Positions 1 through 42,075 of a stretch of 42,075 nt of DNA are shown one piece after another. Position 1 is the stretch's first letter. Each line of letters opens with the position of its first letter. A model generated the notes under the pieces. That model ran no database searches and was not told where the DNA came from. It was given only the letters and a program-made list of their open reading frames with translations. A program made the position numbers and the translations under genes. This DNA is from a virus. Location: positions 1 to 42,075 of the IMG/VR virus record IMGVR_UViG_3300038760_000055; one strand, 5' to 3'.

Positions 1-86
1 GCCTGGTTGGACAGGGAGAGAGCCCCAAGAGTCTGCTACGGCCTCGATGCCGTTGGCGGTGGCGAGGGCCGCATCCAGTGCTGTGC
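1..86. repeat. terminal direct repeat, left copy
   Basis: These 86 bases are identical to positions 41990-42075. The repeat lies inside one reading frame that continues across the joint without a stop. It is therefore best read as the overlap of a circular or circularly permuted assembly, not as an insertion. A genuine short terminal repeat of a linear virion genome is the alternative and cannot be excluded from sequence alone. Confidence 0.95.
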
Positions 87-273
87 CAGCCACGACGCCC
101 TCATTCAACAGCCAGCAGGTGTTCGCCTCTGGCTTGATGGCCAACACAAAGCAGCCGGGGGGGACGATGACAACGTCGGGGTATCGCACGTTGGATGCAT
201 CGACCGCCAGTCCGGAGCGACCGCGTGGGCCACCCATGGTCATGCTTGAGTAATCCCGCAGTGTTCCGGCCAT
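1..273 (-). CDS. hypothetical virion/tail protein, 5' part of gene crossing the contig joint
   Basis: The start is fixed by an AAAGGAGG Shine-Dalgarno six bases before the ATG at 273. Reading leftward off position 1 and on from 41989, the frame stays open to a TGA at 41909-41911 and gives a 117-residue protein beginning MAGTLRDYSS and ending YERAAEAV. No transmembrane segment or enzyme motif is visible. It contains a DSWGS motif also found in the giant tail protein at 2799-5864. Its stop overlaps the ATG of the fiber-like gene by one base, so it is the first gene of the leftward operon 273 to 38869. A small virion or adsorption protein is inferred from context; the function is not recognised. 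Confidence 0.85.
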   Translation of the reverse strand, partial: MAGTLRDYSSMTMGGPRGRSGLAVDASNVRYPDVVIVPPGCFVLAIKPEANTCWLLNEGVVAGTALDAALATANGIEAVADSWGSLPVQPG

Positions 274-322
274 GGTGAGCCTCCTTTGTCCCAACATTAG
301 CACCAATGCGGTGTATTCGCAC
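274..322 (-). promoter_or_regulatory. promoter/leader module A for the leftward lysis/fiber operon
   Basis: Read on the minus strand, this starts with GTGCGAAT and continues through ACCGCATTG, TAATG and ACAAAGGAG to the ATG at 273, exactly 49 bases later. The same elements at the same overall spacing precede the plus-strand gene at 13048. Between them is a GTGCGA element, 17 bases, and a TAATGT hexamer, which fits a -35/-10 geometry although the -35 is far from the sigma-70 consensus. Part of it, CATTAGCACCAA on the plus strand, also recurs at 38252-38263. Promoter function is inferred from this conservation. Confidence 0.6.
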
Positions 323-372
323 GCCACTATCCCAGTGGTGCGCGCTATGCTGTCCGTCTAAAGGAGTTCCAC
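318..372 (+). promoter_or_regulatory. divergent plus-strand control region with imperfect hairpin and -10-like TATGCT
   Basis: An inverted repeat pairs CCACT (324-328) with AGTGG (334-338) around ATCCC. It is extended by CGCA/TGCG across a two-base bulge, ending at 342. TATGCT at 346-351 is a plausible -10 for the gene at 373. The 11-mer CGCGCTATGCT here also occurs upstream of the XRE regulator at 32702 (minus strand). CACTATCCCA at 325-334 recurs on the minus strand near 14574-14583, upstream of the F-like head gene. The hairpin may be an operator; this is inference. Confidence 0.4.
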
Positions 373-867
373 ATGGGCGGGAAAGCAGCAGATCCAGACG
401 GCGAACTGGTAGACGCACCCGGCAGCAGCCAATGGCGCTACGACGTGGACAGTCTCGCCAACGCTGGCGCGGGGCTGGTTTCGCTTCACCGGTCAGGGAC
501 GCCCACGCAGAACCAGCAGCACACGCTGTACTCCTTCGGCACTCTGTCTACAGTGCCCGCCCCGCCAAGTGGATGGACGAAGGCCACGGGCTACCGGTTG
601 GTGCTCATGGGAGCCAGCGGTGTCCCCTTGGACGCGGTCAGCAATGCCAGTGTGCATCTCGAGGTCCGTAGCGTGATGTCTCCCGGCTCTCCGCTTATCG
701 ATCTTACCCTGTCCGGCTACAGCCAAACCCTGGGGTTCAACGGCAACATCGGGGACATGCGCGCCTATACCTACCCAATCAAGTTCAACCTGATGGTGAC
801 CGGCGACGTTCCACAGGGACTGAGTTGGTGCCAGTTGGTTTTGCAGTACGGGGCGACTACGCTGTAG
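373..867 (+). CDS. hypothetical protein, plus-strand cassette gene
   Basis: This 164-residue protein has an AAAGGAG Shine-Dalgarno seven bases before the ATG. It is rich in Ser, Gly, Thr and aromatic residues with alternating hydrophobic positions, suggesting a beta-rich soluble fold. There is no signal peptide, transmembrane helix or recognised motif. It lies opposite in direction to the surrounding structural operons and pairs with the lipoprotein gene downstream, so it looks like an independently transcribed accessory (moron) cassette. A small virion or surface protein is possible; the function is unknown. Confidence 0.8.
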   Translation: MGGKAADPDGELVDAPGSSQWRYDVDSLANAGAGLVSLHRSGTPTQNQQHTLYSFGTLSTVPAPPSGWTKATGYRLVLMGASGVPLDAVSNASVHLEVRSVMSPGSPLIDLTLSGYSQTLGFNGNIGDMRAYTYPIKFNLMVTGDVPQGLSWCQLVLQYGATTL

Positions 868-929
868 GGAAATGAAATAGCGCACCAAGTGCGACTGTAG
901 TTAGGATGTTCATGTCCAAGGGAGGACCC

Positions 930-1241
930 ATGTTTCTGCTTCTTTCGCTTATCGCCTGCTTTGACGCTGACCCCAGCACCCTCGTTGTTGAGCCTGCGCC
1001 GGGCCTGTCCCTGTCTTTTGTGGAGATGCCCTGCGCCTACGAGGCGACCTTTGACCTGGACGCTCCGGAGTACACGATGCCAGCCGGTGCCGTGGTGGTT
1101 GGCGCGATGGAGTGTAGTGGTGAGGCGGGCCAAGAGATCTGCAGCAACGCAGAGGGCTGGTTCTACGTTGAGAGCTCGGAGGCCATTGTGGGTACCTGCT
1201 TCGATAGCAGTTCATCCGTGGTCATCAGCTACCTGGAGTAG
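930..1241 (+). CDS. putative small lipoprotein
   Basis: The protein (103 residues from the ATG at 930) begins MFLLLSLIAC, a short hydrophobic stretch ending in a lipobox-like LIAC with Cys10 as the likely lipidated residue. The mature part is acidic and has four further cysteines, enough for two disulfides outside the cytoplasm. GGGAGGA lies immediately upstream of ATG 930. An in-frame ATG at 906 would add MFMSKGGP and so a lysine in the n-region, making a more conventional signal peptide. The 3' end overlaps the convergent tail gene by 17 bases. Phage lipoproteins often block superinfection at the cell surface; that role is inferred here. Confidence 0.7.
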   Translation: MFLLLSLIACFDADPSTLVVEPAPGLSLSFVEMPCAYEATFDLDAPEYTMPAGAVVVGAMECSGEAGQEICSNAEGWFYVESSEAIVGTCFDSSSSVVISYLE

Positions 1242-2799
1242 CTTGCACGGTTCTGGGTACGGTCTGGAACACGACCTCTCCCGGCCATGTGCGCCGCGGG
1301 GTCTCCATCACCTGGACGAGGATGCCGTTGCCGCCGAGTGATGTAGAGTCCACCTTGAGCGTGTCGCCCGGACGTAGCCAGGCCCACAACGGGGACACCA
1401 TTGCCGTGAATGTGCGCCGGGGTAGCGCGTTGGCTTGCGCTATCACAAGCCCAGCCTGGATAGCCGCGTTCCGCGTGTGCAGGACGGTGGATGAGATGGG
1501 TTGGCCTGGGCGGGGGCCGTAGGCTTGGGGGCTGGCACTGGAGGCGCAGAGGGCGGACTGGTCGGGCCCAACCGTGACCGTTTCGGAGTAGTCGCCCAGC
1601 CCGTAGCGGTAGGCAAAACGCATCACCACCGTGTTGATTACCTCCATGTCCCAAGAGATCGATCCGGTGAAGTGCAGGTCTACGCCTTCCGTCAGGGTGC
1701 CGCGGGGGGTGCGCTCCCAGGGCACATGGTAGGAGAACCAGATTCCCTTGTCCGATTGGTGCTCCCGGATAGGCAACACAGGCATCAGGCGCTCTCTGAT
1801 GATGCTCATCCACTCCGCCCGGCCGTCGATGTAGACCCCAACGTCCCAGCCATTGAGCCGCGCCAATGTCGGGGCCAAGTTGTCGAAGTCGATGGGCAGT
1901 CCGGCTTGGCGTAGGCAGTAGTCCAGCACCATGCCGGCGCCGATGATGACCTCGTTTTTCCCGTTGCTGAGCCCACCGTGGACCAGGTTTGTCGTCAGGT
2001 TCCGGGTGTAGTTGGCAACGGTGCCATCCTCGTTTTCCCAGGATGCTCCCCCCGTATCCAGTGTGCCATCGGTACCGGTGATGTAGGAGGCTTGCCGCCT
2101 GATCCCGTTCTGGGTGCTGACCACGGTTGTGTTTACCGGTGCGGGCGTGTATCGGCCCGCAGATGCCAACTCTTGCCCGTCGTTGTAGACCACCACATCG
2201 CTTTCGGGGATGTTGTGCCCAGTGACCAGCGCAAAGTCCGTGGTGATGTTGCGTTGCCAACGGATGAGTGGGACGCCGTAGCACTTGCCCAAAGCGATGG
2301 GCCACATGCGGTCATGGCGCCCTTGGTCGTAGTACTCCGCGCTCGTCCCAATTGGGAGGGTGCCCTTGTAGCTGTCGGCGATGGTGTAGTCCTCGCCAGC
2401 CTGAAGCGACTCGGAGACAAGATCCCGGCGAACGGTGAGCACCATGGCTCCGCCGTCGCCGATGTCTTGGCTGATGGCCGATGCTGTGGCGTCCTGGATC
2501 AGGGTCTCGCGGGTGTCCCAGTCGGTGCCGGTCTCCCATAGGGCTACCTCCACACGCATAGCACCCGGCATGGCCCGATCTGTAGTGCCCGCCCGAAGGT
2601 TCAGGGGGTCGCCCACAATGGTGATCTGCACCGACTCAGCGCCATCTTGCTCAATAGTCCGGCGTGGCGGCTCATCGACACGCAGACCAGCTCGAGCTCC
2701 AATCACCCCGCCGGCCGCCCAAGAGATGGACATTGCCACCTCACTGATCCACAGCGTGCGGTCAGGGAGATCTACACGGGCAACCACCAAGACAGCCAT
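1225..2799 (-). CDS. tail-tip / baseplate hub-like protein
   Basis: This is a 524-residue protein, last in the tail gene series after the tape measure and the giant propeller protein. It has no transmembrane segment. The C-terminal ~100 residues (LHTRNAAIQAG, then WLRPGDTLKVDS, then GNGILVQVMETPR) resemble the closing beta-rich domain of hub and tip-attachment (J-like) tail proteins, where a repeated 'GD.L.v' strand pattern is usual. Its ATG overlaps the stop of the preceding gene (TGATG). Assignment rests on position and this weak resemblance. It would form part of the distal tail tip that contacts the cell. Confidence 0.55.
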   Translation of the reverse strand: MAVLVVARVDLPDRTLWISEVAMSISWAAGGVIGARAGLRVDEPPRRTIEQDGAESVQITIVGDPLNLRAGTTDRAMPGAMRVEVALWETGTDWDTRETLIQDATASAISQDIGDGGAMVLTVRRDLVSESLQAGEDYTIADSYKGTLPIGTSAEYYDQGRHDRMWPIALGKCYGVPLIRWQRNITTDFALVTGHNIPESDVVVYNDGQELASAGRYTPAPVNTTVVSTQNGIRRQASYITGTDGTLDTGGASWENEDGTVANYTRNLTTNLVHGGLSNGKNEVIIGAGMVLDYCLRQAGLPIDFDNLAPTLARLNGWDVGVYIDGRAEWMSIIRERLMPVLPIREHQSDKGIWFSYHVPWERTPRGTLTEGVDLHFTGSISWDMEVINTVVMRFAYRYGLGDYSETVTVGPDQSALCASSASPQAYGPRPGQPISSTVLHTRNAAIQAGLVIAQANALPRRTFTAMVSPLWAWLRPGDTLKVDSTSLGGNGILVQVMETPRRTWPGEVVFQTVPRTVQATPGS

Positions 2800-5700
2800 C
2801 AGACCACCTCCTCAAAGGACAGTGTAGACGCTCGGACCCGCTCAAGAGTGTCCTGCTCCCCGTAGACGTTGACCAGTTTCTGAGTGGTCCCAGTCAACCG
2901 GAAGAGGCCGCCGTTGTTGTGGAAGCTGGTCTCCGTGGAGTTGAGCACCATGCCAACCACTCGGTTGGGACCTCCGAGGTAGCGGTGCAGCGCCGCCACT
3001 TCCTGATGCCAAGAGCGCACCGCGTCCAGGCTGGGCAGTAGCGGGAGCATCACCAGTTTCTGTGGGCCACCGAGAAGTGTGGGCGAGCTGTAGCCGTTGG
3101 CAGCCTTCTCCACCTTGACCGGGGTTCGTGTCCCCCGTGTCCAACCCCAAGCGGCATCTGAGCCGTCGCCAGCGTTCATGGTGACCCGGTTCCCCGCTTG
3201 GACGTAGCCGAGGGAGAAGTACCCGTCTGAAGTGTCCTGAACGGCGACCGTAACGGCCATGTAGCGTAGCCGTGCCTGGGTGACGTTGACCCATGCCTTG
3301 TCCATGAAGACCGTCACGTCTCCGGACTCAGCGGAGAGGTCAACGCCGCCGACATATAGAAAGGTCTCGGAGTTGTCCAAGATCTCGTAGGTGTTGCCGC
3401 TGGTTGCAAAGCGCATGAAGTAGCGGGCACCGGGTTTGCTGGCGTACTCATGTGGTACCAACTCCGCACCGGCTGCGAGGTCCAACCCAGCAGCGCCCAC
3501 TTCGCCACCATCGAGCGCGTAAGTAGCAACCGCCGAGTCTACGTCCACACTGACGGCAGGGGAGCCCCAAGAGTCGGTGCCGTTGAACTCCACCTTGCAT
3601 GTGCGGAAGTTGATCCCGAAGAGTTGCACCTGGTCCAGATGGAAACGGTCATTGGCGCCAGCATCAAAGACCACCCGCCAGAGCGCTGTGTCGTCCGTCG
3701 ATTGGCATTGCTCCGACGGAGACGGGAAGCTCCAGATCGCTTCCTTCGGAAAGGAGGCAACCTGGGAGAGCTCATAGGCGTCACCAATGACGGCGCCTGT
3801 CCCGTAGCCACCAACAGCCAGTCCGGCATCCAGGTACATCGCACCCGAGTTGGAGAGCGCCCGCCCCAAAGCTGCGCTGTCCAGGTTTACGCCGATGGCG
3901 TCTGGCGCCATGCCCAGCCAAAGGAGGCTGATGTCGCTGGTTGCGTTGACACTCCCTCCAAAGCGGATGTCGTTTGTGGAAACGCTCCCGTCCTCAGCGA
4001 TCTCCTGATCTGTAAGCAGGGCCGTCCATGCCGCGGTTTCAGTGTCGGCTCTCCTCCGGTAGAGGATGGTGCATAGTCCGGTGTTGGCCGTGGCTCCGCC
4101 GTCTCGCTCAAAGATGACGATGTACTCGGTTAGGCCGCTAAACTTCAGGGCGCCTGTGTCCGTAGCCAGAACGCCGGACGTGTCATAGGCGGCAATCCCG
4201 CCGGCGCTCAATCTGAGTTCAACCCATTGGGCGGTGCTGCCGCCAGTGCTCAGTTGGACACGCAGACGGCCTCGGGCGTTTGTGGTTGCGCCCCCGTTTG
4301 TTGAACCGACAACACACCGAACCCGGACACCGTTGCCACCGTTGCCCATTGCAGTGACCCAGTTTCCAGGGATGGAGTAGTCGGTGTTGCCGCCTGCTGA
4401 CCCGGCGATGTTCCAACCGTCGGCAGTCATAGACACGGTGCCTCCCGTGCCTGTGGTGGTCTTGGTCCAAGTCAGGTTCGAAGGCTCGGACACAGGCCAA
4501 TAGTGAAAGGTGTAATTGTCTCCCGCGTACTTGCCGTAGACCTGCTCGGAGAAGGAGCGGTTCCATCCCCCAAAGTAGGCGGCCAACACATGACCATCAC
4601 TCACTGCCGCAACCCCTTGCGTGCGACCGAGCACGACCAGGTTCCCGCCCATCATCCCGGCGTTGAGCCCGTCCCATGTGTAGGCGTTTCCAAGGGAGTT
4701 GATGTCCAAGCCGATGTTGGCCGTGGCCTCTTGCGATTGGCCCACGCGCTGCCAGTTGGCGCCGCCATCATCTGAATAGTAGACATAGCTCCACCCGCTT
4801 GTGTCATCGACCACACGAACCGCCCAGAGCTCCCCTTGGTCTCCAGTGGTCAAGCAGCCCTGCTTGTTGTCTACGAGGCTGCTTGGAATGTCGGTCACCT
4901 CAGTCCATAGGGACTCATCATCGACGTTCCCGCCTGGGCTTAGCGACTGCTGGTAGACGACTCCGGTGTTGTCGTCTGCGTGGATGAGGACCACCGTTCC
5001 GTAGACCGTTGTGCGGGGGCGGTAGAGGGTGGTATTCCCTGCCCCTTCCAGCGAGAAGCTGATGCCCTCGGACGTGGAGAGGTAGCAGTCCACCGATGCA
5101 CCGGTAGTCTCTCCGCAAACCAGCACCGCGGAGCCGTTGACCCATTCGGCGTTGATGATGTCGGAGTCGGTGACGAGGTTCGCCGCCGTGCTGCTCAGGT
5201 GGGTCCAGGTGTCCCCGTTGTCATCGCTGTACCAGGCTGCGACGAACCGGTCTGTAGAGCCTCCAGTAAAAGGGCTCTCAACTCGGGCATAGGCAATCAG
5301 GCGCCCCGCGTCGGTGATCAGTAGACCAGGCTGCCCCGTTAGCCCCTTCAGAACGGGGGCTGTGGTGCTGGTGTGAATAGTCACCGTCGACCACGCATCG
5401 AGCCGGTCTGTCTTGTAGAAGAACGTCAGGGTGTCGTTGGTGGTGTCGTCGTAGGCAACAAAGCCCGCTCTCCCGTTGTGGCATGTCCGGAGGTGCGAGG
5501 GCTGGCCGTAGGTGTTGCTCCCGTCGTTGTAGGCGGGCCGGTCCAGAAAGCTGGTGAATGGCCGGTCTACCCATGCCCGCTGCGCAGTGCTTGTTTCTCC
5601 GTTCAGACGCCACGTCAGCCGAGCGCCTGCGGTAGCCGTGGCTGGAGGGATGTAGCCCTCTGGGTTGCCGCCGCTCTCCATCGTCAGAGAGAGCGCGACC

Positions 5701-5864
5701 GGGGTGACGTCGGGGTCAACGTGCTCAGCCCAGAGCTTCAGCGTCCCGACATTGCCGGTGTCTGGAATGGGACCCTGCCGGATCGCGGCGCCTCTCTCTG
5801 AGGTGGCCGACAAGACCCGGTCAGCGGTGAGGATGGCGCAGGGAGGGAGAAGATAGCGGGCCAT
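2799..5864 (-). CDS. giant tail protein with sialidase-type (BNR/Asp-box) beta-propeller
   Basis: This 1021-residue protein lies directly downstream of the tape measure gene. Residues ~100-430 hold repeated Asp-box motifs of the S-x-D-x-G-x-x-W type, for example YSDDNGDTWTHL and YSDDGGANWQRV, typical of sialidase-like propellers. Residues ~450-700 look like a beta-sandwich lectin or laminin-G-type region. The C-terminal ~150 residues resemble tail proteins that dock to the tip. GGGAG precedes the ATG by eight bases. It is probably the receptor-recognising or glycan-degrading component of the tail; Asp boxes are structural, so hydrolase activity is not shown. The sequence GAGCCCCAAGAGTC, coding DSWGS, is shared with the gene crossing the contig joint. 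Confidence 0.75.
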   Translation of the reverse strand: MARYLLPPCAILTADRVLSATSERGAAIRQGPIPDTGNVGTLKLWAEHVDPDVTPVALSLTMESGGNPEGYIPPATATAGARLTWRLNGETSTAQRAWVDRPFTSFLDRPAYNDGSNTYGQPSHLRTCHNGRAGFVAYDDTTNDTLTFFYKTDRLDAWSTVTIHTSTTAPVLKGLTGQPGLLITDAGRLIAYARVESPFTGGSTDRFVAAWYSDDNGDTWTHLSSTAANLVTDSDIINAEWVNGSAVLVCGETTGASVDCYLSTSEGISFSLEGAGNTTLYRPRTTVYGTVVLIHADDNTGVVYQQSLSPGGNVDDESLWTEVTDIPSSLVDNKQGCLTTGDQGELWAVRVVDDTSGWSYVYYSDDGGANWQRVGQSQEATANIGLDINSLGNAYTWDGLNAGMMGGNLVVLGRTQGVAAVSDGHVLAAYFGGWNRSFSEQVYGKYAGDNYTFHYWPVSEPSNLTWTKTTTGTGGTVSMTADGWNIAGSAGGNTDYSIPGNWVTAMGNGGNGVRVRCVVGSTNGGATTNARGRLRVQLSTGGSTAQWVELRLSAGGIAAYDTSGVLATDTGALKFSGLTEYIVIFERDGGATANTGLCTILYRRRADTETAAWTALLTDQEIAEDGSVSTNDIRFGGSVNATSDISLLWLGMAPDAIGVNLDSAALGRALSNSGAMYLDAGLAVGGYGTGAVIGDAYELSQVASFPKEAIWSFPSPSEQCQSTDDTALWRVVFDAGANDRFHLDQVQLFGINFRTCKVEFNGTDSWGSPAVSVDVDSAVATYALDGGEVGAAGLDLAAGAELVPHEYASKPGARYFMRFATSGNTYEILDNSETFLYVGGVDLSAESGDVTVFMDKAWVNVTQARLRYMAVTVAVQDTSDGYFSLGYVQAGNRVTMNAGDGSDAAWGWTRGTRTPVKVEKAANGYSSPTLLGGPQKLVMLPLLPSLDAVRSWHQEVAALHRYLGGPNRVVGMVLNSTETSFHNNGGLFRLTGTTQKLVNVYGEQDTLERVRASTLSFEEVV

Positions 5865-5867
5865 AGT

Positions 5868-7769
5868 TTAGGCTCCCTGGAAGCTGGAGAAGAGACCGGA
5901 GATAGAGCGTTGTCTCTGTAGTGTACGCGAGAGCGAACCACCACTGGAGCCCCGCGCCAATGCTCGAGCGGCGTCCTTCAGGTCTTCAGCAGCTTCAACC
6001 AAGGCATCGGCAGCCTGAGCCAATCCCCCATCCGTGTCGCCTACCTCAGCGGTGGCCACCTCGGTGCGGCTACCCTGGGTGAAGGTCTCGCCATCTTCAC
6101 TACCGCTTGATGTATCGACGCTGGAGGCGACAGCACTCATAGCGCCGGACCCAACAGCGGCGATAGCTGCACCAGCGCCAAACATGGCCGCCTTGGGGAT
6201 ATTGCCAGTGGCGGCGTAGGCAATAGCCTTGGTTGCGAAGTAGCCCGCGAGTTGCATTAGTAGGTCGCTGATGAGCTGCAAGCCTTGCTTCTTCAATGTT
6301 TGGCCAAGACTTATGTCCTCGTCCAACAAGGCTGAACCACCCGCACGGGCTATAGCTAAAGTAGCGTCTGCACCCTGCTCGGCGATAGCCATTCTGCGGG
6401 CTTGGGTCTCCTCCAGAATACGCAGGCGCTCCTCTGCTGCTGCCTCCTCCGCGTCCGCCCAGTCTTTGTACTGCTGCTCACGGAGTTTGGTTGCATCGTC
6501 CCAGGCTTGCGCGGCCTCTTCCGCCTCCTCGTCCCGGTACTGCTGGAGGATGGAGCCGATAAGGTCCTGCCGCTCTTTGAGGGCAACCACCTCCGGGTCT
6601 TCCCCTGGGTTGCCGTCCTTCTTCTTCCGTGTAGTGGTCCCGCCAGTGCCGGACTCTTCGATGCGCTTGAGTATGGCCTCGGTCTCAGCATCGATGGCGC
6701 GTATCTCAGCGCGGATAGGTGCAGTCTCAGCTTTGATGGCGTTCATCGCCTTACGGGATGATGCGGCCTGCCGTTCATTGGCGGCGGCGTCGCTCAAGAG
6801 CCCATCTTGGAAGTCCCCTTGTATTCCCCACAATTCGGCTGCTGCTGTCAATAAACTGGCCGACCACTCAGCCGTAATAGCGTCAAGTCCGTAGGTCAGC
6901 CCCTCTACAGCCTTCACGCCTAAGTAGATTTTGTCCCATGACGTAGCAATCGCGCCCGTGCTTTCAACCACGAACATCAGTGAGCCCTTGAGCCACATCC
7001 CAGTAGCCTGGGCGATGTCGGACACAAGATCTTCGTTTTCAATCAGCAGGCGGTTGATCTCCGTGATCGCCGTCTTGGACGCATCGTAGAAGCCGGCGTC
7101 TGCCACTTGCCGCTGGAAGTCGCCCCAACTGTCCTTCAGGTTGGACACCTGCCCGTTGAGCGTGGCAGCAAGTCGGGCGCTGCCGCCTTCGTACTCTTCC
7201 AAGGTGGTCAGCAGCTCCTCTCGGAATTGGCCGATCTCCATGTTGGTGGCCTTGATGCCCGTCCGGAGTTCAATCGCCGCCAACACCCCGCGCTCTCGGA
7301 GTACATCAGCAGCACCGGCACCGCCAGCAAAGGCACGACCGACCGCACCCGCGGCGTCAGAGAGCTCCAAGCCAAGCGCCGCGCTCAGGTCCAGCACCTT
7401 GGGCAGCACCTTCTCCGCGTCCACACCAAATCCGCGCAGGCTGGCCTCTGCTTCCACGATGCCTGGGAGCTCAAAGGGCGTGGTCTTGCCGATGTTGGCA
7501 AGCTCTTGCATCCGGTCCCGCGCATCCTCAGCGCTGCCCATGAGGGTCGTCAGCCGTGTGGACAGGGTCTCGAACTGCGCACCCTCTTCAAGCACACCCT
7601 TGGCAAAGAGCCCGGTAGCGCCAGCAGCACCCACGACCGCAGCAAAGCCAGCCTTGAGAGCAGCGCCGGCCATCTCGCCCGTCTTGTTGGCGATGGGGCC
7701 AACCTTGCTCAGCTCCTTCTTGAGGGATGAGAGGTCGGCGCCTACTGCAAATACTACTGGCTCAGCCAT
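5868..7769 (-). CDS. tail length tape measure protein
   Basis: At 633 residues this is the longest helix-rich tail gene and follows the chaperone genes, the standard order. The N-terminus (FAVGADLSSLKKEL, then a Gly/Ala-rich hydrophobic stretch GAALKAGFAAVVGAAGATG) and the region QFETLSTRLTTLMGSAEDARDRMQELA match lambda-H/TMP-type tape measures. Coiled-coil segments occupy ~330-480 and a hydrophobic Ala/Gly-rich stretch ~510-560 may enter the membrane on DNA ejection. The usual ~0.15 nm per residue implies a tail of about 95 nm. Its ATG overlaps the TAA of the small chaperone frame (TAATG). Confidence 0.9.
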   Translation of the reverse strand: MAEPVVFAVGADLSSLKKELSKVGPIANKTGEMAGAALKAGFAAVVGAAGATGLFAKGVLEEGAQFETLSTRLTTLMGSAEDARDRMQELANIGKTTPFELPGIVEAEASLRGFGVDAEKVLPKVLDLSAALGLELSDAAGAVGRAFAGGAGAADVLRERGVLAAIELRTGIKATNMEIGQFREELLTTLEEYEGGSARLAATLNGQVSNLKDSWGDFQRQVADAGFYDASKTAITEINRLLIENEDLVSDIAQATGMWLKGSLMFVVESTGAIATSWDKIYLGVKAVEGLTYGLDAITAEWSASLLTAAAELWGIQGDFQDGLLSDAAANERQAASSRKAMNAIKAETAPIRAEIRAIDAETEAILKRIEESGTGGTTTRKKKDGNPGEDPEVVALKERQDLIGSILQQYRDEEAEEAAQAWDDATKLREQQYKDWADAEEAAAEERLRILEETQARRMAIAEQGADATLAIARAGGSALLDEDISLGQTLKKQGLQLISDLLMQLAGYFATKAIAYAATGNIPKAAMFGAGAAIAAVGSGAMSAVASSVDTSSGSEDGETFTQGSRTEVATAEVGDTDGGLAQAADALVEAAEDLKDAARALARGSSGGSLSRTLQRQRSISGLFSSFQGA

Positions 7770-7939
7770 TAGGGCCTCGGCGGTGGTGCGGGGTGTGCGT
7801 CAGTGGAAAGGGAGCCTCGGAGTGTCCAAGCTCTCCCAATCCAGAGGTCGCGGTCAGATTCAGGCAGGGCAGCGAACTCAGCCCAAGAGCGACATGATGC
7901 CGCCTCCATGGCCAAGACTCGGAGCCCCGCCGCTGTCAC
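7769..7939 (-). CDS. tail assembly chaperone second frame (T-like), reached by -1 frameshift
   Basis: This 56-codon frame fills the gap between the G-like chaperone and the tape measure. It can start at a GTG that overlaps the upstream TGA (GTGA) and ends in TAATG, the ATG being the tape measure start. The peptide contains WAEFAALPESDRDLWIGRAW, the pattern of short second chaperone frames in siphophages. The frame is also exactly the -1 continuation from GGGAAAC at 7963-7969, which would add eight residues and yield a GT fusion of about 214 residues. By analogy with lambda G/GT it links tail tube subunits to the tape measure. Either mode of expression is possible; the frameshift is favoured. 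Confidence 0.75.
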   Translation of the reverse strand: MTAAGLRVLAMEAASCRSWAEFAALPESDRDLWIGRAWTLRGSLSTDAHPAPPPRP

Positions 7940-8412
7940 GTCGCCTCTTCGGGCGGTGAGTCGTTTCCCGCCGCTTGTGCCTGCGCGATGGTGGTCAGGT
8001 CGCCATGCTGGAGGACGTTGTAGCCCTTGAGCAGCTTCAGCAGGTCACCCTCTCGGATGTTGGCCTGCGCCAGCTCGGCACGGATGGAGTCGGCAAGCTT
8101 GACCAAGTCCTTCTGATCCGTCGGCATCGGCGAGGGGTAGACCATGTCCAACTCGCCACCCTCGGCCAGAACCTTGCCGACCATCAGGTAGTACCGACGG
8201 CTCAGCCAGTTCAGCACGCGGGGGTCGTTGTCGTCGAGCTTGATGGCCTTGCGTGGTTCGCCCACGGTCGCCTTCCAATCGCAAGGGCGCTGCCACACAC
8301 GTTGCATCTCGTCCTCCCATCCAACGATAGGGGCAACCAGGCGCAGCTCGAGCGTCTCAGTGCCACGGGTAAGGGTGACGGTGGTGGATGCGTGCTTTGC
8401 AAATGACTTCAT
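7936..8412 (-). CDS. tail assembly chaperone (G-like)
   Basis: The 158-residue protein is preceded by GGAGGACACC-ATG and sits between the tail tube gene and the tape measure, the position of lambda G. It is mixed alpha/beta with a helical C-terminal half (LVKLADSIRAELAQANIREGDLLKLLKG) and a charged unstructured tail containing the slippery site. Full-length G and the GT fusion would coat the tape measure during tail assembly and be absent from the finished tail. The assignment comes mainly from position, size and the frameshift signal. Confidence 0.8.
   Translation of the reverse strand: MKSFAKHASTTVTLTRGTETLELRLVAPIVGWEDEMQRVWQRPCDWKATVGEPRKAIKLDDNDPRVLNWLSRRYYLMVGKVLAEGGELDMVYPSPMPTDQKDLVKLADSIRAELAQANIREGDLLKLLKGYNVLQHGDLTTIAQAQAAGNDSPPEEAT
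7963..7969 (-). promoter_or_regulatory. slippery heptamer GGGAAAC for programmed -1 frameshifting
   Basis: On the minus strand the heptamer sits in the zero frame as G GGA AAC (X XXY YYZ), ten codons before the stop of the G-like chaperone. Lambda uses GGGAAAG in the same position of its G gene. Slipping back one base continues without a stop into the small frame at 7769-7939. Confidence 0.75.
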
Positions 8413-8493
8413 GGTGTCCTCCCAGGACTCTCAAAGGAAAGCGGCAGCATCTACGGACGGTCCCTTTCGGGCGCAGATGCCACCGCAAGGGGA
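8413..8493. other. short intergenic gap in the tail operon
   Basis: These 81 bases hold the Shine-Dalgarno GGGAGGACACC of the chaperone gene. The stretch GGACGGTCCCTTTCGGG could form a weak hairpin. No reading frame or convincing promoter is visible. Confidence 0.5.
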
Positions 8494-9006
8494 TCAGGTG
8501 ATCGAGGTCGGCCCGTTCTCATGGATGCGCAAGGCCACGTCCACAAAGAGGATGCCGTCTCGCTCCACTTCGGTACCGCTCAGGTACTCGCAGTAGGTGT
8601 ACTTGACGACCTGGGCGGTACCGGCGCTGTTGGTGTAGGTCAGGTCCATTCCAAAGAGGAACTTGCCAGCGGTGCCGGTGGAGGTCAGTGCGATGGCGTT
8701 GACGGTCTCGCCCTTCATGAACTCCAAAGGGGTTTGGACGGTGGATCCCAGCCAGGACTTGGCGCCAAAGCTCAGGGTCACATCGGTTTCGCTGTCGTCC
8801 GTATCCAGGACCACTGCTCCACCGGTTGGGCGGCGGCCATTGGGCTTGTAGCTGGCCGAGACGCGCTGCTGGTCCACGAAGGCGAGAACGCCGTCAAAGT
8901 CAACCATGGACTGGGTGATCGGCGAACCGGTCCCATCAAAGAGGGTGAGCGCCTTGAGCACTTTGGTGAAAGGGGCGACACCTGCGCCGTAGTCGATTGC
9001 AGCCAT
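8494..9006 (-). CDS. major tail (tube) protein
   Basis: The 170-residue protein begins MAAIDYGAGVAPFTKVLKAL, has a TAGGAGGCCACC-ATG start, and is a single beta-rich domain with many Thr/Ser/Gly. It lies between the tail terminator-type gene and the chaperone pair, the normal place for the tube subunit. No enzyme motif or membrane segment is present. Size and order fit a siphophage tube protein that stacks as hexameric rings around the tape measure. Confidence 0.7.
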   Translation of the reverse strand: MAAIDYGAGVAPFTKVLKALTLFDGTGSPITQSMVDFDGVLAFVDQQRVSASYKPNGRRPTGGAVVLDTDDSETDVTLSFGAKSWLGSTVQTPLEFMKGETVNAIALTSTGTAGKFLFGMDLTYTNSAGTAQVVKYTYCEYLSGTEVERDGILFVDVALRIHENGPTSIT

Positions 9007-9015
9007 GGTGGCCTC

Positions 9016-9498
9016 CTATGCGGTTCTGTAGGCATCCCAGAACACGGGAGCGGTGACGACGGATCTGTCGTACCCCTCAAGCGAGCTGAGATGTTGATGG
9101 GTGGGTGGGCTAACGGAGCGGATTGTGTGCGCTCCGGGTAGGGCTACGGCTGACCCGGACGTATAGTCCTGCAGGGTCACCGAGATCGTGGTCATCGCGT
9201 CCCGCAGGTCGTCCACGGCGTTGCTCAGGTCGTAGGCGTTCACCGTGCCGTCGTCGCCCATGCTTGGCCAGTAGACCGTAGCAGCGAAGAGAGCGGAGAC
9301 CTTCTGCGTACGGACACCGGAAAAGCCCACGATGGTCTCGGAGACCGGACGCAGCGTCCACCGGATGAAGGCGGAGGCGTCGTGCTGGGGCTGGGTGTCG
9401 AAGCGCATGGCAGGGGTGCCGGCGATGGTCAGGCCAGCGGCCCACACATACAGCGTGCTCTCTGCGTTGCGCCAGCGGTTGCTTGGGTCGATGCTCAC
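9016..9498 (-). CDS. tail terminator / head-tail joining protein
   Basis: This is a 160-residue protein starting at GTG, with GTGA overlapping the previous stop. The middle contains SNAVDDLRDAMTTISVTLQDYT, an amphipathic helix flanked by strands as in U/gp17-like terminators that cap the tail tube. It directly precedes the tube gene and follows the HK97 gp10-like gene. Assignment is by order and size; the sequence similarity itself is weak. Confidence 0.55.
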   Translation of the reverse strand: MSIDPSNRWRNAESTLYVWAAGLTIAGTPAMRFDTQPQHDASAFIRWTLRPVSETIVGFSGVRTQKVSALFAATVYWPSMGDDGTVNAYDLSNAVDDLRDAMTTISVTLQDYTSGSAVALPGAHTIRSVSPPTHQHLSSLEGYDRSVVTAPVFWDAYRTA

Positions 9499-9956
9499 AG
9501 CGCGTCCTGTAGTGCGGGTGTACCGAGGGCAAGGATCAACTCTTCCCCGTCCTCGGCCACCCTTTGGAGCGCTACGGCTACGTGATGCCCTGCGCGCATG
9601 TAGACGGTCCCGTTCTCCACGAGTTCGGCGTACTCTACCGAGTTGGTGATGGTCGCCATGGTGCGGCCGTCAGTGGTGCGTACGGTGCCCTTGCCGTCTC
9701 CGGAGTGGGCGTCGTTGGTTGGACCTGCAGCACCCAGTCCAAGTGCAAGAGAGCCAACACCCCACGCAGCCCGATAGCGGCCGAAGTCCACGCGGATAGG
9801 GTTGCCCCATGCGCCGGTCGTGATGCTAACCACGATGTCCCGCACGCCGTCAAAGGCAAGCTTGCGCACGATCTGGTTCTGGATGCCGGGTAGCTCCTTC
9901 TCCAGTTTGGCGAGGGCGGCGTTTAGCCGGGCGTTGTCGATGGTAATGCTAAGCAT
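9495..9956 (-). CDS. HK97 gp10-like neck / tail-completion protein
   Basis: The 153-residue protein starts MLSITIDNARLNAALAKLEKELPGIQNQIVRKL, a typical opening for gp10-like neck proteins. It carries the family's middle pattern of a Gly-rich loop followed by ITNSVEYAELVENGT. The ATG overlaps the upstream stop by eight bases. It would sit at the head-tail junction, between connector proteins and terminator. Confidence comes from the EYAELVENG segment, which is characteristic of this family. Confidence 0.7.
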   Translation of the reverse strand: MLSITIDNARLNAALAKLEKELPGIQNQIVRKLAFDGVRDIVVSITTGAWGNPIRVDFGRYRAAWGVGSLALGLGAAGPTNDAHSGDGKGTVRTTDGRTMATITNSVEYAELVENGTVYMRAGHHVAVALQRVAEDGEELILALGTPALQDAL

Positions 9957-10350
9957 GGACTCGGACCCGCATACGGTAGTGCGAGCTCAGCGGCGGAGTC
10001 TCAACCGGGCTGACCACCTTGTGCCGTGCGCTGTCGATGGTGCAAAAGCTGTCCAACGTTGGGGGCGTGCTGACCGACTCCTGCAGGATGAGCAACCAGG
10101 CGTCGCCGCTCTTGGCCCCGTCCGTGTCGTTGACCTCCTTCTGCGAGAGCACCGCGCGCCAGCCAATGAAGGTGTCGTCATCCGTCAGGCGCGTCACCGC
10201 ACCCGTGGCCAGGTTGAAGACCGTAGCCGCCGTGGGTGTGCTGAACACGACCGCCACCGGGAGAGACCCGAGGGTCAGCAGGCCGTTGATGTCAGCCTTC
10301 AAGCTCTCGGCTTGGATGTCGTTCATCAGCGCGGAGCGGGAGAGGTTCAC
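9949..10350 (-). CDS. head-tail junction protein, unassigned
   Basis: The preferred start is the GTG at 10350, which overlaps the upstream TGA as GTGA and gives 133 residues (VNLSRSALMNDIQ...). An ATG at 10326 is the alternative but lacks a Shine-Dalgarno. The protein is a mixed alpha/beta domain with no motif recognised. Its place between the gp6-like connector and the gp10-like neck protein suggests a stopper or adaptor protein. Confidence 0.6.
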   Translation of the reverse strand: MNLSRSALMNDIQAESLKADINGLLTLGSLPVAVVFSTPTAATVFNLATGAVTRLTDDDTFIGWRAVLSQKEVNDTDGAKSGDAWLLILQESVSTPPTLDSFCTIDSARHKVVSPVETPPLSSHYRMRVRVHA

Positions 10351-10697
10351 TGGCCGCCGTCCTGGAAGTGGGCGAGTTCCCAATCCATGGGCCCAGTCTT
10401 GAGCACGGAGATGGTGGGCATGTCGCCGCCGAGGATGCCCAGCGCCGTCTTGATAGCGGCCACCTGCGCCGTGTCATCGTAGGTCACACCCTGCACGTTG
10501 GCGCGCTTGATACGGTAGCTCTGCGCCGTCAGGAGAGCCTTGAGGGCTTCGATCTGCCCACCCACTACCGTGGTGCCGACCGTCAGGAAGTAGGTGATCT
10601 CCTCATCCGTGAACACCCATGCACTGCCCGCGCCCGTGTCACCGATGCCGAGCCGTACCTTGCCGATGTCGTTGGAGAGGTCGTATGTCGTCGCCAT
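10347..10697 (-). CDS. head-tail connector (gp6-like adaptor)
   Basis: This 116-residue protein is mostly helical and has a GGAGGACAGC-ATG start. The N-terminal half (LSNDIGKVRLGIGDTG, then WVFTDEEITYFL) matches the pattern of small gp6/gp15-type connector proteins, in which a helix follows 'D..vR..IgD.....' and 'sDeel...L'. It would form the ring beneath the portal through which DNA passes. It is the first gene after the capsid gene and may be insulated from it by the hairpins at 10732-10788. Confidence 0.7.
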   Translation of the reverse strand: MATTYDLSNDIGKVRLGIGDTGAGSAWVFTDEEITYFLTVGTTVVGGQIEALKALLTAQSYRIKRANVQGVTYDDTAQVAAIKTALGILGGDMPTISVLKTGPMDWELAHFQDGGQ

Positions 10698-10731
10698 GCT
10701 GTCCTCCTTCGTTTGGTCGCTCTCCCGTCAA

Positions 10732-10788
10732 CCCCGGCGACCGTCGCACCGGGGAGGACGTGGGAACGGCTCAACCCGTAGGCTGAGC
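10732..10788 (-). terminator. two hairpins after the capsid gene
   Basis: CCCCG/CGGGG (10732-10736 with 10750-10754) encloses an inner GCG/CGC stem. A second hairpin pairs GCTCA (10769-10773) with TGAGC (10784-10788), extended by CC/GG. Both lie in the 104-base gap between the major capsid and connector genes. There is no U-run, so they may attenuate or stabilise capsid mRNA rather than fully terminate. Confidence 0.4.
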
Positions 10789-10801
10789 TGCCCAAGTCAA
10801 A

Positions 10802-11782
10802 TCAGGATGCAGCCTTGTTGTTGGCCTGCATTCCGCGCCAGTCAACGAAGCCGCCTCCCCAGTAGTCGAGCAACTGCACGACGATCTGGTTCTGCTTCTC
10901 GTTCTCGTAGGTGCGGAAGGCTGGCCCACCACCCTGCTCGTAGAAGCGGAGACCGGGGCTGGTGCCCTTGAGCCACCAAGCCGAAGCGCTGGCGGTGTCG
11001 GTCAGGAAGGGGGAGACCAGCAGACCAAGGGTGCCCTGGTGGATGTTGATGTCGTTGTTGGCACCACCGGGGAGCAACTGCGAGTTCAGCAGCACACGGG
11101 CGGTGGCTTCCATGGAGGGCGGAACCACGATGGTCTGCGCCATGTTCATGATGCGCTTACCCCGGTCGTCCACTGCGGAAGTCTGCTGCATCTCGATCTT
11201 GGCTGCCGTGAGGTTGGCCGAGGTCAAGGTGCGGGACACACCGTAGTTGGCGTAGGTTCCGGTGCCCACAGCGATGGGGTGCGCGGCACTGAAGCCGGGC
11301 TGTCCGTCGTAGATGAACAGAGGGTTGGGGTCGCTGTTGCCGGGGAAGCTGCCGTCAAAGATGCTGTTACCAGCGGACAGGGTAGCCTTCTGCATGAGGT
11401 CGGCGACGTACTGCTCACGCTGGTACGCGGCATTGCGGCCAACGCTGCGGGCCCACTCGGTGATCAGGTCTTCGATCTCGGTGCTGGATGCAGCCTCAAC
11501 CATGCGACGGTCAAGGGGGAGCTCCTTACCGTAGCTGCGGACCTTGATCTGCCAGGTGTAGCCCTCTTCCAGGCGGTCTTGGCCGAAGCCCTCGTTGTCC
11601 ATGCGCTCGTCCAAGTCGGAGCCACCGATGATGGTGGTTCCCTTGGTGCCGTACATGTTGGCGGCATTGACGGGGCGGACATCTGCGACCATGCCACGAA
11701 CGCCGGGAACGTCCTCGTAGGCTTGGAACATGACGGGGTAGGCGCTCTGGGTGACGAGTTCCGGGATATGAGTGGCGTCCAT
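10802..11782 (-). CDS. major capsid protein (Mu gpT-like / HK97 fold)
   Basis: The 326-residue protein lies after the scaffold and decoration genes and before the connector. The region LFIYDGQPGFSAAHPI followed by a run ending in TIVVPPSMEATARVLL is typical of Mu gpT-type capsid proteins with the HK97 fold. The C-terminus DYWGGGFVDWRG is an aromatic strand common in this group. CGGAGTCACAA precedes the ATG. It should be the most abundant virion protein. There is no N-terminal delta domain, in keeping with a separate scaffold gene. Confidence 0.85.
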   Translation of the reverse strand: MDATHIPELVTQSAYPVMFQAYEDVPGVRGMVADVRPVNAANMYGTKGTTIIGGSDLDERMDNEGFGQDRLEEGYTWQIKVRSYGKELPLDRRMVEAASSTEIEDLITEWARSVGRNAAYQREQYVADLMQKATLSAGNSIFDGSFPGNSDPNPLFIYDGQPGFSAAHPIAVGTGTYANYGVSRTLTSANLTAAKIEMQQTSAVDDRGKRIMNMAQTIVVPPSMEATARVLLNSQLLPGGANNDINIHQGTLGLLVSPFLTDTASASAWWLKGTSPGLRFYEQGGGPAFRTYENEKQNQIVVQLLDYWGGGFVDWRGMQANNKAAS

Positions 11783-11850
11783 TTGTGACTCCGTTCGGGG
11801 CGCTGCCCCTTGAAGGTGTGGGGCACTGCCCCGAGCAAGGTGGGGAAGGC

Positions 11851-12255
11851 TTAGACGCGCACAACGTCGCAGGTGTTGAGGTCAACATCGACGGACACGA
11901 CCAACAGGTCTGCGGTCGTGGTGCCGTTGATGTCGATGCTCCGGCCGTCTGCGCCGATGTCCAGAGCGGTGCCAACGAGAGCCTGCGTCACGCTGCCGGC
12001 GTCAGCAGGGAAGCGGTAGATGTTCTCCTTGGAGATGTCCATCAGGACGCTGGTGCCACCGTCAGCCGAAGGGCTGGCAGCGTCGCCCATTGCGAAGCCG
12101 GAAACGGCCTCAGCAGCGGCATCACAGCGGCGGTAGTAGCCAGCGGTTGCACCGGCAGTGGTCAGGGCATCACCCTCAACAACAGCGGCAGAGCCGTCAT
12201 CGAGGAGAACGCGGACGTTGGCAACGACCTTGTGGAGTCCGTAGTTGTCAGCCAT
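11851..12255 (-). CDS. capsid decoration / cement protein (DUF2190-like)
   Basis: This 134-residue, Ala/Gly/Val-rich beta protein is encoded immediately upstream of the capsid gene. The order scaffold, decoration, capsid and the 'GDAL.t....GYYRRCDAAAEAVSGFAMGDA' pattern fit small capsid-stabilising proteins of the DUF2190 kind. An AGAGG Shine-Dalgarno precedes the ATG. It would bind the outside of the mature capsid. Confidence is moderate because such proteins are weakly conserved. Confidence 0.65.
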   Translation of the reverse strand: MADNYGLHKVVANVRVLLDDGSAAVVEGDALTTAGATAGYYRRCDAAAEAVSGFAMGDAASPSADGGTSVLMDISKENIYRFPADAGSVTQALVGTALDIGADGRSIDINGTTTADLLVVSVDVDLNTCDVVRV

Positions 12256-12294
12256 TTGGGGGCCTCTCTTGGGAAAGTGGCCCCGTAGGGCCGG

Positions 12295-12915
12295 TTAAGA
12301 CTTCTTCTTCTTCGAACGGATGAGGTTCAGCGCCGACTCAAGGTCCAGCATCTTGTGGTTCTGCATCAGGCGCTCGGCCTCTTGCTTCTCCGCAGGGGTG
12401 GACTCGATCTGAGTGGTTGGCAACTTGCCGCCACCGCCCATGGTGCCGGTAGGGCCGCTGGGGGTGAGAGCCTTCAAGCGCTCCACCTGAGCCAAGGTCG
12501 CGTCTGCGTCCAAGCCTGCAGGCACCAACGCCTTGAGGTTGTCCGGCAGGGCTTCCACCGCAGCGGTAGCCTTGGCGGTCTGAGCCTCCACCCGTGCCGC
12601 TTCCTTCGCCTTGTAGGCTTCAAGCTCCACACTGGCAGCGGTGCGCTCGGCGTTGCTCTCTTCGTAGAGCTGCTTAAAGCGTCCCTGCTCTTCGGCTGCC
12701 TTGACCCGGTCCTCTTCCTGCTTCGCCTTGATGGCTGCAAGTTCGGCTTCCAGGGCTTGACGTTGTGCCCGCTCTGCCTTGAGTGCCTTTAGGCGCCCCT
12801 CGGCTGCTGGGTCAACGACCGGCGGCTTGCCGTCTCCACCTTCGCCGCCGTCTCCGTCATCGACAGAGCAGAGGGTTGGGTTGAGACCGTTCATCATCCG
12901 TAGTGCAAAGAGCAT
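12295..12915 (-). CDS. scaffolding protein
   Basis: The 206-residue protein is highly charged and helical. A coiled coil runs from about residue 45 to 115 (EGRLKALKAERAQRQALEAE and on), followed by an Ala-rich helix, a Gly/Pro linker and a very basic C-terminus RSKKKKS. This is the standard build of a phage scaffold, where the basic tail binds the capsid protein. ATG 12915 is preferred over the in-frame ATG at 12924 because GGAGG lies nine bases before the former and abuts the latter. Confidence 0.8.
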   Translation of the reverse strand: MLFALRMMNGLNPTLCSVDDGDGGEGGDGKPPVVDPAAEGRLKALKAERAQRQALEAELAAIKAKQEEDRVKAAEEQGRFKQLYEESNAERTAASVELEAYKAKEAARVEAQTAKATAAVEALPDNLKALVPAGLDADATLAQVERLKALTPSGPTGTMGGGGKLPTTQIESTPAEKQEAERLMQNHKMLDLESALNLIRSKKKKS

Positions 12916-12998
12916 TGTGCGCATCCTCCATCTCCCGATTGTGCCTAAAGGCTCCCACTTTCATGGGTGTTGCGGCGGAGTCCCGCTGGAATGGCTAC

Positions 12999-13047
12999 GT
13001 GCGAATCGTACCGCATTGTCCCATAATGGGCAACAAAGGAGCCGATA
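12999..13047 (+). promoter_or_regulatory. promoter/leader module B for the plus-strand gene at 13048
   Basis: It begins GTGCGAAT, then TACCGCATTG, CATAATGGG and ACAAAGGAG, with the ATG exactly 49 bases after the first G. This matches module A at 274-322. GTGCGA and CATAAT are 17 bases apart. The element CCCAT-A-ATGGG (13020-13030) is a palindrome overlapping the -10, suggesting an operator; a near twin is at 17680-17691. GTACCGCATT also occurs in the divergent region around 38246. Confidence 0.6.
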
Positions 13048-13434
13048 ATGTCTGCATTGTACCGAATTGAGAAGTACCTCACCGCCAGTCGCATCGTTTT
13101 GGAGGGCGCCCCGTCCGGGGTCTACGTTGAGCAGCACGCCTGTCCGCACGTGGCTGCAAGACGCCTCGAAGCACTGAACGCCACCGCCAAGCCCAAGGCA
13201 CGCAAGGTGCCCACTCCAGTGGTTGAGCCTGGTGCAACGCCCGGCAAGACCGCCGAACTACCCTTGGACGTGGCTAACCTGTCCGTGCTGGATGGCTCAC
13301 TGTCCCGGCTCGCGACCGCGCTCGGTGATGGCACCTGCGACGACTACTTGGCTGCGCTGCTCGAGGCGGAGGAGAATGGCAAGACCCGAAAGGGTGCGGT
13401 GGCCATGATCAAGAGCCGCATGGGTGAGATCTAA
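13048..13434 (+). CDS. hypothetical protein, lone plus-strand gene in the head operon
   Basis: This 128-residue protein is basic in the middle and helical at the C-terminus. The N-terminal stretch LTASRIVLEGAPSGVYVEQH followed by a C-x-H and an Arg pair is distinctive but unrecognised. A Pro/Ala/Lys-rich linker at ~45-70 separates it from a C-terminal helical region containing LLEAEENGKTRKGAVAMIKSR, which could bind nucleic acid or protein. It has its own promoter-like module and overlaps the convergent F-like head gene by four bases. Expression independent of the head operon is likely; a regulatory role is a guess. Confidence 0.75.
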   Translation: MSALYRIEKYLTASRIVLEGAPSGVYVEQHACPHVAARRLEALNATAKPKARKVPTPVVEPGATPGKTAELPLDVANLSVLDGSLSRLATALGDGTCDDYLAALLEAEENGKTRKGAVAMIKSRMGEI

Positions 13435-14501
13435 GCAGGTGACGGCAACTCGGACAAGGTCAGGATGCGCGTCACATCAGCGAAGCCGCCTATCCCCACC
13501 TTGCCCTGTTGGTAGAGCTCGTACCGGGCTGGCCCAAGGATCTCAATCTTGCGGGCCACCGACTGCCGAGAGAACCACTCCGGGTAGGTCATGTTCTGGG
13601 GCAGGCTACCGTCCAGCCGCTCACGGTCACGACGGGTCAACCCAACCGGTAGCCCCAGCTCTTGCCACGACTTGGTCAGGGGCGCATCGAAGCACCGGCA
13701 GCGGGGGTGCAGCGGGGGTGTGATGTGTGGGCCGTGGATGGGGTTGGGCAGCAGCGTCCCATCCGGCCCATAGAGCCACGTCACATTGTGCAGCGGCGCG
13801 CAGACCATGCATGTCCGGGTGTCCAGCGTTGCAAGCCGGGTGACGCCCTTGATCACATCTAAGTTCGCCGCGTAGGTGTCGTGGGCCACGCTGTTGGCCA
13901 CGCGCTGGATCTCCGTCCGGGCGATGTTGCTGGCTTGGTTCTTGTACGCTTCCACGAAGCCCGAAGCAGACCGGATAGCCTTCGCGGCCTTGTCCATACT
14001 GGCACCCTGAGCAAGCGCAGTCGCCACCTCACGGGTGACCCGGTCGCGCATCTCCAACAGGCTAACGTCGATGGCCTCGCTCCACGTCCGCACACCGATG
14101 GGCGTGGTCAGCGCCTTCACCACCTGAGCGTCGGGTACACCCCCAAGCATGGCGTGAATAGCCGTCGGGGTGGCCGCCTCCAGACCAGCCAGAACAGCGG
14201 GGCCCTCTGACACTGCGGTGGCGGTGAGCTCGGAGCCAAGCCGTTCACGCAACGCCTCGCGGGCAGTCCTCACCCGTCCGTCAAGCTCCGACTGCAGCGC
14301 CTCAAGCCGCGCCCTCTCCCTACTGGGTAGCGCGTCCTCACCTTCTACGGCGTCCGCTATGGCGTCCAGCTCACGCGAAACGTTGCCCATCGCCTGCTCA
14401 TAGGCGCCAAGCATGTCCCGCACGGTGGCCGTCTCCAAGCGGAGCAGCCGCAAGCGGTGGCTAACGGCGTAGTCGGCCAGGTCCTGGTTCGCGCTGGGCA
14501 T
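13431..14501 (-). CDS. minor head protein, Mu gpF / SPP1 gp7-like
   Basis: The 356-residue protein has a helical N-terminal two thirds. Its C-terminal domain carries the family signature: ARTEIQRVANSVAHDTY, then LDTRTCMVCAPLHN, then PPLHPRCRC with paired cysteines and histidines likely to hold a metal. Mu F-like proteins bind the portal or enter the head and help set up the first stages of infection. The gene lies apart from the portal because a four-gene plus-strand cassette is inserted between them. Its start overlaps the stop of a ten-codon minicistron with a strong Shine-Dalgarno. Confidence 0.85.
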   Translation of the reverse strand: MPSANQDLADYAVSHRLRLLRLETATVRDMLGAYEQAMGNVSRELDAIADAVEGEDALPSRERARLEALQSELDGRVRTAREALRERLGSELTATAVSEGPAVLAGLEAATPTAIHAMLGGVPDAQVVKALTTPIGVRTWSEAIDVSLLEMRDRVTREVATALAQGASMDKAAKAIRSASGFVEAYKNQASNIARTEIQRVANSVAHDTYAANLDVIKGVTRLATLDTRTCMVCAPLHNVTWLYGPDGTLLPNPIHGPHITPPLHPRCRCFDAPLTKSWQELGLPVGLTRRDRERLDGSLPQNMTYPEWFSRQSVARKIEILGPARYELYQQGKVGIGGFADVTRILTLSELPSPA

Positions 14502-14533
14502 CAGCCCCCAACCTGAACGCTAAGGATTTGCAT
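14501..14533 (-). CDS. ten-codon leader minicistron coupled to the F-like head gene
   Basis: AAGGAGGG lies just upstream of an ATG at 14533 that opens MQILSVQVGG and stops at TGA, overlapping the ATG of the head gene as TGATG. The head gene itself has no other Shine-Dalgarno. Translation of the minicistron probably delivers ribosomes to the head gene by coupling. The peptide itself need have no function. Confidence 0.5.
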   Translation of the reverse strand: MQILSVQVGG

Positions 14534-14638
14534 GAGGTAGCCCTCCTTGGCATAGACTCAGTATAGCCAGATTGGGATAGTGTGTTGCTTCAATCGGCAT
14601 AGTCGCTGCGTTAAGATGTAGGGGTCTGGGAGGACAAC
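14534..14638. promoter_or_regulatory. divergent promoter region between head gene and plus-strand cassette
   Basis: On the minus strand CACTATCCCA is followed seven bases later by TATACT, a good -10, then by the leader Shine-Dalgarno. On the plus strand TAAGAT lies about 25 bases before the start codon at 14639 with GGGAGGACAAC as ribosome site. CACTATCCCA is shared with the control region at 325-334. Confidence 0.4.
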
Positions 14639-15370
14639 ATGGAGAAAATTAGCAAAATCATCGAGCGCTTGCTGAGTATCAACCTGGGTCAAGTCGAAGA
14701 CCTTTGGGTCAGCCGCCTTAACGGTGGTCAAGTACGGCTCACCTTTGGCGGCCATCGGTATGCCATCAGCCATTCCGGCAAGTTCCACGTCTCTGAGGTG
14801 GCAGACGGGTGCCTGTGCGGGAATGATCGCGCAAAGGCGCTTCAAGGCAGGATGAACAACGCCAACCAGACTGCGGCCAAGAAGCACCGCGAGGTGTACA
14901 ACATCGTCACCCAGTACCTGACTGCCTACGATGTGCCGTGGTCACCCGAGGACAGCTCGGAGGTCATCGTTAAGACGCTGCTCGAAGCAGCCGCAGCCCT
15001 CGCACGCGAGGAGTCAAGCGAAGCCCAGATGAAGCGTCTGAAGCGTGCGGCGGACAACTTGGTGGAGTCGGCTGCCAAGCTGAGTGCAGAAGCAAACGGC
15101 AAGATAAACAATACGGCGCCGCTTCCTGGCCCAGAGTATTTCTCCCTGTTTGAAATACCAGGGGTGGTAGGCCCCTTGAACACCAGCGAGCAGTTCTGGA
15201 CTTTGCAACTCTCTGGGGATGCCACCCTAAGCGAGGTGGCGCCACTACTGGCGGCGGTGGTGAAGCAGCACCCCGCGTTGCCCCAGTTGTGGGAGCAAAG
15301 CAGTAAAAACCATTGCTTCTACGGGCGCGACCCGGTTGGCGATGAAAAGCCTGGGGTTTACACCTCTTGA
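14639..15370 (+). CDS. hypothetical protein, first gene of a plus-strand cassette
   Basis: This 243-residue soluble protein has a CTGGGAGGACAAC-ATG start. Residues ~35-70 (LTFGGHRYAISHSGKFHVSEV) look like a small beta domain ending in CLCG. Residues ~115-155 form a charged helical region, and the C-terminal 70 residues are a separate globular part. It resembles no family I recognise. It is opposite in strand to its neighbours and probably has its own promoter, so it may be expressed at a different time from the head genes. Confidence 0.8.
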   Translation: MEKISKIIERLLSINLGQVEDLWVSRLNGGQVRLTFGGHRYAISHSGKFHVSEVADGCLCGNDRAKALQGRMNNANQTAAKKHREVYNIVTQYLTAYDVPWSPEDSSEVIVKTLLEAAAALAREESSEAQMKRLKRAADNLVESAAKLSAEANGKINNTAPLPGPEYFSLFEIPGVVGPLNTSEQFWTLQLSGDATLSEVAPLLAAVVKQHPALPQLWEQSSKNHCFYGRDPVGDEKPGVYTS

Positions 15371-15371
15371 G

Positions 15372-15394
15372 ACACATATTGGAGCCCTATGTGT
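15372..15394 (+). terminator. hairpin just after the cassette's first gene
   Basis: ACACATA (15372-15378) pairs perfectly with TATGTGT (15388-15394) around a nine-base loop, starting two bases after the stop codon. There is no T-run. It could reduce transcription of the next gene, stabilise mRNA, or be a protein-binding site. The gap to 15443 shows no other feature. Confidence 0.35.
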
Positions 15395-15443
15395 TGCTGC
15401 TTCTAACTGCAGTGGTTTGCTGTGCAGGGATGGGAGGACTGCC

Positions 15444-15635
15444 ATGGCAGTAGCCCCAGAACTAAGGGCGTTGGCCAAGCGTCGTCGCAAGGTAGACAGA
15501 AGTCTACTGTGGACCCGGAAGGTTAACGCCGCAAGCCTTGCTGCAGGTCAAGGGATGGCCGAGTGCTACCTGCGGGACTGCCGTGAGGTGCTGGCCATCT
15601 ACGAGCGCCAAGCGGTGCTGCTGGGGTTGGAGTGA
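15444..15635 (+). CDS. small basic hypothetical protein
   Basis: This 63-residue protein has its start fixed by GGGAGGACTGCC before ATG 15444; a longer in-frame start at 15336 would overlap the preceding gene and lacks a ribosome site. The N-terminal half is Arg/Lys-rich (LRALAKRRRKVDRSLLWTRK) and the rest is helical. It might bind nucleic acid; the function is unknown. Its stop overlaps the GTG of the next gene. Confidence 0.65.
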   Translation: MAVAPELRALAKRRRKVDRSLLWTRKVNAASLAAGQGMAECYLRDCREVLAIYERQAVLLGLE

Positions 15636-15889
15636 AGGTCTACGGCATGAGGTTGACCAAGTGCAGGCCGAAGCGCTCAGGGAGTGACCACGGCGGCCCA
15701 GGCCTTACCGAGGAGGGGGAACTGGCTTGCCGTAGAACCCTCAAGAAGCGAGCCCGTCAGAAGGGCAAGACCCTCACCCGCGAAGAGTTCCGGGCCGCCT
15801 TGAACGAAGACGTGAAGGGGCCGCCCTACACCACTCCGACGCTGGAAGAGCTTTCTGGCAGTGAACTTTACCTTCGGGATCTCAAGTGA
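15632..15889 (+). CDS. small basic hypothetical protein
   Basis: The 85-residue protein starts at a GTG overlapping the upstream TGA; an ATG at 15647 is an alternative start. It is rich in Lys/Arg (RRTLKKRARQKGKTLTREEF), with a helical core and a short acidic C-terminus. No family is recognised. It is coupled on both sides by GTGA overlaps, so it is part of a three-gene translational unit. Confidence 0.65.
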   Translation: MKVYGMRLTKCRPKRSGSDHGGPGLTEEGELACRRTLKKRARQKGKTLTREEFRAALNEDVKGPPYTTPTLEELSGSELYLRDLK

Positions 15890-16179
15890 CCCAGACGAGC
15901 ATCAAGTCCTTGTTGTTGACGCTTTGGGTGGATGCGCAGTGCGCAGGCTGTGGAGTCACTGGAGATTGCACCACATGGGCGCTTAGAAGTGGGCGTGTGC
16001 ACCACGTCATCTGCTCACACTGCGAAGAAGAGGGTGGGTACCTGCCTTGTCCTGCCTGTGACTACTTCAGTTCGTGGGCAGACCCTATCCATCACCCGAA
16101 CTGCCCGGGAAGTTGGAAGGAGGAGGCATGGGAGAGGCCGCCCTATGACCCAAGAGTAAGGGCAGGCTCTAAGCCGTAG
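15886..16179 (+). CDS. small zinc-ribbon-like protein
   Basis: This 97-residue protein starts at GTG (GTGA overlap). Cysteine pairs CAGC, C-x2-C (CSHC) and CPAC plus two histidines near the C-terminus (HHPNC) suggest one or two zinc sites. The C-terminus is charged and Pro-rich. It overlaps the convergent portal gene by 11 bases. Small zinc proteins of phages often bind host RNA polymerase or nucleic acids, but nothing here identifies the partner. Confidence 0.65.
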   Translation: MTQTSIKSLLLTLWVDAQCAGCGVTGDCTTWALRSGRVHHVICSHCEEEGGYLPCPACDYFSSWADPIHHPNCPGSWKEEAWERPPYDPRVRAGSKP

Positions 16180-17632
16180 TGGGTGGCGTCTCAGCTGGCG
16201 GCGTAAAGAACCCGGCAGCCCGTAGCCCGGTCGCATCCTCCAACTCGGCTGCGTACTCGGCGGCGTCTACGTCGTTCGGGACGAGCCCCACCTGCTGCAG
16301 TCCAGCCACCATGTCCGCGCGCTTGATGATCTTGAGCGTATCGGCAGCGGCGTACGTCTCCAGTAGAGCGGCAATGTCAGGCGGCAGCACCGGAGGGGCA
16401 TCCACGACCAGCCAGTTGTCAGCCGGGTCGTAGGTGGCACCAGTCGCATAGGCCACGCCGATCTCCACCAAGCGGGCGAGCTCGGAGAACACCGTGCCAC
16501 GCACCTCAGAGACCTGCCCCTCGAACTGAGCAGCCCGCACCTTGAGCGCTTCACCGCTGGCACCTGCACCTGCACCGTGGAAGATGAACTCCGGGCGGGT
16601 GTCTTGGATGGCGGTGCGCTTGTTCTGCTTCTCCTCGCGGATCTCCCGTAGCCCGGTCATCGTGGGCTCCAAGTACTCCATAGAGGCATCAACAGGCAGC
16701 CCGGAAGCGAGGCGGCCGAACTTGAAGACGTTGGGGTCGGTGACCTTCGCGCCCTTGATGACTGGGTAGGGGTTGGCGTAGCGCTTGCTTACCGCGTCCA
16801 TCTGAGCGGACATGGAGTCGATGCGAGCCACAGCCGCGTCCATGCCGTGCGAGCTGGGCACCCCGTGCGTGGGGTCGGCGGGCATTGGCTGCCACAGCAT
16901 GACCGAGGCAGGGATGACGCCCTTGCCTTGCCCGTCTTTGATGCCGTGCTCTCCGCTCTTCTCCAGGTCGTGGTCTCCATCGATCCACACGTCGATGCGT
17001 TCAGCGGTGACGACCCGCTTGTATTGGCGCATCACGCCGGGCTGCACCTCGCCGCGGGCGTCTGTCTCCTGCTCCAGGTACGGGGCGACCACTTCCAGGG
17101 AGAGCAAGATGCTCGAGGTCTCCGCGTCGTAGGTCCAAGTACACATGGACGGGTCGTAGGCAACCAGGCGCACCACGTCATCGGCAAAGCGCACCGCTTC
17201 CATGGGGAGTTCGCCCTGGCTGCTGATCATGTCAGCCCACACCTTGCTCTGCTTCTTCGGCTTGGTGTCCATCCACACCTTCTCAGCCGCGTCCATGCGT
17301 GGGTCGTCCTCATCCGCTGCTTGGATGCTGGGCTCCCCTCGGAAAAGGGCTGATGCGTTCACCCGCTGGACAAAGCGAATGGAGTCATCCTCACGGAGCG
17401 CGATGCTCTGCGGGCTGTACTCGGCTGTTGAGTCGTCGATGGCGCGGAAGATCTGGAAGCTGATGTGCTCCCCAATCGTGTACGGCTCCCCATAGGCCAC
17501 ACGGCGCCGACGCTCGTACTCGCTGGCCCACTCCTCGGGCGTCTCTGGAGGGGTCAACCCGGAGTTACCGCGCTCATTCCGGCCGGTGATGGAGGCGCGT
17601 GGGGCGGCGGGGTTGAACCAGCGATCGAACAT
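16169..17632 (-). CDS. portal protein (SPP1 gp6-like)
   Basis: This 487-residue protein lies directly downstream of the large terminase. The order of segments is as in gp6-type portals: an N-terminal helical region with YERRRRVAYGEPY, a central wing with beta strands, a stem/helix region with LREIREEKQNKRTAIQDTRPEFIF and a C-terminal helical crown. Twelve copies would form the DNA entry ring at one capsid vertex. CGGAGTCACCT precedes the ATG. Length and position are as expected. Confidence 0.85.
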   Translation of the reverse strand: MFDRWFNPAAPRASITGRNERGNSGLTPPETPEEWASEYERRRRVAYGEPYTIGEHISFQIFRAIDDSTAEYSPQSIALREDDSIRFVQRVNASALFRGEPSIQAADEDDPRMDAAEKVWMDTKPKKQSKVWADMISSQGELPMEAVRFADDVVRLVAYDPSMCTWTYDAETSSILLSLEVVAPYLEQETDARGEVQPGVMRQYKRVVTAERIDVWIDGDHDLEKSGEHGIKDGQGKGVIPASVMLWQPMPADPTHGVPSSHGMDAAVARIDSMSAQMDAVSKRYANPYPVIKGAKVTDPNVFKFGRLASGLPVDASMEYLEPTMTGLREIREEKQNKRTAIQDTRPEFIFHGAGAGASGEALKVRAAQFEGQVSEVRGTVFSELARLVEIGVAYATGATYDPADNWLVVDAPPVLPPDIAALLETYAAADTLKIIKRADMVAGLQQVGLVPNDVDAAEYAAELEDATGLRAAGFFTPPAETPPTTA

Positions 17633-17695
17633 AGGTGACTCCGTACTTGGGACAGTCTACCCGTCTGCGCCGTCATTGTCCCATTTATGGGGCTA
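17633..17695. promoter_or_regulatory. intergenic palindrome between terminase and portal
   Basis: CCCAT-TT-ATGGG (17680-17691) is a perfect inverted repeat, matching the plus-strand CATTGTCCCAT..ATGGG arrangement at 13014-13030. A second TGGGAC occurs near 17648-17653. TGGGAC/GTCCCA is also the core of the origin iterons. It may be an operator or internal promoter for the head genes; this is inference. Confidence 0.4.
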
Positions 17696-19330
17696 TCACG
17701 CCTCCAGCGTCGGTATCTCCCCACCTCGGACAAGCCAGATGGCCCGCTCGGTCGCGTCCGGCCCGTCGTCGTGCGTGCCACGGGGGATGTCCCTCCACTG
17801 CTCCATGTACTCCCGGCTGAGGTCGGTGCTGAACTGGATCCAGCCATTGGCAATCTCCGGCTGCAAGGCAACCATGCGGTCGTTCTTGTTGCCTGAGCTG
17901 TGGTAGCCGACGGGGTAGAACCGGTACCGCTTGTTTGCCGCCTTCCGCTCCAACTTGTCCCGGTCGAAGTCCTTTCCGTAGAGCGCCTGAAAGCCGTTGT
18001 TCTCGTAGCCGAACGCACACCCGTGGTACCGGTCAAAGAGGGCCCACATGCGTTTACGGGCGGCGTCGGCGGTGTCTCGCTGCATGTCTCCCTGGATGAC
18101 GTAGACGTAGCCAGCCGAGTCCTGGACCACGAGAGCGATGGCAGCAAAGTCGTTCTTCTCAATCTGTTCACTGGCGCGAGGGTCAAGCCATGCCGCCAAT
18201 GTGCAGTCCAGTAGCTTGACCTTCCGTCCCGCTGCGTTGGTGATGAACTGACCGTCGAAGGTGCAGCGCTTGAACGTGTCCGGGTCGTAGACCTGGCGGG
18301 TGGGGTCGACGGGGTTGTTCTGCTTCTCCGAGTTGAAGGCGGCAGCACCCTCCCACCACTGAACCATGAGCTCCCACAGCGGTTCCCACTCTTCCCACAG
18401 CACCCGCGCACCCGCGTCCATGCTCGAGCGGTTGGCAGCGTAGAAGGCTTGGGCGGTCTCCAGCCGGTCCGGGTCGTCCAGGTCAGCCCACAGCCCTCGG
18501 GTGACTTCCCAGAGGTCCATCCGGTCAGGCCAGGAGATGATGCTTTGGAACTTGTGCGTGACCCAGCTCGCGCTCTTGAGCAGACGGGCCAACATCGAGT
18601 CAGCATGTAGGACAGTGCCGACGACCTGGTAGAGCGTGCCGGGACCGCCTGACTTTAGGATGTCCTTCGTCAGGAAGTTCCAGGTCTTCTCACGCTGGGT
18701 TGGAGAGCGTACCCGGTCCGGGTGCTCGGCGTCATCAAGCAGCACCTTGGTGGGTCGGATGCCGTTGTACTTCGTGCCTCGGATGGTGCCGCCGAAGCTG
18801 AACGCCTTGAGCCGTGTCCCCATGGACTGCTGGCCCGGTACCCGTACGATGAAGTCCGTTTGCGTGCCCTCCACCTCGAAGGGGCCGTAGACATCGTGAA
18901 AGTCCTGACAGGTCTCCGGACTGGTGAGCGTGCGGTGCAGGTCTTTGACCAGGTCCTCGGCGAGGTCGTAGGTCGTGGAGATCACGGCGATGTACGCCTC
19001 GAGCCCATAGACCACATCTTGCAGCAGCTCGGCATAGCTCCGCAGCGTGCTCTTGGCGCCACCACGCGGGGCAGCGTCCGCCTCCTGCCGCTTGCTCTTG
19101 CGCTCCGTCCAGCACACTTTGGGCCGGCTCAGGAAATCCCGGTGCATCAGGTTGAAGGGAGCCGGGAAGCGGTCAGGGAAGAACGCAGCGCAGAACAGCG
19201 CCCGGTCAGTCCGGCACCGCATCCACATAGCGGCGTCCACCTCCTGTGCAGACCACGACGACACCGCCTCCAGGAAGGCCCCGGTAGGCAGGTCGAGCAA
19301 GGCTTGCGCAGATGGTGGGAGTGCGGTCAC
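17696..19330 (-). CDS. terL: terminase large subunit
   Basis: The 544-residue protein is the packaging motor. The Walker A motif is APRGGAKST (residues 87-95). Walker B is VLLDD (196-200), followed by a conserved-looking AEHPDRVRSPTQREKT segment. The nuclease part has likely metal-binding aspartates in AWLDPRASEQIEKNDFAAI and in the C-terminal HDDGPDATERAIWL. It starts at GTG within a GTGA overlap with the small subunit gene. It docks on the portal, uses ATP to pump DNA and cuts the concatemer. The relatives suggest headful-type packaging but the mode is not certain. Confidence 0.92.
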   Translation of the reverse strand: MTALPPSAQALLDLPTGAFLEAVSSWSAQEVDAAMWMRCRTDRALFCAAFFPDRFPAPFNLMHRDFLSRPKVCWTERKSKRQEADAAPRGGAKSTLRSYAELLQDVVYGLEAYIAVISTTYDLAEDLVKDLHRTLTSPETCQDFHDVYGPFEVEGTQTDFIVRVPGQQSMGTRLKAFSFGGTIRGTKYNGIRPTKVLLDDAEHPDRVRSPTQREKTWNFLTKDILKSGGPGTLYQVVGTVLHADSMLARLLKSASWVTHKFQSIISWPDRMDLWEVTRGLWADLDDPDRLETAQAFYAANRSSMDAGARVLWEEWEPLWELMVQWWEGAAAFNSEKQNNPVDPTRQVYDPDTFKRCTFDGQFITNAAGRKVKLLDCTLAAWLDPRASEQIEKNDFAAIALVVQDSAGYVYVIQGDMQRDTADAARKRMWALFDRYHGCAFGYENNGFQALYGKDFDRDKLERKAANKRYRFYPVGYHSSGNKNDRMVALQPEIANGWIQFSTDLSREYMEQWRDIPRGTHDDGPDATERAIWLVRGGEIPTLEA

Positions 19331-19827
19331 CCGTTGCCCCTTGTCCGATTAGCAGCCTCCGCAAATCGCGCAGCCTTCTCCTTCCCACTCTCCGGCTTGC
19401 TCCCCTCCGCAGTCGCCAGCAACGGCTTCAACAGCGTGAACGCCCGACCCATGTTGATAAAGGCCTGCGTCTTCTGCACGATGTTGAGCTCGTCGTCCGT
19501 CCACGAAGCCTCGTCCTGCATGATGGCATCCATCCGGCGCTCCAACACGCTCAGCATCCCCTCCACCTGCTTGGTAGCCCCTGACTCCGCTGCAAGTGCA
19601 CGCGCTTTGACCTGAACGGTGCGGCTCTGTGCATCTTGTGTGCGGTCTCTCGCATCCCACCACCGCATAAGCGTCTTGCGACTTGGCACATGCTCATGCC
19701 CATCAGCGCGCATACTCTGGACAACTGACGACCAGTTGGGGCGCCATTCGCCGTCATCGCCCTTGGACGCAGTGACCCACATTCGGGACAATGCCTCCGC
19801 GATCTCCGTAGCATTGTAGTGCTTCAT
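19327..19827 (-). CDS. terminase small subunit candidate
   Basis: This 166-residue helical protein lies immediately before the large subunit. The N-terminal ~60 residues (ATEIAEALSRMW, then VPSRKTLMRWWDAR) look like a helix-turn-helix DNA-binding domain. The middle is a long helical, Ala/Glu-rich oligomerisation region and the C-terminus is basic. It would recognise the packaging site and recruit the large subunit. Position and architecture support the call; the sequence family is not recognised with certainty. Confidence 0.7.
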   Translation of the reverse strand: MKHYNATEIAEALSRMWVTASKGDDGEWRPNWSSVVQSMRADGHEHVPSRKTLMRWWDARDRTQDAQSRTVQVKARALAAESGATKQVEGMLSVLERRMDAIMQDEASWTDDELNIVQKTQAFINMGRAFTLLKPLLATAEGSKPESGKEKAARFAEAANRTRGNG

Positions 19828-19836
19828 GGGACAATC

Positions 19837-20073
19837 CTACCCCGCTACGACGTTGGGGTGCAGGCTTTCACACTGTTCCAGGTGCGGCTCCACATACCTG
19901 GCAAGGTCCCTCTTCACCGCCAGCAGGGCGTGATCCATGTTCCTCGGGCTCCCTGAGCATGTGGTGATGACCTTCTGACAGCCCACGCACACCAGCCGCA
20001 AGTGCCCGCGCCTCTCTCCGATGCGAACCCCCTCCGGCACGGTCCTCTTTAGCGTGCGTTTCCACCTCTTCAC
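19837..20073 (-). CDS. small zinc-binding hypothetical protein
   Basis: This is a 78-residue basic protein. A CVGC pair and later Cys/His residues (C-S-G, HLEQC) suggest a zinc finger. The N-terminus (MKRWKRTLKRTVPEG) is very basic. It lies at the downstream end of the early operon just before the terminase genes, with its ATG overlapping the upstream stop (ATGA). Function unknown; nucleic acid binding is plausible. Confidence 0.6.
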   Translation of the reverse strand: MKRWKRTLKRTVPEGVRIGERRGHLRLVCVGCQKVITTCSGSPRNMDHALLAVKRDLARYVEPHLEQCESLHPNVVAG

Positions 20074-20351
20074 GGCGCGGCCTCCAGCGAGTCGGCTGGT
20101 ATTGCGTCCAGCGTTCGAAGCATGGTGCGCAGAACTTCGCGCTTGCCAACGCCATCGGCAGCGCCGAGTAGCCCAACCATACGGTAAGCGTCAAGAGTAG
20201 GTATTAGCACCCCTGGATTCTGTCGAAGCCAGCGAAGTATCAGGGTAAACAAAGCTATCTCACCGCAAACACTGGGGTCAGAATACCGCGCACACGCGGC
20301 GTATCCCGAAAGCCACGCGTCAAGCCCGGCCTCGGTTGGTAGGTCGTCCAT
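20070..20351 (-). CDS. small hypothetical protein, LDAWL family copy 1
   Basis: This 93-residue helical protein shares LDAWLSGYA, an LRWLR helix and KREVLRTMLRTLDA with the product of 30845-31219, in the same order and spacing class. The start is set by AAGGGAGAGGAC-ATG at 20351; a longer ATG at 20372 within an ATGA overlap would add MNSKGED. The same leader is found before 25705. Function unknown. Confidence 0.65.
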   Translation of the reverse strand: MDDLPTEAGLDAWLSGYAACARYSDPSVCGEIALFTLILRWLRQNPGVLIPTLDAYRMVGLLGAADGVGKREVLRTMLRTLDAIPADSLEAAP

Positions 20352-20364
20352 GTCCTCTCCCTTG
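20349..20364 (-). repeat. linker repeat family 1 (copy at 25703-25718)
   Basis: A 16-base sequence covering Shine-Dalgarno AAGGGAGAGGAC and ATG is identical at 20349-20364 and 25703-25718. Both copies follow a stop-overlapping ATG. It joins unrelated genes. Confidence 0.75.
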
Positions 20365-20368
20365 CTGT

Positions 20369-20614
20369 TCATGCTTCCGCCGTCGCACGGTAGGCCGCGT
20401 GCAGCCGCGTCTCCGCTTCCACCTCAGCCTTCCGTGCAGCCGCGTGCTCTCCCTTGTAGACCTCCACCCGCATTGGTGGCTTGCCAGTGTCGTCAGTGCA
20501 GTGCAGCGTCCACGGTCCAATCACGGATGACTGCTCCGCGAACACGTTCAACGCCACGCCCAACGCCTCCTCGGGGTGCGCCTTGGCCCACGCTTCCACG
20601 TCGGCGCGGGTCAT
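20369..20614 (-). CDS. small hypothetical protein
   Basis: The 81-residue acidic protein has a helical N-terminus (MTRADVEAWAKAHPEEAL), a short beta region around HCTDDTGKPPMRVEVYK and an Ala/Glu-rich C-terminal helix. It is coupled to its neighbours by ATGA overlaps. No family recognised. Confidence 0.6.
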   Translation of the reverse strand: MTRADVEAWAKAHPEEALGVALNVFAEQSSVIGPWTLHCTDDTGKPPMRVEVYKGEHAAARKAEVEAETRLHAAYRATAEA

Positions 20615-20973
20615 CCCTCACCGCCCACACGCTGCATCTGAGCATCCGTCAACAGCGGAACCGGGCGGCAGTCGTCACACAACCACTTCCGCTCTTTCGC
20701 CTCCGCCAAGGTCATCGTCATCCAAGCACCACAGAAATCGCAGTTATGCTTTCGCGTCAACTGGTGCGCCTGGCAGCGGTGGTCGTTCTTATCCAGGTCC
20801 CACCCGTCCACACCGTACACCTCCTCGATGTGGGCGCCGTTGGTCTCCCACCCGGTAGGCGTGGCGGTGGCCTTGCACCCGTCGTGGTCGCAGGTCACCT
20901 CCATGCCCTCAGCCCTATGTACCCACTCCGCGTGGTAGTCCGACCACCTGAGCGCGCCTGTTGTACGGATCAT
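20611..20973 (-). CDS. small zinc-binding hypothetical protein
   Basis: The 120-residue protein has three cysteine clusters, C-x4-C (CDHDGC), HNCDFCG and CDDC, with intervening histidines, consistent with one or two zinc sites. The start at ATG 20973 follows AAGGAGCAGTC. The 15-base start junction (GGAGCAGTC-ATG-ATC) is identical to that at 21251. A role in nucleic acid or protein binding is likely; the family is not recognised. Confidence 0.65.
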   Translation of the reverse strand: MIRTTGALRWSDYHAEWVHRAEGMEVTCDHDGCKATATPTGWETNGAHIEEVYGVDGWDLDKNDHRCQAHQLTRKHNCDFCGAWMTMTLAEAKERKWLCDDCRPVPLLTDAQMQRVGGEG

Positions 20974-20982
20974 GACTGCTCC
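20968..20982 (-). repeat. linker repeat family 2 (copy at 21246-21260)
   Basis: The 15-base GGAGCAGTCATGATC is identical at two neighbouring gene starts, 20973 and 21251. It encodes the C-terminal EQS of the upstream gene and the first codons of the next. Confidence 0.75.
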
Positions 20983-21251
20983 TTGAACGGCTTCAGGTTG
21001 ATCCCCAGCTCGCACCCCTTGGGTATGCCGTCCTCGTCGTTGGCGTCTCGAACCACGTTAGCCGCGTGCAGCAACGCAGGCCGAACCGACCGCCGGAACA
21101 CGTCGCCATTCTCGGGGTCATGCGCCGCCCACGTCAGACCACCCGAGTAAGGCCGACCCTGCGGGCTCATGTACACCTCCACGGTGACGCTCCCGAGGTG
21201 CGTGCTCTTGCGCTTGACCCGCTCCGAGTCGAGGCTAACCACGTCGATCAT
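20970..21251 (-). CDS. small hypothetical protein
   Basis: This 93-residue protein (MIDVVSLDSERVKRKSTHLG...) has a GGGGAGCAGTC ribosome site before ATG 21251. It is mixed alpha/beta with no motif. Its last codons EQS are encoded by the Shine-Dalgarno of the next gene, and the upstream gene also ends in EQS, showing that the junction was duplicated. Confidence 0.6.
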   Translation of the reverse strand: MIDVVSLDSERVKRKSTHLGSVTVEVYMSPQGRPYSGGLTWAAHDPENGDVFRRSVRPALLHAANVVRDANDEDGIPKGCELGINLKPFKEQS

Positions 21252-21529
21252 GACTGCTCCCCGTTGCCACGTCGCTCCACCACTTCCAAGCCCGCAGCCC
21301 ACGCAGCCCTGCCCGCATCGGTGAGTTGCAGCACGTCCGTATTCCCATGCCCGCCTCCTGAGTGGTAGTACATCGCCAGCGACGGCTTCAGGGTGAGCAG
21401 GTACCGACATGCGCGTCGAGCTCCATCCGGCGTGACCCCCGCAGCCTTGCCGAGTTGGGCATAGGTCGCCACCCCTTCCGCCAGCAGTGCCATGCAGGCG
21501 TGCTGCGTTGCGTTGACTTGGCGGCTCAT
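21248..21529 (-). CDS. winged-helix-like small protein
   Basis: This is a 93-residue protein starting at ATG 21529 after CGGGGAGGG. Residues ~8-50 (ATQHACMALLAEGVATYAQL, then AAGVTPDGARRACRYLL) have the spacing of a helix-turn-helix, followed by a strand pair and LTDAGRAAW, a usual ending of winged-helix domains. It may be a DNA-binding regulator in the early operon. No closer family assignment. Confidence 0.6.
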   Translation of the reverse strand: MSRQVNATQHACMALLAEGVATYAQLGKAAGVTPDGARRACRYLLTLKPSLAMYYHSGGGHGNTDVLQLTDAGRAAWAAGLEVVERRGNGEQS

Positions 21530-21789
21530 CCCTCCCTCCCCGGCGCTGCCCTCTCGGCGCAGTACTCCTGCACCTGGTCGTTGATGGCGTCCATTACGTA
21601 GTCGTAGGACAACGGATAGCACCGCATGTGCGCCCTAAACGCCCCCGGATTGTTCACCCGCCACTCCGCGCCCTCCGGTGGGTCCTCGTGCCCGCCCTTG
21701 GTGGCCCACTGCGTGATTTCCACGTCCAGCGTCAGCACCTCGCCGCCGTGCTCCACGGTGACCTCGATGGTGTCCAGTACGGTGCTCAT
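21526..21789 (-). CDS. small hypothetical protein
   Basis: The 87-residue protein has an N-terminal beta region (IEVTVEHGGEVLTLDVEITQW), a loop GGHEDPPEGAEW and a helical C-terminus. It overlaps both neighbours by four bases. No family recognised. Confidence 0.6.
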   Translation of the reverse strand: MSTVLDTIEVTVEHGGEVLTLDVEITQWATKGGHEDPPEGAEWRVNNPGAFRAHMRCYPLSYDYVMDAINDQVQEYCAERAAPGREG

Positions 21790-22196
21790 TCTTCACCTCT
21801 CAAAGGCTCAGGCACGAGTTGCCCCCATCGCTCACGAGCCCCCAAATCCTTAAATCCTGGAGCCAAAGCGACAATGGCAGCCTCTATAGCGTTCTGATGG
21901 CCCCGAATACCTTGCACGCCATAATGCCACTGAGCCTCAACCAGCACCGCCAGTGCAACATCCCGCTCAACCAGTAGGCGCCGATAGTTGTCAGCGCTTG
22001 CGAAAGAGCACGCAAGCAAAGCATCCCTGTCCCGCTGCATCGCGGCCAGGTTGCCCTTGGTGCGCTCCAACTCCTCCTTTACGGTGTCGAGCTTGGCCAG
22101 CAGGTCCCCCACCTCCGCCTCGGCTTCCGCCCGCGCTTCCGCCTCATTCTCCAGCACCAGCATCGCCAGCGCCTTGGCCGTTTTCTTGTGGCTCAT
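21786..22196 (-). CDS. coiled-coil hypothetical protein
   Basis: This is a 136-residue protein. Residues ~15-60 are an Ala/Glu heptad-rich coiled coil (ENEAEARAEAEAEVGDLLAK, then DTVKEELERTKGNL). The C-terminal half is helical and ends in a Gly/Glu tail. It is probably an oligomer. Function unknown. Confidence 0.6.
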   Translation of the reverse strand: MSHKKTAKALAMLVLENEAEARAEAEAEVGDLLAKLDTVKEELERTKGNLAAMQRDRDALLACSFASADNYRRLLVERDVALAVLVEAQWHYGVQGIRGHQNAIEAAIVALAPGFKDLGARERWGQLVPEPLRGEE

Positions 22197-22420
22197 CCCT
22201 CACCCCCTCGGACGTACTCGCCCAGCTCTTCGTCCGTCATCCCCAACACCCCCGCCACCTCACCCAGCCTGGACGCCACCGGCAGCACGCCAGCCCCCCA
22301 CGCTTGCGCCGAGTTGTACGAGACGCCCAACGCCTCCGCGAGTTCGCCAAAGGTGCCGTGCCCGCTCCGTGCCATGTACAGCCGCAGCAGGTAGCGGCGT
22401 GTTCGTTTGGGGGTGGTCAC
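22193..22420 (-). CDS. Cro/C1-type helix-turn-helix protein
   Basis: The 75-residue protein from GTG 22420 (GTGA overlap) has the pattern TFGELAEALGVSYNSAQAWGAG, a helix-turn-helix of the XRE/YdaS type, followed by LGEVAGVLGMTDEEL. It is preceded by a basic segment PKRTRRYLLRLYMA. It probably regulates phage transcription. It lies far downstream in the leftward operon, so it may act on late genes (inference). Confidence 0.65.
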   Translation of the reverse strand: MTTPKRTRRYLLRLYMARSGHGTFGELAEALGVSYNSAQAWGAGVLPVASRLGEVAGVLGMTDEELGEYVRGGEG

Positions 22421-22620
22421 TGCTTCGCCCAAGTAGCTGCATCCATGTGGCGCCATCCGTCTCCACTGGTACACATCCAACGATGCCATACACCTTGGCG
22501 GCGGCTGTAGCACAACCCATCCAGCGAGCGCAGATCACCATTAGAACCAAGAGAGACACCTGACCCCTCGACCTTGGCTGCTTCATCCGGTGGGCATATG
22601 GTTTCGTCGGCGTTTTTCAT
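22417..22620 (-). CDS. small hypothetical protein
   Basis: The 67-residue protein begins MKNADETICPPDEA after GGGAGAG. It has three cysteines and many Trp/His residues in its second half (WHRWMCTSGDGWRHMDAATW). The longer frame upstream has no ribosome site. Unrecognised. Confidence 0.55.
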   Translation of the reverse strand: MKNADETICPPDEAAKVEGSGVSLGSNGDLRSLDGLCYSRRQGVWHRWMCTSGDGWRHMDAATWAKQ

Positions 22621-22672
22621 CACTCTCTCCCATGTTCCCCAGCACCATAGCACAAGCGCCACCGGGTGCCAA

Positions 22673-23350
22673 CTACATTCCCGCCATAAACCGCCCCACC
22701 TGCTCCAAGTCCTCTCTCCCCTCCGGTCTCCGCCCCAACACTCGCCAGCCCACAGCGTCAATCGCGCTCCCGCCCTCCTCGCAGGCCACGCAATGCCACT
22801 GACCTGGCCGGGTGAGCACTGACCCACGACTCTCCGACTGGCGCCCACACGCAGGACACGGGGTGTACCGACCACCCTTCCGCTCCCACCCCAGCGCCGC
22901 AGCCACATCAGGCCACGGGGTAGCGCGGGCAGTCTGAATCCAGCCGAACGGCAACCGCTCACCCTCGGGCACCTCCAGTTTTGGCGTGGGCGCCATCACC
23001 CTCTCAAGCTCCACCTCCAGCGCGGCCACCACTTCCGCCGTCCGTAGAGCGTGCCCAGTGCGCCCGTAGCGCCTCTCTCCCTGCTCCTGCTCTCTCAGAC
23101 GGGCCAGCGTAGCCCTCACAGCCTCCGGAGGGCTTAGGCGGCGATTCTGAGCCCTTCCAAGCTCACGCTCCACCGCGTTGGCCACCGTGTCCACGACTTG
23201 CGGCGGTGTGCGGCACCCGTTCCGGGGCAGCGGTGGCAGCGGGTGGGTGTGCTGGAAGTGGTGGAGCTCATCCATCCACCGGGCGGCGGCGGGCAGGTCG
23301 TCCGCGTCCAGGGCGTGCTCAGCCAGGGCGAGCAAGTGGTCCTCAGTCAT
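22673..23350 (-). CDS. DnaG-type (CHC2) zinc finger protein without a primase core
   Basis: This is a 225-residue protein. Residues ~1-150 are helical, with charged stretches. The C-terminal ~65 residues, GRYTPCPACG...GQWHCVACEEGGSAIDAV, match the CHC2 zinc-binding domain of bacterial and phage primases (CPxC, CVxC, then the Gly-rich turn). No TOPRIM or other polymerase domain is present in this protein or nearby. It sits two genes after the DnaB-like helicase, so it may recruit or modify host primase on phage DNA (inference). Confidence 0.7.
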   Translation of the reverse strand: MTEDHLLALAEHALDADDLPAAARWMDELHHFQHTHPLPPLPRNGCRTPPQVVDTVANAVERELGRAQNRRLSPPEAVRATLARLREQEQGERRYGRTGHALRTAEVVAALEVELERVMAPTPKLEVPEGERLPFGWIQTARATPWPDVAAALGWERKGGRYTPCPACGRQSESRGSVLTRPGQWHCVACEEGGSAIDAVGWRVLGRRPEGREDLEQVGRFMAGM

Positions 23351-24066
23351 TGGAACAGCCCCGGCTGGCTGCTGCGGTGGTAGAGCACTTCCTTAGACTC
23401 CCCCAGTGTTGACTTGTGATCCATCCTGCCCGTCCATGGCATCCAGTCTGCTCCTACCTGATCCATGGCAATCACTTGCCCCTCCAGGGTGAGGCACCGC
23501 GCGCCAAGTGCTTGATAGTCCACATCTGAGTGCTTGTAGTGGCGTCCTGCTGCGGTCTGGTAGGGCGGGTCCACGAAGTGGGTAGCCTTCCCGCGCGGTG
23601 CGTCGGTGTAGGAGCCGTGGATGATCTGCCAGTGCTTGATCCTTGGCACCCCAGCGGCGATGCGCTCACGGATTGCTTGGCACCACCCCAGCAGCTTCTC
23701 CTCCGACCACTCCCGCACCCACGCGCTCGGAGACTTGCGGGGCTGTGCAGCGCCGTTGCTACACCAGAACCCCGCCAACCAGCGCACCTCCTGTGGGGCG
23801 TGCATGTCGTCCACGGTTCCGCCTTCTGGTATGTCGGGCAGGGCCAAGATCTCCGCTGGCGTGGCTTTGATCAAGTAGTCCCAGATCCCCGCGATGATTG
23901 GGTCCTTGTCAATCAGGATCACATCGTGGTGAGGGTAGCGGCAGGCGTAGCCCGCAGCCCCCGCGAAGTGCTCCACAATGGTCCTACATTCAGGCGCAGG
24001 GTAGCGCGGTGCAGCCCGCCACTTCCCGCCGTAGTACTTCCAGAACGGTCCAATAGGCTTGCTCAC
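23347..24066 (-). CDS. D12-class adenine-N6 DNA methyltransferase (Dam-like)
   Basis: This is a 239-residue protein from GTG 24066 (GTGA overlap with helicase). The N-terminal FWKYYGGKWRAAPRY corresponds to the D12 opening 'KwaGGK..l'. Motif I is EHFAGAAGYACRY, followed by an acidic VILIDKDP for S-adenosylmethionine. The catalytic motif IV is HFVDPPYQT. It would methylate adenine-N6 in phage DNA, often GATC for this class, though the target cannot be read here. It is one of three unrelated methyltransferases in this operon. Confidence 0.85.
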   Translation of the reverse strand: MSKPIGPFWKYYGGKWRAAPRYPAPECRTIVEHFAGAAGYACRYPHHDVILIDKDPIIAGIWDYLIKATPAEILALPDIPEGGTVDDMHAPQEVRWLAGFWCSNGAAQPRKSPSAWVREWSEEKLLGWCQAIRERIAAGVPRIKHWQIIHGSYTDAPRGKATHFVDPPYQTAAGRHYKHSDVDYQALGARCLTLEGQVIAMDQVGADWMPWTGRMDHKSTLGESKEVLYHRSSQPGLFQ

Positions 24067-25355
24067 GTCCACCCCCCGTGCTTCACGTTCCACGGCACGA
24101 AGGCTACCCCGGTTCCGCCGTGCCGGTTGGCCACCACGCCCCACTCCCCGACATCGCCGTGCGTCCCCTTGTCCGGGTTGGGTGCCTCTTTGTGGATGCC
24201 GATGATTAGGCTGGCGTCCTGCTCCCATGCACCGGAGCCCCGAAGGTCCGACATGATGGGGCGGGGGTCCGAGCGCTTCTCCGCTGCTCGGTTGAGCTGG
24301 GCAAGGCAAAGCACCGGGCAGTTGTGCCGGATGCTGATCTCTTTGATGCCTGCGCTGATCTTGGCCATCCCAAGGTTCTCGTTCGTGCCCTCGTACTGCA
24401 TGAGGTGCACATGGTCTACAACGATGAGTTCAGGCGGGCCAAAGCGGCGGGCTGACTCCCTGACCCCGGCTTGCAGGTCCTGGATGCGCAGCGCGGGGCG
24501 TCCGTTGAAAGCCAGGTCCCACTGTCCCACGTTGTGCTCGGCCTCGTAGACGGCGGCCATCTGGCGGTTTGTCAGGTCACCTTTCCGCATCCCCACTGAC
24601 GGCGCTTCCGGTCCAGCCAAGATGCGCCGCGTGAACTGGATCGCGTTCATCTCCATGGAGAACACCGCGACACGACCCCCACGAATGCAGGTGTTGGCAA
24701 TCCACTTCTGAGCTCCGAAGGTCTTGCCCATCTTGGGCCGGGCCATGAGCAGGATTGGGTCGGGCTCGATTGGCCCAATGATCTCGTCAAGCTCTCGGAT
24801 GCCCGAGGACTGCCCCACCTCGCCGCGTTGGTGCTTCTCCCGGCGCTCCTCGATGTCGTTGACGCCCACGGCCAACGCTTCCGCCCAGCTCATCCAGTCC
24901 GTCTCCGTCTGCTGCGGCCCAACTGCCAACCGCTCCCGCAGCCCGTCCCACATCGCCACCACATCCGGCATCGGCGTCCCACCCCGCAGGTGCTTGTCCA
25001 CCGCGGCGACGTGCTCGAGCATCTGACGGCGTTGGTGCGAAGCCTGCAACCTGGCGACCATCGGCCCCACGTCCACCGCTGGCGGCGCTTGCAGTCCCAG
25101 CCAGTACCCCAGCGGCCCCGCGTCCGTGGCGTTGTTCGCTATCGCCTGCATCAGCTCGCGTGTCGTGCAGCTTCCACCCGTCCGCAGGTCCTGCGCCTGA
25201 GCCCACACCCAAGCGTGAGCACCCAAGGGCACCTCCCCGCGCTCGGTCGGCCCGATGAAGTGCGGCGCCCGGAGCTCCGAGTACGGTCCCGGCATGTCGT
25301 GGCCTTGGATGGCCATGGCGAGCAAGGTCACCTCGTCCGTGTGTTGTTGGCTCAT
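24063..25355 (-). CDS. DnaB-type replicative helicase
   Basis: The 430-residue protein starts at ATG 25355 within an ATGA overlap. The N-terminal domain is helical. Walker A is ARPKMGKT (205-212), then a conserved FSMEMN (232-237). Walker B is LIVVDHVHLMQ (~310-320), followed by the family's CLAQLNRAAEKRSDPRPIMSD-type sensor loop and a DASLIIGIHK strand. It is a hexameric 5'-3' helicase of the RecA/DnaB fold and should unwind DNA at the origin lying in the gene upstream. Confidence 0.9.
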   Translation of the reverse strand: MSQQHTDEVTLLAMAIQGHDMPGPYSELRAPHFIGPTERGEVPLGAHAWVWAQAQDLRTGGSCTTRELMQAIANNATDAGPLGYWLGLQAPPAVDVGPMVARLQASHQRRQMLEHVAAVDKHLRGGTPMPDVVAMWDGLRERLAVGPQQTETDWMSWAEALAVGVNDIEERREKHQRGEVGQSSGIRELDEIIGPIEPDPILLMARPKMGKTFGAQKWIANTCIRGGRVAVFSMEMNAIQFTRRILAGPEAPSVGMRKGDLTNRQMAAVYEAEHNVGQWDLAFNGRPALRIQDLQAGVRESARRFGPPELIVVDHVHLMQYEGTNENLGMAKISAGIKEISIRHNCPVLCLAQLNRAAEKRSDPRPIMSDLRGSGAWEQDASLIIGIHKEAPNPDKGTHGDVGEWGVVANRHGGTGVAFVPWNVKHGGWT

Positions 25356-25705
25356 GGCGCGGCATCCAGCGCGGCGACCAGCGCGGCGGCAAATGTAGGG
25401 TAGCGGGCTTGGTCGAATGCGTGGTGGCCGGTGTCTACGCAGAACCCAATGGCCGTCCACTGGATATGCACCATCCCACGGTAGACGGACCGCACCAACG
25501 CCAGCAGACACCCCACCGTCGCCGGGTCCGAGAGGTCGGGAATGGCGTCATGTCGTGGGTGCAATACCTCGACCACCCGCCCATCCAAGACCCAGCGGTC
25601 ACCACCCAAGTAGGTGTTGCCGTCCGTGTCCACCATCCGGGGCATCCACCGCCAGCCCTTGCACGCCACTACGCGGCGGCCCAACTCCATCAGTTCTTCG
25701 TTCAT
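25352..25705 (-). CDS. phage ABA-sandwich-like small protein
   Basis: This is a 117-residue protein. GWRWMPRM, a short strand region, then IPDLSDPATVGCLLALVR and the C-terminal FAAALVAALDAAP follow the arrangement of the small 'ABA sandwich' proteins common in phage early operons. The start is taken at ATG 25705 after AAGGGAGAGGAC; an ATG at 25729 overlapping the upstream stop would add MNNNKGED. The same leader precedes 20351. Function unknown. Confidence 0.6.
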   Translation of the reverse strand: MNEELMELGRRVVACKGWRWMPRMVDTDGNTYLGGDRWVLDGRVVEVLHPRHDAIPDLSDPATVGCLLALVRSVYRGMVHIQWTAIGFCVDTGHHAFDQARYPTFAAALVAALDAAP

Positions 25706-25725
25706 GTCCTCTCCCTTGTTGTTGT

Positions 25726-26766
25726 TCATAGCGTCGCCCTTGCAGCTTCCGCCCACTTGCCGAACTGCCACGCATTGGCAGCCCGCATCCTCGCCCAAAC
25801 TTCGGTCCGGTCAATCCCCGTTGCCGTCTCCAGCAGCCCCTTGAACTGCTCCGCCACCTCCTCCGGCTCCCCTTCTACCGCGTGGACAAGGTAGGCGTGC
25901 TTCTTGACCAGCCCCTCCAGCCCCGCGACCATCTCCCGGACCCGTGGCAGCGTGCCCCCTCCAGCGTCCTGCCAATCCAGCGCAGCCACCGTGCGGGCCA
26001 GCCGGTTGGTCGGGTCGTTCGCCTTGCCACCCAGCGCTTGCCCCAACGGGTCCGAGGTGGCACGCCAGAAGCTGTCCGGCCCGAGGTAGACCCACTCCGC
26101 ATAGGTGCGCAGGACCTCCAAGGGCTCCCCGTACTGAGCACCCTTGACTTCTCCGAGGTAGCGCTTGACCCGTACCAGCATCGCCGCCTTTGCTTTTCCA
26201 GATGAGCAGTAGACGCCACGTGGCTTGGAGCCGGTCGCGGCTTGGTGGTGCTCGGTCCGAATCTCGCGGAGGATGTCCAAGCCCTTCTCGGCTTCTGTCT
26301 TCTCCACGGGTGCTGGCTTGTCCTGACCTGGAAAGGGAATGCTGCCGTCAGCCTTTGGCTGGCGTGCTGGGGTTCTCTCTTCTCTCTCTTCTCTTCTACT
26401 CTCTAAAGAAGAACGCGCGTGAGTCCCACTGCTGTCCCGCTCCTGTCCCAAGTCCGTCCCAGCGGCGACTAATTGTGCAGGTTCTACCTTGGTTGGGGTG
26501 TCCCGCTCCTGTCCCACAAGTGTCCCACTGCTGTCCCAAATCCGTCCCACGCCTTCTTTGACCTTACGGGCCGCTGTAGAGCGAGGCCAGCCCCAGCGTT
26601 TGGCCAAGTCGCGGACGCTGAGATCGTCCAGCCGCCCGGAAGCGGTCAGGATGGCGAGGTCCATGTCCACCCACAAGACGGGCGCGCGGTTGTCCAGTGT
26701 CCAGCCAACAAGGCTCGCGCGGTCAAGCCACTCGGAGCACCGGACCTTAATAAATGGAAGGCTCAC
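25726..26766 (-). CDS. replication initiator-like protein with embedded origin
   Basis: This is a 346-residue protein starting at GTG 26766 (GTGA overlap with a small upstream frame). Residues ~1-75 contain a helix-turn-helix (LSVRDLAKRWGWPRSTAARKVKE). Residues ~75-150 are low-complexity, with GQERD and DSSGT repeated, encoded by the 11-bp GTCCC array. The C-terminal part (LDILREIRTEHHQAATGS and onwards) is helical and may bind the helicase. The layout, a DNA-binding N-terminus, an origin inside the gene and helicase immediately downstream, parallels lambda O/P. The direct family is not recognised, so initiator function is inferred. Confidence 0.7.
   Translation of the reverse strand: MSLPFIKVRCSEWLDRASLVGWTLDNRAPVLWVDMDLAILTASGRLDDLSVRDLAKRWGWPRSTAARKVKEGVGRIWDSSGTLVGQERDTPTKVEPAQLVAAGTDLGQERDSSGTHARSSLESRREEREERTPARQPKADGSIPFPGQDKPAPVEKTEAEKGLDILREIRTEHHQAATGSKPRGVYCSSGKAKAAMLVRVKRYLGEVKGAQYGEPLEVLRTYAEWVYLGPDSFWRATSDPLGQALGGKANDPTNRLARTVAALDWQDAGGGTLPRVREMVAGLEGLVKKHAYLVHAVEGEPEEVAEQFKGLLETATGIDRTEVWARMRAANAWQFGKWAEAARATL
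26373..26554. other. probable replication origin: nine 11-bp phased GTCCC iterons beside a pyrimidine tract
   Basis: GTCCC occurs at 26423, 26434, 26445 and 26456, then at 26500, 26511, 26522, 26533 and 26544. Each step is exactly 11 bp, and the gap between blocks is 44 bp, so all nine are in one register. Units are GTCCCNNNNNN, most reading GTCCCA; GTCCCGCTCCT and GTCCCACTGCT each occur in both blocks. Since 11 is not a multiple of three, the period is a DNA property and not a protein repeat. At 26373-26408 one strand is nearly all pyrimidine (TTCTCTCTTCTCTCTC...), an easily melted tract as in lambda ori. The whole array lies inside the initiator-like gene. Confidence 0.75.
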
Positions 26767-26867
26767 AGGGTCACCTGTGGCGTGCTTGTTTCCATGTTCT
26801 GCTCTTGTGTGTGTTGCGCCGCTCTCGCGTTGCCCCTTGGATCATGACTTCCAAGGGTGGTCTCCAC
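26763..26867 (-). CDS. possible 34-codon leader ORF before the initiator gene
   Basis: A GTG at 26867 opens VETTLGSHDPRGNARAAQHT and so on, ending in METSTPQVTL at a TGA that overlaps the initiator's GTG. An internal ATG would give only the last ten residues. Ribosome sites are weak. It may serve translational coupling, like the leader at 14501-14533. Low certainty. Confidence 0.3.
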   Translation of the reverse strand: METTLGSHDPRGNARAAQHTQEQNMETSTPQVTL

Positions 26868-26898
26868 TGCGGGGACCTGCAACACACGAGAGAACGTT

Positions 26899-26912
26899 GA
26901 CCCCGAAGGGTC
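26899..26912 (-). terminator. hairpin with UUCG tetraloop upstream of the initiator gene
   Basis: On the minus strand GACCC-TTCG-GGGTC forms a five-pair stem closed by the very stable C(UUCG)G loop, 25 bases after the stop of the methyltransferase gene. No U-run follows. It may attenuate transcription into the replication genes. The rest of the 170-base gap 26767-26936 holds only the weak leader frame. Confidence 0.45.
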
Positions 26913-26936
26913 CAAAGACTGTATCACGCTGGCGCG

Positions 26937-27758
26937 TCAGGTGGGGGCGAAAAGCGAGGGCTGGGCCCCCGACTCCGCAGCCACGAACTCCAGCGACGGG
27001 CGCACCGCTTCGATGTATGGGCCGTGAGGCTCGCTGACGATGGCGTGGCGGGCTTGGTCCGGGGGCAGGCGTTGGCAGGCCACAGCGGCTCGCAGGGTTC
27101 CACCGTAGGGCTCCAGCACGATATCGCCGGGGCGGGAAGAGGAGCGGATTAGGCGGTCGTAGAAGGCGAGGGGCTTTTGGCAGGGATGCAACGGCTCGCG
27201 GGTGGGACCGCACACGTACCCCGCTGTTTCTCCGTTGAGGCGGCTTAGCGGGGCGATGAGTTCACCAGTGCGCAAACGCTCCTCTTGGTAGTTCTTGTAC
27301 CCCATCTGCCACACATTGGATGTGGGGCCCTGTGGAGTCCATGGCGGCGCACCGCGTACCCAATGGCTGCAGGACTCGGTGGCCTCGGAGTAGGTCCGCG
27401 CCTGAGCCCAGCCCATGGCGTTGGGGGTGGTGCCTTTGTCCCAGGTGATAGAGCCAAGACGGGTCCACCCGAGCGAGCGCATGACGGGACGTAGTCGCCC
27501 CTCGGACTCGTCGGAGCCCCACAGGTAGACCGTCGCATCCTGCTCGAGGACGCGGCCAAGCTCCCGAAGCTCCACCTCGTACCACTCGCAGAAGTGGTCC
27601 CAGTCGCGGAAGGTGTCCCAGTCGGCTTTCTTCATGTTGTAGGGCCCATCCACGATAGCCAGCGATGCGCCGGGCAGGTTGGTGGGCAGGGTCGCTGCGA
27701 GTTCCAGCCAGGTGGACTGGTAGACGGTGGCGCGCTCGGTGCTGATGGCGGGGGTCAT
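26937..27758 (-). CDS. DNA methyltransferase, N4-cytosine/N6-adenine beta class
   Basis: This is a 273-residue protein. Motif IV comes first, LAIVDGPYNMKK (residues ~33-44), a DPPY variant reading D-G-P-Y. The SAM-binding motif is C-terminal: HPCQKPLAFYDRLI, then DIVLEPYGGTLRAAVA. This order defines the beta class. The middle (TTPNAMGWAQARTYSEATES) is the likely target-recognition part. It would methylate an amino group in phage DNA. The Gly in place of the first Pro is tolerated in some relatives; activity should not be assumed. Confidence 0.8.
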   Translation of the reverse strand: MTPAISTERATVYQSTWLELAATLPTNLPGASLAIVDGPYNMKKADWDTFRDWDHFCEWYEVELRELGRVLEQDATVYLWGSDESEGRLRPVMRSLGWTRLGSITWDKGTTPNAMGWAQARTYSEATESCSHWVRGAPPWTPQGPTSNVWQMGYKNYQEERLRTGELIAPLSRLNGETAGYVCGPTREPLHPCQKPLAFYDRLIRSSSRPGDIVLEPYGGTLRAAVACQRLPPDQARHAIVSEPHGPYIEAVRPSLEFVAAESGAQPSLFAPT

Positions 27759-28339
27759 GTTCTCACCTCATTCTCTCGGAGTGGGGTTGGCACTTCCCAA
27801 GCGACCCTCTCCAGGGTCACCGCGATGTGTGCGAGTTCACCCTTGGCGGCCCAGGTGCTGGTCACGCTGGCGATCTCGGCTTGCGCGTCATCCACCCAAC
27901 ACTGCCCCGTGTCGTTCAGGGCGTCCATCACGGCTCCGGCCATGTTGTCGGTGTCCGGGGTAGCAAGCCGGGGCGGGGTCCAGCCCTCACGCCACGCTGC
28001 ACGCTCAGCAACGCGCTCAGGGGTCTTGCCCTTCATCCATGGTGGCGGGTTCTGCGGGCGGACATGGAAGGCGTGGATGCTGACCCGGACGAGGTGCCGG
28101 TTCGGGTCCGTCGCCTTGGGCCACTTGGCCATCAAGAGCAGCGCGCGGAGTTGCCCGGCTGCATCCTTCTTCCAACGGGTGTAGGCCACGGGGTTGTGTA
28201 CGCCCGCCTTGCGTTGGCCCTTGCGTTGGACAGCACGGGGCCGGGCCTTTCCGGTGGGGGTGAGTTGCAGCGTCAGGGTGACCTCTTCCACAGCTCCCGT
28301 CTCGGAGTTGATCGCGGTCATGTACAGCACGTCACCCAT
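27755..28339 (-). CDS. RusA-like Holliday junction resolvase
   Basis: The 194-residue protein carries the RusA signature PDTDNMAGAVMDALND followed by QCWVDDAQ, with acidic residues that bind magnesium, and an N-terminal basic segment KARPRAVQRKGQRK. It cuts four-way junctions, resolving recombination intermediates before packaging, and would act together with the ERF annealing protein. ATG 28339 with GGAGG five bases upstream is preferred over the in-frame ATG at 28351. Confidence 0.85.
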   Translation of the reverse strand: MGDVLYMTAINSETGAVEEVTLTLQLTPTGKARPRAVQRKGQRKAGVHNPVAYTRWKKDAAGQLRALLLMAKWPKATDPNRHLVRVSIHAFHVRPQNPPPWMKGKTPERVAERAAWREGWTPPRLATPDTDNMAGAVMDALNDTGQCWVDDAQAEIASVTSTWAAKGELAHIAVTLERVAWEVPTPLRENEVRT

Positions 28340-28631
28340 GGAGGCCTCCATCGCAGCGCGGCCCTGCAGGGGCTTTACAGACTGGGCAGGCCAACTCAGG
28401 TACTACCTCTACCGGGCAGCACGGGTGGTGCTCCTCCCCGCCAAAGTACTGGCAGTGGGGGCAGGGCTGCTCCTCGGACTCCCCGTTCTGGGCTTGGCGA
28501 AAAGCGGTCCACCACCAATGGCCGCCCCAAGCTGGAGCGTCTCCGGCTGGCATCAGGTGGGGGAGCTTTGGCGGGAACAACTTGCGGAGAAGTTGGTTCG
28601 CAAGCTTGGCGTTGCGGCTGCCTTCAAGCAT
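28332..28631 (-). CDS. small zinc-binding hypothetical protein
   Basis: This is a 99-residue protein. Cysteine pairs CPHC, CC, CPVC and a final C plus histidines suggest a zinc ribbon in the C-terminal half; the N-terminus is basic and helical (NAKLANQLLRKLFPPK). The ATG overlaps the methyltransferase stop by eight bases. The 'ACPVCKAPAGPRCDGGLHG' ending is typical of small treble-clef-like phage proteins. Function unknown. Confidence 0.6.
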   Translation of the reverse strand: MLEGSRNAKLANQLLRKLFPPKLPHLMPAGDAPAWGGHWWWTAFRQAQNGESEEQPCPHCQYFGGEEHHPCCPVEVVPELACPVCKAPAGPRCDGGLHG

Positions 28632-29325
28632 GGCGCACCCCCACACCCTGCCGGAGCCGGGTCAACGCGGTAGCGTGGCGCTCTGGGTCGATCTCACACC
28701 CCACGTACTGCACGCCCTCCGCGTGGCAGGCACGGGCGAGGGGGCCAAGGCCGGCGTAGAGTTCCAACACGCGGCCACCGGGCGGCACCCAGCGGCGCAA
28801 CCACATGCGGTACCAGTCCACCGGCTTCTCGGAGTGCTCCGTGGGTTTGGACTGGTGCGCGTTGGAGGTCAAGACTGAGCGGTCGGTGTACACGTCCCCA
28901 CTCTTGCGCCGGTAGAGCAGCGCCGGCTCGGAGTCCCCAAGCCAGTGGTAGCCAGCGCCGGGTTGGGGTCGCACCTTGTGCCAACTTCCGCCCGTGACGT
29001 ACTCCAGCGAGGCGCCGGGGTCGGCGATGGGCATCTTGGACAACTGCGGCCAACACGTCCACAACAGCAGGCGGCCACCGGGCCGGAGCAAACCAGCGGC
29101 ACCCCGGAAGTGACGCAGGATGGTCTCCAGCGGAAGGCATGGGTATTTATTGCGCGGGTCGATGTTGTGCCCCGCCTCTCGGTACAGGTCCCAAGGTGGG
29201 TCAAGCACCACCAAGTCGAAGGGCCCAAGGCCGATCTCCGAGAGCAGGTCATCGGCACCGCAGCACCGCAGGTCAATACCAGCGGGGGCCTCTGGGACGG
29301 CGCGGGGGAATAGGGCGAGGTTCAC
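28624..29325 (-). CDS. MT-A70-like adenine-N6 methyltransferase
   Basis: This is a 233-residue protein starting at GTG 29325 (GTGA overlap). The catalytic motif is VVLDPPWDLY, the DPPW form of MT-A70-like enzymes. It is followed by SEKPVDWYRMWLRRWVPPGG and the SAM motif VLELYAGLGPLARACHAEG with an acidic CEIDPE. It would methylate adenine in phage DNA, or less likely RNA. It is the third methyltransferase of the operon, next to the 7-deazaguanine genes. Confidence 0.85.
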   Translation of the reverse strand: MNLALFPRAVPEAPAGIDLRCCGADDLLSEIGLGPFDLVVLDPPWDLYREAGHNIDPRNKYPCLPLETILRHFRGAAGLLRPGGRLLLWTCWPQLSKMPIADPGASLEYVTGGSWHKVRPQPGAGYHWLGDSEPALLYRRKSGDVYTDRSVLTSNAHQSKPTEHSEKPVDWYRMWLRRWVPPGGRVLELYAGLGPLARACHAEGVQYVGCEIDPERHATALTRLRQGVGVRHA

Positions 29326-29612
29326 GGCGTCACCTCCACCAGCACTTCGGCCAGTGCCTCGAGCGCAGCCACAGCCACGTCCTTTGGCCCTACCATCTCG
29401 TCCCGGTGAGGGCTCAGGCAGCGACGCACGGCTTGAGTGGCGGCCATCACGCGGGAGTCGGCGGGGAGTTGGCCGGGTAGAGTTCGGGCGCGGTCGGTGT
29501 ACTGCTTAGCCACGTCGGCGTAGGCCCATCGGGCGATCTGGTCGTCGGGGACTCCTCCAATGTTGGCGGCCATGATGGCGAAGCGCTCGGCGAGGTCTTG
29601 GGTGGGGTTCAT
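29322..29612 (-). CDS. small helical hypothetical protein
   Basis: This is a 96-residue protein starting at ATG 29612 (ATGA overlap with queC, ribosome site CAGGACACACC). It is helical throughout (NPTQDLAERFAIMAANIGG and so on). It lies between queC and the MT-A70-like gene. No family recognised. Confidence 0.6.
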   Translation of the reverse strand: MNPTQDLAERFAIMAANIGGVPDDQIARWAYADVAKQYTDRARTLPGQLPADSRVMAATQAVRRCLSPHRDEMVGPKDVAVAALEALAEVLVEVTP

Positions 29613-30190
29613 GGTGTGTCCTGTAGGCAAGAGTTGCACGTCCCACACGGGGCGCCCGAGTCCGGTTGGTAGCATGAGGAGCACAACTCCAACGGGGCGC
29701 CGATGCTGTTCCCCAGCGCGCGCACATCGGAACGGGACAGGCCGAGCAACGGAGCCCGTACACGCACCCCCCATGCTTGGGCCAGCCGGTCCATAGCCTC
29801 CACCCATCCGGGGCGGCAGTCGGGGTAATCGCTGGCATCCTCAGCCTGAGCACCCATCCACACCTCGTCAAAGCCACGAGCGGCAGCCATCGACACGGCA
29901 ATGGAGACAAAGACCTGATTGCGAGCTGGGACAACACGTGGTCCAGGTTCTCCCGCTCCGGTGTCCATGGCGTCCAAGCCAAAGACCGTGGGATGTACCT
30001 CAGCGGCGGGCACCTCAAATCCGGCAGCCTCAAAGTGGCGGCGGATCTCCACATGGCTGCGGTACTCGGCGGCTGCGGCAGGGTGTGGGTAGCGATACCA
30101 AAGGGCAACACCCAGGCGGCCCTCCACAATGGCTTTAGTCAAGAGCACAGTGGAGTCAACCCCACCACTAAACAGAACGAGAACGGACAT
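29609..30190 (-). CDS. queC: 7-cyano-7-deazaguanine synthase QueC
   Basis: This 193-residue enzyme makes preQ0 from 7-carboxy-7-deazaguanine, ATP and ammonia. The N-terminal PP-loop LFSGGVDST (residues 6-14) binds ATP. YPDCRPGWVEAM matches the family's middle motif. The C-terminal CSSC...CGTCNSC quartet holds zinc. ATG 30190 with GGGAGGA is preferred over a longer frame. There is no glutamine-amidotransferase domain, so the product is probably preQ0 itself. It overlaps the DpdA-like gene by 23 bases, pointing to one modification pathway for DNA. Confidence 0.92.
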   Translation of the reverse strand: MSVLVLFSGGVDSTVLLTKAIVEGRLGVALWYRYPHPAAAAEYRSHVEIRRHFEAAGFEVPAAEVHPTVFGLDAMDTGAGEPGPRVVPARNQVFVSIAVSMAAARGFDEVWMGAQAEDASDYPDCRPGWVEAMDRLAQAWGVRVRAPLLGLSRSDVRALGNSIGAPLELCSSCYQPDSGAPCGTCNSCLQDTP

Positions 30191-30845
30191 TAGTTCCTCC
30201 CTTTGAGAATAAGTTGGTTTGGCCGGTTGGCGTGCGTCGTGCAGCATTCAATCGGGGGATATTGACGGCCCACTTTGTCGCTGAGGTCCCATCGAAACTA
30301 TGGACGCCATGCTCTTGGCAGTAGCGGATCCGTCGAACAGTGTTCACGCGCAGGACATGGAGATGGCAGCCGGTCTCCCTGGACAGGCGGGCCCACACGG
30401 GCAGGCTGCCCAGTTTCCACGGAGTAGAGCCCCCAACAGCAATCCCAACACCGGCCCCCAGCAGTCCGCGCACGTCAGCCGCACTCATTCCATCCTGGAC
30501 AGCAATCAGGGCGCGCCCAAAAGCCCGGACACCAGCCAACCAGGAAACGCTAAACGCCAACGACTTCAGCCCACCCGCCACAATGTCAGGGCAGACAATC
30601 CAGTCAGCACCCGCGCCCAGCTGGGCGAGGGCATCTCGGAATAGTCCCCCGTCGAAGGGTTGGCCCTTCGTGAAGGCGGTCCACGCCCCATTATCCAAGG
30701 CGTATGGCGCTGGCGCATGGTCGGCCCACGTTGGCGACGGGTGACGGTAGCGTTTGAGACTTTCCGGTGTGGCCAGCAACCGCCATCCAGCACCCTCTAA
30801 GGCGTCCAGATTGCGCTTTGTGCCCGTGCGGCTGGCATATGCCAT
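30168..30845 (-). CDS. dpdA: DpdA-like DNA transglycosylase (tRNA-guanine transglycosylase relative)
   Basis: This is a 225-residue protein from ATG 30845. The pattern APYALDNGAWTAF, then ADWIVCPDIVAGG, then ALIAVQDGMSAADV, then GIAVGGSTPWKL, then LHVLRVNTVRRIR and HSFDGTSATKW follows phage DpdA proteins. In these, aspartates in a TGT-type barrel swap guanine in DNA for a 7-deazaguanine. The QueC gene next to it supplies preQ0, so dPreQ0 in DNA is the expected product. The zinc motif of bacterial TGT is absent, as usual in short DpdA forms. The start could also be GTG 30848. Confidence 0.8.
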   Translation of the reverse strand: MAYASRTGTKRNLDALEGAGWRLLATPESLKRYRHPSPTWADHAPAPYALDNGAWTAFTKGQPFDGGLFRDALAQLGAGADWIVCPDIVAGGLKSLAFSVSWLAGVRAFGRALIAVQDGMSAADVRGLLGAGVGIAVGGSTPWKLGSLPVWARLSRETGCHLHVLRVNTVRRIRYCQEHGVHSFDGTSATKWAVNIPRLNAARRTPTGQTNLFSKGGTNVRSRSV

Positions 30846-31219
30846 CACTCATCACCCCCAATACCCGTGGGATGCATCCCCAGCCGCAGCGGCATGACTG
30901 CCTGAGCCTGCACAGCGTCGTGTGCGGGCTTGGCGGCGATGACGGCGTCACGGGCAGCCAGCAGGGAGCGGAGGGCTTCCCGCTTGGCCTCCGGTGTGGT
31001 GGCGGCGGCGTAGCGGCGCTCCAAGTCCGGGAGGTTGGGGCAGGTGGCGACCACCGCGTCGTTGTGGGCGCGGAGCCACCGGAGGGTGGTGAAGTGGAGG
31101 CGGTGCACTACATCAGCCACGAGGTCGTCATGGCACTCGCCTGCATCAGGTCCGGTGCGGTAGCCGACCACGTAGCCGGCCAACCACGCGTCCAACTCGG
31201 AGGCGTGGGGGAGGGTCAT
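30845..31219 (-). CDS. small hypothetical protein, LDAWL family copy 2
   Basis: The 124-residue protein starts at ATG 31219 (ATGA overlap). ELDAWLAGYVVGYR, a central LRWLRAHND helix and KREALRSLLAARDA match the product of 20070-20351 in order. It has an extra C-terminal tail AQAVMPLRLGMHPTG. It lies just upstream of the DpdA-like gene. Function unknown; the duplication implies an advantage. Confidence 0.65.
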   Translation of the reverse strand: MTLPHASELDAWLAGYVVGYRTGPDAGECHDDLVADVVHRLHFTTLRWLRAHNDAVVATCPNLPDLERRYAAATTPEAKREALRSLLAARDAVIAAKPAHDAVQAQAVMPLRLGMHPTGIGGDE

Positions 31220-31509
31220 GGCGTCTCCAGAGCCGCAACAAAGGCGGGATCGTTGGTGGTGGCGAAAACGCCGGGGGCTACCTCGGGAAGAGGCGGCAGG
31301 TTGACGAAGCGTGGGCAGGGCACCTTCCACTCACGGCACAGGGCAACCACACGGCCACCTTGTCCAGGGGTGGTGACGGCTGGCGCGTGGGTGCGGACGA
31401 TGGCGTGGCGGCGGGCCTTCTGCAGCAGCTCAGCCTCGCGGGCGCGTTGCCGGTCCCAGTGGTCTCCCTCGGCGGCGGTGGAGAAGCGGCCGGTGGTGTC
31501 GCGGCTCAT
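31216..31509 (-). CDS. small hypothetical protein
   Basis: This is a 97-residue protein with ATG 31509 in an ATGA overlap. The N-terminal half is charged and helical (DHWDRQRAREAELLQKARRH); the C-terminal half has CREWKVPCPRF and a Pro-rich segment LPPLPEVAPGVF. No family recognised. Confidence 0.55.
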   Translation of the reverse strand: MSRDTTGRFSTAAEGDHWDRQRAREAELLQKARRHAIVRTHAPAVTTPGQGGRVVALCREWKVPCPRFVNLPPLPEVAPGVFATTNDPAFVAALETP

Positions 31510-31772
31510 GGTTGGGACTCGTTGGAGTTGGCGGCATCGGTGAACGCTTCGCGTAGGGCTGCGCGGCACTCGGTGAGTTGGCTGTTGCGTTCTGCCAACA
31601 GCGCCTCCAGATGCGCGATCTCCCGCATATTCTGAGGCACAGTCCCAGCGGGCGCCACATCCACGTCGCCATGCAGCCACGCCTCTACCCGGCGCAGGTT
31701 GTCCCGCGTCCCGGTGAGGGTGATGGTCTCGGATCGGGTGTCCACCTCGGAGACGGTTAGGCGGGCGCTCAC
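31506..31772 (-). CDS. small hypothetical protein
   Basis: This is an 88-residue protein starting at GTG 31772 (GTGA). An N-terminal beta part (TVSEVDTRSETITLTGT) is followed by a helix (IAHLEALLAERNSQLTECRA) suited to coiled-coil pairing. Function unknown. Confidence 0.55.
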   Translation of the reverse strand: MSARLTVSEVDTRSETITLTGTRDNLRRVEAWLHGDVDVAPAGTVPQNMREIAHLEALLAERNSQLTECRAALREAFTDAANSNESQP

Positions 31773-32215
31773 GCTACACCTCCAACGTGCAAGCAGACGA
31801 GGCGCAGGGCTTCCGCGTCTACCCAGCGGGAGCCGTCAGGGAGAAGTCGAGGGCCGTTGGGGTCGAGGTCGGCGAGGGCGGGAACGGCTACACCGTTGGT
31901 GCAAGTCACCCTGCGCGACCAGCGCTTTTTGTCAGCACGAAAACCCCACCGCCCGCTATGGGCGTGCATCCAAGGTCCTGGGGCATCAATGGCCATCTGC
32001 TCAGCCAACCACCACGCCGCGTGCGCCCGCCCGGTTTCGTCCTCCAGGTCGAGGGCGAGTTCTGTGAGCATGTACCAGTGTGGCCCACAAAGCGCGGTAG
32101 GAACGGTTCCGGTGCCGAGTTCTGACACAACCAACACCCGTTGGGGGAGGATAGCCCACACAGGCGAGCCGAGCCGCAGCAGGCCGGGGAGCGTGCCGGG
32201 AAGGGTGAGGCTCAC
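31769..32215 (-). CDS. hypothetical protein
   Basis: This 148-residue protein starts at GTG 32215 with GGGAGGTGCAGC upstream. It has two conserved-looking parts: CGPHWYMLTELALDLEDETG followed by HAAWWLAEQMAID, and a C-terminal LPDGSRWVDAEALRLVCLHV. The region contains a Cys/His pair but no clear motif. Function unknown. Confidence 0.6.
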   Translation of the reverse strand: MSLTLPGTLPGLLRLGSPVWAILPQRVLVVSELGTGTVPTALCGPHWYMLTELALDLEDETGRAHAAWWLAEQMAIDAPGPWMHAHSGRWGFRADKKRWSRRVTCTNGVAVPALADLDPNGPRLLPDGSRWVDAEALRLVCLHVGGVA

Positions 32216-32235
32216 GCTGCACCTCCCTTCTCCAA
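32212..32235 (-). repeat. linker repeat family 3 (copy at 32454-32477)
   Basis: A 24-base sequence holding codons for LEKGGAA, a GGGAGG Shine-Dalgarno and the GTGA stop/start is identical at the ends of two adjacent genes. Relatives (GGTGCGGCGTGAG) occur at 33214-33226 and 34304-34316 on the plus strand. Confidence 0.8.
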
Positions 32236-32457
32236 AACCGGTCGCGCCAGCAGCTCGGCGAGGTTGTGGTGTTCGAGGCGGTAGCCGTGGGCGAGGGTAT
32301 AGCCGTCTTCGTGCAGGTCGTAGCCGATGACTTCGGAGCCTTGCACGTCAGGCCATTGCGCCTCGTCCAAGTCCTCACAGAAGGCGTCGAGGCCAAGGGT
32401 GCCAAGCATCAGCGCGATAGGTCGATGATCTGGGGTGAGGAGGACGGTGATAATCAC
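32212..32457 (-). CDS. small hypothetical protein
   Basis: This is an 81-residue protein starting at GTG 32457 (GTGA overlap with the regulator). It is acidic, alpha/beta (VIITVLLTPDHRPIALML...). It ends LEKGGAA; those last codons, together with the following start, form a 24-base sequence that also ends the upstream gene exactly. Function unknown. Confidence 0.6.
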   Translation of the reverse strand: MIITVLLTPDHRPIALMLGTLGLDAFCEDLDEAQWPDVQGSEVIGYDLHEDGYTLAHGYRLEHHNLAELLARPVLEKGGAA

Positions 32458-32702
32458 GCTGCACCTCCCTTCTCCAAGCGGGTTGCATCTTCCAATGCGG
32501 CCCAAGGGATGCTCAGCACGTCGCAGATCAGCACAGCCTCCGCCAGTTTGAGGGGGCGGCTACCCTGCTCCAAGCGCTGCACAGTGTGGAGTGGCCAGTC
32601 CATCGCGGTGGCCAGGTCTTGCTGGGTCCAACTCGTTGTCGCGCCGTCTACGAACTTCTGAGCTCGGTGGCGTTGGATGAGTTGGGGAACGGTCATGCTC
32701 AT
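32454..32702 (-). CDS. XRE-family helix-turn-helix regulator
   Basis: This is an 82-residue protein. Residues ~26-51, TQQDLATAMDWPLHTVQRLE, form a Cro/C1 helix-turn-helix. The start is ATG 32702 with ACAGGAG upstream; a second ATG two codons on is possible. It is the first gene of the leftward operon and faces the rightward operon, so it probably represses or balances one or both promoters in 32703-32838. Confidence 0.75.
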   Translation of the reverse strand: MSMTVPQLIQRHRAQKFVDGATTSWTQQDLATAMDWPLHTVQRLEQGSRPLKLAEAVLICDVLSIPWAALEDATRLEKGGAA

Positions 32703-32838
32703 GGTGTCGGCTCCTGTTGACCTGTAGAGCATAGCGCGTTGCGTTGTCGGTGTGCATGTTTTTTTGCGTGGCTGCACTTTTATTGTGGACAGCACCCATA
32801 GGACTCAGTAGAGTAGAGACATCGAAAGGGAGAGAAAC
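32703..32838. promoter_or_regulatory. divergent early control region
   Basis: Leftward: TATGCT within CGCGCTATGCT, with TGCACA 17 bases upstream, is a plausible promoter for the regulator. Rightward: AAAGGGAGAG lies before the ATG at 32839, and the AT-rich stretch GTTTTTTTGCG and TTTTATTGTGGAC lie further up; no confident -35/-10 pair. A T7 run at 32759-32765 is the lowest-GC spot nearby. This is the natural place for operators of the XRE protein. Confidence 0.5.
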
Positions 32839-33087
32839 ATGCGACCAACCAGAATCGAAACCGGCGACCCCCGCCGCCCCACCGTTGAGGCCGCGCCCTA
32901 CGGCTTTGAGCCTTGCCCCTGCTGTGACGGCGAGGGCTGGGTGATGACCAACGGCTCCAAGCCTGACCGCTCCGTGGGGTGGCTGGGTGAGGACTCCGTA
33001 GCCGAGGACTGCGGCAACTGTGAGCGCGGCTACGTGGCTGTGGAGACGCCGCCTCCTGTGGGTGTGCGGGCTGAGGTGGCGGCATGA
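32839..33087 (+). CDS. small zinc-finger protein with DnaJ-type repeat
   Basis: This is an 82-residue protein. CPCCDGEGW matches the CxxCxGxG repeat of DnaJ zinc domains, and CGNCERGY is a second, degenerate copy, together enough for one zinc ion. The rest is Pro-rich. It is the first gene of the rightward operon, with AAAGGGAGAGAAAC-ATG. Such single fingers occur in many phage early genes; the partner is unknown. Confidence 0.65.
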   Translation: MRPTRIETGDPRRPTVEAAPYGFEPCPCCDGEGWVMTNGSKPDRSVGWLGEDSVAEDCGNCERGYVAVETPPPVGVRAEVAA

Positions 33088-33224
33088 CCCGCCGCACGGC
33101 AGAACTGCCCCTGGACCTGACCCTCTCCGAGCTGTGGGGCGTCTTCCGCGGCGCCTGCACGGGGCTGGTTGGGTTGTACGCCCTCGACCTGGTGTGGTCG
33201 TGCATCTTGGGAGGTGCGGCGTGA
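33084..33224 (+). CDS. 46-residue hydrophobic small protein
   Basis: ATG 33084 overlaps the preceding stop (ATGA) and the TGA at 33222-33224 overlaps the next GTG. The peptide MTRRTAELPLDLTLSELWGV and following GACTGLVGLYALDLVWSCIL suggests a membrane-associated helix. Codons are consistent with neighbours and both junctions are tightly coupled, so it is a real though tiny gene. Function unknown. Confidence 0.65.
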   Translation: MTRRTAELPLDLTLSELWGVFRGACTGLVGLYALDLVWSCILGGAA

Positions 33225-33607
33225 GCTTCGACATTGACCCCGGCACCCTTCCCCCTCTCACCGGTCCCGGCGTGGTGGCTGGCTGGTACGTCCTGCGCCC
33301 CATGACCGGCGTGGGCGTCACTGGCTGGGCCTTGGACATGGTGCCCGCCGACAGCACCGCCACCCCGAACGGGGACGATGTGCCCGCCGTGGCTGGGTTG
33401 TGGGTTTCCCGCTCCGGTCTCCGCACCAGCGCTATTGACGGCGAGTGCCCCAGCGACCTGCTCACCGCGTGGGAGCGGCTGCGCGTCAGCATCACCCACC
33501 GGGCCAAGTTCGACTCCGAGCCCATCACCGAGGCTTGGCTGTTGAAGCGGCTGCGTGAGCTCAACCTACACCCCACATCCGTGCGCGACGCGCAGGAGAC
33601 GACATGA
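33221..33607 (+). CDS. hypothetical protein
   Basis: This is a 128-residue protein from GTG 33221 with GGAGGTGCGGC upstream. It is mixed alpha/beta with a Gly/Pro-rich N-terminal half and a helical C-terminus (ITEAWLLKRLRELNLHP). It is coupled to the ERF gene by ATGA. No family recognised. Confidence 0.65.
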   Translation: MSFDIDPGTLPPLTGPGVVAGWYVLRPMTGVGVTGWALDMVPADSTATPNGDDVPAVAGLWVSRSGLRTSAIDGECPSDLLTAWERLRVSITHRAKFDSEPITEAWLLKRLRELNLHPTSVRDAQETT

Positions 33608-34314
33608 ACCACTCCGAGTCCATCGGGAACATCGCCAGCGCCATCGGAAAGGTGGTAGCTGAGTGCGGCTACGTGGCGTCGGACGCCACCAACACCTTCC
33701 ACCGGTACAGCTACCTCAGCGACGAGAAGCTCTTGGGCCACGTCCGGGGCAGCATGGCAAACAACGGGCTGGCCATCGTGCCAATGACCGTCTCCTACGA
33801 AAAGGAGGAGGTCAAGACCGCCAAAGGCAAAGCCGAAGTACTGATCACCACCACCACCACCTTCCTGCTCTCGCATAGTAGCGGGGAGTGGATGCAGGTC
33901 CAGTGCATCGCCATGGGCCAGGACAGCGGCGACAAAGGACCGTACAAGGCAGCCACGGGGGCGCTCAAGTACGCGCTGCGGCAGGTGTTCTTGATTGCCA
34001 CTGGCGACGATGCGGAGAAGGAGAGCCAAGAGGCGCGCCAGTCCGAAGAGGATGCGCGGCGTGAGCGGCTGGGGCTTGACGACAAGGGCCACACCTTGTG
34101 GTTCCGCACCTCGGGACGGGCTTGGATTGGCGCGCAGCTCGGCGGCGTCAAGGTCAAGATGGACGACGTGTCTGCGTGGTCGGAGTCGCTGGGGCGTCCT
34201 CGTCTGTCCGGCATGGAGGAGGCGCGGGTGCGCAATCTGGTAGCCCTGCTCATCACCCCGGACTCGGATGTGCGACGTGCGTTTGACGCGTGGCTCAAGG
34301 GCGGTGCGGCGTGA
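33604..34314 (+). CDS. erf: ERF-family single-strand annealing protein
   Basis: This is a 236-residue protein. The ERF signature is clear: FHRYSYLSDEKLLGHVRGSM with MANNGLAIVP, then AMGQDSGDKGPYKAATGALKYALRQVFLIATGDDAE. ERF proteins form rings on single-stranded DNA and anneal complementary strands, here helping recombination-dependent replication and genome circularisation. The RusA resolvase and the SSB are its likely partners. The C-terminal ~80 residues are a separate helical tail ending KGGAA, whose codons hold the next gene's ribosome site. Confidence 0.9.
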   Translation: MNHSESIGNIASAIGKVVAECGYVASDATNTFHRYSYLSDEKLLGHVRGSMANNGLAIVPMTVSYEKEEVKTAKGKAEVLITTTTTFLLSHSSGEWMQVQCIAMGQDSGDKGPYKAATGALKYALRQVFLIATGDDAEKESQEARQSEEDARRERLGLDDKGHTLWFRTSGRAWIGAQLGGVKVKMDDVSAWSESLGRPRLSGMEEARVRNLVALLITPDSDVRRAFDAWLKGGAA

Positions 34315-34523
34315 GTCGCGTGTACATCGTCTACCACACCGTCACCCTCGGCAAGTCCCGCGTCCGCGTCCGAGTGGTTGGTGAGACCTGGCGGGTGGTC
34401 GCGGTGGTCGTGGGGCGCGTTGGGCTGGGTGGACTGGAAGCTGAGCGGCATGTCGCCGGGAAGCGTGAGGAGATCGCGGCGTTGCTGCGAGAGGCGGGGC
34501 ACATCCCCGAGGAGGAGAACTGA
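34311..34523 (+). CDS. small hypothetical protein
   Basis: This is a 70-residue protein from GTG 34311 (GTGA). An N-terminal Val/Arg-rich beta segment (YIVYHTVTLGKSRVRVRVVG) is followed by a helical C-terminus (AERHVAGKREEIAALLREAG). Function unknown. Its stop overlaps the next ATG. Confidence 0.6.
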   Translation: MSRVYIVYHTVTLGKSRVRVRVVGETWRVVAVVVGRVGLGGLEAERHVAGKREEIAALLREAGHIPEEEN

Positions 34524-35011
34524 TGGAATGGGACCTGGAAGACCTGATCAAGGCACTCAGGGCGTACCCCGCCGACCACCCCAGCCCCGTGACGTGGGAG
34601 CCATGCTCGCACCGATGGGACTACAGCCAGTTGGCTTTCGTGGTGACCTACGAAGCGGGCACCGTTGGCGACCTGCTGGCGAAGGCTGAGGAGGCGAACG
34701 GCGCCACATACGAGGGCTACAAGGGCGGCGACAACCTGATGGACCTCAAGACTGAGGTGTTCGCCACGAACTGCCACAGCGAATGCGGCAGCCCCATCGG
34801 GCCCCACCTCCTCCGCGCGTGGCTTGGCCCGGTGCCGGTGGTGCTGCCGGAAGGGTGTAGGGTTGATGGTGATGAACGGTGCTTTGTTGATGACGGCGCC
34901 ATAGTCTCCTGGGTTGCTGGCGGCCTGCTCATTGAGGCTGGGCGGCCAGTCCGGGTTGGCGTAGGACCCAAAGTCCTTCACTGGCTCCGCACGGGCGAGG
35001 TGACGCCGTGA
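34523..35011 (+). CDS. hypothetical protein
   Basis: This is a 162-residue acidic protein starting TGATG. An N-terminal helix ([20 protein letters not shown]) precedes a mixed domain with [13 protein letters not shown] and strands near the C-terminus. No motif recognised. It is part of the single-strand DNA handling operon. Confidence 0.6.
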
Positions 35012-35070
35012 CCCCCGGACAAGCATACGCGGCGGCAATCGTCGCGCACTACGAAGGAGAGAGAGCATGA
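35008..35070 (+). CDS. 20-codon minicistron between two genes
   Basis: GTG 35008 overlaps the upstream TGA, the frame reads [20 protein letters not shown], and its TGA overlaps the ssb start (ATGA). The codons for EGERA contain the ssb ribosome site. It fits a coupling device, or a tiny gene remnant. Confidence 0.5.
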
Positions 35071-35483
35071 TCAATAAGGTAATCCTGGTAGGCAACCTCG
35101 GAGCAGATCCCGAGATGCGGACCACTGGCGGGGGTATGGCTGTGGCCAACCTGCGCATCGCAACCACCACCCGCAAGAAGGGGCAGGACGGCACCTGGGA
35201 GGACGCTACGGAGTGGCACGCGGTGGTGTGCTTCGGCAAGACTGCGGAGAACGCGGGCAAGTACCTGTCCAAGGGTCGGCAGGTCTACGTGGAAGGGCGG
35301 CTGCAGACGCGCAAGTGGCAGGACAAAGAGGGCAAGGACCGCTGGTCTACCGAGGTCGTCTGCAACGAGCTGAAGTTCCTCGGCCAGAAGGAGGGCGGCG
35401 GTGGCCAGCGTGGGGGTGGCTACGGCGGCTCAGGTGGCGGCTACGGCGGTGGCGGCAACGACGACATCCCATTCCAGATGTAG
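35067..35483 (+). CDS. ssb: single-stranded DNA-binding protein
   Basis: This is a 138-residue OB-fold protein. The opening [20 protein letters not shown], then [22 protein letters not shown], then [11 protein letters not shown] are the classic SSB blocks. The tail is Gly-rich and ends DDIPFQM, an acidic tip like the bacterial DDIPF with two extra residues, used to recruit partners. It protects single strands at forks and during ERF annealing. GAAGGAGAGAGAGC-ATG start. Confidence 0.93.
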
Positions 35484-35492
35484 GAGCTCAGC

Positions 35493-35759
35493 ATGAAGAT
35501 CATGACAAGCAAAGACCATCCCAGAGCCTTTGCAGTGGAGTTGACTCCAACGGAACTCATGCAGGCCGTCAACGCCTACGTGGCCAGCGTTGGCCGCGGC
35601 GGTGGCCTTCCTGCAGGTGAGGGTGGCGCCAATTGGGAGATGAGCAAAGTTGGCGATGGGACCTCTACCTATACTCAATTTATGATTGTGGGTACCCCCG
35701 TTGAAAGCCCAGCGTATGAGGCCGAGATGGCTGCATTCAAGGCAGCCCTGACCGCTTGA
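35493..35759 (+). CDS. small hypothetical protein
   Basis: This is an 88-residue protein with TAGGAGCTCAGC-ATG. A helical first third (LTPTELMQAVNAYVASVG) is followed by a beta region. No motif; it follows ssb by nine bases and is probably co-transcribed. Confidence 0.6.
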   Translation: MKIMTSKDHPRAFAVELTPTELMQAVNAYVASVGRGGGLPAGEGGANWEMSKVGDGTSTYTQFMIVGTPVESPAYEAEMAAFKAALTA

Positions 35760-35768
35760 CGTGACCAC

Positions 35769-35792
35769 GGCGCCTCGCTTCGGTGGGGCGCC
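35769..35792 (+). terminator. strong hairpin with UUCG loop after the ssb pair
   Basis: GGCGCC pairs with GGCGCC, continued by U-G, C-G, G-U and C-G pairs to a TTCG loop, about ten pairs in all. It begins ten bases after the stop at 35757-35759. No U-tract follows, so partial termination or mRNA protection is as likely as a stop. Confidence 0.5.
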
Positions 35793-35816
35793 CAAATGAC
35801 GCCAAGGGAGAGAGCA

Positions 35817-36368
35817 ATGACTGAAGACGCACCAACTGAGATCCCAACGCTATGGGCTCAGGCGTGGGAAGCCTACAGCCGCAACGGCAACAGGCGGGAC
35901 ACGATGGCCGAACTGCACATCGGGGCAGCCGTGCTCCGGCGCAGGCTGAATGGCTATGCTGATCTCACTGGGGAGACCCTGCCAGCACCCAGGCAAAAGC
36001 CCGCGCCAACGCTCACCCAAAAGCATATCGACACATGGGAGTGTGTGGGTAGGCTGGGCAACTACAACGACGCCGCTGTGGAACTGGGTGTACACCTGAA
36101 TGAGGTACGGCGCCGACTCAAAGCGTACCGTCACCACAAGGGGCTGCCGAAAGACGCACGCCCATCCCCACCAAGACCACGGCAGGACCGCAAACCCACA
36201 CGGAGCAGGACAGTGGATGAGCGCTTGGACGCTATGCTCGTTGAACTGGAGAGGGCCCGGAGAGATGGAGACCGGGACGCGGAGACCACCACCCTTGCGG
36301 CCATGCACCGGCTGGAGCGCAGCGTGTACGGCTATGGCTTTGACCGCATCCGGAGGAAGGCCAAGTGA
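35817..36368 (+). CDS. two-repeat helix-turn-helix-like protein
   Basis: This is a 183-residue protein starting at ATG 35817 after AAGGGAGAGAGC. Two similar helical units, NRRDTMAELHIGAAVLRRRL and NYNDAAVELGVHLNEVRRRL, each look like a small helix-turn-helix. A basic linker and a C-terminal domain (DERLDAMLVELERARRDGDR, then MHRLERSVYGYGF) follow. The next gene has one such unit and the same C-terminal domain. A DNA-binding role is likely. Confidence 0.65.
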   Translation: MTEDAPTEIPTLWAQAWEAYSRNGNRRDTMAELHIGAAVLRRRLNGYADLTGETLPAPRQKPAPTLTQKHIDTWECVGRLGNYNDAAVELGVHLNEVRRRLKAYRHHKGLPKDARPSPPRPRQDRKPTRSRTVDERLDAMLVELERARRDGDRDAETTTLAAMHRLERSVYGYGFDRIRRKAK

Positions 36369-36733
36369 GCGCACCACTCCCCCACGCCGTCACCGTCACC
36401 CGCGCCGTGGAAGCGTGGCACGCCCTGAGCGAGCACGGAGAGCACACTGCAGCGGCGGCAGCACTGGGCACGACTCACGCCACCCAGAGCAGTCGGTGCC
36501 GCACCTACCGAAAGTTGCACGGGCTACCCAAGACCGCCAAGCCGTGGGACCCGTCCGGGGTGCTGAACCTGATCTGTCCCAGGAAGGACCCGCGCCTGGC
36601 TGATGTGGCGTTGGACACGCTGCTGGCGTTGCTCGAGCATGCGGAAGGCAACGGAGAGGACGAGCTGGCGCTGCATGTCCGGCGACACCTGCACCGGTTG
36701 GAGGCGCGGGTGTACGGGGCTGGGTGTAAGTGA
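36365..36733 (+). CDS. paralogue of the preceding helix-turn-helix-like protein
   Basis: This is a 122-residue protein from GTG 36365 (GTGA). One repeat unit, GEHTAAAAALGTTHATQSSR followed by RKLHGLP, and a C-terminal domain (LDTLLALLEHAEGNGEDELA, then LHRLEARVYGAGC) match the upstream protein. It appears to be a shortened tandem duplicate. Last gene of the rightward operon; it ends one base from the convergent sulfatase gene. Confidence 0.65.
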   Translation: MSAPLPHAVTVTRAVEAWHALSEHGEHTAAAAALGTTHATQSSRCRTYRKLHGLPKTAKPWDPSGVLNLICPRKDPRLADVALDTLLALLEHAEGNGEDELALHVRRHLHRLEARVYGAGCK

Positions 36734-36734
36734 C

Positions 36735-38216
36735 CTACCGGCTTCGGCTACCCAGTGGTGCGCGTACTTCGTTGAACCAGGCTTCACCGCTCACGTCATC
36801 CTCGCGGCTGAGCTCTTCCAAGCCATCGACCTGCACCGTCAGGAACTGCTCCCCGTGGTTGGTACCGTTGTCGTAGTACCGGAGAGACTTGGAGTAGCCC
36901 GCCCCGTCCGGACAGATGAACGCCTCTTGGCGCGAGGTGGGGTCAGCGGTGTTGACGACCCAGGCGCAAGCGTAGAGCTCCGTGCGCCCCATCTGCGGCT
37001 CTCCCATGAGCAACGGCACGGACAGGTCAACGCCATCCACGCCAGCCGGAACAGGCACCCCCGCCAGTCCTGCGAGGGTTGGGCCCACGTCCATACCGGA
37101 GAAGAGACCGGGGTAGACGAATGGCTCGGAGTCTCCCTTGACCGCCGGCCACTTGAAGGCCACGGGGATGCGGATCGCTTCTTCGCGTAGCCCCGTCTTG
37201 AACCATAACCCCCGGTCCCCGGCGTACTCGCCATGGTCGCCCATCACGCAGAGCAGGGTGTCATCGGTCACCAACTCATCCACGATGGTTTGCAGCAGGC
37301 TCTCCACGTAGGCAATCGTGCCCATGTACCGGGCGATGAAGAGACGGTAGTGCTCGTCCGTGGCGCTGCTCATGCCGCGCAGGGTGAAGAGGTAGTCATC
37401 CACCACGTCAACCCCTACGGCCTCGCGGGGGTGCATCAGGGCCAAGTCCACATCAGCAGGGTCTACCAGGTCATAGAAGCGCTGCGGCACGTTGAATGGG
37501 TAGTGCGGCTTCAAGAGGGAGATGTGAGCCAACACGGGGGTGCCTGCGGCCCGTTGCGCGGTCACCCAGTCCACAGCCGTGTCCACCATCACCGAGTCCT
37601 GACACACGTTGTCATCGGTGCGCACCTTGCTCCGCATCCCTCGTCCGGTATAGCCCTCCATGGTGGTGAATAGAGGGTCATCCGTCGAGTCGTAGTAGTT
37701 GCCAGCGAATCCAGCCCCACCCCCTGCGGACACGGCCGCGCTCTGGACTGCTCCCCAGTCGGAACTCTGCGCGGAGAGCAGGCGGTCAAAGCCGTAGTTC
37801 CCATCCTCCTCGGTGCCCATGGTGTGCATCTTGCCGAAGCTGCCGGTGGCATACCCAGCGGCTTGGAACCATGCCGGGAAGCACTCCGTGGCTGGCTCTA
37901 CCAGCGTGATCCCGTTGTTGAACTGGCCGTGATGCTGCACCGAGAGAGCCGTCATCATCGACGCGCGAGCTGGCGCGCACGACGGGAAGGTGCAGTAGCC
38001 TTGTGTCTTGCTCTCCATGAGCTCGGCAAGCAGCGGGATCTCTATGCCGAGGTCCTGCATGGCTTCAAGAAGTGGCCCCTCCAGAAAGCGGCAGGACTGC
38101 TCGTCCAGGACAACCCAGATCACGTCCGGGCGTCCGGCTGCTTGGCGCGCTGCGAGGCGTTCACCTGCGGTGTTGAAGGCTACGGTGAGGGCTGCGTCTA
38201 CGGCGGTTCTAATCAT
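36735..38216 (-). CDS. sulfatase (arylsulfatase family) encoded by the phage
   Basis: The 493-residue protein has all main sulfatase marks: PDVIWVVLDEQ with Asp38, the formylglycine site CAPAR (Cys80 to Arg84) within PSCAPARASMMTAL, GKMH (128-131), PHYPF (237-241), GDHGE (326-330) and FKTGLREEAIRIP around Lys340. Cys80 would be oxidised to formylglycine by a host enzyme. There is no clear signal peptide; the N-terminal helix is only mildly hydrophobic. GGGAG lies seven bases before the ATG. Sulfatases remove sulfate esters from glycans or small molecules. In a phage it could unmask a sulfated surface polymer, be a virion enzyme, or serve host sulfur metabolism. Its own promoter region lies upstream. 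Confidence 0.88.
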   Translation of the reverse strand: MIRTAVDAALTVAFNTAGERLAARQAAGRPDVIWVVLDEQSCRFLEGPLLEAMQDLGIEIPLLAELMESKTQGYCTFPSCAPARASMMTALSVQHHGQFNNGITLVEPATECFPAWFQAAGYATGSFGKMHTMGTEEDGNYGFDRLLSAQSSDWGAVQSAAVSAGGGAGFAGNYYDSTDDPLFTTMEGYTGRGMRSKVRTDDNVCQDSVMVDTAVDWVTAQRAAGTPVLAHISLLKPHYPFNVPQRFYDLVDPADVDLALMHPREAVGVDVVDDYLFTLRGMSSATDEHYRLFIARYMGTIAYVESLLQTIVDELVTDDTLLCVMGDHGEYAGDRGLWFKTGLREEAIRIPVAFKWPAVKGDSEPFVYPGLFSGMDVGPTLAGLAGVPVPAGVDGVDLSVPLLMGEPQMGRTELYACAWVVNTADPTSRQEAFICPDGAGYSKSLRYYDNGTNHGEQFLTVQVDGLEELSREDDVSGEAWFNEVRAPLGSRSR

Positions 38217-38328
38217 TCAATGTCTCCCTTTGAGCCTGAGGACTGTACCGCATTAGCACCAACCGTAAGCCCGTGAAATGCACCTTTGACCATGCAAGCG
38301 CCATGCAAGAGCCTTCAACGGCTACGAT
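38217..38328. promoter_or_regulatory. divergent control region between the sulfatase and the gene at 38329
   Basis: On the minus strand TTGGTGCTAATG matches promoter module A over twelve bases, and GTACCGCATT on the plus strand matches module B. TAATGC would be the -10 for the sulfatase. It thus joins the two other divergent regions carrying ACCGCATT. No good plus-strand promoter could be fixed. Confidence 0.45.
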
Positions 38329-38628
38329 ATGTCTATGCGGGACAGCACACACATAGGGCGGGCGCGGCAGCAGCATTTGGAAGCGAGGGTCAATGCCTTG
38401 GTGGCCGCCGATGCACTGCCTGTCGAGTATGGCAAGACGGCCAACGCCTGCCGCGCACTGGTAGCTCTCACACGCCGGACGGATGATGTGGCCGCCCTAC
38501 AGATCCTCTTCATCGAAGCAGCAGAGACAGCCCGCAAACAAGCATGGAGACGGGGGCTGGTGGTTGGGGCGCTCGGAGCACTGCTGACGTTCTGTGGTGC
38601 GCTGGGTGCGGCTCATCTGTTCTTCTGA
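38329..38628 (+). CDS. small protein with C-terminal membrane helix
   Basis: This is a 99-residue protein. The first ~75 residues are soluble and helical (HLEARVNALVAADALPVEYG, later DDVAALQILFIEAAETARKQ). Residues ~76-98 (LVVGALGALLTFCGALGAAH) form a transmembrane helix after AWRRG, so the N-terminal part should lie in the cytoplasm. No strong ribosome site; ATG 38335 is the alternative start. A tail-anchored host-takeover or holin-like protein is possible. Confidence 0.65.
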   Translation: MSMRDSTHIGRARQQHLEARVNALVAADALPVEYGKTANACRALVALTRRTDDVAALQILFIEAAETARKQAWRRGLVVGALGALLTFCGALGAAHLFF

Positions 38629-38868
38629 TGTTAAGCAGTAGCGGGCCCCGAAAGCTACGAGCAGCACCCGCGACGTAGCGCCCCAGCCGCCCGACCCAAG
38701 GGAGTCACAGTGCGGACGTGCCGAAGGTGCCAGTTCCCTGCCTTACGGCGGGGTTCTGCGGTTCTGGCCCAGACGCAAAGAACCCCGGCACCAGGGTGGA
38801 GAGGAGCGCCGGGGTTCAGTGTAGGTCAACAGGTGACCAGGCAAAGCAACCGTAACACGGTTGGAAGG
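38629..38868. other. 240-base convergent intergenic region
   Basis: It holds the terminator at 38780-38817. A 54-codon frame (38710-38874) runs through the hairpin and is not accepted as a gene. Otherwise no feature is seen apart from GC-rich imperfect repeats of GGGGTTC. Confidence 0.5.
38780..38817. terminator. bidirectional terminator hairpin between convergent operons
   Basis: GAACCCCGGC (38780-38789) pairs perfectly over ten bases with GCCGGGGTTC (38808-38817) around an 18-base loop. It stands between the plus-strand gene ending at 38628 and the leftward operon ending at 38869. It lacks a long T-run, but its position and perfect stem support termination in both directions. Confidence 0.65.
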
Positions 38869-39153
38869 CTATAGGCCCGCCATCTTCAAGCACCCTGCTT
38901 TGTGGTGGGCGCGCTGGGTGGCGTTGCGGTTGTTCAGCCACACCTTGACCGGAGCGGGATGGGCGTCCAACCACTGCGTGTCCGTGTTGTCGGATGCGGC
39001 GATGACTGCTTGGACTTGGGTGTCGTTCATCGGAGGGGAGAAGGCGTGCGCTGCTGGGGTGGACCGGCTGCTGGAGTAGATCCAACCACCCACGCCGCTG
39101 GCTGCGTTGACATCCCACATGGGGCCACCTTCGTTGTGTGTATTTTCGCCCAT
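38869..39153 (-). CDS. small hypothetical protein
   Basis: This is a 94-residue protein starting directly after the upstream TAA (TAAATG). Gly/Ser-rich N-terminus (VNAASGVGGWIYSSSRS), helical C-terminal half ending RAHHKAGCLKMAGL. Last gene of the leftward operon that starts at 273. Function unknown. Confidence 0.55.
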   Translation of the reverse strand: MGENTHNEGGPMWDVNAASGVGGWIYSSSRSTPAAHAFSPPMNDTQVQAVIAASDNTDTQWLDAHPAPVKVWLNNRNATQRAHHKAGCLKMAGL

Positions 39154-39354
39154 TTAGTGCTTCTCCTCGATTGGTAGGGGGCCGGTGCTGCGTGCTTCCA
39201 GGGCTGCGCGCTCGGCTGGTGTGAGCTCGTCTATGTGAGACTCCCCGATGTGGATGTGCTCACCGGAGCCACGGGCGCGGACCAGGTCCTGCCACGCTTC
39301 AATCTTGAGGACGAGTTCCCTCACCTTGTCCGGATGTAGCTTTGCAGAGGGCAT
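39154..39354 (-). CDS. small hypothetical protein
   Basis: This is a 66-residue protein starting at ATG 39354 (TGATG; GTG 39357 possible). Helical N-terminus (HPDKVRELVLKIEAWQDLVR) and acidic C-terminus (DELTPAERAALEARSTG). Unrecognised; it lies beside the membrane coiled-coil gene and may act with it. Confidence 0.55.
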   Translation of the reverse strand: MPSAKLHPDKVRELVLKIEAWQDLVRARGSGEHIHIGESHIDELTPAERAALEARSTGPLPIEEKH

Positions 39355-39764
39355 CACTTGTCCTCCGCCTGCATCTCTTTTAGTGCCGCCTTGATGGTCT
39401 CGGCCAATGCCTGTTCTCGCGCGCGGTCATGCGCTACGCGGGCTCGTTCGATTGCCTGCACCTTGGCCACCGCCTCTGGCAGCAGCTTCTCCACGGTCTC
39501 CGTCACCAGATTCGCTATTGATGTGGCATCCGTCGCAGCTCCTGACGCAGCCTTGTCCCGCTCCGCAGCGAGTACTTCAAGCCGAGCCGCGTGTTCAGTG
39601 CTTTGCTGCTCAAGCTTGGCCTTGTGCTCGTCGTCGAGGCGTACTTTCTCCTCGTCCATCGCGACCGTTTTACGGCGGAAGAAGAGAGCAGCAGCGGTGA
39701 GTGTGGCGGCAATCCCTGCGCCACCACCTACTGCGAGCTCAGTCAGTGCGATACCCTCAGGCAT
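39354..39764 (-). CDS. membrane-anchored coiled-coil protein (spanin- or holin-like candidate)
   Basis: This is a 136-residue protein from ATG 39764 (eight-base overlap with the upstream gene). Residues ~10-29 (LAVGGGAGIAATLTAAALFF) are a membrane segment followed by RRK. Residues ~35-80 and ~105-135 are charged coiled coils. One helix plus a long periplasmic coiled coil is the plan of inner-membrane spanins (Rz); the Gly/Ala-rich helix also fits a holin-like or tail-anchored function. The neighbouring YkuD-like gene supports a lysis cassette. Identity is not certain. Confidence 0.55.
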   Translation of the reverse strand: MPEGIALTELAVGGGAGIAATLTAAALFFRRKTVAMDEEKVRLDDEHKAKLEQQSTEHAARLEVLAAERDKAASGAATDATSIANLVTETVEKLLPEAVAKVQAIERARVAHDRAREQALAETIKAALKEMQAEDK

Positions 39765-40227
39765 GGTTGGCTCCATTGCCCAGGATGCGGGCAGCATGGC
39801 CAGCGATATCGACCGCTTCCACGGCGGCCCAACCGTCAACCACTGCGGTGAGTTGGTAGGCGACCGTGATCATACCCTTATCGGATGCGTCCCAAGCCAC
39901 ATCGATCCAGCCGGTGCTCTCACCGGTCAGGGCGCCCATCAACTGGACCGCCCACTCATGGTCAGGGTCTGCAATGACTGGGAACACTTCCGCGTGCCTA
40001 AGTCCTCGCCAGTCCACCGGGGCACCTGGCCGCCCTTTGAGGGTGGTGTACATCGCGGCATAGAGCTTGGAAAAGCCAGCAGACACCGCGTAGTACTCCA
40101 GGTCCGAGTCCCCAGCGCTATGGCCCTTACTGGTCGCCATCACGACAGCGATAGGCACATGCAACGCCTCGATGATTAGGCGCGGGTCAAGCATTGGGGA
40201 CGGTTGGATCAACTCTTCGGTGGGCAC
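39757..40227 (-). CDS. hypothetical protein
   Basis: This is a 156-residue protein starting at GTG 40227 (TAGTG, with GGGAAGAG upstream); ATG 40194 lacks a ribosome site. It is mixed alpha/beta with AVVMATSKGHSAGDSDLEYY, a Trp-rich middle and IDVAWDASDKGMITVAYQL. No motif recognised. It stands between likely lysis genes. Confidence 0.6.
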   Translation of the reverse strand: MPTEELIQPSPMLDPRLIIEALHVPIAVVMATSKGHSAGDSDLEYYAVSAGFSKLYAAMYTTLKGRPGAPVDWRGLRHAEVFPVIADPDHEWAVQLMGALTGESTGWIDVAWDASDKGMITVAYQLTAVVDGWAAVEAVDIAGHAARILGNGANHA

Positions 40228-40565
40228 TACTCTTCCCGGCGTGCTGCTCGAGCAGCCTTGACGCGGGCGCGGCGTGCCTTGAGGGCTGGACCAATGCCGG
40301 CCAGCTTCTCACGGAGCTCAGCGCGCTCCTCGGGGGTGTCGATGGCGCCGATGGCTTGGTGGACGGTGACGGCGATCAGCGCGTCCGTGATGGCTTCCAG
40401 CGGACCGGAGAAGGCCAGCATCGCGTCGAGGACCTTGATCAGCTTGGCTTCAGCAGCCGCGAAAGCCTCCGCCTCGCCCATGTCGGGGTTGCCCGCCTCG
40501 ATCACGTCTTCGAGTTGGGTGGCAAAGAGTCCGCGGACAAATCCGGCGTTCAGTAGGTTCAGCAT
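40227..40565 (-). CDS. small helical hypothetical protein
   Basis: This is a 112-residue protein from ATG 40565 after GAGGAGGACACC. It is nearly all helical with a moderately hydrophobic middle (DAMLAFSGPLEAITDALIAV) and a very basic C-terminus (KARRARVKAARAARREE). Amphipathic rather than membrane-spanning. Perhaps a nucleic-acid or membrane-binding protein of the lysis/adsorption cassette; unknown. Confidence 0.6.
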   Translation of the reverse strand: MLNLLNAGFVRGLFATQLEDVIEAGNPDMGEAEAFAAAEAKLIKVLDAMLAFSGPLEAITDALIAVTVHQAIGAIDTPEERAELREKLAGIGPALKARRARVKAARAARREE

Positions 40566-40575
40566 GGTGTCCTCC

Positions 40576-41145
40576 TCAGGATTCAAGTAGGGGCTCTATC
40601 ACGAGCAGGTCCCAACGGTCGGCGCCGTGGGCAGCGATGACTTCCAGCAGGTCGTCCACGTCCTCTTGCTCCGGCTGGGTGATGCACCCGGCAGAGCTGC
40701 CCCGATAGTCGTGGATGTTGATGCCTTTGGCGTCCTTCCAGACCTTGGACCAGCGTGTCCAGTCGATGACCTTGTCCCCGTCGTCGTCACGGTGAACGTC
40801 GATGTTGGCGACCTGACGCATGGCTGGGCGTTGGGTGCCGTACTTGCCGGGGCTGTGGTAGCCCTTCTCCATGGCACGGCGGTAGAGCACACCAGCACGG
40901 ATGATGGCGGTGCCATTGGCGTTGCGCTTGCGCTTGGTGAGCTCGTTGGGCGTGGGCAGGGTGCGGCACTTTGCCATGTACCAAGGGGCGCCGGGCTTGC
41001 GAATGTCGCGCACGCAGACCCAGTCCCCGAAGAACTCAGGCTGCAGAACGTCACGCACGCAGACCACGGTGGTGGCAACCAACTCACCGCCATAGCCAGC
41101 GGCCACGATGTGGGCGTCGAGCTCGGAGGGGGTAGGCTGGTTCAT
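40576..41145 (-). CDS. YkuD-like (L,D-transpeptidase-type) peptidoglycan enzyme, endolysin candidate
   Basis: This is a 189-residue protein. The C-terminal segment NIDVHRDDDGDKVIDW, then GINIHDYRGSSAGCITQ, then LLVIEPLLE follows the phage variant of the YkuD catalytic domain, with His and Cys (IH...SAGC) as the likely pair. These enzymes act on peptidoglycan stem peptides. No signal peptide, so it would reach the wall through a holin or act as a virion enzyme. No lysozyme or amidase was seen elsewhere, which makes this the best lysis enzyme. ATG 41145 overlaps the fiber-like gene (ATGA). Confidence 0.65.
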   Translation of the reverse strand: MNQPTPSELDAHIVAAGYGGELVATTVVCVRDVLQPEFFGDWVCVRDIRKPGAPWYMAKCRTLPTPNELTKRKRNANGTAIIRAGVLYRRAMEKGYHSPGKYGTQRPAMRQVANIDVHRDDDGDKVIDWTRWSKVWKDAKGINIHDYRGSSAGCITQPEQEDVDDLLEVIAAHGADRWDLLVIEPLLES

Positions 41146-41909
41146 GGCTGGCCTGTGGAGTCAGCGTTGGTTCTGGCGGCAACGGATATGGTGACCGACG
41201 TGTCTCCTGCGGTAGCCCCCGTGGAACCCTCCTGAAACACGCAGATCCCGAAGTGCGTAGGCACACCGGTAGCGTTGGCCTCTTTCCACACGGTATTGGC
41301 GAAGGGCTTAGGCTTGCCTCCGCTGCCGGGGTACCAGAGAGTTCCTGTGGATTCGTACTCAGGTGTAGCCCCGTTAAGCGAGACCCGGAAGAGCCACTGT
41401 GTCCACGCATCCACGTCGGTCACGGAGGTAGTCGCGCCGCTGGTGTTGCTCTTGGCGCTGGTTGCAGCGAACTGGTTAGCGGTGGCGCTGAGGCGCCCGA
41501 TGCCGGATGCAATGCCCCGGTTGGTTGCCTGGTCCGCTGCGGTTGAGTCAAGCAGGGCGAACCCCACCGAGATGCGGGCCTGGAAAGAGGGATCCGAGAC
41601 GATGACCTCGAAAGGGGCTGCGCCGCTCTGGATATCCGCGACAGACACCCCCAACACCCCAGCGAGTACCGACAATGGCGCGGTGGCAAGGTAGCTGGCA
41701 GTGCGGAGCGTGCCCTGCAATGTCGATGCAGCACACGGGAAAGTCAGGCGCCCGGAGCCGTCATCAACGACCGGTCCAGTCAGCATAGAACTGGTATCGA
41801 TGGTGTCCGTCATCCAAGCGAAGTCGAAGGGCACGCGGACAACGCCTGCGGCTGCGCCGCCGCCAGATGGGACCCCGCCACTTCCAGTCCCTGCGATTCC
41901 CTGGAACAT
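41142..41909 (-). CDS. fiber- or tip-like virion protein
   Basis: This is a 255-residue protein from ATG 41909, which overlaps the upstream TGA. The N-terminus is Gly-rich (GIAGTGSGGVPSGGGAAAG); the rest is beta-rich with Ser/Thr/Ala and ends in a segment with TVWKEANATGVPTHFGICVF. No catalytic motif. Composition, neighbour genes and place after the 117-residue protein suggest a tail fiber or receptor-binding accessory. Not recognised by family. Confidence 0.6.
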   Translation of the reverse strand: MFQGIAGTGSGGVPSGGGAAAGVVRVPFDFAWMTDTIDTSSMLTGPVVDDGSGRLTFPCAASTLQGTLRTASYLATAPLSVLAGVLGVSVADIQSGAAPFEVIVSDPSFQARISVGFALLDSTAADQATNRGIASGIGRLSATANQFAATSAKSNTSGATTSVTDVDAWTQWLFRVSLNGATPEYESTGTLWYPGSGGKPKPFANTVWKEANATGVPTHFGICVFQEGSTGATAGDTSVTISVAARTNADSTGQP

Positions 41910-42075
41910 CAGACAGCCTCGGCAGCGCGCTCGTAGAACGCAAGCCCGTAGGCAGTCCCAGCCGTTTCGCTGTAGACAGCAATCGCACTGCCTGGTTGGA
42001 CAGGGAGAGAGCCCCAAGAGTCTGCTACGGCCTCGATGCCGTTGGCGGTGGCGAGGGCCGCATCCAGTGCTGTGC
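41909..42075 (-). CDS. 3' part of the gene crossing the contig joint
   Basis: Read leftward from 42075, this continues the frame that starts at 273 (through position 1). It ends with TGA at 41909-41911, overlapping the next ATG as TGATG. Positions 41990-42075 repeat the left end, so the last 80 bases before that (41909-41989) complete the 117-residue protein. See the left part for the description. Confidence 0.85.
   Translation of the reverse strand, partial: TALDAALATANGIEAVADSWGSLPVQPGSAIAVYSETAGTAYGLAFYERAAEAV
41990..42075. repeat. terminal direct repeat, right copy
   Basis: Identical to positions 1-86. It marks closure of the circular map. Confidence 0.95.

Follow-up and report, generated by a model that had tools for sequence, protein, structure and literature searches.

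The question raised by this locus is where replication of an uncharacterised phage begins, and whether a short repeat lying inside its initiator gene is the answer. The window (the whole stretch of 42,075 nucleotides analysed, from IMG/VR record IMGVR_UViG_3300038760_000055) ends in an 87-bp direct (terminal) repeat, and the map is therefore probably complete. We consider the repeat array to be, with a probability of roughly 0.83, the replication origin of the phage, embedded in the initiator gene and made of the initiator's own putative binding sites. The features concerned are, in the order in which the initiator gene is read:

25726..26766, minus strand: initiator gene, 346 aa, with an N-terminal HTH, a disordered repeat-coded linker and a helical C-terminal domain (AlphaFold2)
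26551..26583, minus strand: codons of the predicted recognition helix, residues 62-72, RSTAARKVKEG; R62, S63 and A66 align with the residues that track the repeat core
26500..26548, minus strand: iteron block 1, beside the HTH codons, five GGGAC at 11 bp; kept in relatives L007 and L008
26461..26499, minus strand: spacer between the blocks, 44 bp from site to site (26456 to 26500); kept in L007, L008 and L006
26423..26460, minus strand: iteron block 2, four GGGAC at 11 bp (GTCCC starts 26423, 26434, 26445 and 26456)
26400..26419, minus strand: block following the array, coding strand CGCGCGTTCTTCTTTAGAGA; same in L007 and L008, similar in L006 despite differing iterons
26373..26397, plus strand: pyrimidine-only tract of 25 nt, candidate unwinding element
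24063..25511, minus strand: DnaB-like replicative helicase gene, downstream of the initiator gene (PHROG 19, E 1.2e-47; Pfam DnaB_C, E 4.9e-46)

Nine GTCCC sites on the plus strand, corresponding to GGGAC on the coding (minus) strand, were found in blocks of four and five with exact 11-bp steps, the sites of block 1 starting at 26500, 26511, 26522, 26533 and 26544. This list of positions confirms the initial annotation, which had described nine GTCCC iterons in an 11-bp register, with a 44-bp gap, inside the initiator gene. The iteron consensus sequence is TGGGAC(A/G)(G/C)NNG, a direct repeat of 11 bp, and no inverted repeats were found in the window array. GTCCC-N6-GTCCC occurs seven times in the window, always in the array (0.19 expected; 0 of 100 shuffles reached seven). 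No other GTCCC pair at 11 bp, and hence no second, oriR-like array, was found anywhere in the window. With 10.5 bp per turn, the helical phase shifts by about 17 degrees with every step of 11 bp, and neighbouring sites are nearly in phase. The first and last sites are 121 bp or about 11.5 turns apart, which places them roughly on opposite faces of the DNA. The proposal that all sites face the same side of the helix therefore holds for neighbours only.

The GGGAC sites start 3 nucleotides past the codons of the predicted recognition helix, and the array lies between the parts of the gene encoding the two protein domains. AlphaFold2 predicted the HTH helices at residues 51-58 and 62-72 with a mean pLDDT of about 91, while residues 77-136, coded by the array and its flank, had a pLDDT below 50 and are predicted to be disordered. 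Neither Pfam nor PHROGs gave a match above threshold for the window protein, no PDB sequence matched it, and its AlphaFold2 model gave no significant fold match. Prophage relatives of the initiator were sought in two bacterial classes and none was found, an empty answer that shows little.

Because the array DNA also codes for protein, we used synonymous-codon shuffles in which the protein was held fixed. None of 10,000 shuffles of the window gene reached the seven pairs at 11 bp or the nine in-phase sites (on average 0.69 pairs, at most 6). When viral contigs were searched with the protein as query, three relatives were returned, L006, L007 and L008. Of these, L007 and L008 have the same five and four sites with the same 44-bp gap as the window, and their own protein-fixed shuffles never matched the observed pairs or in-phase sites. 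All 45 core bases are identical across the window, L007 and L008. Third codon positions are identical at 15 of 15 places in the cores compared to 24 of 72 upstream, and the codons of conserved residues at 12 of 12 compared to 14 of 51. The conservation of the cores in these three genes is due to selection on DNA. The claim of the initial annotation that the array is selected as DNA is thus upheld by the shuffles and by the fixed third positions. It had also named relatives that keep the amino acids and lose the phasing as an outcome that would count against it, and the opposite was found, with L007 and L008 keeping the register.

The L006 protein is 74% identical overall to that of the window; outside the N-terminal part much of it is nearly the same, whereas the HTH differs. 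Its cores are GGACC, GAACC or GAACA at positions 136, 147, 158 and 168 and then at 212 and 223, i.e., with steps of 11, 11 and 10 bp, then the 44-bp gap also present in the window, and then 11 bp. In L006, reader and sites were swapped together with the layout unchanged. A DnaA box (TTTTCCACA) was found at 187-195 of L006, in the spacer between its two iteron blocks; the DnaA box consensus TTWTNCACA is absent from the window, L007 and L008.

No purine or pyrimidine run in the window exceeds the pyrimidine tract at 26373-26397 in length. The best 30-bp A+T stretch near the array starts at 26378 with 63% A+T compared to a mean of 36.5%; it is among the top 0.1% of 30-bp stretches in the window, and the A+T enrichment beside the array is modest. 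Genes for a RusA-like resolvase and a methyltransferase are located upstream of the initiator gene, and no helicase-loader gene was identified near it. The minimum of the cumulative GC skew was found at 26567, or at 26199 with the array masked, within a broad plateau over 26-27 kb; the C-richness of the array itself shifts the exact position. The skew check called for by the initial annotation therefore gives a minimum at 26.2-26.6 kb, at the array, on a broad plateau. Elsewhere in the window a QueC-like gene (29609-30247, minus strand) points to possible DNA modification, and a sulfatase-like gene (36735-38216, minus strand) is an unusual metabolic gene for a phage.

The initial annotation had taken lambda as its model, but the closest proven system was found to be SPP1 oriL with its initiator G38P. 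In SPP1, the direct repeats of oriL, located within gene 38, and those of oriR are bound by gp38; both have an unwinding element beside them, and replication from oriL has been reconstituted with purified proteins (PMC6316719). Within SPP1 gene 38 we found four GACA(C/G) sites in succession, spaced by 11 bp, and A+T-rich DNA after them. An exact-word shuffle test of this gene was not significant (134 of 500), since one of the four sites departs from the exact word that the other three have in common. Gene 38 was matched in a search with a member of the related initiator family as query, and hhalign aligned G38P to that family at 99.7% (E 1.6e-26). For the window family against the related initiators hhalign gave 95.3% (E 2e-8), a match at the profile level only, with the alignment partly in repeat-coded residues. 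SPP1 oriL and the window share 11-bp direct repeats in the gene of an HTH initiator, located just after the HTH part, with DNA richer in A+T after the repeats (only modestly so in the window) and a DnaB-type helicase gene downstream. They differ in the core, which is GACA(C/G) at four sites in SPP1 and GGGAC at nine sites (five and four) in the window. SPP1 has a helicase-loader gene and the second origin oriR, neither of which was found in the window, and the window protein is without the Phg_2220_C domain. In the SPP1-like phage 049ML003 (44.8-kb genome) the only GACA(C/G) triples at 11 bp are those in the equivalent of gene 38 (35919). The only other GACA(C/G) pair at 11 bp (4633) is intergenic and about 13.5 kb away round the circle, and the published oriR of SPP1 is intergenic and about 13 kb from oriL. 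By position only, the pair at 4633 may represent oriR.

The iterons of lambda, bound by O dimers, are nearly perfect inverted repeats of 19 bp (PMC5043065). The lambda origin resembles the window in being located inside the initiator gene with A+T-richer DNA adjoining, and in helicase recruitment, which is proposed for the window. The window repeats, in contrast, are short, direct and non-palindromic and recur every 11 bp, and the window protein had no PHROG or Pfam match above threshold to a lambda O-like family. The pyrimidine tract pointed out in the initial annotation is present, and the comparison with lambda that accompanied it stands only in part. In the iteron plasmids P1, RK2 and R6K the initiator binds to direct repeats that follow the helical period of the DNA (PMC5043065). 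Such helically phased repeats are shared with the window, as is initiator binding, which is proposed for the window. The initiator families of P1, RK2 and R6K differ from that of the window. In these plasmids the rep gene does not usually contain the iterons, which span about two helical turns.

The TGGGACR repeat is not restricted to initiator genes. In viral contigs, three copies at 11 bp were found in 69 stretches. Several of these follow directly on the HTH codons of replication genes in phages, which belong to different families (DnaD-like loaders, replication initiation proteins); the others were intergenic or next to integrases. Three copies at control spacings were found in 81 stretches at 10 bp, in at least 120 at 12 bp and in 11 at 13 bp. 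The control arrays were largely intergenic repeats, coding repeats (such as AAWD, which make up most of the 12-bp set) or arrays in a primase-like gene; some 12-bp arrays were located in HTH initiators. Since the 10- and 12-bp controls yielded more stretches, the bare counts do not single out 11 bp; only gene context does. A genome-wide scan for four GGGAC copies gave a mixed set with many repeats in G+C-rich genomes.

Several of the arrays encountered in these scans deserve mention in their own right. In L320, L324, L325, L328, L336, L345 and similar loci, TTGGGACAAC repeats with 10-bp steps are located within a primase-like gene, on the opposite strand and near its 3' end; the gene product is about 810 aa (PHROG 906, DNA polymerase/primase), and this is possibly another origin-like array. 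TGGGACATT repeats at 13-bp steps in related prophage contigs (L398-L408) resemble a transposon end. Phage proteins with long AAWD, AARD or VGRR runs at 12-bp steps were found in L198-L277 (PHROG 18326 and 8332 in 16 of 64 scanned). Bacterial regulator-like genes with repeats such as DQVGTKSGLSR carry GGGAC at 11 bp (L151, L164, L165, L167, L171 and L190). In five of these six loci, which were picked for carrying the pattern, at most 1 in 1000 synonymous shuffles reached the observed pairs; the array frame of L151 is ambiguous.

The regulator-like genes bear on the question of whether the array is instead an operator, at which the HTH protein binds its own gene to repress or time the replication operon, with the true origin elsewhere. 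Sites within the gene of the HTH protein itself are in keeping with autoregulation, and 11-bp GGGAC arrays do occur in those unrelated genes. A proven member of the family, however, uses the equivalent array as an origin (PMC6316719), the helicase gene follows, and the skew turns at the array. We therefore regard a purely regulatory array as unlikely, and the roles of origin and operator can coexist. Much less probable still are two further explanations. One is that the array is a by-product of protein-level selection on a repeated linker peptide (11-residue units such as WDSSGT-VGQERD). Since 33 bp make 11 codons, the coded peptide is indeed quasi-repetitive, but the core occurs in three reading frames, third positions are invariant within the cores alone, synonymous shuffles destroy the array, and the coded linker is predicted to be disordered. 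We rejected this explanation on the basis of the shuffles and the third-position conservation. A relic of a mobile element is about equally improbable. TGGGACA-type repeats are also present in apparent transposon ends and beside integrase genes, many 10- and 13-bp TGGGACR arrays are intergenic, and some 11-bp arrays neighbour integrase genes, but the window array is located within an intact, conserved gene, its register is kept in relatives, and no transposase was noticed beside it. The earlier suggestion of a likely replication origin inside the initiator gene thus appears well supported by the downstream helicase gene, the skew minimum and the precedent of SPP1 oriL.

Related initiators were gathered by protein similarity and not by the repeat; GGGAC may nevertheless be over-represented among them, because GGGAC arrays supplied most of the seeds for the first search. 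An 11- or 12-bp array, called when it beat synonymous shuffles at 2%, was found in 108 of 132 distinct related initiator genes. The core fits GNNNC in 83 genes: GGGAC in 31, GACGC in 18, GAGAC in 10, GATAC in 5, GCGAC in 4, GGAAC in 4, and others. Steps of 11 bp (232) and 12 bp (136) were both common, and exact 11-bp spacing was therefore rejected as universal; the register that the initial annotation sought in related phages is not a rule of the wider family. An ACATC array with 11-bp spacing (6 pairs) is present in orf46 of Staphylococcus phage PVL, the annotation of which is DnaD-like loader, while relatives from phages SL25, 1.189.B and A403 were without an array. No description of 11-bp arrays of this kind was found in the openly accessible literature.

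Across the 83 GNNNC genes, the mutual information between alignment columns and the core word peaked at positions 34, 35 and 38 of the recognition helix and in the wing. The wing signal is confounded, because the wing codons hold the first repeats, while the helix codons are located upstream of nearly all arrays. Outside the wing, columns 34, 35 and 38 carried the highest information on the core, also at matched overall identity. Among pairs with 40-50% domain identity (outside helix and wing), the core was shared by 63 of 67 when the three residues were alike and by 40 of 910 when none was. With neighbours at 50% identity or more left out, the three residues predicted the core in 56 of 83 genes and the rest of the domain in 19 of 83; always guessing GGGAC would give 37%. 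K-S-D was found with GGGAC (17 genes), E-(A/P/S)-R with GACGC (16 genes), and K-K-R with GGACC (2 genes), and each of the five GATAC genes has Q at position 38. The triples of the window (R-S-A) and of L034 (R-S-D) are similar to those of the GGGAC class. That of L006 (R-G-R) comes closest to the GGACC class, and GGACC is among the L006 cores, a fit made after the fact. In a pre-specified held-out test, L651 was the only gene with an array among the prophage genes fetched (triple VGR, core GGCAC); the triple is absent from the training set, and V and R are common to two of three GGCAC genes. The rule rests on cross-validation within the set, because the held-out set had too few new genes. We find it fairly probable that three helix residues (34, 35 and 38; R62, S63 and A66 here) largely determine the three central bases of a G-NNN-C core that recurs every 11-12 bp. 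Initiators with their own arrays would then be a natural, readable record of HTH-DNA recognition, with the window array as one entry.

From the array, its selection as DNA, its conserved layout, its place between two protein domains, the coupling of core and helix and the gene neighbourhood, we infer the following course of events at the proposed origin. The recognition helix of the HTH initiator would read the GGGAC core, and initiator molecules would line up, about one per helical turn and conceivably as a filament, on the blocks of five and four sites, both lying in the codons of the initiator's own disordered linker. The two blocks would build a nucleoprotein complex that strains and opens the adjacent A+T-richer tract with its purine/pyrimidine asymmetry. 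The C-terminal domain would then bring in the DnaB-like helicase encoded nearby for loading.

An origin inside an initiator gene is already known, the nearest being SPP1 oriL, and of greater interest is the recognition rule that appears to hold across related initiators. Altogether, the likely origin of an uncharacterised phage is narrowed down to about 200 bp, and an initiator lacking a family annotation is connected with a class amenable to biochemistry. Every such gene seems to record both the helix that reads the DNA and the sequence that is read, and one could thereby derive binding rules and phage origins from metagenomic data and test them at the bench.
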